Positions 1-41,048 of a DNA stretch of 41,048 nucleotides are shown here, in pieces (the first letter of the stretch is position 1; every line of letters begins with the position of its first letter). The notes beneath the pieces are model-generated. The model was not told the DNA's origin, ran no database searches, and was given only the letters and a program-made list of their open reading frames with translations. The stretch is taken from contig JACNLO010000036.1 in NCBI GenBank assembly GCA_014381555.1, positions 1 through 41,048 on the forward strand. Reading direction: 5' to 3'. The position numbers and the translations under genes were made by a program. The DNA is from Planctomycetota bacterium (GTDB lineage Bacteria > Planctomycetota > Phycisphaerae > Phycisphaerales > SM1A02).

Positions 1-190
1 CCGTTGCCATCGCAATCTGCATCGCCATTAGCAATGTCGCATTCATCAGGGATGCCGTTGCCATCGCAATCTTCTTCGCATTCATCAGCAATGCCATTTC
101 CATTGCAGTCGTTGGAAAAACCTTCTGCAATGTCACAGGTGTCGCCAACTTCATTGCCATTACAGTCAGCTTGGTCTGGGTTGGGAAGGT
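1..190 (-). repeat. Coding tandem repeats (Asp/Cys/Gly calcium-binding type)
   Basis: The DNA repeats imperfectly with blocks such as TTGCCATCGCAATC, because the minus strand encodes successive D-C-(D/N)-G-N-G-I-x-D-E-C units. The array continues past the left edge, so its copy number cannot be judged. Confidence 0.7.
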
Positions 191-1781
191 AACAGTTGTC
201 GACAAGGTCGAAGACTCCGTCGCCATCTAAGTCAGGAACATCGCACATATTAGGATCGCCAGGAGTGTCCATGGCTAGGTCGCCAAAGACGCCCAAATTC
301 CAGTCGCCACCATCTGGACAACGGAAAACGTGTGCAGGTGGATAGATACCAACTGGGCCAAGAATCGTATCTGCGTAGATAAGCTCAACAGTTTCGCCCT
401 CGTATCCGACTTCCTGCAAGCCAACTGCATCAACTAGTTCAGCCCAGTATATGTCGTCAAAGACACCGTCATCGTCAGCATCAAGGTCTTGATCTAATAC
501 GGCTGTTAAGCCACCCACTAGCATGTGCGTAAGGTTGTCACTACCTTCAAAACTGAGACCATCAACAACTAAGTCTGGTATGAACGTTGCGTTCGCGCCA
601 GCGATTGAAAGTAGACCATCATCGCCGATTACGGCACCAGTCAAGTCAATGAGCGTTTCTAATACTCCAGAGCCGCCAGTTGAAGAATCACCAATGACGA
701 TATAAGAATATCCGTCAAGCGCTGCTCCAGGGTCACCAATTATTTCAGCAAATTCATCTATATCTGAACCAGGCATATCGATTCGTAGTTCATTAATGCC
801 AAGTCCTTCAATGCCACCGCCTGGGTCGCATTCAACGCCCCAAGAACCAATTACTGCAAGCACGTCAGCAACGTCTACACAGCAATCGCCATTTGGAAGC
901 GGAGCAATATCTCCAGTTGGTCGGAACGTTCCGTCACCGCAAACGCCCCATGAACCAATAATTGCTAGTACGTCAGATACTGCAACAATGCCATCGCTAT
1001 CTACATCTTCAGCGCAATCGCCTAGTGCGTCATTGCATGGGTCAGGAATTTGTGCTTCGCCAACTTCTATTGCTTCTAATATATGCATGTTTGGGAAACC
1101 AAGAATGGAAGGGTTTACCCAAGAGCCAATACCACAATCTCCATTTGTTGTTTTGAGCCAAGAAGATGAAAGTTCACCGTTTGGGTTACTCCCGATTTCA
1201 TGTGTGCCTGGGAAAGATTCAGGAATAACTATCTCAACAAAAAGTAGAGCATCCGCAAGAACGGAAATTGGTGGATTAAAAAGTGTTGTAATTATTTCAG
1301 GAGTACTCACAGAAGGTAGTGAAACCGTACTGCTCCCGATTGGCCAAAGGTCACTTCCATCTGCAAGTGGGCCAGCATTACCATCAGTATCCATAAAGAC
1401 ATTGACAGTTGCTATTCCAGGAGTGGAATTCTGCGCCATTGCAAAATGAATACAACTGATATCTAAGGGAAGACCAGCAGTTGAGCCAACAGATAAATCA
1501 TGGCTCCGTCCGTAACTGTGTTCAGGTGTCCCGCTGCCACCGAAGCAATTAACAGAATTGCCAGGAGTAATAGTTACGGTGTCAAGATTTTCAGACACAA
1601 GAAAATTAGCAGTGTCGCAGTTGATGAAGCCACCACCTCGATATGAAGCTCCGTCATTTGGAGAACCAATTCGCATGGTTGTTCGTTTAGTAGGTTTGAA
1701 TTGTCGTGGAGCGGTTGCTGCAATACCAGCGAACAAACCAATAGTCACGATACTTGTACAAATCGTTCGATATGAAAACAT
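1..1781 (-). CDS. Secreted dockerin / lamin-tail-domain / calcium-repeat protein (C-terminus outside window)
   Basis: An open frame of 593 codons runs leftward off the window edge without a stop. The ATG at 1781 follows an AAGGAGAT SD (1788-1795) by 6 nt. Residues 1-24 (MFSYRTICTSIV...) form a signal peptide. Residues about 25-250 are an unrecognised beta-rich region. Two dockerin-like modules follow near 256-284 (DVDSDGIVAVSDVLAIIGSWG) and 294-316 (DCCVDVADVLAVIGSWG). Residues about 325-508 resemble a lamin-tail domain (GINELRIDMPGSDIDEFAEI), often found in secreted proteins. From about 514 there are Asp/Cys-rich thrombospondin-type-3-like repeats (CNGNGIADEC, CDGNGIPDEC) expected to bind calcium. 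Inference: an exported, probably cell-surface or matrix protein. The ligand is unknown. Several plus-strand open frames here are shadows of this gene. Confidence 0.85.
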   Translation of the reverse strand, partial: MFSYRTICTSIVTIGLFAGIAATAPRQFKPTKRTTMRIGSPNDGASYRGGGFINCDTANFLVSENLDTVTITPGNSVNCFGGSGTPEHSYGRSHDLSVGSTAGLPLDISCIHFAMAQNSTPGIATVNVFMDTDGNAGPLADGSDLWPIGSSTVSLPSVSTPEIITTLFNPPISVLADALLFVEIVIPESFPGTHEIGSNPNGELSSSWLKTTNGDCGIGSWVNPSILGFPNMHILEAIEVGEAQIPDPCNDALGDCAEDVDSDGIVAVSDVLAIIGSWGVCGDGTFRPTGDIAPLPNGDCCVDVADVLAVIGSWGVECDPGGGIEGLGINELRIDMPGSDIDEFAEIIGDPGAALDGYSYIVIGDSSTGGSGVLETLIDLTGAVIGDDGLLSIAGANATFIPDLVVDGLSFEGSDNLTHMLVGGLTAVLDQDLDADDDGVFDDIYWAELVDAVGLQEVGYEGETVELIYADTILGPVGIYPPAHVFRCPDGGDWNLGVFGDLAMDTPGDPNMCDVPDLDGDGVFDLVDNCYLPNPDQADCNGNEVGDTCDIAEGFSNDCNGNGIADECEEDCDGNGIPDECDIANGDADCDGN

Positions 1782-1920
1782 CAAATAATCTCCTTCTTGT
1801 CTTTCTCTCTACACGTTGTACACAGCAATTGCGCACATACTTCTATATATAGTAGAGTCAAATTGCCTACATGCAATACGAAAAAACAAAGAATGCAGGA
1901 CAATCTTGTGCTTTTTCCTT

Positions 1921-1928
1921 GCTAAAAT
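1921..1928 (+). promoter_or_regulatory. Candidate extended -10 promoter of tRNA-Leu
   Basis: TGCTAAAAT (TG, one base, then a TATAAT-like hexamer at 1923-1928) lies about 18 nt before the tRNA. No convincing -35 hexamer was found at 16-18 nt, so this rests on the extended -10 alone. Confidence 0.3.
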
Positions 1929-1946
1929 ACCCTTCTTATCACTAAT

Positions 1947-2031
1947 GCCGGAGTGGCGGAATTGGCAGACGCGCCGGATTCAAAATCCGGTTCCCGTTAA
2001 GGGAGTATGGGTTCGAGTCCCATCTTCGGTA
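1947..2031 (+). tRNA. tRNA-Leu (anticodon CAA)
   Basis: An 85-nt class II tRNA folds by eye. The acceptor GCCGGAG pairs with CTTCGGT (two G.U pairs), followed by discriminator A. The anticodon stem CCGGA/TCCGG closes the loop TTCAAAA, giving anticodon CAA (codon UUG). A long variable arm has stem TCCC/GGGA, and the T arm is ATGGG-TTCGAGT-CCCAT. The long variable arm and the anticodon both fit leucine. CCA is not encoded and must be added by tRNA nucleotidyltransferase. A weak hairpin (ACCC 2049-2052 / GGGT 2057-2060) followed by TATTTT could end the transcript. Confidence 0.95.
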
Positions 2032-2091
2032 TTGTGTCCAAAATAGTCACCCTCTAGGGTTATTTTAAAACCACGGTACCATGCACCACTC

Positions 2092-2874
2092 ATGAAATTG
2101 GCAGTCATTATCCCAGCATCAGGAAGCAGTTCACGCTTTGGCACACGTGATAAACTCGCTGAAGATATTGGTGGTCGACCACTCTTGCTTCGTACAGTCG
2201 AATTTTTTACGAAACGAGAAGAAGTAAATGAGATACTCGTTACAGGCCCTGAGGAAAATTTTGCTGATTTTCAAGATCGTTTTGGGCCAGCTCTCTCATT
2301 TCATGGAGTTTCAATTGTTCAAGGCGGAGCAACCCGCTGTGCTTCTGTAACCAATGCCTTGCAAGAAGTTTCGGATGATATTGATCGCGTTGTGATTCAT
2401 GATGCAGCTCGGCCCGCATTGTTCAACAATTTATTCGACTCTTTGTTACTGGCAAGCAAAGAATTTTTAGCCGTTGCTGCAGCGTTGCCAATAACTGGAA
2501 CAATAAAACGAGTTGAAACTGCAGCAACGACCATCGCTGATGAAGATGCTATTGCAGATTCTATTCTTGGTGCGTCCACACAAACTAAACTTTCATCGCA
2601 CCTAGTTCTTGAAACTATAGATAGAAGTAATCTTTGGGAAATACAAACGCCTCAAATTTTTGAGCCCTCACTATTAAAGCAAGGGTATTTGCAATCAGAT
2701 CTTCAAGGATGTACCGATGATGCTCAAGTCATTGAGAAACTTGGAGAACCTGTACACATTATCGAAGGGGATAGCCGAAATATCAAAGTGACAACCCCTC
2801 CAGACTTAAAACTTATTCGTTCCATTCTAGGGATTAGAGGGGAGCAGGAGCGACCCGCCCACAAGCGCTTCTAA
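2092..2874 (+). CDS. ispD: 2-C-methyl-D-erythritol 4-phosphate cytidylyltransferase
   Basis: IspD joins MEP and CTP to give CDP-ME plus pyrophosphate, the third step of the MEP isoprenoid pathway, in the cytosol. Visible family signatures are the N-terminal nucleotide-binding loop PASGSSSRFG with the following K of RDKLAE, the central VVIHDAARPAL, TGTIKRV, WEIQTPQIFEPSLL, and the C-terminal NIKVTTPPDLKLI. At 260 residues it is somewhat longer than typical, mainly through an insert between TIKRV and LWEIQTPQ. No clear SD precedes the ATG. The next gene begins 9 nt downstream on the same strand and probably uses a polyprenyl phosphate, itself an isoprenoid product. Confidence 0.93.
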   Translation: MKLAVIIPASGSSSRFGTRDKLAEDIGGRPLLLRTVEFFTKREEVNEILVTGPEENFADFQDRFGPALSFHGVSIVQGGATRCASVTNALQEVSDDIDRVVIHDAARPALFNNLFDSLLLASKEFLAVAAALPITGTIKRVETAATTIADEDAIADSILGASTQTKLSSHLVLETIDRSNLWEIQTPQIFEPSLLKQGYLQSDLQGCTDDAQVIEKLGEPVHIIEGDSRNIKVTTPPDLKLIRSILGIRGEQERPAHKRF

Positions 2875-2883
2875 TTACACTGT

Positions 2884-3960
2884 ATGAATCAAGCGACAGT
2901 AACAGTTGTTGTTCCAACTTATGAAGAGTTTGCTAGTTTGCCTTCACTGATTGAGTCCATAGAAAAAGTACGTTGTGATTCTCTTCCTAATTTAGATTTG
3001 ATTATTGTCGATGACAATTCTCAGGACGGTACTGAACAACTTATCACTTCACTTCACAAGGATTGGATAAAATTAATTGTAAGAACGCAAGACAAAGGGC
3101 TTAGCCCTTCAGTAGTTGCAGGATTGCATTCAGCCGTTGGTGAATATTGCGTTGTTATGGATGCAGATGGTTCTCATCCAGCATCTGCTATACCTGCCAT
3201 GATTCATGCGTTGCAAGAAGGAGCAGATTTTGCTGTTGGTTCTAGGTATGTCAAAGGAGGTTCTACGGAAGATGGGTGGGGAGTTCTTCGCTGGCTCAAC
3301 TCTAAAATAGCAACAGTTATGGCCAGGCCATTTACAAGAGTGCTTGATCCAATGAGCGGTTTCATAGCTTTAAGCAAATCTACTTTCGTACAAGCGAAGG
3401 AATTAAATCCCGTTGGATATAAGATTGGACTAGAACTAATAGTGAAGTGCCAATGTCAAAATGTAATTGAAGTGCCAATCCATTTTAGCACTAGGCAGTT
3501 AGGCGAGAGCAAGTTGACCCTAAGCGTGCAGTGGCAATATCTCCAACATGTCATTCGATTGCTTCGACATACCAAGCCGGCTCTTGTAAGTTTTTGGTCC
3601 TTTGCAATGGTTGGACTTAGTGGTGCGGGCTTGTATTTGTTGCTCCTTATGGCAACAAGTGCTTTGTTTACATCAACTCCTCTTGCAATCGGACTTGCAG
3701 TGTGGCTTACGATGACTTGGAATTTTATTTGGGATCGAAAGTATGCCTTTTGGAACTCTCGAGAACGATCTATTGGCACTCAATACATCGGTTTTGTGCT
3801 TGTTTGCTCTGTTGGCGTGCTGGTAAACTTTTTTGTGACACTGTCGCTTTCAAAGTCTGAATCTATGCCTTTCGCGGGTCTAATTGGAGTTAGTATTGGT
3901 TCAACAATCGGAATTATTTTTAACTTTTTGATGACTCGGCTCTGCGTCTTCCGGAAGTAG
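2884..3960 (+). CDS. Dolichyl-phosphate-mannose-synthase-like glycosyltransferase (GT2) fused to a GtrA membrane domain
   Basis: Residues 5 to about 230 are a GT-A fold family 2 domain: VVVPTYEE, the UDP/GDP-sugar site VDDNSQDGT (D43, D44) and the metal-binding DAD (93-95) in MDADGSHP. GLSPSVVAGL is characteristic of polyprenyl-phosphate mannose/glucose synthases. Residues about 235-358 are a four-helix GtrA-like domain (start FWSFAMVGLSGAG, then TMTWNFIWDRKYAFW), the type thought to flip or anchor lipid-linked sugars. Likely role: making a polyprenyl-phosphate hexose at the inner membrane for glycosylation of surface molecules. Sugar identity cannot be read. The last 41 bases overlap the 3' end of uvrA on the opposite strand. 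Confidence 0.85.
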   Translation: MNQATVTVVVPTYEEFASLPSLIESIEKVRCDSLPNLDLIIVDDNSQDGTEQLITSLHKDWIKLIVRTQDKGLSPSVVAGLHSAVGEYCVVMDADGSHPASAIPAMIHALQEGADFAVGSRYVKGGSTEDGWGVLRWLNSKIATVMARPFTRVLDPMSGFIALSKSTFVQAKELNPVGYKIGLELIVKCQCQNVIEVPIHFSTRQLGESKLTLSVQWQYLQHVIRLLRHTKPALVSFWSFAMVGLSGAGLYLLLLMATSALFTSTPLAIGLAVWLTMTWNFIWDRKYAFWNSRERSIGTQYIGFVLVCSVGVLVNFFVTLSLSKSESMPFAGLIGVSIGSTIGIIFNFLMTRLCVFRK

Positions 3961-6832
3961 TTTTCTTTTTGGGTAAAATTGCTAAAAGTTCTTTCCCCGT
4001 AAAACTATTTTTTGAAGTGGCGACTTGTTCGGGAGTGCCTTCTGCAATAACTTGCCCTCCGCCATCGCCACCTTCCGGGCCAAGGTCTATTACCCAGTCA
4101 GCGCATTTAATAACTTCTAAGTTGTGTTCAATCACTACAACACTGTTCCCTGCATCTACAAGACGCTGCAATACCTGGAGCAATTTGTCTACGTCAGCAA
4201 AATGAAGCCCTGTTGTTGGTTCATCGAGAACATACAGTGTGTGGTTGTTTGAGCGTACCCCAAGTTCACTAGCAAGTTTAACTCGTTGTGCTTCTCCGCC
4301 CGAAAGTGTCGTTGAAGGTTGCCCTAGAGTTAAGTATCCCAAGCCAACATCAATCAGACAGCGGAGCATTCGTTCAATTCGTCCATGGCTTTCAAAGATT
4401 GAGAGGGCGTTTTCAATGGTTGTATTTAAGATGTCGCTGATTGTGTACCCTCGCCATTTGACTTGAAGGGTTTCAACGTTGTATCGGGCGCCATCACACT
4501 CCTCGCAAGTCACATAAGTGTCTGGTAAAAAATGCATCTCAATTTTCTTTACGCCTTGTCCCTGACATGCTTCACAACGGCCACCCTTTACATTGAAACT
4601 GAAACGTCCTGGTTTATAGCCACGGATTTTAGCTTCTCTGGTTTGAGTAAAGAGTGCGCGAATACCGTCAAAGATGTTTGTGTAGGTTGCTGGGTTTGAT
4701 CGAGGTGTTCTGCCGATTGGAGATTGGTCCACTTCAATCACTCGGTCAATATTTTGTAGCCCGGTTATTTTTTTGCAACGTTTGTTGGAAGACTTTTTTT
4801 TGTGTAATGTGTTGATTGCACTTTCAAGAAGTGTGTGATTTACAAGTGATGATTTGCCACTGCCCGAAACACCTGTAACACAAACCAAAGACGCAAGCGG
4901 GAAGGCGATATTAATATTTTTTAGATTATTGTGAGAGGCGCCTTGAATTGTCGCAAGTTGAACAGAATCTAGATTGCGTCGATTTGGAGGAACTGGGATG
5001 GTTTTTCTTCTGGCAAGATAGTCTCCGGTAATAGAATGTTTATTTTCCTTTATGGAATCGGAAGTGCCTTGAGCAACAATTGACCCGCCGTGGATACCTG
5101 CTGCAGGACCTACGTCAATGACATGGTCTGCATGTTCGATGACCATTTCATCATGTTCAACGACGATTACTGTGTTTCCAATCTCAGTTAAATGTCGCAG
5201 GGTTTTTAAAAGTCTATCATTGTCTCTAGCATGAAGCCCAATCGTTGGTTCGTCTAGTACATAGCAAACTCCAACAAGGCCAGATCCTACTTGAGTAGCG
5301 AGCCGAATTCGTTGCGCTTCTCCACCCGAGAGAGTCGAACTAGTTCGATCTAGAGACAAATAATCAAGTCCTACAGAAACAAGGAAAGTAAGTCGACTTA
5401 TGATTTCTTTTTGGATTGGTTCCGCAACGGTATCCAATTCCGAGGAGAAGTCGAGAGATTGCATTACTTGAAGCACCTCTGTAATGGTCAATTGAGTGAG
5501 CTGAGCTATGGAATACTCTTTGCCGCAAGAGGTCACGGTTACGGATTGTGCTTCAGGTCGTAATCGATGGCCATGGCACGATTCACAGCACATTTTAGTC
5601 ATATACGTCATTAGCCACTGTCGAACATTGTCTGACTCAGTTTGCTTAAAACGTTTTTGCAATTCAGTAATTACTCCTACATATTTTGCTCGTGAACCTT
5701 TTACGGAACCACCATGTAAAATTACGTTTTGTTGGGTTTTTGAGAGCGAATCAAATGGTTTTGTTTGGTCGATTCCAGCACTATCGCAGAAGCGTTTAAG
5801 TGCACGTTTGTAACGACGTCGCATTGAAGGCATCGAATGATTCCAGGGTGCGATGGCTTTTCGTTGCAAGGTTTGCGAACCGTCAGGAATAATAAGATTT
5901 GGGTCAAACTCGTGTACTGTCCCAAGCCCGTCACAATTTTTGCAGGCGCCGAAGTGCGAATTGAACGAAAACATGCGTGGCTCAAGTTCTTGGAGACTGC
6001 AAGCGGGATGCTCCGAACAAGCAAATTGCTCACTGAAACGTGACTCAGACCAAGTGTCTCCATCTTCAACAAGGAGTAGCACAGATCCCCCACTCAATTG
6101 AACTGCCACTTCTACAGAGTCTGCAATTCGTTCCCGTTGCGAAGTATCTAAAACAATACGATCAACAATTGCCTCTATCGTGTGTAGTTCATATCTGCCT
6201 AGTTCGAGTGGGTTGTCGCTCTCTTTCAGTAAGACATCTCTTAAGTCAACAATTGCTCCATTGACTCTCGCGCGAACGAATCCCTCAGACCTTAAGTTTT
6301 CTAAAATATCTCGGTGGTAGCCTTTCTTGCCAACAACAACTGGTGAGCAAATCATGCACTTCTTACCTTTGGGTTCCTCCATGATTGAATTGATAATTTG
6401 TGTGCTTGTAGTTGATGTAATTGGCAAAGCGCAATGCGAGCCATCTTTATTTGTATGCCAGCACCGAGGAGTTCCACATCTTGCCATTAGAAGACGCAAA
6501 TAATCATAAATTTCAGTTGTTGTCGCGACTGTGGATCTTGGGTTGTGGCTACTTGAACGTTGAGCAATTGCGATAGTAGGGGGGAGCCCCTCGACTGACT
6601 CTACATCTGGCTTATCAAGTTGATTAAGAAATTGTCTTGCATATGAACTCAACGATTCCATATATTTTCGTTGGCCCTCTGCGAAAATCGTGTCAAATGC
6701 TAAGGAACTTTTTCCCGATCCAGAAACTCCTGTTATAACTACAAATTGATCTCTTGGAATCGAAACATCTATATTCTTTAGGTTGTGTTCGTTTGCGCCA
6801 AGAATTTCGATAGTTTTTATGGGCGAAGCCAT
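3920..6832 (-). CDS. uvrA: Excinuclease ABC subunit A
   Basis: UvrA is the damage-sensing ATPase of nucleotide excision repair; it loads UvrB on distorted DNA. The 970-residue length fits the family. Two ABC modules are visible: Walker A GVSGSGKSSLAFDTIF near residue 35 with signature LSGGEAQRIRLA and DEPTIGLH; and GVSGSGKSSLVNHTL with LSGGEAQRVKLA and DEPTTGLH. Zinc-binding Cys pairs occur in GACKNCDGLG and in GGRCEACQGQG...CEECDGARYN. The C-terminus is a short basic tail (KKKTTSGRRR). The ATG directly abuts the TAA of the upstream ABC permease, so the two are almost surely cotranscribed. The 3' end overlaps the glycosyltransferase gene by 41 bp. Confidence 0.98.
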   Translation of the reverse strand: MASPIKTIEILGANEHNLKNIDVSIPRDQFVVITGVSGSGKSSLAFDTIFAEGQRKYMESLSSYARQFLNQLDKPDVESVEGLPPTIAIAQRSSSHNPRSTVATTTEIYDYLRLLMARCGTPRCWHTNKDGSHCALPITSTTSTQIINSIMEEPKGKKCMICSPVVVGKKGYHRDILENLRSEGFVRARVNGAIVDLRDVLLKESDNPLELGRYELHTIEAIVDRIVLDTSQRERIADSVEVAVQLSGGSVLLLVEDGDTWSESRFSEQFACSEHPACSLQELEPRMFSFNSHFGACKNCDGLGTVHEFDPNLIIPDGSQTLQRKAIAPWNHSMPSMRRRYKRALKRFCDSAGIDQTKPFDSLSKTQQNVILHGGSVKGSRAKYVGVITELQKRFKQTESDNVRQWLMTYMTKMCCESCHGHRLRPEAQSVTVTSCGKEYSIAQLTQLTITEVLQVMQSLDFSSELDTVAEPIQKEIISRLTFLVSVGLDYLSLDRTSSTLSGGEAQRIRLATQVGSGLVGVCYVLDEPTIGLHARDNDRLLKTLRHLTEIGNTVIVVEHDEMVIEHADHVIDVGPAAGIHGGSIVAQGTSDSIKENKHSITGDYLARRKTIPVPPNRRNLDSVQLATIQGASHNNLKNINIAFPLASLVCVTGVSGSGKSSLVNHTLLESAINTLHKKKSSNKRCKKITGLQNIDRVIEVDQSPIGRTPRSNPATYTNIFDGIRALFTQTREAKIRGYKPGRFSFNVKGGRCEACQGQGVKKIEMHFLPDTYVTCEECDGARYNVETLQVKWRGYTISDILNTTIENALSIFESHGRIERMLRCLIDVGLGYLTLGQPSTTLSGGEAQRVKLASELGVRSNNHTLYVLDEPTTGLHFADVDKLLQVLQRLVDAGNSVVVIEHNLEVIKCADWVIDLGPEGGDGGGQVIAEGTPEQVATSKNSFTGKELLAILPKKKTTSGRRRAESSKS

Positions 6833-7972
6833 TTAAGAAACTTCTCTGCGTTGGAAAAGCACAATGCCTACCGAAACAGCAGCGATAATATAAAGTCCCC
6901 CATACAATGTAGTTTTTACGACATATCTTGTTGGAATAACATTTTCTTGAGTCAGTGCGTCTGTAAGCCAGAGTACCTGAAAATTAGGAAATACTGCACT
7001 CCCAATTTTACACGCTGCCCATGTTGGGTATTCCATTGCTGTGGTGTATTTAGATAAAGAAACACCCTCAAGTGGTTCTAACCTTTCGGTAATTACAACC
7101 TCAGTATCCCCGTTTGTTTTAAGCATAGTTCGTTCATGTTCAACAATTTCTGCTGCGCCCTCTAAAGCTGCTCGGTCTAGCCAGAGTTGTTCAATATGGT
7201 ACGCAGGCTTTCCAAACCAAGCATCAGACATCATCCCTACAAAGAACAAAAGAAATGTCGCCACCAATGTGCCAAGTTGATTGAAGCGAGTTGAAACTGC
7301 GATGGCAACACTTCCAAGAATAAGAACTGACACCATTATCGAAATGATAGCTTTCCAAAGGTCAGGCTTGAATGAGACCCAAATAGGGTGTGTAGAAAAA
7401 TCAGGTCCAAAGTTTAATACTAGTAAATACGCAATGCACAGAAGTGGGGTAGTGACACAAATCCAAGTGCTAGAAAAAACAAACCCGTAAAAATAGTTGC
7501 ACCAAATTGCAATTGCAGTTCCGATTGCAATGCTTAATATTCCAAAGAGAAGCACTGGAAGATGTATAGGGGTTCTTACCGTTTGCAAAACATCTTGTTG
7601 ATCAACTAGCATAAAGATTAGTGCGACATAAAGGGTGGAGAGCGAAATTGCCAGAGCAGCGCCTAAGAATTTTCCAATCACGAACTGTGGGCGTCCCAAT
7701 GGTTTTGAGATGACAGTCACTGTGGTTTTGTTCCGAATTTCTTGCCCTAGGACGTTGCTTGCCACAAAAATTGAAAGGAGCATTCCAGTCATGAAAACGG
7801 TGGCGAGCCCAATATCGATAAGCATTCTTTGATCATTTTCCATCGTGAAAGCGGAGAGTGGGCTCGCAAGGAGAAGAAGCAATGTTGAAGCAATGACTAA
7901 AACAAGGACAATGGGCTGTCGAATGCTCTCAAAAAAGGCGTTTCTGGCAATAGTTGTAATTTGTGCAAACAT
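6833..7972 (-). CDS. ABC-2 type transporter permease (permease A)
   Basis: A 379-residue polytopic protein with about six hydrophobic spans. After the first two spans comes GQEIRNKTTVTVISKPLGRP then FVIGKFLG, the cytoplasmic coupling region of ABC-2 (NosY/COG1277-type) permeases. The same motif occurs in the permease at 13800 (EIRDRQIWQVLTKPVSK...GKWLG), so the two are paralogous. A soluble loop (about residues 265-330, ending near the sequence LSKYTTAMEYPTW) precedes the last span, and the protein ends FQRREVS, usual for the family. No ATPase gene is beside it; the nearest is at 12607, in the divergent operon. It is cotranscribed with uvrA (0-nt gap). Substrate unknown. Confidence 0.85.
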   Translation of the reverse strand: MFAQITTIARNAFFESIRQPIVLVLVIASTLLLLLASPLSAFTMENDQRMLIDIGLATVFMTGMLLSIFVASNVLGQEIRNKTTVTVISKPLGRPQFVIGKFLGAALAISLSTLYVALIFMLVDQQDVLQTVRTPIHLPVLLFGILSIAIGTAIAIWCNYFYGFVFSSTWICVTTPLLCIAYLLVLNFGPDFSTHPIWVSFKPDLWKAIISIMVSVLILGSVAIAVSTRFNQLGTLVATFLLFFVGMMSDAWFGKPAYHIEQLWLDRAALEGAAEIVEHERTMLKTNGDTEVVITERLEPLEGVSLSKYTTAMEYPTWAACKIGSAVFPNFQVLWLTDALTQENVIPTRYVVKTTLYGGLYIIAAVSVGIVLFQRREVS

Positions 7973-7980
7973 GTGATTTT

Positions 7981-8079
7981 GGGGTAAAAGAGGGCAGGGT
8001 AGACCAAATCATGATAATCTGCCGAACCTTGAACGAACGAAATTAGACTTAGGTTCGTAGACCTTTAAGATTTTACCCC
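7981..8079. promoter_or_regulatory. Divergent intergenic control region with inverted repeats
   Basis: The 170-bp gap between the divergent permease A and SPFH operons holds a perfect 9-bp inverted repeat, GGGGTAAAA (7981-7989) and TTTTACCCC (8071-8079). It also holds a 7-bp inverted repeat CGAACCT (8023-8029) / AGGTTCG (8051-8057) and a direct repeat GTAGACC (7999-8005, 8057-8063). I found no good -35/-10 pair on either strand. The repeats may be operator half-sites for a shared regulator; this is inference. Confidence 0.35.
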
Positions 8080-8142
8080 TCACCGAGCTTTTTCGAATCA
8101 TATTAGTGAATTTGAACTTACAAAAAGGTAGATTCATACACC

Positions 8143-10260
8143 ATGAGAGTTGACCATCAGGCCTGCCAGAGGGCGGCGACAACTGCTTTAACAGGGCTTA
8201 TTTTACAGCTTTTAATCGCGACGACCCTGCTTGTCTTCGGGCTATTTTCTGACAGTTCGGCTTTTGTCTTTGCCTCATTATTTGCCTGGGTTGGAATTCT
8301 GGTTTGGCTTGGTCTCATAATTCTTTTCTATCAAGAAAAGATGAAACTTCTTGAGGAACTAGAAGAATCAGAATTAGTAGGTGATGAACACGCAACAATG
8401 TTTGAAAGTTCTGGAGATGAAATTCGTCCAGCAGCTTCAAGATTGAAATTAATCCATCGCTGGGTCATGCCAGCTTTCAGTTTGTTCACCGCTTGCTCGC
8501 TCATTCTTGTAAGCGTGCTTGTGCTAAAACATCTAGGCAGGCTACTGCACCAGGATGATTCGCTCCAAACTTTTTTGCAGCACACTAAACACGTTGGCTG
8601 GGCGCTTGCGGTGTCGATGGCATTCGCATTGACGAGTTTCATTTATTCTAGATTTATAGCTGGAATGTCTAGAGTCTCAGTCTGGACTAATTTACGCGGA
8701 GGCTCTGCGTGGATGGTTGGCAATACTGTCGTGTTGTTTGCATTGTCTGTTGGATTGTTGTTTAGATTTTTTGATAACGAAGAAGTCCTTCTAGCGGTCA
8801 CTTGGGGCATCCCAATTTTCATGCTTGCAGTTGCAGCAGAAATTTTAATAAACTTTATTCTTAATTTATATCGACCACGATTACACGGCGAATCGCCTCG
8901 TCCCGCATTTGATTCAAAAACATTAAGTTTGTTTGCTTCTCCAGACTCACTCGTACGATCTATAAACGAAGCTATTAATTATCAGTTTGGATTTGATATT
9001 ACAAGTTCTTGGGGTTACCAACTTTTTCTTCGATCTGTCATCTGGCTTATTGGACTAGGCGTATTTGTACTTTTCGCCATGAGCACTATAGTGATTGTCG
9101 AGCCAACGCAGCAAGCGGTTCGAGTACGACAAGGAGCTATAATTGGAGAGGTTCATAATCCTGGGCCAATGTTCAAGTTGCCGTGGCCTCTTGAAGTATC
9201 AATTGTAGAAGATGTTACTCATATTCGTACGCTTCCTTTGACCTTTACTTGGAAGAAAGATCGTCCCGTTATTCTTTGGACTGATGACTATAACAATCAT
9301 GCATTGGTAAAACCAACCCCATTTATTGTTAACGATTCTCAAGGAACAACAGAATCAATTAGTGATGATTTACTCTCGCTTGTTGACATTCGTTCGGTGT
9401 TGCAATACCGAATCGCAAAGGATGGCTTGATGGATTGGTTGCTCTTTGGATCAGACGAGGTCCATCGGCGTTCTCGTATAACCTATCGAGAAATGGCGAT
9501 TCTTGCGATAAGTCAAGATACTCTGACTCAAATGTTTCAAAACCTGCAACTTGACGAAGTCTTAGGGACAGACAGAAGCAAGCTCTCATCGATAGCTAAG
9601 GAAAGACTTCAGGCATCTTTGGATAAACAACATAGTGGAATTGAAGTAATATCAGTAGACCTCCCTCTAATTTCTCCAGCAGGAAAATCAGCACAAAGCT
9701 TCGAGGAATTATCAGTCGCAAAACAAGGAGAAGCAAGACTTATCTCCGCTGCGACTGGGCATGCTCAATCGTTACTCACACGAACAGTTGGCGACCCTGC
9801 TCTTGTTGATGATACTGTCCAAGCTGTGAAACGATATAACAACGCACGCGATGAATGGGATGAAGTTAGAAGGAATGATGCTTCAAGTGCTCAAAGCATC
9901 GCAACCGCAAAAGAGATCATGATGCAATCAGAGAGTCACGCGCTTGCTCTTGTCGAAAATGGAAATGGTCGAGCAGCAGCACAAATTCGAAGTGCAAAAG
10001 TAGAGCGCTGGACAACACTAATGGATACATGGGCTAAATCAAGCCGTGTTAGGGGCCAAATGGAAGCGTACAAATCTGCTCCGAAACTGTATATGCAACG
10101 CATGTACATGTCAGTCCTAGCACGAAAGCTGCCGAATATCCGTAAATATGTAACTGGAATTGACCCGTCTCGACTTAGTGTAGACGTTGAACTTCGCGAA
10201 ATTAACCCACTTTTGAACTTTGCAGACACTCTAGAAAACAACGAAGAAGGAGCTCAGTAA
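8143..10260 (+). CDS. SPFH/Band 7 (HflK-like) protein with seven-span N-terminal membrane domain
   Basis: Hydrophobic spans lie near residues 13-35, 40-63, 107-129, 150-170, 189-208, 216-241 and 297-318. The last leads straight into an SPFH domain (VEPTQQAVRVRQGAIIGEVHNPGP, about 318-540), followed by a helical, Ala/Glu/Arg-rich region (about 540-650) typical of HflK/stomatin oligomerisation. Ordinary HflK has one membrane span; this 705-residue form adds six. HflK/HflC form membrane cages that modulate the FtsH protease in E. coli; whether that holds here is unknown. It is first of six closely packed genes. The next gene starts 1 nt after its stop, with an AAGGAG SD inside its own 3' end. 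Confidence 0.85.
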   Translation: MRVDHQACQRAATTALTGLILQLLIATTLLVFGLFSDSSAFVFASLFAWVGILVWLGLIILFYQEKMKLLEELEESELVGDEHATMFESSGDEIRPAASRLKLIHRWVMPAFSLFTACSLILVSVLVLKHLGRLLHQDDSLQTFLQHTKHVGWALAVSMAFALTSFIYSRFIAGMSRVSVWTNLRGGSAWMVGNTVVLFALSVGLLFRFFDNEEVLLAVTWGIPIFMLAVAAEILINFILNLYRPRLHGESPRPAFDSKTLSLFASPDSLVRSINEAINYQFGFDITSSWGYQLFLRSVIWLIGLGVFVLFAMSTIVIVEPTQQAVRVRQGAIIGEVHNPGPMFKLPWPLEVSIVEDVTHIRTLPLTFTWKKDRPVILWTDDYNNHALVKPTPFIVNDSQGTTESISDDLLSLVDIRSVLQYRIAKDGLMDWLLFGSDEVHRRSRITYREMAILAISQDTLTQMFQNLQLDEVLGTDRSKLSSIAKERLQASLDKQHSGIEVISVDLPLISPAGKSAQSFEELSVAKQGEARLISAATGHAQSLLTRTVGDPALVDDTVQAVKRYNNARDEWDEVRRNDASSAQSIATAKEIMMQSESHALALVENGNGRAAAQIRSAKVERWTTLMDTWAKSSRVRGQMEAYKSAPKLYMQRMYMSVLARKLPNIRKYVTGIDPSRLSVDVELREINPLLNFADTLENNEEGAQ

Positions 10261-10261
10261 C

Positions 10262-11188
10262 ATGAGGAAGCCACTCGTAATAGCCGCTGGATTTGCAATC
10301 CTATTTATCTTACTTTTGTTCAGCATGACATACACAGTCTCTTTTCATGAAGTAGGTATTCACAGTAGATTTGGTGAAACTTCTGAGAAAAGTATTGTTC
10401 GCGAACCCGGTCTTCACGTAAGGCTCCCGTTCTTCGCAGACTCGGTTGCAATTCTTGACACTCGATTGAAGATTCATCAGTCACCTCTTGAGATGTTGCA
10501 GACATCAGATGGCCAACAAATTGTTGTCAAAGCGTACTTGCTCTGGCAAGTTGACAGCGAAGGAAGTTCACCGCTCAACTTTTATCGAGCTTATGGCAAT
10601 ACTGATAGTGCAAAGAACGCAATCGACGGACAGTTTAGAGATGCCTTAACTGTTCTAAGCTCCTTTGGATTCGATGAGCTTACTGGTGAAACGAATCAAC
10701 TTGTAAAAGCAGAGAATGCGATTTTGCAGAAGTTAAATTTGCTAAAAGAAACAGGAATTATTCCGGTCTCGGTGGGTATAAACCGTCTGCTCCTTCCGCC
10801 AAAAACTACAACAGCAGTTCTTCAGCGTATGCAAGCCCGAAGAGATACTCTCGCAGAACAGCGTCGAGCAAAGGGGACTGCTGATGCTGAAGCTATTCGT
10901 GCAGAAGCAAGAGCGAAGCACGACAAAATTATGGCGTTCGCTTCTCAAAGAGCAGAAGATATTCGTGCAGAAGGTGAAGTTCAGGCAGCTGAGTACTTAA
11001 AGGAAATGGGCAAGGATGAAGATCTTGCAATCTTCCTCGCTTGGCTAGATGCTGTTGAAACTGCACTCTCCAAAAATACTACCCTCGTCCTTGAATCGGA
11101 TGTTGCACCATGGCACTTACTTGAGATTAACAAATCGGTTTCATCAGGGATCCCTCAACCTAATTCCAAAGGCAAGGGTAGTGAATGA
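10262..11188 (+). CDS. SPFH/Band 7 protein, HflC-like
   Basis: A 308-residue protein with one N-terminal span (about 5-25), then an SPFH domain beginning YTVSFHEVGIHSRFGE and containing PGLHVRLPFFADSVAILDTR, a close match to HflC layout. Residues about 190-250 are an Arg/Ala/Glu-rich helix (QARRDTLAEQRRAKGTADAEAI) and a conserved-looking C-terminal segment follows. The protein should sit in the inner membrane with the SPFH domain outside the cytoplasm, as HflC does. The ATG has AAGGAG (10247-10252) upstream. Its stop overlaps the next start (ATGA), suggesting translational coupling and fixed stoichiometry with the third SPFH protein. Confidence 0.88.
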   Translation: MRKPLVIAAGFAILFILLLFSMTYTVSFHEVGIHSRFGETSEKSIVREPGLHVRLPFFADSVAILDTRLKIHQSPLEMLQTSDGQQIVVKAYLLWQVDSEGSSPLNFYRAYGNTDSAKNAIDGQFRDALTVLSSFGFDELTGETNQLVKAENAILQKLNLLKETGIIPVSVGINRLLLPPKTTTAVLQRMQARRDTLAEQRRAKGTADAEAIRAEARAKHDKIMAFASQRAEDIRAEGEVQAAEYLKEMGKDEDLAIFLAWLDAVETALSKNTTLVLESDVAPWHLLEINKSVSSGIPQPNSKGKGSE

Positions 11189-12594
11189 CTGATCAACAAA
11201 ATAATTCTGAACACGAGAAACGTAGAGAAGCATCTGCGAAATTTGTAATTCAAAACGTAGAAGCGGATTCTTCTCTTGATTTAAGGGATGCGATGGAAAC
11301 AGCCCATCGCTCCTTGGCAGATTCATTACGACTTAGTTTTCGCGCTTTGCAATTTGTCATGATTATTCTCGTTGTTCTTTATTTAATTTCAGGATTTAGA
11401 ACAGTAGAAGATTCCCAAACAGGGGTAAGCACTTTCTTTGGTGCAATTGTAGAGAACGAAGGATTATCTCCTGGTCTTCAATTAAACTGGCCACCCCCAA
11501 TTGGCGGTTTTGAAATTTATCAAGCTCAAAACCGTGAATCTGATATTGGCGGTGTTTTTAAGCCATTAGTCGATGCAAGATTGAGTCCAGACCAACGAAT
11601 TAGCAAAGCCAGAGCGAGTGATGGCCTTATACCTGGGCGAGATGGTTCTTTGCTTACTGGTGATGGAGACTTAGCACATATCGAAGTTGAAGCAGAATGG
11701 GAAATCATAGATCCGATTCAATACGCCACACAATTGCCAGACGACTTTGGGGATGAAATTGTTACTGCTGTTCTTGAAAACTCTATGGTACACATTGTGA
11801 GTCAACTTACTTTGGAAGACCTTCTTGATCAGCCGATTGAAGAACTCAGGTCACTTATACAAATAGAGGCACAAAGTTCGATTACTAAGCTTAATTGCGG
11901 AATACGCATTTCAGATGTTTCTATTCCAAGCGAGCCGGAACCACCCCTGTATATTCAACGTTCATACGAAGCATTTGATAGCGCACGAATTATTGCGGAG
12001 ACGAATGTTGAACGTGCAATTTCAGAAGCGCATGAAACGCTTATTGAAGCCGCTGGCAGTAAATATGATGTTCTGCTTGATTTAATTAATGAATACGAAC
12101 AGGCTGCAGAAACAAATGACGAAACTGTTAAGCGCAATTCTTTATCACAAATTACTTCAATGCTTCATGCTGATAATATTTCAGGAAAAGTTGCAAAAAG
12201 AATTGCTGCAGCGCAAGGATATCGCGCTCAAATTGAAACCACGCTTGGGCAAGACTTTAAACGCTTCCAAAGTTTATTGCCAACTTACCGCGAGCATCCT
12301 GAATTAGTTATTCGTAGTAGATGGCTTGAAATGTATGCCGCTGTTCTTGGCAATGCAGACGCAGAAACTTTTTTCGTTCCTGAATTTGTACAATCAATCA
12401 AACTCGGTATCTCTGGATCAGATTCAATTGCTCAGCTTCGACATAGGAACGCTTTGAAAATGAAAGAAGCAGAGACCCTTCTTGAGGGAGTAATGTTAAA
12501 CCCTTGGATTTTGCGAGCACGTGAAATTGATTTAGAAGGTCCTTCTAGAGAACTTTCAATATCAAGTGGCGTAGTACAAGGACGACAGAAATAG
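11185..12594 (+). CDS. SPFH/Band 7 protein, HflK-like (third paralogue)
   Basis: A 469-residue protein. About 45 polar residues precede a single span (about 52-70, ALQFVMIILVVLYLISGF), then an SPFH domain starting FRTVEDSQTGVSTFFGAIVE. It includes the HflK-type hallmark LLTGDGDLAHIEVEAEWEIIDP. The C-terminal half is helical and acidic (NVERAISEAHETLIEAAG onward), longer than in E. coli HflK. It overlaps the HflC-like gene by 4 bases (ATGA), and the ABC ATPase gene starts 12 nt downstream. Sequence supports membership of the HflK/HflC cage family; the protease or other partner is not encoded nearby. Confidence 0.85.
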   Translation: MTDQQNNSEHEKRREASAKFVIQNVEADSSLDLRDAMETAHRSLADSLRLSFRALQFVMIILVVLYLISGFRTVEDSQTGVSTFFGAIVENEGLSPGLQLNWPPPIGGFEIYQAQNRESDIGGVFKPLVDARLSPDQRISKARASDGLIPGRDGSLLTGDGDLAHIEVEAEWEIIDPIQYATQLPDDFGDEIVTAVLENSMVHIVSQLTLEDLLDQPIEELRSLIQIEAQSSITKLNCGIRISDVSIPSEPEPPLYIQRSYEAFDSARIIAETNVERAISEAHETLIEAAGSKYDVLLDLINEYEQAAETNDETVKRNSLSQITSMLHADNISGKVAKRIAAAQGYRAQIETTLGQDFKRFQSLLPTYREHPELVIRSRWLEMYAAVLGNADAETFFVPEFVQSIKLGISGSDSIAQLRHRNALKMKEAETLLEGVMLNPWILRAREIDLEGPSRELSISSGVVQGRQK

Positions 12595-12606
12595 CAGTTA
12601 ATTCTC

Positions 12607-13803
12607 ATGGCAATATCGAATTCCAATCTAGAGACAGTTGTTGAAGCAGCAGGACTAACGAAAATTTTTCGTGACTTTTGGATGCGAACGAAAGCCAGTG
12701 CAGTTGATGGTATTACTTTTCAAATCCATAAAGGCGAATTATTTGGGCTCCTTGGTCCAAACGGTTCGGGTAAGAGTACAACAATAAAATTGATTCTCGG
12801 ATTATTGAATATTACGAAGGGTAGATTGTCTGTTTTTGGTCGTGAACCTCATGATGTAGCAGTGAAACGTTTCATTGGTTTTTTGCCCGAAGAATCATAT
12901 TTGTATCCATATTTGAACTGCAACGAAACCCTTGATTACTATGGTCGACTTTATGGAATAACTCGCAAAATAAGAAAGCGCAGAGCAGAAGAGCTACTTG
13001 ACATGGTCGGTTTGACCCAAGTTGCTCATAGACATGTAGGTGAGTTCTCAAAGGGGATGATGCGTCGCATAGGTCTAGCGCAAGCACTTATGAACGACCC
13101 AGAATTTCTCATACTCGATGAGCCAACTAGTGGTCTGGACCCAATTGGAACTCGACAAGTGAAAGATTTACTCATCGAGTTAAAACGAAGAGGTAAAACT
13201 ATTCTTCTCAGTTCTCATCTTTTGGCGGATGTTGAGGATGTATGCGACAGGATGACAATTTTGTATGGCGGTAAAATTCACGCTGAAGGTACAGTAGACG
13301 AATTGCTTGTTGAATCTGATCACACCATGATTCGAATACCTCGTCTTCATAACGATGGAACAATTGAGAAGATAGATCAAATCTTACAGGATACTGAAGG
13401 TACAGCAATTGAATCTGTAACACAGCCAAGGCAGAATCTTGAGTCGTTTTTCATTCAAATAGTCGATCGTGCAAGAGAAGCAAAAGTAGAAACTAGTGGA
13501 GTGAAGGGTGGTACGACTGCCCCATTCCTTAGAAGTGATCAAAAGGGCGATGCCTTGATTGAGAAACTCATTGATACTGAAAATATGGCAGAAGGTAGCA
13601 AGGTCTCAAAAGAAGAAGTTGTGCAAGAAGTTATATCCCACAAGGAAGTATTAGACTCATTAGAAAACGAAGAAGTAATTGAAGTGAGAGCGAAAGAAGC
13701 AAACACTGAACAACGCGTTTCTAAAGAAGCTGACTCATCAGTCATTGATTCTTTGGTTGAAGGCCAAGGTAATGTCGAAGATGATCCACAGGACACAAAG
13801 TGA
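12607..13803 (+). CDS. ABC transporter ATP-binding protein with acidic C-terminal tail
   Basis: Residues 11 to about 235 form a full nucleotide-binding domain: Walker A GPNGSGKST (50-58), ABC signature FSKGM (147-151), Walker B FLILDEPTSGLDP (D171, E172) and H-loop SSHLL (H204). It resembles the CcmA/NatA-type ATPases that pair with ABC-2 permeases. Residues about 240-398 are an extra tail rich in Glu, Lys and Ser with no recognised domain, probably largely disordered; such NBDs usually end near residue 240-310. The TGA overlaps the GTG start of the large permease by 4 bases, so the two are very likely partners. No SD is visible before the ATG. Confidence 0.92.
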   Translation: MAISNSNLETVVEAAGLTKIFRDFWMRTKASAVDGITFQIHKGELFGLLGPNGSGKSTTIKLILGLLNITKGRLSVFGREPHDVAVKRFIGFLPEESYLYPYLNCNETLDYYGRLYGITRKIRKRRAEELLDMVGLTQVAHRHVGEFSKGMMRRIGLAQALMNDPEFLILDEPTSGLDPIGTRQVKDLLIELKRRGKTILLSSHLLADVEDVCDRMTILYGGKIHAEGTVDELLVESDHTMIRIPRLHNDGTIEKIDQILQDTEGTAIESVTQPRQNLESFFIQIVDRAREAKVETSGVKGGTTAPFLRSDQKGDALIEKLIDTENMAEGSKVSKEEVVQEVISHKEVLDSLENEEVIEVRAKEANTEQRVSKEADSSVIDSLVEGQGNVEDDPQDTK

Positions 13804-15857
13804 CATCTCTTCTCTTGTTACATCGAAAAGTTCACCAATGGCAACGTAAGAAAAGTTCCAGATATTTTCTTTCGTTACTTCTATCTGTTCTAGTACTTCT
13901 CCTTGTCGTGCCAATGCTGTTTTCGACTTATCAGCTCTATGAAGACCGTGAAGAAATATTCTCTCTACTTGTAGGACCAGATCAAAGAATCGTTGCTGAA
14001 CAGTTAGAAGAAACGGGGTTCATAGAAGTGCATGGAAGAACCTTCGGTGACGAACGATTGCAAGGGTTCACAATTCTTACTCAAGAAGGAACTGTCATAA
14101 ACCCTGCAGATGCTACTTCTTTGGTGTTGAGCAGTTCAATACCTAGGTGGATTCCAGCTTGGTTATTGCGAGATCCAAATATGATTTGGATTGCGGGTAC
14201 AGTTACCCTCAGTTGGTGCCTTATTTCTGTGTGGCTTGGTTTGTTCCTTCCATTTATATATTCCATTGTGCTGGGAACTTGTAGTTGGTTTATTTTTACC
14301 TCAGTCGGGTTGCCAAAATTTGCATTAGCTAGTGTTGGAATGTGCACGCTTGCTTATAGCTACCACTTAATTCTGCAGACATTCAATTTCTTGTTTAGTT
14401 CTCCTAGACAATCTTTCGCTATTGCTCGGGGTGTATTGCTTGAAGCAACGCGCACAAAAATGTCACTTGCTTTCTTGTCAATACTTTTATTTGCTCTGCC
14501 GTTAATACCAATACTCCTTGATCCTGAATCGCCGCTTCGCCACCGAGTCCAAACATTGTTGAGCAGAAGTTTAGGGACAACTTTCATTATCGCTGCATTC
14601 CTTACAGTATTTTTAGGTAGTGCAACAGTTGCTTTTGAAATTAGAGATCGGCAAATTTGGCAAGTTCTTACTAAACCAGTGAGTAAGTTTGGGTACTTGT
14701 TTGGCAAATGGCTTGGCATTGTTTCTTTGAACTTTGCCATACTCACTATCGCAGGGTTGTCTGTATTTCTGTACATGCAATATTTACGAACAACTCCTGT
14801 CGCAGATGGTCTTCAAGGAGAGTTTGATCGACTCGCTGTTGAAGAAGAAATATTGACAGCTCGCGAGGAGGCCCTTCCTGTCTACGGACAATTGTCAAAC
14901 GAACAAATTGCTTTACGAGTGGATGCTTTAATCGAAGCAGATCCAGAGCTCAGGGACGAAGAGCAGATTAAAGTTCAATTGAGACAGAAGCTTCGTGAAG
15001 AAGTGCAGGAACAATTTTTAGCTCAACAAAGATCGATTCCTGCAAATCGAGATGGCACTATCTATTCTCACTCTTATACTTTCAAAGGTCTTAAAAGCGC
15101 TAAAGAAGTTGGCACTCCATTAACATTTAGATATAAATTCTTTATCGGGGCAGCTGATGAACAGGAAACGTATGAAGCAGGATTCGTTTATAACAATGAC
15201 CCTGATACAAGGCAAATGGTTACTTATGTTCCAACGATGACACATGTCTCAATGGTGCCTGCTTATTTAATCACAGATGATGGGGATTTGACCATTACAA
15301 TATATAACTTGCTTAAGCCGGACCCAGAGTATTACTATAAAGGGACTCTTAGATTTGACAAAGATGGTATTCAGCTCTTGTACAGAGTCGGGAACTTCGA
15401 AAGTAATTTCTTCCGAGCAATATTGGTCCTCCTTATCAAATTGTCTTTCCTTGCTGCTTTGGCTATTTCAGCGGCAACATTTTTAAGTTTTCCTGTCTCT
15501 TGCATGATTACTTTGACAGTATTTGCGAGTGCAACTCTCTCACCTTATCTAGCACAATCTCTTGACTACTATATTCCACCTTCTGCTTCTGAGCTCGAAT
15601 TTTCAAATATTGGTGTTACTATTCAGTGGGCGTTTGAACATTCGGTGCAAGCGATTGCCGCCGCGATGGTGTTCTGCCTAGATGGTTTTGGGTCGCAAAG
15701 ACCTACCAATCAACTTGTAAATGGAATGCTAGTTTCTTGGGGAACTATCCTTAAAGGTTTTTTGACAATTGGTATCGTTTGGTCAGGAAGCGTCCTAGCA
15801 CTGGGAACTTTTGTTCTTCGCAAAAGACAACTTGCAATCTACAGTGGGGAGGGTTGA
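13800..15857 (+). CDS. Large ABC-2 type transporter permease (permease B) with extracytoplasmic insert
   Basis: A 685-residue polytopic protein starting at GTG, overlapping the ATPase stop (GTGA). The first span is at about 22-43; further spans occur near 118-160, in 225-330 and in 535-685. The ABC-2 coupling motif EIRDRQIWQVLTKPVSK...GKWLG matches the motif in the divergent permease at 6833. Between about residues 330 and 533 lies a large soluble region. It has a charged helical part (EEEILTAREEALP) and then a beta-rich part (YTFKGLKSAKEVGTPLTFRY), probably outside the cytoplasm. It ends LRKRQLAIYSGEG. Export of an envelope component or a role in membrane remodelling is possible; the sequence does not show the substrate. 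Confidence 0.85.
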   Translation: MTSLLLLHRKVHQWQRKKSSRYFLSLLLSVLVLLLVVPMLFSTYQLYEDREEIFSLLVGPDQRIVAEQLEETGFIEVHGRTFGDERLQGFTILTQEGTVINPADATSLVLSSSIPRWIPAWLLRDPNMIWIAGTVTLSWCLISVWLGLFLPFIYSIVLGTCSWFIFTSVGLPKFALASVGMCTLAYSYHLILQTFNFLFSSPRQSFAIARGVLLEATRTKMSLAFLSILLFALPLIPILLDPESPLRHRVQTLLSRSLGTTFIIAAFLTVFLGSATVAFEIRDRQIWQVLTKPVSKFGYLFGKWLGIVSLNFAILTIAGLSVFLYMQYLRTTPVADGLQGEFDRLAVEEEILTAREEALPVYGQLSNEQIALRVDALIEADPELRDEEQIKVQLRQKLREEVQEQFLAQQRSIPANRDGTIYSHSYTFKGLKSAKEVGTPLTFRYKFFIGAADEQETYEAGFVYNNDPDTRQMVTYVPTMTHVSMVPAYLITDDGDLTITIYNLLKPDPEYYYKGTLRFDKDGIQLLYRVGNFESNFFRAILVLLIKLSFLAALAISAATFLSFPVSCMITLTVFASATLSPYLAQSLDYYIPPSASELEFSNIGVTIQWAFEHSVQAIAAAMVFCLDGFGSQRPTNQLVNGMLVSWGTILKGFLTIGIVWSGSVLALGTFVLRKRQLAIYSGEG

Positions 15858-15888
15858 CGCAGAAAACTTGCGTTGTTGATTTACAGCC

Positions 15889-17880
15889 ATGCTTCACGAT
15901 AGAATTAAACAACTCATTTCGACAGGCGTTGCTGCTACTTGCGTAACTGCTGGTGGCATTTTGCTCCCCAATATTATTGAGGAAGCAGAAGATAACACCC
16001 TTCGGTATACAAACAATGTTGTTGAAGGTGTTCCAGATTGGATTAATACAATTGGGATGTCACTGGGAGCCTTGAGAGGATTGGTAGTTGATTATCTCTG
16101 GATAAAAATCCATCAAATGCAGAGGGATGGTCTTTATTTTGAAGTCATGGCTGATGCTGAACTAATTACAAAATTGCAACCTCGCTTCCCTCAAGTCTGG
16201 GTATTTCATGCTCACAACATGGCTTATAACATTTCAGTGGCTACCCATACCATTGAAGAAAGATGGGAGTGGGTGAATGAAGGAATCCGACTCTTAAGAG
16301 AAAAAGGGCTTCGAGCAAATCCAGATGATATGGTTTTGCATAAGGAATTAGCTTTCTTTTTTATGCACAAACTTAATGGCAATTCTGACGACGCTCATTT
16401 GTACTACAAACGAAAAATAGCTGAGCGGTGGCATTACTTACTAGGAGAGCCCCCAGTTTCTTGGGCAGACCGAACCGAGTGGATTAAAGAAATTGCAGAT
16501 GCCCCTAGAACCATTCAAGAAGCCATCACTAAAACACCCAAGGTAAAGCAACTTCTTGAAACTCTTGAGCAAGACTTTGAGGAATTCGTCGGTGATGGCT
16601 CTAAGCTTACTCCTGAAATTTTACTTAACCAAATTTCTCAATTACTCACAATTACTAAGCATTCTATGGTTGCCCGTGAGATTGGCATGCAGCAAAAACT
16701 TCGTTCTGAATCACCATATTTCAATCAACTCGAAAAGCTTTACTTTAGCCCAGAGTATTCTCAATCTTGGAAGACGCTCCTTTCGACTCTTAGAAAGGAA
16801 GTACTTAAGGAAGAGTACAACATGGATCCACAGTTGATGTACGAATACACAAGAGATGCTGGGCCTCTTGATTGGCGTCACCCACAAGCTCATGCTTTTT
16901 ACTGGGCGCGAAGAGGTGGCGAGGTTGGTAAAGGGCGTTTAAAAGCAGATGAAATTTACAGAGTCATGAATACAGATCGTATTCAGCTCCAATCACTTCA
17001 GGGATTAGCAAGAACTGGACGTATTGCTTTTGATCCATTCTCAAAAGAAGTACCAGGAAGATTTCCTGACCCGCGTTTTATTGATTCTGTGATTGGCGAC
17101 GAAAATAGAGAAGGTCTTTGGAAGGAACTCTATAAAAAGCATTATTTTGTTCGTGGTGCAGGTAGCGATACATTTACAACCTTCTTGAGAAACTTTTTAG
17201 GTTCAGCAGTTCGAGAATGGTATCGACAAGGTGAACTAGAAAGAGCGCAAGCAATTCTTAATCAACTTGATGATCTGTTTGGCACTGGAGCGACACCGCC
17301 GAACACTGCTTATAAGGTACCACTTGATGTTTGGGTCCGTGATCAGACAAAAGGGCAATATGAGCGGTTGCCAGCAATTGCAATTAGCGATGTTACTTCT
17401 GCTCTTCGTTATGCGTTTAGAGTAGGAATTGGTCAGAATAATCCGGACATCTTTAAAGAAGCACTGAAATTTGCTAAGCAAGTCACTGCTGAATTTAAAA
17501 CGAATGAATACAACGACTACACCACAAAGTTTGGTACAGGTCGCATTAAGGATATCATTGGTGTTCTTGAGTCAAGTGCTCAAATTACTTTTGAACAATT
17601 GATGATAGATACAACAGTCCCCATTGAAGAGCGAATGGCTATCTGGGCTGGTGTTGATCGCCTTGAACGTGGACTTCGCCCAAGAGTTTATGATCGGATA
17701 GTTTCAGAATTGCAAACACAATATTCCAGGCACCCGCTGCATAATGTGAGATCATTCGCTGAAGCATTCCCAGAGCCACCTGGACTTGAAGCATGGCGAC
17801 TGAAGATGGCAAAAGAGGCAAGAAAAGCAAGCTCTGTTGCAGAAGATAAAAATGCATCGAAGAGTGTTGATCGTAAATAG
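15889..17880 (+). CDS. Conserved planctomycete membrane-anchored protein, function unknown
   Basis: A 663-residue protein last in the SPFH-ABC operon, 31 nt after the permease. Residues about 10-30 form a single hydrophobic segment (signal anchor or uncleaved signal). A distinctive block follows: LRGLVVDYLWIKIHQMQRDG, then LQPRFPQVWVFHAHNMAYNI and ERWEWVNEGIRLLREKGLRA (about 60-150). This reads like helical-hairpin (TPR-like) repeats with conserved aromatic and His residues. The rest is helical and soluble, ending in a charged tail. I recall similar proteins beside ABC-2 permeases in planctomycetes but cannot name a function. Position suggests an extracytoplasmic partner of the transporter/SPFH complex. 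Confidence 0.75.
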   Translation: MLHDRIKQLISTGVAATCVTAGGILLPNIIEEAEDNTLRYTNNVVEGVPDWINTIGMSLGALRGLVVDYLWIKIHQMQRDGLYFEVMADAELITKLQPRFPQVWVFHAHNMAYNISVATHTIEERWEWVNEGIRLLREKGLRANPDDMVLHKELAFFFMHKLNGNSDDAHLYYKRKIAERWHYLLGEPPVSWADRTEWIKEIADAPRTIQEAITKTPKVKQLLETLEQDFEEFVGDGSKLTPEILLNQISQLLTITKHSMVAREIGMQQKLRSESPYFNQLEKLYFSPEYSQSWKTLLSTLRKEVLKEEYNMDPQLMYEYTRDAGPLDWRHPQAHAFYWARRGGEVGKGRLKADEIYRVMNTDRIQLQSLQGLARTGRIAFDPFSKEVPGRFPDPRFIDSVIGDENREGLWKELYKKHYFVRGAGSDTFTTFLRNFLGSAVREWYRQGELERAQAILNQLDDLFGTGATPPNTAYKVPLDVWVRDQTKGQYERLPAIAISDVTSALRYAFRVGIGQNNPDIFKEALKFAKQVTAEFKTNEYNDYTTKFGTGRIKDIIGVLESSAQITFEQLMIDTTVPIEERMAIWAGVDRLERGLRPRVYDRIVSELQTQYSRHPLHNVRSFAEAFPEPPGLEAWRLKMAKEARKASSVAEDKNASKSVDRK

Positions 17881-17925
17881 CTACAGATCATGATTTCTGT
17901 GCTGGTGTTCTGTCGATGTACCCGC

Positions 17926-18153
17926 TTATGGCGGATCGTGCCCACTCCCGCCCCAAGGATGACATCTAAATATTCGCCACAAGGCTTTGCCACACCCCTT
18001 TATGGCACCATATTTATGAAGAGCTTCAATTGCATAGTCGGAACAAGTAGGTTGAAAACGGCAGAAACCACCAATAAAAGGTCTCAATGAGATTTGATAT
18101 CCTCGAACCAGAAGTATGCAGAGATACGTGGGCGCTAAGAGTATTCCTTTCAA
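17926..18153 (-). CDS. yidD: Membrane protein insertion efficiency factor YidD
   Basis: A 75-residue protein with the family core: YQISLRPFIGGFCRFQPTCSDYAIEAL (read as YQ..L.P..G..CRF.PTCSDYA.EAL) and the C-terminal RCHPWGGSGHDPP, with the conserved Cys residues. YidD is a small inner-membrane-associated protein that helps YidC-dependent insertion. The start is TTG overlapping the rnpA stop (TTGA), so translation is probably coupled to rnpA. In most bacteria yidD sits in rpmH-rnpA-yidD-yidC; here rpmH and yidC are absent. Confidence 0.93.
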   Translation of the reverse strand: MKGILLAPTYLCILLVRGYQISLRPFIGGFCRFQPTCSDYAIEALHKYGAIKGCGKALWRIFRCHPWGGSGHDPP

Positions 18154-18488
18154 TTTGTTGCCCCTTTAGAAATCGTTGCAACGTAATCATCTAAATGCAT
18201 TCGATCGTGAGGTCGTACTGTAATGAGTACATCTATGTTCTCTGGGAAGCCCGGTTGCAGAGAACGAAAAGCTTCCCGGCACAATCGTTTTAAAGAATTT
18301 CTTTTAATCGCATTCCCAACACGTTTTGGTACAGAAAGACCGAGTCTAGAAAATTCCAGCCCATTATTTTTTGTGTGTATAAGCAATGGGCCAACTGTGC
18401 GCTTATGCGCCGTTAAGTACATCGATTCAAACTCTTTTTTCTTTGTGATCCGGTGTTTCCGAGAAAATGTAAGTTGCTCCACTTTCAC
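18150..18488 (-). CDS. rnpA: Ribonuclease P protein component
   Basis: A 112-residue basic protein. The RnpA signature RNSLKRLCREAFR (R-N-x2-K-R-x2-R-E-x-F-R) is intact, preceded by LGLSVPKRVGNAIK, and the N-terminal SRKHRITKKKEFESMY matches the family. It binds the RNase P RNA and aids 5' maturation of tRNAs. The start is GTG overlapping the upstream ClC gene stop (GTGA), and its TGA overlaps the yidD start. Its coupling to a chloride channel gene rather than to rpmH is unusual. Confidence 0.95.
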   Translation of the reverse strand: MKVEQLTFSRKHRITKKKEFESMYLTAHKRTVGPLLIHTKNNGLEFSRLGLSVPKRVGNAIKRNSLKRLCREAFRSLQPGFPENIDVLITVRPHDRMHLDDYVATISKGATN

Positions 18489-20302
18489 TGGCTTGCATCC
18501 TGATCTAAGGCTTTTTGATACCGATTCATTAAGCGTGACCGTGTGACTAGCCCTAGTATTTCTCCTAAAGGGTCAATCAATACAAGGGACTGAACATCTG
18601 ATCTTGAGAATTTATCTAGTACTAAATCTAACGTTTCTTCATTAGTAATAGTAGGCAAATCTGATCGTTGCAATTCAGATACCTGTAATAGAGGGATGGC
18701 TTCTCTGTAAACTAATGCGGAACGTAAATCATCTGAGGTAATCATCCCACAATATTTATCGTGTTCGTCAGTTACGACAAATTCAGATGTCCCCGTAGAT
18801 TCCATTAAGTCTACTAGCTTTTGAGCAGAGTCTGTGCTTTTAACAACGGTTGCAGTTTTTATTTGTACATCTTCTGGGGTCAGTCTGCGAAGTACAGTCA
18901 AATCACTTAATGCTCCCATTCGAACACCCAGTTTTGAAAGTTTGAATGTGTATACACTGTCTTTGCAGATGAACCGAGCAACAACGGTGCTGACTACAGC
19001 TGCGAACATAAGTGGCAAGATCACATCGTAACTTTGAGTAACTTCATATACGATTAAAATAGCCGTCAAAGGAGCGTGAGTTGTTGCAGCAACCATAGCC
19101 GCCATTCCAACAAGTGCAAAGTAAGCAGGAGATGTGTTTGGGAACCATCCAAAATAGTGAACTGCATACCCAATACATCCTCCAGTTGCTGCGCCGATAA
19201 ATAGTGAAGGGGCAAAAAGTCCGCCTGCACCGCCAGATCCTACCGTAATGCTTGTGGCAACTAATTTGATGAGTGCAAGTCCAGCGAGTCCGAATAAAAG
19301 AGGCGCGGCCTCTTTGAGCATAGTTCCATCGTTATCAGAGAAATAGGAGCTCGGATTGATAATCGATTCAATCATCGGATATCCATTGCCGTAGAACTTA
19401 GGTACTGACTCGCTTGAAGTTAGCCAGAAAATGGTAAAACCAAGTACACCCAGAAGAAGGGCGCCTGCTACTGGCCGCGCAAAAATTGGTAATCTTGTTG
19501 CTGCAAATGAACGTTCAGAGAATTCAAGAGTGCGAACAAATGCTGCTCCTAGGAGACCGCAAGCGAGACCGAGTATGAGATAGGTAGGAATTTGCGAAAC
19601 ACTAAAGGCGAGTCCATCACGGAAAAAGCCCTCCCCGACTTGGAACAGAGCCGCGTCCCCAAGAATACCTTGCGTTGTTGCAGATGACACTACAGCAGCA
19701 ATAACGATTGGAGTAAAAGTTTTGAGTGAAAAATCACGCAGCAAGATTTCCATCACAAAGAATATGCCAGCAATCGGGGCATTGAATACTGAAGCTAACC
19801 CTGCTGCTGCGCCACATCCAAGAAGGGTCCCCGTGTGCTGCGAGCCAGTTCCAAGTAATTTTGCAATGTTTGACCCAATAACCGCGCCAATAGTAACAAT
19901 TGGACCTTCAGCACCCGCTGATCCACCTGAGGCAATTGTTGCTGTAGATGCGAGCCATTTTCGTACACCAATCTTCCAAGACATGATGCCTTTTCTGCGT
20001 TGGACAGCGTAAATAACTGAAGTTACTCCTGGGCCTACACCATCATGCGTGAGTAAAGTAATCAGAATTCCCGTAATAAGCCCGCCGATAGCTGGACCTA
20101 GAAGAATTAATATCCACAGATATTCTGAGCCCTGTAGCATTTCTGCAATATGTTCAGTCTGACGAAGGGGTAGTATAAATCCAACTGCAGCGAGCCCCAT
20201 GAACACCCCAATGACAGAAGCAACGAGATACAAATACCAGTCTCGCTCAAAACCAAGGCGAAGTCCAAATCTTCGTAAATAAGGGGTAACGATACGCTTC
20301 AT
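18485..20302 (-). CDS. ClC-family chloride channel/antiporter with C-terminal CBS pair
   Basis: About 605 residues with ten or more membrane spans, then two CBS domains (about 475-595: SAQKLVDLMESTGTSEFVVT and TLDLVLDKFSRSDVQSLVLI). Ion-pathway motifs: GGSAGAEGP with the gating Glu (about E132) matches the GxEGP of ClC proteins, and GSGGAGGLFAPSLF matches GxFxP. The first selectivity motif GSGIP is replaced by GPGVTSV, so anion preference may differ. The start is taken as ATG at 20302; a GTG three bases earlier (20305) is also in frame. No SD is visible. CBS domains often bind adenine nucleotides, suggesting regulation by energy state. It overlaps rnpA by 4 bases. Confidence 0.93.
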   Translation of the reverse strand: MKRIVTPYLRRFGLRLGFERDWYLYLVASVIGVFMGLAAVGFILPLRQTEHIAEMLQGSEYLWILILLGPAIGGLITGILITLLTHDGVGPGVTSVIYAVQRRKGIMSWKIGVRKWLASTATIASGGSAGAEGPIVTIGAVIGSNIAKLLGTGSQHTGTLLGCGAAAGLASVFNAPIAGIFFVMEILLRDFSLKTFTPIVIAAVVSSATTQGILGDAALFQVGEGFFRDGLAFSVSQIPTYLILGLACGLLGAAFVRTLEFSERSFAATRLPIFARPVAGALLLGVLGFTIFWLTSSESVPKFYGNGYPMIESIINPSSYFSDNDGTMLKEAAPLLFGLAGLALIKLVATSITVGSGGAGGLFAPSLFIGAATGGCIGYAVHYFGWFPNTSPAYFALVGMAAMVAATTHAPLTAILIVYEVTQSYDVILPLMFAAVVSTVVARFICKDSVYTFKLSKLGVRMGALSDLTVLRRLTPEDVQIKTATVVKSTDSAQKLVDLMESTGTSEFVVTDEHDKYCGMITSDDLRSALVYREAIPLLQVSELQRSDLPTITNEETLDLVLDKFSRSDVQSLVLIDPLGEILGLVTRSRLMNRYQKALDQDASQ

Positions 20303-20367
20303 CACTTAGGGCATCCTATTCCAATTGGGGAATCGAAGAGTGTAGCAAGAGGGGGCGACGGGAGAAA

Positions 20368-20396
20368 GTGACAAGAGGCGAGATATTGGCTATAAT
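20368..20396 (+). promoter_or_regulatory. Sigma-70 promoter of rpoZ
   Basis: GTGACA (20368-20373), a 17-nt spacer, then a perfect TATAAT (20391-20396). A start near 20403 gives a leader of about 55 nt that includes TGGAGA just before the rpoZ ATG. One of the best-matching promoters in the window. Confidence 0.75.
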
Positions 20397-20457
20397 CTAC
20401 AATTCGTCCATCTGTGGACTACTTATTAACGCATAGGGACCTAAATGGAGAATCCAA

Positions 20458-20691
20458 ATGATTGAAGCACTTCGTAGCGATGAAATAGTACGTAAATGTG
20501 GTGGGCGCTTTAAGTTAGCAGCCCTAATTCAGCACAGACTTCGCGAAATCATTGTAGATGGTGCTCGCCCACTAGTCGAACGTGATGGCCGAACTGATCT
20601 GGAAGTAGTAATCGCAGAAATCATGGAAGATAAAATTACATCAGATTATTCCGAATCTGGCTACGAGATGGAACACCCTATTGGTTCTTGA
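20458..20691 (+). CDS. rpoZ: DNA-directed RNA polymerase omega subunit
   Basis: A 77-residue protein. CGGRFKLAALIQHRLREIIVDGARPLV corresponds to the conserved omega core (RFKLA..A..RA..L..GA.P.V), and LEVVIAEIMEDKI to the second conserved helix. Omega supports assembly and stability of RNA polymerase through the beta-prime subunit. An SD-like TGGAGA precedes the ATG. A near-consensus promoter lies 62-90 nt upstream. The next gene starts 3 nt after the stop and is a CoaC-type flavoprotein, matching the widespread rpoZ-coaBC neighbourhood, which supports the assignment of this short protein. Confidence 0.88.
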   Translation: MIEALRSDEIVRKCGGRFKLAALIQHRLREIIVDGARPLVERDGRTDLEVVIAEIMEDKITSDYSESGYEMEHPIGS

Positions 20692-20694
20692 CCA

Positions 20695-21264
20695 ATGACC
20701 ACTGAAAAATCTATCCTTCAAGGAAAACACATACTCATAGGTGTTAGTGGTGGCATAGCATGTTATAAAACCGCTGAACTTGTGAGCAAGCTTGTGCAAT
20801 TAGGCGTGATTGTTGATGTGGTAATGACTGAAGCAGCGACTCGATTTGTTACACCTCTCACATTTGAATCACTTTCCGGAAGAGGGGTATTTGATTCACA
20901 GTGGAAGCACATCGATGGGCATGCTCCACAACATATCAAAATTTCTCAATGCGCAGATGCAATGCTTGTTGTTCCATGCACGATGGATATGCTTGCAAAA
21001 CTTGCAGTTGGCTTTACAAACGATCCTGTAAGTCTCGTAATTTCTGCTATTGATCTTTCAGAAACTCCAGTTCTGCTCGCGCCATCGATGAACGTAACGA
21101 TGCTCAATCAACCATCTACTCAAAGAAATTTAACCATTTTGAAAGAAGACGGCTATAGATTAGTTCCTCCAGAAGCGGGGTGGCAGGCTTGCAGGGCACA
21201 TGGGGCTGGTCGATTGCCAGATTTAACAACCCTAGTTGACGCATTAGAAACAGCAATTTCCTAA
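20695..21264 (+). CDS. coaC: Phosphopantothenoylcysteine decarboxylase (CoaC-type flavoprotein)
   Basis: This HFCD flavoprotein decarboxylates 4'-phosphopantothenoylcysteine in CoA synthesis. Visible: the FMN-binding start GVSGGIACYKTAEL, catalytic-type His at residue 80 (QHIKIS), the PSMNVTM motif (N133) and the substrate-clamp region GWQACRAHGAGR with Cys166. In most bacteria CoaC is fused to CoaB (total about 400 residues). Here the protein stops at 189 and no CoaB domain follows. In the PxMNxxMW motif the final Trp is Leu. Other HFCD members (such as UbiX or peptide decarboxylases) are less likely given the clamp motif and the rpoZ neighbour. Confidence 0.82.
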   Translation: MTTEKSILQGKHILIGVSGGIACYKTAELVSKLVQLGVIVDVVMTEAATRFVTPLTFESLSGRGVFDSQWKHIDGHAPQHIKISQCADAMLVVPCTMDMLAKLAVGFTNDPVSLVISAIDLSETPVLLAPSMNVTMLNQPSTQRNLTILKEDGYRLVPPEAGWQACRAHGAGRLPDLTTLVDALETAIS

Positions 21265-21279
21265 TACTATTGTTTTTTA

Positions 21280-21308
21280 TTGACAATTCAACTTAATTGA
21301 CTCATAAT
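21280..21308 (+). promoter_or_regulatory. Sigma-70 promoter giving a probable leaderless mRNA
   Basis: A perfect TTGACA (21280-21285), a 17-nt spacer and CATAAT (21303-21308) lie directly before the ATG at 21315. A start 7 nt after the -10 would be the A of that ATG. No SD is present, which fits a leaderless message. Confidence 0.65.
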
Positions 21309-21314
21309 TAGTAC

Positions 21315-22793
21315 ATGCTCACAAGTCTAACAGTTACTCTTCTACTTGCTTTCGCAACTGAAAACTCTCAAGAGAGCTGGGGAAGTTCGAGTCGATTTGA
21401 ACAAGTTCCAATCTCTATTCCAACTCCTAAGGCGATGGATGTTACTTTCAAAAGTTCCCAAAAAGGAAGCCAGAGAGCCAATAGAGGAAGTTGCCCTCAA
21501 GTTAATGTTTCACTAACTGACAGTGACTTTGAACCAGGAGCTTATACCCTGCAGGCTGGTTTTGCTCAAGGTGAATCTCTTGGAGCGACTTACGCTGTAG
21601 CTGCTGAAGATTTTCCAATTAGAATTGACGTCATGGAAACAATTTTTGGCACGAGCAACGCAACTGTTCAAACGACAACGCATTGGTCTGCAACGGTATG
21701 GGATGGCACACCGACAAATGGTATTCAAGTAGCAACATTTTCAAGTGATGGGATTATTCTTCCACACTTGGTGATGGGTCCTGGAACAAATGGAACAATT
21801 ATTTCCTTATCAGTTGATTCTAACGATCCAGATCAAATTTATATTTATAACGATAGTGGAATGAATTCTTTCACAGTCGCTTTCCGAATTGATCAGCATA
21901 ATAATCCAGGGATCCCCTGCACTACTTCGCCTCCTACTAACAGCAATGCTTTCCCGTGTACTGATACCAGTGGTCTTCAGTTTCCTTCACTAAATTGGAT
22001 TGATGCTGTTGATGGACCATGGTGTGTTTGCGGATCAGGCTGGATGACTTTTCAACAGTTCCCATCATTCTGTACACCAAGCGGTGATTGGGTGATTCGA
22101 GCCTCATACACTTCTGTAAATTGCACTGTTGAACCTGCTGCGTGTTGTTTGTCAGACAATTCATGTTTTGACCTCTCTCCTTCTGAGTGTGAGTTGTATG
22201 GCGGTAGTTCTCAAAATGCAGGAACAACTTGTGCAACCTATATTTGCGGGTCAGGCACTGGCGCTTGTTGCGTTGAATCAACAGGTAATTGTGTGGATTT
22301 CGATCTTGCGACTTGTCAAGTCGTTGGCGGTATTCATATGGGCGAAGGAACTGACTGCTCTTCAACTACGTGTTTCCCCGAGGGTGCTTGTTGTCTAGCA
22401 GACGGAGCATGTATTGGTCCTGTTGCATTGGCAGATTGTGATGCTGTTGCTGGAACATTCCAGGGTGATGGCTCATCGTGTGCTTCGACTAATTGTCCAC
22501 AACCAGTAGGTGCCTGTTGTGGATCGGATTGGTGCCTTGACTTGACAGAGTCAGATTGTTCAGCTGTTGCTGGTGGGTGGCAAGGGATGGATTCTGCTTG
22601 TAGCGATACCTCCATCTGTGAGGCTCCCTGTCCCGAAGATTTTAATGGCGATGGAGTTATAAACGTCTCTGATTTGCTTGAAGTTGTAGGCGGATGGGCT
22701 ACCAACGACCCACTGCTTGATCTTGATGGTAGTGGTACAGTCGATACAGCCGATTTACTCGCAGTGATTGCTGCTTGGGGCGATTGCGGTTAA
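21315..22793 (+). CDS. Secreted Cys-rich repeat protein with C-terminal dockerin-like module
   Basis: A 492-residue protein with a short signal peptide (MLTSLTVTLLLAFATENSQE). Residues about 30-270 are an unrecognised region with several Cys. Residues about 275-438 hold four tandem units of about 40 residues, each starting (G/A)ACC and carrying further Cys in a C-x5-7-C-like pattern with central GG or AG and a G-x-x-C step, probably disulfide-knotted. Residues 440-492 are a dockerin-type module with two calcium loops (DFNGDGVINVSDLLEVVGGW and DLDGSGTVDTADLLAVIAAW). Exported, role unknown; the dockerin may serve as an anchor or sorting signal rather than for a cellulosome. Confidence 0.85.
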   Translation: MLTSLTVTLLLAFATENSQESWGSSSRFEQVPISIPTPKAMDVTFKSSQKGSQRANRGSCPQVNVSLTDSDFEPGAYTLQAGFAQGESLGATYAVAAEDFPIRIDVMETIFGTSNATVQTTTHWSATVWDGTPTNGIQVATFSSDGIILPHLVMGPGTNGTIISLSVDSNDPDQIYIYNDSGMNSFTVAFRIDQHNNPGIPCTTSPPTNSNAFPCTDTSGLQFPSLNWIDAVDGPWCVCGSGWMTFQQFPSFCTPSGDWVIRASYTSVNCTVEPAACCLSDNSCFDLSPSECELYGGSSQNAGTTCATYICGSGTGACCVESTGNCVDFDLATCQVVGGIHMGEGTDCSSTTCFPEGACCLADGACIGPVALADCDAVAGTFQGDGSSCASTNCPQPVGACCGSDWCLDLTESDCSAVAGGWQGMDSACSDTSICEAPCPEDFNGDGVINVSDLLEVVGGWATNDPLLDLDGSGTVDTADLLAVIAAWGDCG

Positions 22794-22803
22794 TCTACCT
22801 TTT

Positions 22804-23202
22804 ATGCCAAAAGCAACGCAATGCACAGTTTTTCGATTTGACCTTTCCGACAAACCAGGAGTTTTGTTGCAATTTACACATCGGTTGCGAACAGCTGATA
22901 TTACACTTTTAGCTTTCTGGGCACGTTCGAATGAAGATGGTAGTGCAACTATGCGATGTATCGCCGAACGCGATTCGCAATTTAGAGATTTTGCTAAATC
23001 TGCGGAACTTTCTGCAATCGAGGAAGTTGCAATTCACGTTACTGCCGACGATGGCGGTGGGGATTTTGTTCGTGTTCTAGAAAAGGTAGCAGGCGTAAAT
23101 ATTAATATCGACGCTATCGAAGCCGTTTCGCTTGCAGGCAAAACTGGCTGGGTGCTATGGACAGAGAAAGAGCATGTCGCTTCGGTTTTGTCTCAATTTT
23201 AA
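22804..23202 (+). CDS. ACT-domain-like protein
   Basis: A 132-residue protein. An in-frame ATG at 22768 would overlap the secreted protein gene, so I take the start MPKATQCTVFRF at 22804, 11 nt after the upstream stop. The N-terminal part (TVFRFDLSDKPGVLLQFTHRL) follows the ACT pattern of a beta strand, D-x-P-G-x-L, then a helix. A second, less regular ACT-like half covers residues about 75-132 (DFVRVLEKVAGVNINIDAIE). ACT domains bind amino acids or similar ligands and regulate metabolic enzymes. With no enzyme domain attached, this would be a stand-alone regulator. The target is unknown and no SD is visible. Confidence 0.65.
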   Translation: MPKATQCTVFRFDLSDKPGVLLQFTHRLRTADITLLAFWARSNEDGSATMRCIAERDSQFRDFAKSAELSAIEEVAIHVTADDGGGDFVRVLEKVAGVNINIDAIEAVSLAGKTGWVLWTEKEHVASVLSQF

Positions 23203-23241
23203 GACCCTAGTCAGCAGTGACAATCGCTAGTAAGCGGGTGG

Positions 23242-25074
23242 TTACTCCTCGCCTTCATCTACTTGATCAATAAAACTTGATAATCGACGTTTACGAACGG
23301 GATGTTGTAGCTTCCGAATAGCTTTTGATTCTACTTGACGAACTCGTTCGCGGGTTACCTTAAAGATTCGCCCAACTTCTTCAAGTGTGTATGTGTATCC
23401 GTCGCCAACGCCGTAACGTAATTTTAGAATTTCTCGTTCACGATATGTAAGTGTCTTTAAAACATCATTAATTCTTGAACGTAACATTTCGCTAGTAGCG
23501 GTTTCATAAGGAGCTTGCTGACGTTCATCTTCAATGAAATCGCCAAACTGTGAATCTTCAGATTCTCCTACTGGGCGATCAAGGCTAATCGGATGACGTG
23601 AAATTTTCATGACACGTTTTGTCTCTTCATGAGACATATCTGCAGCTTCTGCGATTTCTTCAAGAGTTGGTTCCCTGCCAATTTCTTGAAGGAGGCGCTT
23701 CTGGATTCCTCGAAGTTTTGACATAGTTTCAATCATGTGTACAGGGACTCGAATCGTCCGTGCATGATCAGCTATGGCTCGAGTGATTGCTTGTCGAATC
23801 CACCAAGTTGCGTAAGTAGAGAATTTATATCCACGACGATATTCATACTTATCTACCGCACGCATGAGCCCTGTATTCCCTTCTTGAATAATGTCAAGAA
23901 ATGGGAGCCCGCGGTTTCTATATTTCTTTGCAATTGAAACAACAAGGCGTAAGTTGCCTCCCGAAAGATCACGCTTAGCTTGGTCGTATTCTTCAAAGAC
24001 AATATCGATGTTCTTAAGACGAGCTTCGAGTTGCTCAGGGGATTCCAAAATGAGCCCCCTCAAGCCGGACATTTCTTCTTCCATAACAATGACGTCATCG
24101 GGATCAAATTTGCTGTTTCGTTTCTTAGAATCTTGGAGTTCACGATTGATTTCCCTGAATTTTTTCGCAATCGATTGAAGTTTACGCAGTAGAGGCTGAA
24201 TTTTAGCTGTACGTAAGCAACATTCTTCAAGAAGGGAGGCAATCTTTCTTCGACGCACTTGCATTCGTAAATGTACTTCTTCAAGTTCGTTCTTTTTAAG
24301 ACCACCTTCTTCACAGCGTGCCCAATCCTCGGAATTGGCTGCAAGAAGAAGTCTTGCCGTCGTTGTATTGACTGGAATTCTGCTCGCAACTTTTTGTTTT
24401 GCGTTCTCTTCGGCGGTGGATATCCTCATTGTGCGATCAAAAGGCAATTTGCCGGCATGTACTAAGTCTAGAATGTCAATTGCTTGTACGGCCGCGTAAT
24501 CTGATTCAAGAATAAGTCTTCGGAATACGAAACGAGTTGATTCTATTTTCTTCGCAAGGCGAATTTCTTCTTCTCGAGTTAGTAGGGAGATACTGCCCAT
24601 TTGAGTTAGGTACATACGAATTGGATCATCTATTCTCCTTGAAGATGCTTCTGCTAGAGCTTGTGCTATAACGGCTTGCGCTTCCTCTTCATCTAGAAGG
24701 TCGTCACTTGCATCTATGTGGACTGAGCTTTTTGAATCAGACAACTCATCTTCAGCAATTTCAGCTAATTTCTGAGCTTTATCCTTCCAAGGCGTATCCC
24801 TCTTAAATCGTAAATTAGTTTGGAGAGGGATGAAAAATTGATCCCAGCCACGACGCATTCTAAAATCTTCTCCAATCAAGTCAATATTCAGCTTGCTTAG
24901 CAAAACTAAAAGGTCATCTATTTTTTCAGCTGTCAGAAATTCGTCTGGCAGCGCGGCATTTAGTTCTTCATAACAAACCCAGCCGCGGTCAGAGCTCTCA
25001 TGGAGAAGACGTTCCATGCTTGGATGCATTGTTGGGATTTGAATTTTCATGGTCTTTTTAACTGTTGTGGTCAC
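23242..25074 (-). CDS. rpoD: RNA polymerase primary sigma factor (sigma-70)
   Basis: A 610-residue sigma-70. Region 1.1 ([20 protein letters not shown]) is present, which marks a group 1 sigma. Region 1.2 is [20 protein letters not shown]. Region 2 includes [34 protein letters not shown] and [15 protein letters not shown]. Region 3 follows, and region 4 has [21 protein letters not shown] non-conserved, charged insert lies between 1.2 and 2. The start is GTG at 25074 with a strong SD (AAAGGAG, 7 nt upstream); the ATG upstream is immediately followed by a stop. It lies 73 nt downstream of dnaG on the same strand, the common dnaG-rpoD order. Confidence 0.97.
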
Positions 25075-25147
25075 GGCATAGCTCCTTTGTAATCACAATT
25101 GAACGCAACATAGAGGTTGCTTAGAAGTACATGTTGATGCGAAGTAA

Positions 25148-27019
25148 TCATGGTGATTGCCCCGTTGATTGCTGGCGGCGTATAGTCTCAATTGCTCGTT
25201 CCGCAGCTAGTGTTTTCTTTTCAGAATTAGATTCGTTTCTTACATTTTTAATTTCGTTAAGAATTGCCTGTTTTTCAATCGCATTGACTAACGCATTTCT
25301 GGTCATTTGTAATGCAAGGCTTACGCTTTCATAGGTTTCACTTATTCTCTGCCCTACAAAGTACAAAGTAGTAGCAACATTGGAACTATTGTCGTCAATG
25401 TCTGCGATAAGGTCGTTCATGGCGAACAGTGTGCCTGCTTTGAGTTTTGGGAAAATGTATGCTGCAATTGCAGCAGAAGTTGGGTCAATAAAATCATCGG
25501 CAGTGATTGTCGTGTTGGACTCCCGCAACGCTGCTGATGATTCTGTAGGGTTAAACAATAAGATAGAAAGAAATTCTTGTTCAGCAAGTTGCCTTGCTCG
25601 TGAAATGGTTCCGATAGTACCAGATTGTACCGTTGGGTCTTCCTGCGTCTGCTGTTGCTTTGCTTTAGCTGGCCGCCTTGATTGCAATTCCTTGCTAACA
25701 TCTTTCATTGGCATGTTTAGAAGTGATGAAATCCGTTCATAAACAAAAGGTTTTCTTGTACTACTTAGATGCTCAATGCCCAGACGTGCCATTTCATTTA
25801 AGAAAGATTCAATGACATTAGATTTCCCTGCAATTGTGGTTTCGTTCTGTAGAGAAGAATCGAGGCGATTAAACTTAAACGTTAAAGCATCGATAGCATT
25901 AGAAACACATGTGTTAAATTCTGACGCGTTTTTTGCCAAGTCCGCAGGGTCTTTACCTTCAGGCAACACGCAAATCTGAACATCGATATTTTTTCGAAAA
26001 AAGACATCTATTGCGCGGTCTGCAGCGAGTTGACCAGCATTGTCTCCATCAAAAACTAAAACTACTTCGTTGCAAAGACGAGACAATTTTTCAGCGTGTT
26101 GAGAAGTTAACGAAGTTCCGAGTGTCGCAACTACATTAGTGATTCCTGATTGGTGGCATGCAATAACATCAGTGTACCCCTCGACAACTATAACTTTCTT
26201 CAGTTCTCGTATTGCTGGACTTGCATGTTTGTATCCATATAAAGTTTTTGACTTATTGAACAAAACCGTCTCTGGGCTATTGATGTATTTTGGCTCATCT
26301 TCTTCTCGAAGACGACGTCCGCCAAAAGCTATAGTTGTGTTTGATTCATCATGAATCGGGAACATGATTCGATGCCGAAAGGTATCATAAGTTCTATTTT
26401 TTTCTTCATTTCTTTTAAGCAAGCCTGCTTCGATTGCAAATTCGATACGATTCTTATTATTTTGCAACATATCTGTCAGGAAAGTCCAGCTATCTGGAGC
26501 GACACCAATAGAAAACTTTTCGATTGACTCGTCGGTAAACCCGCGAGCATGTAATTGTTCAAGTGCATTCGCACCTTCAGGGGTAGAGCGCATCGCTTCA
26601 ACATAGAGTGAAGACACCCAATTCATTGCCCGTGTCATTTTGGTTCTTGTTGAAGAACCCTCGTCAGACACTCTCCCAGAGAGTTCAATGCCTTCACGTT
26701 CAGCTAGAAAGTGAAGTGCTTCGACGAAGCTTTTTTTCAGATATTGCTCGATAAATTTGAAGCAATCGCCATATGCCCCACATGAAAAACACTTGTAAAA
26801 CGCTTGATCTTTATGTGTGACAACATGCATCGATGGTTTGTGATCATCGTGAAATGGACAAACTCCGATCCACTCAGCCCCACTTTGTTGTAAAGGCACA
26901 AAATCATGAATAAGTGCAACAAGGTCTACTGCCTCGCGCACGCGTTCTTTATCTGAATTGTTATTCATTCCTATCGTGTTTGACATGCTCATGTGCGTCT
27001 CATACATGCTTCCTTGCAT
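25148..27019 (-). CDS. dnaG: DNA primase
   Basis: The CHC2 zinc finger (CPFHDDHKPS ... CFSCGAYGD), the TOPRIM core (VIVVEGYTDVIA, LVFDGDNAG) and a C-terminal helicase-binding-like region are visible. It makes RNA primers for replication. The start is uncertain. The ATG at 27019 has AAGGA 8 nt upstream. Homology fits better with the ATG at 26968 (MNNNSDKERVREAVDLVALI), which has no well-spaced SD. The longest frame starts at 27043. A promoter with a palindromic spacer lies about 200 nt upstream. Genes before it (clpX, rpmB) are on the same strand but separated by a 296-bp gap. rpsU, the usual partner, is absent. Confidence 0.95.
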   Translation of the reverse strand: MQGSMYETHMSMSNTIGMNNNSDKERVREAVDLVALIHDFVPLQQSGAEWIGVCPFHDDHKPSMHVVTHKDQAFYKCFSCGAYGDCFKFIEQYLKKSFVEALHFLAEREGIELSGRVSDEGSSTRTKMTRAMNWVSSLYVEAMRSTPEGANALEQLHARGFTDESIEKFSIGVAPDSWTFLTDMLQNNKNRIEFAIEAGLLKRNEEKNRTYDTFRHRIMFPIHDESNTTIAFGGRRLREEDEPKYINSPETVLFNKSKTLYGYKHASPAIRELKKVIVVEGYTDVIACHQSGITNVVATLGTSLTSQHAEKLSRLCNEVVLVFDGDNAGQLAADRAIDVFFRKNIDVQICVLPEGKDPADLAKNASEFNTCVSNAIDALTFKFNRLDSSLQNETTIAGKSNVIESFLNEMARLGIEHLSSTRKPFVYERISSLLNMPMKDVSKELQSRRPAKAKQQQTQEDPTVQSGTIGTISRARQLAEQEFLSILLFNPTESSAALRESNTTITADDFIDPTSAAIAAYIFPKLKAGTLFAMNDLIADIDDNSSNVATTLYFVGQRISETYESVSLALQMTRNALVNAIEKQAILNEIKNVRNESNSEKKTLAAERAIETIRRQQSTGQSP

Positions 27020-27109
27020 GTAAATTTTCCTTAGATATTTCACCCAAAATATGGGTGCATACCAAAAACAGTGTTCCTGTATTACACAAACCGTTATTAT
27101 CTATTTTAT

Positions 27110-27201
27110 GGCGGTGCTCACGAGTAATTATGTTTGGACTCGTAATGCTATCAAAACTAAGAATGATAGGGTTGAAGTCCCTTGGGGGCGTGATTATTGC
27201 C
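27110..27201. other. Possible multi-helix RNA element in the dnaG leader region
   Basis: Within the 296-bp gap upstream of dnaG three local helices occur in a row. They are ACGAGT/ACTCGT (27120-27125, 27138-27143), CTATCA/TGATAG (27148-27153, 27164-27169) and GGG/CCC (27169-27171, 27179-27181). A potential closing helix GGCGGT/ATTGCC (27110-27115, 27196-27201) contains two G.U pairs when read on the plus strand. On the minus strand these become A.C mismatches. Six T residues follow at 27203 on the plus strand. If transcribed from the dnaG promoter it is a 5' leader; if from the plus strand, a small RNA. No known family recognised. Confidence 0.3.
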
Positions 27202-27217
27202 GTTTTTTACCTCACTA

Positions 27218-27245
27218 AGAATACGCAAGAAACTCTTGCAGTCAA
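27218..27245 (-). promoter_or_regulatory. dnaG promoter with palindromic operator-like spacer
   Basis: On the minus strand TTGACT (27245-27240), a 16-nt spacer and TATTCT (27223-27218) form a plausible sigma-70 promoter. The spacer is almost exactly a perfect palindrome, GCAAGA-N3-TCTTGC (27225-27239), as expected for a repressor that blocks polymerase. The start would be near 27211, giving a dnaG leader of about 190 nt or more. Confidence 0.55.
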
Positions 27246-27272
27246 CTTAATGCGTTGTTTTTTCGGACGTTT

Positions 27273-27295
27273 GCACAAAAATAGTGCTTTTTTTT
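27273..27295 (+). terminator. Weak hairpin plus T-run
   Basis: GCAC (27273-27276) and GTGC (27284-27287) flank a 7-nt loop and are followed by eight T residues (27288-27295) on the plus strand. The stem is only 4 bp. No plus-strand gene is known upstream, so this is meaningful only if the gap encodes a plus-strand RNA. Confidence 0.25.
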
Positions 27296-27339
27296 AAATA
27301 TTTTTTCAAATAGTGGGCTGATTAATTTTATACGACTAC

Positions 27340-27618
27340 TTAACTAGCTGTTTGGAGTTTTTGTTGACGTGTATATCCAAATTTACGTTTTAGTGGTTTC
27401 ACAACTAAACCCTGTTTGATTGCTTTGGTTGAGACTTTAACGCGAACGGGTTTTCCATCAACAAGTGCTCGAACATTATGTAGATTTGGCTTAAATCTAC
27501 GTTTGTCATTCGCAGTAATCTTTAGCCCGATACCACCTTGGTATTTAGGTTTACCGCGGTAACGAATCTTGCGACCGACTTTAGTTTTGCGACCAGTAAA
27601 AAAACAAACACGTGGCAT
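27340..27618 (-). CDS. rpmB: 50S ribosomal protein bL28
   Basis: A 92-residue basic protein beginning MPRVCFFTGRKTKVGRKIRY, with RRFKPNLHNVRALVDGKPVRV matching the bL28 core (..R.F.PN.....). The C-terminal part (KQGLVVKPLKRK) is somewhat longer than in E. coli (78 residues). Only one Cys is present in the N-terminal region, so it is a zinc-free form. A strong SD (GAAGGAG) precedes the ATG and an extended -10 (TGCTATAAT) lies about 40 nt upstream. In E. coli rpmB is paired with rpmG; here it stands alone between clpX and dnaG. Confidence 0.95.
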   Translation of the reverse strand: MPRVCFFTGRKTKVGRKIRYRGKPKYQGGIGLKITANDKRRFKPNLHNVRALVDGKPVRVKVSTKAIKQGLVVKPLKRKFGYTRQQKLQTAS

Positions 27619-27654
27619 TGATAGTCTCCTTCAGACATTTCAGGCGAATTGGAG

Positions 27655-27663
27655 ATTATAGCA
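27655..27663 (-). promoter_or_regulatory. Extended -10 promoter of rpmB
   Basis: The minus strand reads TGCTATAAT, a perfect -10 (27660-27655) with the TGn extension. No -35 match is present at 17 nt, as often seen with extended -10 promoters. The start near 27648 gives a 30-nt leader that includes the SD. Confidence 0.6.
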
Positions 27664-27687
27664 TTTCAAAGAACTCCGTGTATATAG

Positions 27688-27734
27688 AAAAAAGCAGTTT
27701 TTTTGCCTTAGAAATGGCCTTTAGCCAATACTGC
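27688..27734 (-). terminator. Probable terminator after clpX
   Basis: On the minus strand, 7 nt after the clpX stop, GCAGT (27734-27730) pairs with ACTGC (27698-27694). This encloses a second stem TGGC/GCCA (27727-27724, 27718-27715), and six T residues (27693-27688) follow. It separates clpX from the rpmB promoter. Confidence 0.45.
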
Positions 27735-27741
27735 GTGGTTA

Positions 27742-29154
27742 TCAGGCGGATTCCTTCGCAGCTTTTGGAAGTTGTTGCATTTCATTTAGGTCTAAGCCTT
27801 TTTCAATTCCTGCCGCATCAATGAGATAAACCGAATTTTGATTATCTCGGTCTGGAAGCTCGTACATCACATCAATCATGATGTTATCAATGACTGCTCG
27901 AAGAGCACGGGCGCCTGTTCCACGTTCCATCGCTCGCTTGGCAATAAGGTGGAGTGCATCCGAAGTGAATTCCAATGTTGCGGACTCCAATGAAAATAGG
28001 TGTTGGTATTGCTTCACAATGGCGTTTCTAGGTTCTGTGAGAATACGTACCATGGCATCCTTAGTAAGAGGCATGAGTGGAGTTGAGATTGGTAAGCGGC
28101 CTAGCAATTCTGGAATGAGCCCGAAGTGCAAGATGTCTTCAGTTACGACTTGGTCGAGCAATTTGGATTGGCGTTCGTCATCAGAAATATCTTCTCCTGC
28201 AGATCCACCAAAACCAATTCTTGATTTTCCTACACGTTTGGCAATTATGTCGCAAATACCATCAAAAGAACCACCACAGATAAACAAAATGTTTGAAGTA
28301 TCCATCTGAATATACTGCTGTTCAGGATGTTTTCGGCCGCCCTGAGGTGGGACGTTTGCTACGACACCTTCAAGCATCTTAAGCAATGATTGCTGGACAC
28401 CCTCGCCAGAAACATCTCGGGTAATTGAGACATTTTGTGTTGTTCGGCCAATCTTGTCTATTTCATCAATGTAGATAATTCCGTGCTGAGCCGCATCTAA
28501 ATCAAAGTCTGCAGCTTGGAGCAATTTAAGCAAGAGGTTCTCAACGTCTTCACCAACATATCCGGCTTCAGTTAACGTTGTTGCATCTGCAATAGCAAAG
28601 GGAACATTCAATATTCTTGAAAGAGTCTTCGCAATCAAAGTTTTTCCAGTACCAGTTGGGCCTAGCAAAAGAACATTTGATTTATCTAGCTCTACATCAC
28701 GATCTGCATTGTCAAGTTGTGATAAACGTTTGTAATGGTTATGAACAGCCACTGACAAAGATCGTTTCGCACGCTCCTGACCAATGATGTATTGGTCCAA
28801 ATATTCATTAATTTGTCGCGGTGTTAAAATAGACGTGAAGGCAGGGGAGGTTGAAGTAATTCGACGTCGCTCTTGTTTGAAAATATTTTGGCAGAGATCA
28901 GTGCAATTAGAACATACATAGATTTCATTTGGCCCTTCAACCATTGGACCAACTTCCCTTGAAGTTTTACCACAGAAGGAGCACGTTGTGACTTTTCGGC
29001 CACGAAACCCGTTATCGTCTCCGCCGCCACCACCAGCCCCAGAACCCCCGGACCCGCCAGCTGTTCCATCGCCATCACCAAGTGTTCCATCAAATGGAGT
29101 GTCTTGTCCCATCTTTGAAACTGGGACGTTTTTTTGGTCTGATTTCTTACTCAT
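27742..29154 (-). CDS. clpX: ATP-dependent Clp protease ATP-binding subunit ClpX
   Basis: ClpX unfolds substrates for ClpP. Visible: the zinc-binding domain ([12 protein letters not shown] ... CSNCTDLC), Walker [15 protein letters not shown], pore loop GYVGEDVE, Walker [13 protein letters not shown], and the IGF loop (SRIGFGG) that docks on ClpP. A Gly/Asp-rich linker of about 50 residues ([17 protein letters not shown]) precedes the zinc domain and is longer than usual. The start is set at ATG 29154 (470 residues), which has AGGAA about 5 nt upstream; a TTG at 29172 is also in frame. clpP is not next to it although tig lies just upstream. The IGF loop implies that ClpP is encoded elsewhere. 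Confidence 0.97.
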
Positions 29155-29204
29155 GTTGTTCCTGCTTCTCAATTCAAGTAGCGGCTCTGCGCCGGCTTCC
29201 GTTA

Positions 29205-29232
29205 ATTATGGCATAAAATACGCGTTTGACTA
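29205..29232 (-). promoter_or_regulatory. Candidate clpX promoter
   Basis: On the minus strand TAGTCA (29232-29227), a 16-nt spacer and CATAAT (29210-29205) lie about 50-78 nt before the clpX ATG, in the 156-bp gap after the SHOCT gene. The CATAAT -10 equals that of the promoter at 21280. Confidence 0.45.
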
Positions 29233-29310
29233 CCTAATTTGCTACGCTTTTCGCTCTTTATCCGGTTTAGATAGCTGTTTTTCAGATATCGGTCGTCGAT
29301 GAAGTGAAGT

Positions 29311-29541
29311 TCATAACGTTTGGTCGATTATCGATCGCCTTGCGCGTTTGTATTCTTCATCACTCATTTTGCCTTCATCACGTAAATTTTTAAGTTCTGA
29401 AAGAGTAAATGTTGTCGTCTCTTTAAAATCAGTTTTTAACTTTTTTCGAAGGACAAGAATAAGCACTCCACCTGCAATCGTAAATATAAGAAGGACTAGC
29501 AGTGCTGGAAAAATCGCTGCAAATGAGCTTCCAAGAATCAT
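29311..29541 (-). CDS. Small membrane protein with SHOCT-like C-terminal domain
   Basis: A 76-residue protein. Residues about 5-30 are one membrane span (FAAIFPALLVLLIFTIAGGV), followed by a basic stretch and a C-terminal SHOCT-like motif (LSELKNLRDEGKMSDEEYKR, about 48-68). SHOCT domains are short helical hairpins found at protein ends and are thought to mediate oligomerisation or contacts with other factors. Its ATG overlaps the tig stop in TAATG, so it is translationally coupled to trigger factor and occupies the place where clpP is normally found. Function unknown. Confidence 0.75.
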   Translation of the reverse strand: MILGSSFAAIFPALLVLLIFTIAGGVLILVLRKKLKTDFKETTTFTLSELKNLRDEGKMSDEEYKRARRSIIDQTL

Positions 29542-31019
29542 TACGTTTTATTTGATGATTTCTTAGTCGTTTTTTTCTTCGTCTTCTTCTTTGAAGAACT
29601 CTTCTTTTTAGTCGTTTTTTTCTTTGCAGTGGGCTTGCTTGCAGGTTTTGAATCACCGGCTTGTTGTGCTTTCCACTCGTCAACGGGCATGTCTGTCACT
29701 GTGCAGGCGGCAACAAGTTGATCCGCTGCTTTTTCTTCTTTGACGACAGCTTGAATTTGTTGCAATTGGCCTTGCTGAGCAAGTTTATTTCTCATCTCTT
29801 CAGGACGTGTTCCGTTTTGCATTGCTATTTCAGCAACTCTTGCATTTACTTCCATTTCATTTACCGTGACATGGAAGTGCTCTGCAAGTTTCGTCAAAAT
29901 AAAGTATGTCTTCAGACGCTTCTTTGAGTCTTCAGCTGAGCCACTGCGGACTCTTGCCACTTCTGCTTCAACCTCATCCATTGACATTCGCCCAGAGGAT
30001 TGCAATTCAGTACGCATGCGTTGCAAATCTCTTTCCGCTTGCATGACACTGGTCTTTTCCGGAAGTTCCATTTCTACTCTTGTAGCAATTTCCGTTGTTG
30101 CCTGTTGACGCAATACTGAAGCTTGATCATTGTCTCTTCGCTGTTCCAGAGCTAGTTTTACCTGTTCCCTAACAATATCGTAAGACTCCAAGCCAAATGC
30201 ATCAGCCAGTTCCTCGTCACTAATAGGAAGAATGCGAACTGCCTGTACAACATTGAATGTAATTACAACTTTCGCCCCACGAACTTCTTTAAGTTCGTGC
30301 TCTTCAGGTCCAGTTGTTTTTATTGTTAATTCCTCGCCAACAGAAGCTCCATCGAGAAGTTTGCCAAGATCATCGACAAAGAGTCCGAGGATTTCTCCTC
30401 CTTCGTTACTCGTTGGAACTGTTAGACGGGTTTGTTCAGTTTTGTAAAATGGCTCCTCGTTTCCATCTAGGTGGACAACTGCGGGGCCTATAAGGAATTC
30501 GCCTTGGGTTGCCTTACCATCAATTTCTTCAAGTTTGCCATTGCGGATTTTTTGACGGTCAATTTCATCAGAAATGTGATCTTCAGTGACATCTATAACT
30601 GGTCGCGTAAGTTTGATGTCATCAAATTCAGGAAGTTCGAACTCGGGCATAACTTCAACTTCAAGAGCAAAGGAGAGGGGTTTACCTTCTTCAAGAACAA
30701 CATCTTCTGAGTTCCCTACTGGTTCTGGCTCACCTAAGGTCTTCAATTCAAAGGTGTCAATTGCACTTTTCCAAGCATCAGCAATTATCTCATTTCTAGC
30801 TTCGGTACGAAGTGATTCGCCAAACCGCTTTTCGATGATGTGTGAAGGCACCTTGCCTTTCCGAAAACCGGGTAAGACTGTTTGATTCATCAAAGAGCCC
30901 ATTGATTCTTTGAGCTTTGAGGTGATCATATCAACCGGTACTGTAATGCTGACTCGCTTTCGAGCTGGACCAGCATCTTCAATTGATAAATCATACGGGG
31001 ATGTCGCTGTAGTTGTCAT
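29541..31019 (-). CDS. tig: Trigger factor with Lys-rich C-terminal extension
   Basis: The ribosome-binding signature GFRKGKVPSHIIEKRFGESL lies near residues 51-70. A central PPIase-like domain (about 165-255) is weakly conserved, and a helical C-terminal domain follows. It is a chaperone for nascent chains at the ribosomal exit tunnel. Length is 492, longer than the usual 430-450, because the last 35 residues are a low-complexity tail of Lys, Thr and Ser (such as AKKKTTKKKSSSKKK). The ATG has AAGG 9 nt upstream. A candidate promoter (TTCGCA-18-TAATAT) lies in the 136-bp gap before it. It overlaps the SHOCT gene by 1 base. Confidence 0.95.
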   Translation of the reverse strand: MTTTATSPYDLSIEDAGPARKRVSITVPVDMITSKLKESMGSLMNQTVLPGFRKGKVPSHIIEKRFGESLRTEARNEIIADAWKSAIDTFELKTLGEPEPVGNSEDVVLEEGKPLSFALEVEVMPEFELPEFDDIKLTRPVIDVTEDHISDEIDRQKIRNGKLEEIDGKATQGEFLIGPAVVHLDGNEEPFYKTEQTRLTVPTSNEGGEILGLFVDDLGKLLDGASVGEELTIKTTGPEEHELKEVRGAKVVITFNVVQAVRILPISDEELADAFGLESYDIVREQVKLALEQRRDNDQASVLRQQATTEIATRVEMELPEKTSVMQAERDLQRMRTELQSSGRMSMDEVEAEVARVRSGSAEDSKKRLKTYFILTKLAEHFHVTVNEMEVNARVAEIAMQNGTRPEEMRNKLAQQGQLQQIQAVVKEEKAADQLVAACTVTDMPVDEWKAQQAGDSKPASKPTAKKKTTKKKSSSKKKTKKKTTKKSSNKT

Positions 31020-31081
31020 ATTGGTGAACCTTCTTTCGAACCGTATATATTAGCCGAAACGTAGCAATAATGCGAATATCG

Positions 31082-31118
31082 TGCCCATCTCTGATTTAAT
31101 GATACTTGGGCAATCAGA
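31082..31118. repeat. Interleaved inverted repeats between glnN and tig
   Basis: TGCCCA (31082-31087) pairs with TGGGCA (31107-31112), while TCTGATT (31090-31096) pairs with AATCAGA (31112-31118). The two helices interleave, so they are either mutually exclusive hairpins (a switch) or a pseudoknot. The site lies downstream of glnN and upstream of the tig start. No T-run follows, so it is not a standard terminator. Confidence 0.4.
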
Positions 31119-31155
31119 TCGTGTCTCATGCTAAAAGTAGATTAAATTGAAATCG

Positions 31156-33306
31156 CTATCGAATAAAAAGCATATCGGTATAGGTAGGCAGAGGCCAAAT
31201 ATCGCTTGGTATAGTTTCTTCAATCTGATCGGAAATTAGTCTGGCTTGGGACATCTCAGGAAGAATAGTGTTGCAAACATATTCTGCGCCTTGAAGATTG
31301 TTTTTCTGTGTGCTTTGAATCATAGTTTGCAAACTTTCCATGACACCTTGCAACTGTTCAGCCAACCTTGCCAAGTCTCCTAATTTAGCAGCAGAACGAC
31401 TACATTCGACTGAAGCTTCGTGTGACGACTGCACTATCAAAGCAAGTTCTCCTTGATACCGTAACGCTGCTGGAAGGACCTTTGTGGAGAGCATCATCAT
31501 AAGAATACGAGCTTCAATTCTGATAATTTTGTAATACTGTTCTAGCAACACTTCACTACGTGCAGTTAGTTCACGGTTACTTAAAACGTTATACCGATCA
31601 AACAGGTCCAATGCTTTTTGTGTTGCAAGTGCTGGGATTGCATCTGCAGTAGTTATCAAATTTGGAAGACCTCTTCTGGCGGCCTCTTCATGCCACTCAC
31701 TTGAATAGTTATCACCATCGAAGATAACTTTTCGGTGATCACGTAGAACTTCTCGCAATAGTGCTCGAGCAGCGCTGTCCTTTTGTTCCTCTGATTCGCT
31801 CCCAGCAAGTGTCGATTCAAGTGAGGTTGCGAAGTAATCCAACGACTCGGCGATAATTGTGTTAAGAATAGTGTTTGGCCAAGCAATAGTTGACGTTGAG
31901 CCAACGGCTCTAAACTCAAATTTGTTCCCTGTGAACGCGAATGGGCTTGTCCGGTTTCGATCATCACTGTGCTTGTCCACAGAAGGCATAGTTTCGGCGC
32001 CAAGATTCAGAGTACCTTCTTCGTATGCTTCATTTGGTGAATCATTTTCAATTTGGTCAAGAATTCCGTTGAGCATCTTTCCAAGGTAAATAGACATGAT
32101 TGCAGGGGGAGCTTCATTTGCGCCTAGTCTGTGATCATTTGCAGCAGATGCAATGGATGCACGAAGAAGATCGGCGTGCATATCAACTGCTCTAATGACA
32201 GCACATAAAAAGAGGAGGAAAGGCACGTTGTTATAAGGATCTTTGCCTGGACTTAGTAAGTTCTTTCCAGTATCTGTAGCAATTGACCAGTTGTTATGTT
32301 TTCCAGAGCCATTAACGCCTGCAAAAGGTTTTTCGTGTAGTAAGCATACAAAGCCATGTGCTTCGGCAGTAGTCTTTAAAATGCTCATCAAGAGCATTTG
32401 ATGATCAGAAGCGACATTTGCATTTTCATATGAAGGAGCGATTTCGTACTGCCCTGGTGCAACTTCATTATGACGAGTTTTTACAGGGATTCCCAGCTCG
32501 TACAATTGTTGTTCCGCATCATCCATAAATGACAAGACACGCTCTGGAATTTTGCCAAAGTAGTGGTCATCTAGTTGGTGACCTTTAGGTGGAGGAGTGC
32601 CGATAAGTGTTCGCCCACATAGAAGTAGGTCTTCTCGGTTAGCAACAAAAGATTCATCAACTAGAAAATACTCTTGTTCTAAACCAAGAGTTGTAATTAC
32701 TCGAGAAACAGAGGGGTCCTTGCCAAATATTTCTATTATTCGCATTGCTTGTACATTTACTACATCAATTGAACGAAGCAATGGTGTTTTCTTGTCGAGC
32801 GCTTCTCCAGTCCACGACACGAAAGCAGTGGGGATGCATAAAGTGCCGCCCTCTTCGTTTGGCATAATAAATGCAGGGCTAGTAGCATCCCAAGCCGTAT
32901 ATCCGCGAGCTTCCCATGTGTCGCGAATGCCACCAGATGGAAAACTTGATGCGTCTGGTTCGCCACGTATCAACATGTCTCCAGCAAATTCGGCAATTGC
33001 ACCTTTTTCGGTGGGCTCAAGAAAAGCGTCATGCTTTTCTGCAGTGGCCCCGGTAAGTGGTTGAAACCAATGCGTGTAGTGGGTACACCCATTATCGATT
33101 GCCCACTCCATCATGCCGTGAGCAACGCTATTGGCAATAGCGGAATCAAGTGGTTTTGCTTTTCCCATCGTTTCCAGTAAAGAATCATAGACATCTGGCT
33201 GAAGGTATCTAAGCATGATGTCACCGGAAAATGTTCGACACCCATAATTATTGCAGTAGTCGTTAGTTTGCAAATCCGTTACATTTGACATAGTTATATG
33301 TTCCAT
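31156..33306 (-). CDS. glnN: Glutamine synthetase type III
   Basis: A 716-residue enzyme of the GSIII family, which makes glutamine from glutamate, ammonia and ATP. Family marks: the long N-terminal region with CTHYTHWFQPLTG, SFPSGGIRDTWEARGYTAWD and AFIMPNEEGGTLCIPTAF; the catalytic core GVNGSGKHNNWS; DRNRTSPFAFTGNKFEFRAVGS; and a GSIII-type C-terminal extension. GSI and GSII are shorter (about 470 and 370). The ATG has a strong AGGAGG SD (33320-33315), 8 nt upstream. It lies 63 nt after trpA on the same strand, and a perfect inverted repeat fills that gap. It lacks the GSI adenylylation context. Confidence 0.95.
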   Translation of the reverse strand: MEHITMSNVTDLQTNDYCNNYGCRTFSGDIMLRYLQPDVYDSLLETMGKAKPLDSAIANSVAHGMMEWAIDNGCTHYTHWFQPLTGATAEKHDAFLEPTEKGAIAEFAGDMLIRGEPDASSFPSGGIRDTWEARGYTAWDATSPAFIMPNEEGGTLCIPTAFVSWTGEALDKKTPLLRSIDVVNVQAMRIIEIFGKDPSVSRVITTLGLEQEYFLVDESFVANREDLLLCGRTLIGTPPPKGHQLDDHYFGKIPERVLSFMDDAEQQLYELGIPVKTRHNEVAPGQYEIAPSYENANVASDHQMLLMSILKTTAEAHGFVCLLHEKPFAGVNGSGKHNNWSIATDTGKNLLSPGKDPYNNVPFLLFLCAVIRAVDMHADLLRASIASAANDHRLGANEAPPAIMSIYLGKMLNGILDQIENDSPNEAYEEGTLNLGAETMPSVDKHSDDRNRTSPFAFTGNKFEFRAVGSTSTIAWPNTILNTIIAESLDYFATSLESTLAGSESEEQKDSAARALLREVLRDHRKVIFDGDNYSSEWHEEAARRGLPNLITTADAIPALATQKALDLFDRYNVLSNRELTARSEVLLEQYYKIIRIEARILMMMLSTKVLPAALRYQGELALIVQSSHEASVECSRSAAKLGDLARLAEQLQGVMESLQTMIQSTQKNNLQGAEYVCNTILPEMSQARLISDQIEETIPSDIWPLPTYTDMLFIR

Positions 33307-33320
33307 TTTGAGGGCCTCCT

Positions 33321-33352
33321 GCCAATCATCTGTAGTATCTAATCTGATTGGC
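33321..33352 (-). promoter_or_regulatory. Perfect inverted repeat immediately upstream of the glnN SD
   Basis: GCCAATCA (33321-33328) and TGATTGGC (33345-33352) form a perfect 8-bp inverted repeat with a 16-nt spacer. The proximal arm is contiguous with the AGGAGG SD. It could be a hairpin that controls access to the ribosome site or an operator for a nitrogen regulator. No T-run is present, so it is not an intrinsic terminator. Confidence 0.5.
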
Positions 33353-33369
33353 GTGCAAGCAAGGTCTAT

Positions 33370-34128
33370 CTAAGAAATATCTGAAACAAATTGCTTCGCA
33401 GCTAGTGCCGCGTCCTTGGACTCATCCATTCTCCGAACAAGAGCAGACCCTACAATCGCAGCGTCTGCTGAAGCGTGCACTTGCTCCACGTGTTTTGAAG
33501 TTGAAATACCAAACCCAACCGCTAGTGGCAAATCTGTAACGGATCTAATTTCAGCGATACGAGTACTAAGTTCGGGCATTTCGTTTTGCTCTCCTGTGAG
33601 TCCAGTTCGAGCAAGAATGTAAAGGAATCCACTGGAAAGATTAGAAAGTTGTTCTACACGGCATAGAGGGGTCGTAGGGGCAACTAGCATTGAAAAAGAA
33701 GTGCCTATGGCTTCGCAGTGAGCTGATAGTGTCGCAGCATCAATATCATCAATATCAGGAATTATAAAACCATCTGCACCGGCTTCAGCAAAGCGATCAA
33801 GACATGCAGTCCCTCCACTTCTGCGGACGATGGAATAACTAACCATCGCAATCAGACCAACATCAACCTTGGATCGAACTCTGGAAATCATTCCAATTGC
33901 GTGGGCAGGAGTTACTCCTTTGCCAAGGGCTCTGTGCATAGCTTTCGCAATTACTGGGCCATCAGCAATGGGGTCACTAAACGGGATTCCAATCTCAATG
34001 ATATCGGCGCCTGCTTCAGCCATCGCAACAATTGCGCCTTCACTTGTCTCAATCGAGGGGTCGCCCGCCACTAGAAAGGGCATAAGCTTTTTTGACTTCG
34101 TATCAAAAATAGTTTTGATTCTGTTCAT
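33370..34128 (-). CDS. trpA: Tryptophan synthase alpha chain
   Basis: TrpA splits indole-3-glycerol phosphate to indole and glyceraldehyde 3-phosphate. The motif IIEIGIPFSDPIADGPVI carries both catalytic acids (the Glu of EIG and the Asp of ADGP). LMPFLVAGDPS, GADGFIIPDIDDID, ARTGLTGEQNE and LAVGFGIST complete the family pattern. The usual YNP of the active-site loop is YSI here. At 252 residues it is slightly shorter than the usual 260-270. The ATG overlaps the mazG-like stop by 4 bases. trpB is not in the window, so the tryptophan genes are split or scattered in this genome. Confidence 0.93.
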   Translation of the reverse strand: MNRIKTIFDTKSKKLMPFLVAGDPSIETSEGAIVAMAEAGADIIEIGIPFSDPIADGPVIAKAMHRALGKGVTPAHAIGMISRVRSKVDVGLIAMVSYSIVRRSGGTACLDRFAEAGADGFIIPDIDDIDAATLSAHCEAIGTSFSMLVAPTTPLCRVEQLSNLSSGFLYILARTGLTGEQNEMPELSTRIAEIRSVTDLPLAVGFGISTSKHVEQVHASADAAIVGSALVRRMDESKDAALAAKQFVSDIS

Positions 34129-34421
34129 TTCACACCTTTAGGACCGCCGTTTTTGATGTATTTCTCTTCAATCGCTAGTGTGAGATCGATATTTGTGATA
34201 TTTGCTAAAGTCGCAAGCCAAGCACAAACATCAGCAAATTCTTCTTTCAAATTATCCAGATCGGGGTCTCCGCGTTCATATTTACCCAAAGCATGGGCTA
34301 ATTCGCCAAATTCTTCAGACAGCCACAAGAACGTCTTAGCTATGCCCCGAGCGTCGTCAGTCGCAAAGTACTTTTTACGGATGAGTTGTTGAAACTCGCG
34401 TATTGTCATCTCCTGAGCCAT
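34125..34421 (-). CDS. MazG-like nucleotide pyrophosphohydrolase
   Basis: A 98-residue all-helical protein. LSEEFGELAHALGKYERGD carries the EExxE motif and NLKEEFADVCAWLATLANI carries the second metal-binding ExxD motif, matching MazG/dUTPase-like pyrophosphohydrolases. Such enzymes hydrolyse NTPs or dNTPs to monophosphate and pyrophosphate, often to clean up damaged nucleotides. It is the single-domain form. Overlaps trpA by 4 bases (ATGA) and leads a probable mazG-trpA-glnN transcription unit. The link to tryptophan synthesis is not obvious. No SD is seen before the ATG. Confidence 0.85.
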   Translation of the reverse strand: MAQEMTIREFQQLIRKKYFATDDARGIAKTFLWLSEEFGELAHALGKYERGDPDLDNLKEEFADVCAWLATLANITNIDLTLAIEEKYIKNGGPKGVK

Positions 34422-34639
34422 ATATGGGAAGGATAGCAGGTCCTTGAAGTTTCATTGTTCTTTATATTAATCAAGCAATATCAAGGGCATTCCCTTCCAA
34501 AACCCAATGAAATTACTATACTTATGTCTAAGTTATACTTTACGGTACAAATTGGACTTTAATTCTGTTGGTCTTTTCTTCTAAACTCCGAAATAAGTAC
34601 TTGTATAACTGCACACGAGGACTCTACAGGAGATTAAAG

Positions 34640-35161
34640 ATGTTCAAACTTTGTACAACAATAGGGCTATTCATAGTTGTACTCTCAGCAATGGGGTGTA
34701 ACCAGCAAACTCGTCCGTATAGGTATAGGAGCGAATTCAGAGTCGCCCCAGTCCTTAATGTTAATAATCCACAATGGGTACGTGGACCTGTTCCATCAGC
34801 ATACTTGCTTGGTAGAAGCCCAAATGAGGGTAACTACAATTATTACAATTCTGGCACTTGGGAAGATACTCGGTATCCAAGGTATAACGACCAGTACAGA
34901 GGTGCTGAAGGTAGATACTACGCTTGGGATCCTGACTACTACGATGAATCTCACTCAGCCGAAAGAGTCACAGTTGGCCGCAGAGAACTCGAACTCTCAA
35001 GGCGGATGGAAGTCGAAGATGATAATCGCAGAATAATTCTTCAGCGTCATGAAGACGAAAGAGCAACAGCCCGCGAAAAGGATATTGACGCGGTCACTCG
35101 AATAGTTGAAATACAGACAAGACGAGCAGTTCGTCCTGGTCGAACATATACAGTAGAGTAG
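34640..35161 (+). CDS. Putative lipoprotein, Tyr/Arg-rich, function unknown
   Basis: A 173-residue protein. A frame opening at 34568 exists, but the ATG at 34640 has AGGAGA (34628-34633) and begins a lipoprotein signal (FKLCTTIGLFIVVLSAMGC, with Cys at about residue 20), so I choose it. The mature part is rich in Tyr, Arg, Asn and Pro (NYNYYNSGTWEDTRYPRY), then a strongly charged helical stretch (VGRRELELSRRMEVEDDNRR). No domain recognised. It is first of three same-strand lipoprotein genes, followed 39 nt later by the FlgO-domain gene. Confidence 0.7.
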   Translation: MFKLCTTIGLFIVVLSAMGCNQQTRPYRYRSEFRVAPVLNVNNPQWVRGPVPSAYLLGRSPNEGNYNYYNSGTWEDTRYPRYNDQYRGAEGRYYAWDPDYYDESHSAERVTVGRRELELSRRMEVEDDNRRIILQRHEDERATAREKDIDAVTRIVEIQTRRAVRPGRTYTVE

Positions 35162-35200
35162 AAATACAGATTGATGTACCTTAATTCTAGGAAAAACATA

Positions 35201-35902
35201 ATGAATAAGAGTTTGTTACTAATTGGAACTGCCGTGCTTGCTTCTAGCGTAATTGGATGTGAAGGCTGGAATCACAGCAAAAGAATTCACTGGGAACAAG
35301 GCACCCCAGGGGCTGCTCACTGGAAGGTGAACAATGACCGTGATGCTCAAGATCACATCATGGAGTTGGACGACACCCCAACTTACTTACCTACCTTCGA
35401 TGCGAATTATGAAAAGTCTGCGTACAACGCTGTCAGCCATATGCTTTCAACAGCACACCCACCTGCAGGGTTCTTCGAGGTGTTTAATCCCGATCGTCCA
35501 GTCCTTTACTCGACAACTGTAGATTTAAATGACTATTCAAACACAACAAACTTTGGCAGATTGCATGCCGAACTCTTTTCGGCTGCTCTGATTCAACACT
35601 GGCAAAATGATTTAGTGAAGATGACGTTAAGGCAAAGTTCAATTCCAATTATCCCTCAAGAAGGTGAATTCCTGTTATCTAGGGATATTCGCGAATTAAC
35701 TTCAGACTACAACGCAGGGGCTGTGCTGGTTAGTACCTATTCCGTTGCTCCTGACAAGGTTTATTTGAACCTTCAACTTATCAATGTAGATTTCAACACC
35801 GTTGTTGCAGCAGTGAGTTACAGCATACCTCTTGGACCTAGAACTATTGGCATGTTAGAGAATGTTGAAATTCCTGCACATGCAGGGAGTTTTCTACAAT
35901 GA
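35201..35902 (+). CDS. FlgO-domain outer-membrane lipoprotein
   Basis: A 233-residue protein. The start at 35201 (AGGA about 8 nt upstream) yields a lipoprotein signal MNKSLLLIGTAVLASSVIGC. Residues about 60-225 match the FlgO pattern: NYEKSAYNAVSHMLSTAHPP, STTVDLNDYSNTTNFGRLHA, GEFLLSRDIRELTSDYNAGA and STYSVAPDKVYLNLQLINVD. FlgO was first described as an outer-membrane lipoprotein affecting Vibrio flagella, but the domain is also found in genomes and loci without flagella. No flagellar gene is nearby. It overlaps the next lipoprotein gene by 4 bases (ATGA). Confidence 0.8.
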   Translation: MNKSLLLIGTAVLASSVIGCEGWNHSKRIHWEQGTPGAAHWKVNNDRDAQDHIMELDDTPTYLPTFDANYEKSAYNAVSHMLSTAHPPAGFFEVFNPDRPVLYSTTVDLNDYSNTTNFGRLHAELFSAALIQHWQNDLVKMTLRQSSIPIIPQEGEFLLSRDIRELTSDYNAGAVLVSTYSVAPDKVYLNLQLINVDFNTVVAAVSYSIPLGPRTIGMLENVEIPAHAGSFLQ

Positions 35903-36396
35903 AACTGGTTCTTTTACTGCTTCTGACCACATCACTTTCCATTGCGGGGTGTACTAAACAAACTACCGCACGATTAGGCAACCCTATGTATTTGCCTGAT
36001 AATTGGCTTACCGTAAAGGCGACAGCTTGGCAATTTAGGGAACTTCCTGAACAAAGTCAAAATGATCTTATTAATTTACGAGCCAAGTTAGTTGAAGAAC
36101 GTAATGGTCGCTACTACTCTTTTTACGGGCATCTTCGTCCAGAAGTTGTAGAAGAGATTAAGGCAACGAAAGAGAGCTTGAATGAAGCCTTTTTTGATTT
36201 GCAATATTCATCTGACGCTATTATGGCCTCAATTACTCCAAATCTCCGTGGGCTTTCAGATACTTACGCTGAAAACGAAGCTGGAATTGCAGTGACTAAT
36301 AATGCGAACTCTCGCATGCTCGATGATGACGCTGTACGGCTCTTATTGCTCGATAAGCCATCACTTTTAAGCACTCATCCTGTAGTAGAAAATTAA
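35899..36396 (+). CDS. Putative lipoprotein, function unknown
   Basis: A 165-residue protein with a textbook lipoprotein signal (MKLVLLLLLTTSLSIAGC, lipobox S-I-A-G-C). The mature part is mostly helical and charged (ELPEQSQNDLINLRAKLVEE, VVEEIKATKESLNEAFFDLQ). No domain recognised. The start overlaps the stop of the FlgO-domain gene, so the two products probably act together in the outer membrane. A strong terminator lies 19 nt after the stop. Confidence 0.75.
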   Translation: MKLVLLLLLTTSLSIAGCTKQTTARLGNPMYLPDNWLTVKATAWQFRELPEQSQNDLINLRAKLVEERNGRYYSFYGHLRPEVVEEIKATKESLNEAFFDLQYSSDAIMASITPNLRGLSDTYAENEAGIAVTNNANSRMLDDDAVRLLLLDKPSLLSTHPVVEN

Positions 36397-36415
36397 CCTT
36401 TTAAACTTTAGATAC

Positions 36416-36447
36416 ACCCGCCCGCAACTCAGTGGGCGGGTTTTTTT
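36416..36447 (+). terminator. Strong intrinsic terminator of the lipoprotein operon
   Basis: A perfect 8-bp stem ACCCGCCC (36416-36423) / GGGCGGGT (36434-36441) with a 10-nt loop is followed by a run of seven T residues. It is the clearest terminator in the window. Confidence 0.92.
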
Positions 36448-36518
36448 AATGCCTTCTGAAAAGATTGATGCAGTTGGCGCTTATCTTTGAAACCCTAAGT
36501 ATTCAATGGAGGTAGAGG

Positions 36519-36869
36519 TTGATTGCAATGAACAATACTGACGACTCGAATCGCGAAACCTCTATTACTTTAACAATGCAAGACCAAAGTTGCGCTCTAG
36601 TTATAGGTGGAGACTTAAGACAAATAGAGGTGATTCGAGAATTCTGGCAGGCATCGATTGAAGCTATCAATAGTAATCCACCAGCACTTTGGATTAACTT
36701 TACTACTGTCGACTTTGCAGATACGAAACTCGCCGCGTGCATCATTGCTATTATGAAACGAGCATATGAAGTCGGAGTACAGGTCTATATAATTGGCTCA
36801 AAAGCAGTCTCTGAAATACTCCAACTGTGTAAATTCCCGCCACTAGAACAAATTACCAAGGTCGCGTGA
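36519..36869 (+). CDS. STAS-domain protein
   Basis: A 116-residue protein with the STAS (anti-sigma-antagonist type) fold pattern: ALVIGGDLRQIEVIREFWQA, PPALWINFTTVDFADTKLAA (the strand-turn-helix holding the usual phosphorylatable Ser/Thr), and GVQVYIIGSKAVSEILQLC. The residue after FAD is T, a possible phosphosite. The start is TTG at 36519 because GGAGG (36508-36512) lies 6 nt before it; ATG at 36528 is an alternative with AGAGG at 9 nt. STAS proteins often act in switches with kinases and phosphatases. A Ser/Thr kinase gene is nearby but on the other strand. Confidence 0.78.
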   Translation: MIAMNNTDDSNRETSITLTMQDQSCALVIGGDLRQIEVIREFWQASIEAINSNPPALWINFTTVDFADTKLAACIIAIMKRAYEVGVQVYIIGSKAVSEILQLCKFPPLEQITKVA

Positions 36870-36873
36870 TTCT

Positions 36874-37785
36874 TCACTCCAATAATTGATGCAAAACGAT
36901 GTCGGGTTCTCGAACTGTTTGTTCGTGTTCATTGCACACTGCATATTTGAATCCGGGGCGCAGGGCACCACCAGCAAAATTTCCGTCGGGGGTCATCGCT
37001 ATAAAGGCGACTTGGTGTTCTTTTTTCAGGGGCCAACACTCAACCAGTCGAGCGAGGGTATCGTGAATTGCTTCTTCTGGTGATGCACCACGACCCATCA
37101 ATTCCACAACGAGAAAAGCGCCAGAGATACCACTAATAAGTTCTCCGTGACCAGTTGCGGTTGCTGCACCCCGAAGTGGATCAACGTACAGTCCGTGACC
37201 GATGATTGGCGAATCACCAACTCGCCCCGGCACTTTCCACGCCATACCGCTTGTGCTACAGGAGCCCGCCATTGTTCCACCGGCATCAAGGGCAAGAGTT
37301 CCTATTGTGTCATGACTTCCGAAGAGTTCGCCGTGCCCATGATCAAAAGGAGCAGGGGGCGTCGCCTGTGCATTTGATTTTTTCCAATGTTCCCACTTTG
37401 CTTTTGCGCGGTCTGAGCAAATGTTTTCTGATGGCAATCCGTGAGAATTCGCAAAATCATCAGCAAGCGAACCAACAAGCATCTTGTGCTCAGTTTGCTC
37501 CATCACGAGACGAGCAGCAGTTACTGGGTGGAGATGGCGTTCCATTGCACATACCGCTCCGCTTTGCGGTGGTGAAAGCATCACTGCAGCGTCAAATGTA
37601 CAACGGCCTTCGCGGTCGGGCAACCCGCCAAAACCGACCGAGTCAATCGACTCGTCTGTCTCTGCAGCAATCGCGCATGCTTCAACAACGTCCAATGCGG
37701 AACCAACTGTAGCAAGTTTCGGATATTCGGCTTCAATAATGGGAAGCGAAAACGACCACGTGGAAATGAGCAGCGGAGATGTCAC
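36874..37785 (-). CDS. Glycosylasparaginase-like Ntn hydrolase (N4-GlcNAc-asparaginase family)
   Basis: A 303-residue protein of the T2 Ntn-hydrolase family. The nucleophile motif SHDTIGTLALD places Thr160 at the self-cleavage site; GMAWKVPGRVGDSPIIGHGL and GAATATGHGE are the family's substrate-pocket blocks. The precursor should cleave before Thr160 into alpha and beta chains. Members hydrolyse the Asn-GlcNAc bond of glycoasparagines or related beta-aspartyl amides. There is no signal peptide, so it is predicted cytoplasmic, unlike lysosomal AGA. The GTG start overlaps the kinase stop by 4 bases, so it is translationally coupled to the kinase. Confidence 0.87.
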   Translation of the reverse strand: MTSPLLISTWSFSLPIIEAEYPKLATVGSALDVVEACAIAAETDESIDSVGFGGLPDREGRCTFDAAVMLSPPQSGAVCAMERHLHPVTAARLVMEQTEHKMLVGSLADDFANSHGLPSENICSDRAKAKWEHWKKSNAQATPPAPFDHGHGELFGSHDTIGTLALDAGGTMAGSCSTSGMAWKVPGRVGDSPIIGHGLYVDPLRGAATATGHGELISGISGAFLVVELMGRGASPEEAIHDTLARLVECWPLKKEHQVAFIAMTPDGNFAGGALRPGFKYAVCNEHEQTVREPDIVLHQLLE

Positions 37786-40628
37786 TGCGAAGTATTCTCA
37801 AGTTGTGCCAGTGCTTCATCTCGTAGTGATTGCAGTTCAATCACCTTTTCATGTGTATCACCCATTTCTGCAATAACGAGTGGAATAATTTTGTCCAAAA
37901 TTTCCAACGCTTCAGAATGCAACCCATTCTCGGAACAGAGCAACGCAAGGTGTGATTCATAACGTACGATAGTAAATGGATCGGCTTCATTCATTTCTAT
38001 ATCAGTTCGAATTGCATCAAACAAGATATTGAACAGCGCTAACCCGTGTTCAGTGTCATCTACTTGAAAATAGGAACTTGCAAGGTGATAGGTCCATATA
38101 AAGAGTTGCGGGGCACTTGAGCCATGCAATTGGATATGACGTGAAATAAAATCGTCAGCAACCTCAGCAGCATCTGGGTGAGAATTAAGAATGTATGCCT
38201 GCGCCTTGATGAATCTCATGCCATCTACCCCTTGTGACAACTCTCCAGCTTGCGAAGTGAGAAGGTCATCAACGGCTTCTTGCCAGAGTGGCTCGCCTTC
38301 TTCAAACTTTCCTTGCATCATCAGGGCGTACGCCAATGACCCGACCGTATTCGTTCTTGAAAGTGATGGTCCTTCTGGCAAATCTTGCATATTCTGTTGC
38401 AATAAAGTGACTGCTTCTTCAAACCTATTTTGACTTACAAACAACTGCCCAAGTGTTGATCTATATTTGATTCCACTTAGGTGGTTGCTGCCAAGTACTT
38501 CAGTGTATATCTCGATTGCCTCTTTGAGCAGTGACTCTGCTTCAGGAATACCCCTATAGAAGTATATGGCCCCTAGCGCACCGGCAGCTTCTGCTGTTCT
38601 ATAGTGATTGGGTCCATAAATCAGTGCAGCATCTTCATACACCTGTTCAAGAATAGGGACGGATTCCTCAATCCGCATTACTTGATACAAGCAACTCGCC
38701 AAAACCAATCGTGCATCAATCGATGTCGGATGAAGTGCACCAAGTTCTTCATTGACAAGAGGTAATAACGTTTCAATTGATTTCAAACTCTCTTCTAAAA
38801 GTGGACGGGTCTCTTCGCCAGCACCAGAAAGCATGTGACTAGTAAAAAGCGCACCTGCCAGACCTACTTTCGTGTCAAGTTCGAATTCTCGAGAGACAGA
38901 AGCACCGCCGTCGATTTCTTCCACAATTTCACGCAACAGTGCTAACGCATTTTTATGATCATTGGTAAAGCCCATGATTTTCGAGAGAACATTTTTTGCT
39001 TCTAGGGTTTTATCTGAAAGTGCACCATACTCAGAAGTCAACCCTTCGATAACCTGATCTATAATTTCCCTTGCTTTAGAAGAGTCACCCAGATCTAAAA
39101 GCACCTTTGCATACGCCAACGAAGTCTGGAGCCAATCCGAATTTCGCATGGCACTATCATTCTGCAAAGAACTATTAATCTCTAAGGATCGTTCAAGTTG
39201 TATTTTCGCAGTTTCTAAATCACCAATTTCCCATAGTAATTTTCCAATCGTGTACCGAGATCCGTATTCCAAATAAGGCAAATCTTTAAATCGTTTCGTG
39301 ATTTCCTTCGTTGCTACCAGTGCAAGTTCGTGAGTGGTGAGCATTTTGCCTTGAGCATTTCGAGGGACACCCAGTGAGAGGAGGTTGCCCGTAAACGCGG
39401 CGAGTTCCTTTAACATTTTTGAAGCAACGTATATATCTTCATATGTCTCCTCTAATTCTTCGTGTGCAATCTCAAGCTCAAGCAAGGCTTTAGAAACTTT
39501 TTCTTCAGCAGCAACAGCACGATCCCTATCAACGATTGCTTTTGTCTCAGCTTGCGAGGCGCGAATACTTGAATACACACTCACGACAGTTGCGAGCACA
39601 AGTGCAACTGCAATCGTCATCACTGTCGCAACAATTCCTCGGTTACGGCGTGCAAACATTTTGAGTTGGTAGACCATGCTCGCACGTCTTGCATGAATAG
39701 GCTCGTTCTCAAGGAAGCGTGTGATGTCCTGACCAAGTTCATAGGCAGATTGGTATCGTCGATCTCGATCCTTCTCCATTGACTTGCTGACAACTGTTTC
39801 AAGGTCTCCGCCAATACCATCAGAGATGGTTGTCATCTTGGTCGGTTGTTGTTCGCGGATTAAACGCGTTGCTTCATAAATGGGAATCGAAGACAAATTG
39901 TATGGAGGTTGCCCAGTGAGCAATTCATACAAAATCACGCCAAGAGAGTAGACATCACTGCGAGCATCAATCAAGTCTGGATCTGCTTCGCATTGCTCAG
40001 GGCTCATGTATTGCACAGTGCCAATTAACTGCCCGACATTTGTTTGCAACGTTGTCACCGCCATGTCGGAATCCGTTGCTCGAGCAACACCGAAATCGAT
40101 AATTTTAGGGTTGCCTGAACTGTCTACTAAAATGTTATCTGGTTTTAAGTCGCGATGAATAATGCCTTTTAGGTGCCCATGATGAACAGCATCGCAGACC
40201 TGCTCAAAAAGAATCAAGCGGTCACTGACGTTCAAATCTTTTTGTTTTGCATATTCAAGCAGTGTCTTCGCTCCAACAATGTATTCCATCGCAAAGTAGG
40301 GAACTCCGCCAGTGCCATCATCATGCGTCCCTGCTTCGTAGACCTGCGCGATGCAAGGATGACTAAGTCGTCCTAGAATTTGTGATTCATACTCAAAACG
40401 GCGCATCGCACTTCGAGACGTCACTCCCGAACGCATAACCTTAATTGCGACTTTCCTGCGAGGACTTTCCTGAATCGCCTCATACACTGTCCCCATGCCA
40501 CCAGAACCAATCACTCTTCTCACTTTGTACTGACCTATTTCTCGTGGCATACCGCTGCGAGATTGTTCTGGTAAAGATTCTAAGGTCTCTGCATCAGGAT
40601 CAGTAAACTTGTCTTGATTGTTCGTCAT
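37782..40628 (-). CDS. Ser/Thr protein kinase with membrane span, coiled coil and TPR-like sensor domain
   Basis: A 948-residue protein. The kinase domain (about 34-310) has the Gly loop IGSGGMGTVYEA, Lys63 (VAIKVM), HRDLKPDNIL (Asp160), DFGVA (Asp178) and SPEQ, all intact. A single span (about 331-354, IVATVMTIAVALVLATVVSV) is followed by a coiled coil (about 355-400) and then several TPR-like repeats (about 430-940), probably outside the cytoplasm. This layout is common in planctomycetes. The promoter lies between it and the divergent YbjQ gene. The ligand is unknown; the coupled asparaginase gene and nearby STAS gene are candidates for the same circuit. Confidence 0.93.
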   Translation of the reverse strand: MTNNQDKFTDPDAETLESLPEQSRSGMPREIGQYKVRRVIGSGGMGTVYEAIQESPRRKVAIKVMRSGVTSRSAMRRFEYESQILGRLSHPCIAQVYEAGTHDDGTGGVPYFAMEYIVGAKTLLEYAKQKDLNVSDRLILFEQVCDAVHHGHLKGIIHRDLKPDNILVDSSGNPKIIDFGVARATDSDMAVTTLQTNVGQLIGTVQYMSPEQCEADPDLIDARSDVYSLGVILYELLTGQPPYNLSSIPIYEATRLIREQQPTKMTTISDGIGGDLETVVSKSMEKDRDRRYQSAYELGQDITRFLENEPIHARRASMVYQLKMFARRNRGIVATVMTIAVALVLATVVSVYSSIRASQAETKAIVDRDRAVAAEEKVSKALLELEIAHEELEETYEDIYVASKMLKELAAFTGNLLSLGVPRNAQGKMLTTHELALVATKEITKRFKDLPYLEYGSRYTIGKLLWEIGDLETAKIQLERSLEINSSLQNDSAMRNSDWLQTSLAYAKVLLDLGDSSKAREIIDQVIEGLTSEYGALSDKTLEAKNVLSKIMGFTNDHKNALALLREIVEEIDGGASVSREFELDTKVGLAGALFTSHMLSGAGEETRPLLEESLKSIETLLPLVNEELGALHPTSIDARLVLASCLYQVMRIEESVPILEQVYEDAALIYGPNHYRTAEAAGALGAIYFYRGIPEAESLLKEAIEIYTEVLGSNHLSGIKYRSTLGQLFVSQNRFEEAVTLLQQNMQDLPEGPSLSRTNTVGSLAYALMMQGKFEEGEPLWQEAVDDLLTSQAGELSQGVDGMRFIKAQAYILNSHPDAAEVADDFISRHIQLHGSSAPQLFIWTYHLASSYFQVDDTEHGLALFNILFDAIRTDIEMNEADPFTIVRYESHLALLCSENGLHSEALEILDKIIPLVIAEMGDTHEKVIELQSLRDEALAQLENTSQ

Positions 40629-40639
40629 TGTTGAATTGT

Positions 40640-40667
40640 AATCTATGGTAGGATTTTAGAATGTCAA
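40640..40667 (-). promoter_or_regulatory. Kinase promoter, nearly leaderless
   Basis: On the minus strand TTGACA (40667-40662), a 16-nt spacer and TAGATT (40645-40640). A start near 40633 would leave a leader of only about 5 nt before the kinase ATG (40628), and no SD is present. The -35 lies inside the first codons of the divergent YbjQ gene. Confidence 0.5.
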
Positions 40668-40987
40668 TACCTGTAACAACTACATTTGAATTCGATGGAC
40701 ACACAATAACTGAGTATAAGGGGATTGTGAGGGGAATCGTTGTACGCTCACCCACCATTGTGCAGGGTATTCTTGGTGGGCTTAAGAACATAGTAGGCGG
40801 GAAAATTGGGGCCTACACCGAAATGTGTGAACAGACCCGCCAAGATGCGTATGCAGAATTACTCAAGCATGCAGAAGAACTCGGCGCAAACGCAATCGTT
40901 GGTTTTCGATATGACTCTTCCGATTTAAAAGATTCTTCGACCGAAGTACTTTGTTATGGCACAGCCGTTGTGATTGAGAAAATATAA
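40661..40987 (+). CDS. YbjQ / UPF0145 family protein
   Basis: A 108-residue protein. YKGIVRGIVVRSPTIVQGIL, GGLKNIVGGKIGAYTEMCEQ, ARQDAYAELL-like helix (TRQDAYAELLKHAEELGANA) and IVGFRYDSSDL form the family pattern of a small pentameric beta-barrel fold annotated as heavy-metal-binding domain. Function is not established. It is divergent from the kinase with a 32-bp gap that carries the kinase -10. After its stop (40988-41048) I see no further gene. Confidence 0.85.
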   Translation: MSIPVTTTFEFDGHTITEYKGIVRGIVVRSPTIVQGILGGLKNIVGGKIGAYTEMCEQTRQDAYAELLKHAEELGANAIVGFRYDSSDLKDSSTEVLCYGTAVVIEKI

Positions 40988-41048
40988 CCTGCAAGTTTAT
41001 TTTTTATTCGTCGTGTGTAACTCGTGCCCTAACACACGCCTCGCCTGA

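What the first reader, a model, noticed from the sequence alone, without database searches (positions are those of the whole stretch)
34640..36447. Three-lipoprotein operon with a FlgO-domain protein and no flagellar genes
Three consecutive lipoprotein signals, a 4-base overlap and a strong terminator define a compact unit. The FlgO domain was described in a flagellar setting, so this looks like an alternative outer-membrane role. The two partner proteins are unrecognised.
Basis: partly seen in the sequence, partly recalled or inferred. Interest (0 to 1): 0.52.

Follow-up and report, generated by a model that had tools for sequence, protein, structure and literature searches.

The report
FlgO lipoprotein cassette without a flagellum
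A three-gene set of predicted outer-membrane lipoproteins, one from a family known as a flagellar-motor part, is kept under selection by some marine bacteria in which we found no flagellar rod, hook, outer ring or filament genes, so it probably does a different job in the cell envelope.

Summary
Three genes in a row (34640-35161, 35201-35902, 35899-36396) carry lipobox signals, the last two overlap by 4 bases, and a strong terminator follows. Protein 2 matches Pfam FlgO (7e-24). Proteins 1 and 3 match no known family significantly. The order P1-FlgO-P3 is conserved in Phycisphaerales: all three genes occur in 7 of 15 FlgO loci found.

'No flagellar genes' is true of the window ORFs scanned but not of the genome, which encodes FlhA, FlhB, FliR, FliP, an apparent FliQ, and a FliF about one third shorter than its relatives'. 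Yet no rod/hook, L-ring or flagellin match was found in any of 13 genomes of the genus. FlgO is present in 5 of these 13; in three of the five, a fused FlhA-FlhF protein stands where fliPQR-flhB should be. FlgO shows strong amino-acid constraint (pN 0.15-0.20, pS 0.73-0.84).

P1 of relatives may be an SHS2/Lpp20-like lipoprotein (the fold of FlgP) with a Cys-rich insert where FlgP has its ring-forming insert; weakly supported. The window's P1 lacks that core. Best reading: a flagellum-independent outer-membrane lipoprotein scaffold.

The parts
34640..35161 (+). P1: lipoprotein, 173 aa; shortened copy of a lipoprotein that has 340-393 aa in genus and family relatives (keeps lipobox, PQWVRGPVP...GRS motif and C-terminal helix; lacks the SHS2-like core and Cys-rich insert)
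   Evidence: ORF and AGGAG before the start. BLASTP (two-sequence search, filters off) against the 353-aa relative gives two overlapping matches: residues 93-171 with 270-348, E 2.6e-12, and 2-153 with 3-138, E 2e-9. Alignments pair the PQWV...GRS motif with PDWV...GRS of relatives; the gapped MAFFT run did not.
35201..35902 (+). P2: FlgO-domain lipoprotein, 233 aa
   Evidence: Pfam PF17680 E 7e-24; only FlgO match in the genome; profile matches solved FlgO-domain chains 9yfg/9yds at E 1.2e-19
35899..36396 (+). P3: lipoprotein, 165 aa, predicted all-helical; no known family; its C-terminal ~55 residues also occur in small stand-alone lipoproteins of relatives
   Evidence: no Pfam/NCBIfam match; conserved after FlgO; model pLDDT 72; mini versions
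35899..35902 (+). ATGA overlap joining FlgO stop and P3 start, consistent with translational coupling
   Evidence: sequence; same 4-base overlap in 6 of 7 relatives, 10 bases in the other
36416..36447 (+). intrinsic terminator: 10-pair GC-rich stem (36416-36441) and T run

Best explanation
A cassette of three lipoprotein genes, probably co-transcribed. Inferred: all three proteins go to the inner leaflet of the outer membrane (no Asp after the lipid Cys; E. coli sorting rule, recalled). Inferred: the FlgO-domain protein and the possibly SHS2/Lpp20-like P1 assemble into a multimeric ring or patch under the outer membrane, as FlgO and FlgP do around the flagellar L-ring in Vibrio, with helical P3 as a cassette-specific partner. 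Shown: five of 13 genomes of the genus keep FlgO, under amino-acid constraint, although no rod/hook, L-ring or flagellin match was found in any of the 13. So here the scaffold probably serves outer-membrane/wall organisation or anchoring rather than motility. In the window's own genome P1 has lost its core, so there FlgO and P3 probably carry the function, or the cassette is starting to decay.
For: FlgO E 7e-24 and 1.2e-19 to solved FlgO-domain chains, on average 58 copies per entry, so probably a ring. Flagellin 0 of 13 genus genomes, FlgH 0 of 13, Flg_bbr_C 0 of 13 against 8 of 8 order-level relatives in the same search; all three families hit flagellated control genomes in the same calls. 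FlgO in 5 of 13, at the same mazG/trpA-like side (and, where the contig reaches it, asparaginase side) in four of the five; G008's contig shows other flanks. pN 0.15-0.20 against pS 0.73-0.84 in all ten FlgO pairs from the five genomes, G004's gene being partial. FlgO persists in G004, G008 and G012, where the export genes have collapsed into an FlhA-FlhF fusion. In the wider order FlgO is not tied to flagella: 3 of 41 flagellin-positive (one of them a weak match) against 5 of 20 flagellin-negative genomes. P1-FlgO-P3 order conserved. P1 relatives: Lpp20 is the top PDB profile match, though at E 0.27; Tip-alpha and HP1454 fill the top four rows by VIA-align (Z 5.3-6.0). A close fold relative can be non-flagellar: an H. 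pylori mutant without Lpp20 (HP1456) had normal flagella, motility and motor structure (PMC11756786, passages).
Against: FlgO is patchy: 8 of 13 genus genomes lack it. All the genus genomes are multi-contig assemblies. The window's own P1 has lost its core and is less constrained. The window genome still keeps an export apparatus, so a link to a stripped flagellar remnant is not excluded in this organism. P1's SHS2-like assignment rests on a low-confidence model (pLDDT 55), and no sequence search supports it significantly. Ring formation and location are inferred only.
Confidence: 0.55

Rival explanations
1. Relic in decay: the cassette decorated the flagellum of an ancestor, and now lingers while being lost piecemeal, with no present function.
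For: Patchy in the genus (5 of 13). The window's P1 lacks its core. In G003 and G006 a mini-P3 without FlgO lies beside the genes that flank the cassette elsewhere. Other flagellar genes are visibly eroding: short FliF, FlhA-FlhF fusion.
Against: FlgO is intact in the four of five genus genomes with the whole gene (the fifth is cut by a contig end) and shows strong amino-acid constraint, although flagellin, L-ring and rod/hook matches are missing from all 13 genomes, so the loss most likely came first.
Confidence: 0.22
2. Outer-membrane part of a stripped-down flagellar-type secretion device: FliPQR-FlhAB-FliF stays as an exporter, and FlgO/P1/P3 form its outer-membrane collar.
For: The window genome keeps FlhA, FlhB, FliR, FliP, an apparent FliQ, and a short FliF; FlgO and FlgP surround the L-ring in Vibrio (PMC6375700, PMC6504787, passages).
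Against: G004, G008 and G012 keep FlgO, but fliPQR-flhB is missing from the usual place and only the cytosolic part of FlhA remains. Of the seven genus genomes with full-length FlhA, five lack FlgO. In the window genome the cassette and the export cluster are on different contigs.
Confidence: 0.13
3. A true flagellar basal-disk cassette: the genomes do have flagella whose rod, hook, L-ring and filament genes were missed in the assemblies or are too divergent for the models.
For: G014 and G041, with FlgO, do have flagellin and FlgH; the assemblies are fragmented.
Against: Flagellin, FlgH and Flg_bbr_C (five matches in each of 8 order relatives) are missing at once from 13 genomes of 84-98% completeness, and FliF is short or absent in all 13. 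Of 41 flagellin-positive relatives, 38 lack FlgO.
Confidence: 0.06

Closest known systems
Vibrio FlgO-FlgP(-FlgT) H-ring / basal disk of the polar flagellar motor
   Same: FlgO-domain outer-membrane protein with a lipoprotein partner that is possibly of FlgP's SHS2-like fold
   Different: No rod/hook, L-ring or flagellin match in the genus; FlgT was not looked for; a third, unrelated lipoprotein; P1 of relatives carries a Cys-rich insert and a long C-terminal helix and fails the family search for LPP20
Campylobacter/Helicobacter FlgP and Lpp20 (SHS2-like fold, InterPro IPR024952 as cited in PMC12222027, passages)
   Same: Model order strand-helix-(insert)-strand-strand-helix; the insertion lies between helix and second strand, as FlgP's ring-forming hairpin does
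   Different: Insert is about 105 residues, Cys-rich and modelled with very low confidence, not as a beta-hairpin; no significant sequence match
Arcobacter FlgO-type disk (PMC5758724, passages)
   Same: FlgO homolog without FlgP by homology search
   Different: Arcobacter is flagellated; this genus is not, on the gene content tested
Lysobacter enzymogenes OH11 flagellar export homologs reused in a non-flagellated cell (PMC7277350, title and abstract start seen in search listing only)
   Same: Flagellar parts kept without a flagellum
   Different: Concerns export proteins and twitching, not FlgO lipoproteins

Membership tests
FlgO (Pfam PF17680) | Score over the curated cut-off | tested here: met
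   84.6 bits against 22.6
FlgO (Pfam PF17680) | Sequence relationship to solved FlgO-domain proteins | tested here: met
   9yfg, 9yds at E 1.2e-19 over profile positions 73-196
Flagellar H-ring / basal-disk FlgO (function) | Genome encodes rod, hook, L-ring and flagellin | tested here: not met
   0 matches in the window genome for PF06429, PF02107, PF00669
Flagellar H-ring / basal-disk FlgO (function) | Gene lies in a flagellar cluster | tested here: not met
   No flagellar family in the other 24 window ORFs scanned
LPP20 / FlgP (SHS2-like) for P1 | Significant match to the LPP20/FlgP sequence family | tested here: not met
   No LPP20 row in Pfam for window P1 (E up to 1), four relatives (E up to 10) or six spliced cores (E up to 10; HMMER filters drop most matches above 0.1); PDB profile match to 5ok8 only E 0.27, and absent with spliced cores
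LPP20 / FlgP (SHS2-like) for P1 | SHS2-like fold | tested here: inconclusive
   pLDDT 55 model; Tip-alpha and HP1454 in the top four rows, Z 5.3-6.0, rmsd 4.7-6.0 over 76-116 residues; Foldseek gives nothing below E 0.33
LPP20 / FlgP (SHS2-like) for P1 | Window P1 itself holds the SHS2-like core | tested here: not met
   173 aa; residues between the GRS motif and ~270 of the 353-aa relative have no clear counterpart
Flagellar-type export apparatus in this genome | FlhA, FlhB, FliP, FliR present | tested here: met
   apparent FliQ by reading
Outer-membrane lipoprotein | Lipobox and no Asp after Cys | tested here: met
   sorting rule recalled from E. coli, not established for planctomycetes

The most novel reading that the evidence does not exclude
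A flagellum-independent outer-membrane ring or scaffold built from FlgO-domain and SHS2-like lipoproteins plus a new helical lipoprotein, conserved in several Phycisphaerales lineages, of which flagellar basal disks (Vibrio, Arcobacter, Campylobacter) would be one specialised use. On this reading the disk proteins are a general envelope module that flagella borrowed.
Probability: 0.4. Interest if true: 0.65.

Novelty: new variant of a known kind. Interest (0 to 1): 0.45.

Why it matters
FlgO and FlgP are known as add-ons to flagellar motors, and their origin is open. A lineage that keeps a FlgO cassette after losing the flagellum gives a natural test of whether the disk proteins have a motor-independent envelope function. 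The same genus shows stepwise dismantling of the export apparatus, so what is kept and what is dropped can be compared across a dozen close relatives.

Tried and rejected
Rejected: that the genome lacks flagellar genes altogether. Rejected: that FlgO is a chance hit.

Tried without result: Pfam, NCBIfam and PHROGs for P1 and P3 (PHROGs also gave nothing for FlgO). Weak rows seen and set aside: for P1 relatives PHF5 (E 0.0095), CxC3 (0.0053) and zinc-finger-like families, all on the Cys-rich insert and under their cut-offs; for window P1 DUF2808 (0.04). Foldseek for the P1 and P3 models gave nothing at E below 0.001; the best P3 match was E 1.3. The profile match of spliced P1 cores to a designed repeat protein (8pjw, E 2.6e-7) is set aside as an artefact of six weak repeats of about 30 residues each; no single stretch passes.

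Not done: mobile or phage origin was not searched. FliP, FliQ, FliR and FlhB elsewhere in G004, G008 and G012 were not searched; only the usual place was read. FliG, FliM, FliN, FliI and stators were not searched in any genome. FlgI was searched in the window genome only. No FlgO model was folded (two jobs, used on P1 and P3). For the 6 genus genomes lacking FlgO other than G003 and G006, the mazG site was not inspected. Paper searches for FlgO outside flagella and for flagellar loss in Phycisphaerales listed nothing on the point; that rests on listings and on the held library only.

Full report
WHAT IS THERE. The window is one whole contig (C88, 41,048 bases) of a 1.99-Mb, 91-contig genome, 97.7% complete. 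Named relatives of the locus are mostly Phycisphaerae/Phycisphaerales MAGs, so the organism is very probably a marine Phycisphaerales (inferred). P1 (34640-35161), FlgO (35201-35902) and P3 (35899-36396) lie in one direction, each with a lipobox, the last two overlapping by ATGA, and end at a strong terminator. Flanks are a trpA-like gene (by reading) and a MazG-domain gene on one side, and a weak STAS match and an asparaginase on the other. Among the other 24 window ORFs scanned by Pfam no flagellar family appears.

FLGO IS REAL. PF17680 matches residues 98-211 at E 7e-24; it is the only FlgO match in the genome. A 12-row profile finds two solved sequences called 'FlgO domain-containing protein' at E 1.2e-19, on average 58 chains per entry; their source organism was not shown by the tool.

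THE CASSETTE IS CONSERVED. A scan of named genomes returned 15 FlgO loci. Profiles (E up to 0.01, ORFs of 60 aa or more) then found P1 upstream in 10 of 15, P3 downstream in 8 of 15, and all three in 7 of 15 (L112, L113, L114, L116, L117, L118, L120). The profiles were built partly from these loci; matches not used in building were L116, L117, L119 and L120 for P1, and L116, L117, L120 and L121 for P3. L115 is cut by the contig end inside FlgO. L119 has no P3 match in the ~570 bases left after FlgO, L121 no P1 match, L123 no P3 match. The four loci from other phyla (L122, L124, L125, L126) have neither partner by these profiles. L117 and L120 carry two P1 copies (L120's first is cut by the contig start). 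The FlgO/P3 overlap is 4 bases in 7 of the 8 loci checked, the window included.

FLAGELLAR GENES. But other main parts are missing. Among 61 genomes (own, 12 more of the genus, 24 more of the family, 24 more of the order), flagellin matches in 41, and in 0 of 13 of the genus. FlgH matches in 40, and in 0 of 13 of the genus. In a 21-genome search, rod/hook Flg_bbr_C matches in 8 of 8 order relatives, five matches each, and in 0 of 13 of the genus. FliF in a 41-genome search matches in 33 of 41, and in 8 of 13 of the genus, there always in short frames (375-418 aa against 491-644 aa in the others). FlhA matches in 57 of 61 and in all 13 of the genus, but in six of these only its C-terminal part (G003, G004, G007, G008, G010, G012). 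In G004, G008 and G012, the three read in full, that part is fused to FlhF, and fliPQR-flhB is missing from the place where G000 and G001 have it. The simplest account is that the genus ancestor had already lost rod, hook, L-ring and filament (inferred).

FLGO OUTLIVES THE FLAGELLUM. FlgO occurs in G000, G001, G004, G008 and G012 of the genus, and in G014 and G041, which have flagellin and FlgH. A weak eighth match lies in a 742-aa frame of G058 (E 4.4e-4). So 3 of 41 flagellin-positive and 5 of 20 flagellin-negative genomes have it (Fisher p 0.10, and the genomes are not independent). The site beside the MazG and trpA-like genes is shared by the window, G001, G004 (up to the contig end) and G012, with the asparaginase gene on the other side where the contig reaches it. 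G008's copy sits on a 3.25-kb contig with other flanks, and G008 is reported 6% contaminated, so it is the weakest of the five. G003, G006 and another contig of G008 carry a mini-P3 next to the MazG-like and/or STAS-like gene, without FlgO there. All ten FlgO pairs within the genus have pN 0.15-0.20 against pS 0.73-0.84 (synonymous sites saturated, so dN/dS could be computed for one pair only, 0.087; G004's gene is partial). P3 pairs: pN 0.31-0.42 against pS 0.74-0.85. P1 pairs without the window: pN 0.17-0.33 against 0.74-0.79; with the window: 0.48-0.54 against 0.67-0.82, so the window's P1 is less constrained (or partly misaligned). This pattern is not that of a free-drifting relic for FlgO, but P1 of the window may be drifting.

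P1. Relatives have 340-393 aa (217 in G041) with an invariant P-x-W-V...G...P...G-R-S motif. In the window copy, BLASTP pairs residues 93-171 with 270-348 of G001's P1, and a second, overlapping match covers the N-terminus; most of what lies between is lost. The model of the full-length P1 of L112 (pLDDT 55) shows strand 57-63, helix 99-118, a Cys-rich stretch 120-227 of very low confidence, strands 242-249 and 257-266, then a long helix. VIA-align puts three Tip-alpha entries and HP1454 of Helicobacter in the first four rows (Z 6.0, 5.7, 5.6, 5.3; next row 3.7), in a range where chance matches occur. Foldseek alone gives nothing significant. Lpp20 (5ok8) is the top sequence-profile match but at E 0.27, and disappears with spliced cores. 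Passages of PMC12222027 state that FlgP has a modified SHS2 fold shared with dodecin, Lpp20 and FlgT, and that ring formation in the family goes with an insertion between the SHS2 helix and the second strand; P1's insert sits at that place. [quoted passage not shown] I rate SHS2-like P1 at about 0.6.

P3. All-helical model, confident only for residues about 31-100; no fold match. Its last ~55 residues recur in small lipoproteins of relatives (25 of 61 genomes have some P3 match at E up to 0.001, the window's included; alignment of examples).

READING. In Vibrio, FlgO and FlgP belong to the ring around the L-ring (PMC6375700 and PMC6504787, passages), and flgO mutants still make flagella but swim less well (PMC6504787). 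In Arcobacter a FlgO homolog probably makes the disk without FlgP (PMC5758724, passages). In H. pylori the SHS2-like lipoprotein Lpp20 (HP1456) is not needed for motility or motor structure (PMC11756786, passages), so such lipoproteins need not be flagellar. Here a FlgO cassette stays without the structure it decorates elsewhere, even where the export gate has collapsed. The best reading is a motor-independent outer-membrane scaffold; steps shown are gene content, conservation and constraint; location, assembly and role are inferred. A precedent for reused flagellar parts in a non-flagellated cell is Lysobacter (PMC7277350, search listing only).

Noticed in passing
L096:4499-6907 (-), L097:4905-7403 (-), L100:232-2730 (+): In G012, G004 and G008 one ORF of 802-832 aa joins the cytosolic part of FlhA (44-46% identical to G001 FlhA residues ~228-687) to FlhF (57-59%), in place of fliPQR-flhB-flhA-flhF. 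It looks constrained (G004/G008 dN/dS 0.14): a possible regulatory remnant of the export gate.
   Followed up: partly
L002:553-2436 (-) (G000:C69): A 627-aa lipoprotein-like ORF with a FlgI (P-ring) domain (E 6e-17) and weak HEAT repeats, beside an SMC-like gene (by reading); no flagellar neighbour in the 3.7 kb read.
   Followed up: partly
L103:8407-9582 (-) (G000:C63): FliF-domain protein about one third shorter than in flagellated relatives; no other flagellar gene recognised by reading in the 19 kb around it.
   Followed up: partly
window 8143-12594: Three SPFH/Band 7 genes in a row followed by an ABC ATPase gene.
   Followed up: no
L069:4324-4611, L070:4845-5180, L071:3862-4362, L073:3872-4297: A small lipoprotein resembling the end of P3 sits near an anti-sigma-like gene and a transporter-like gene (in L069, L070 and L073 also an rpsA-like gene), by reading.
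   Followed up: partly
L117:5568-7977, L120:2-1738: Two P1 paralogues in tandem before FlgO.
   Followed up: no
L126:7827-9869: Three FlgO-like ORFs in tandem in an Arcobacteraceae MAG.
   Followed up: no
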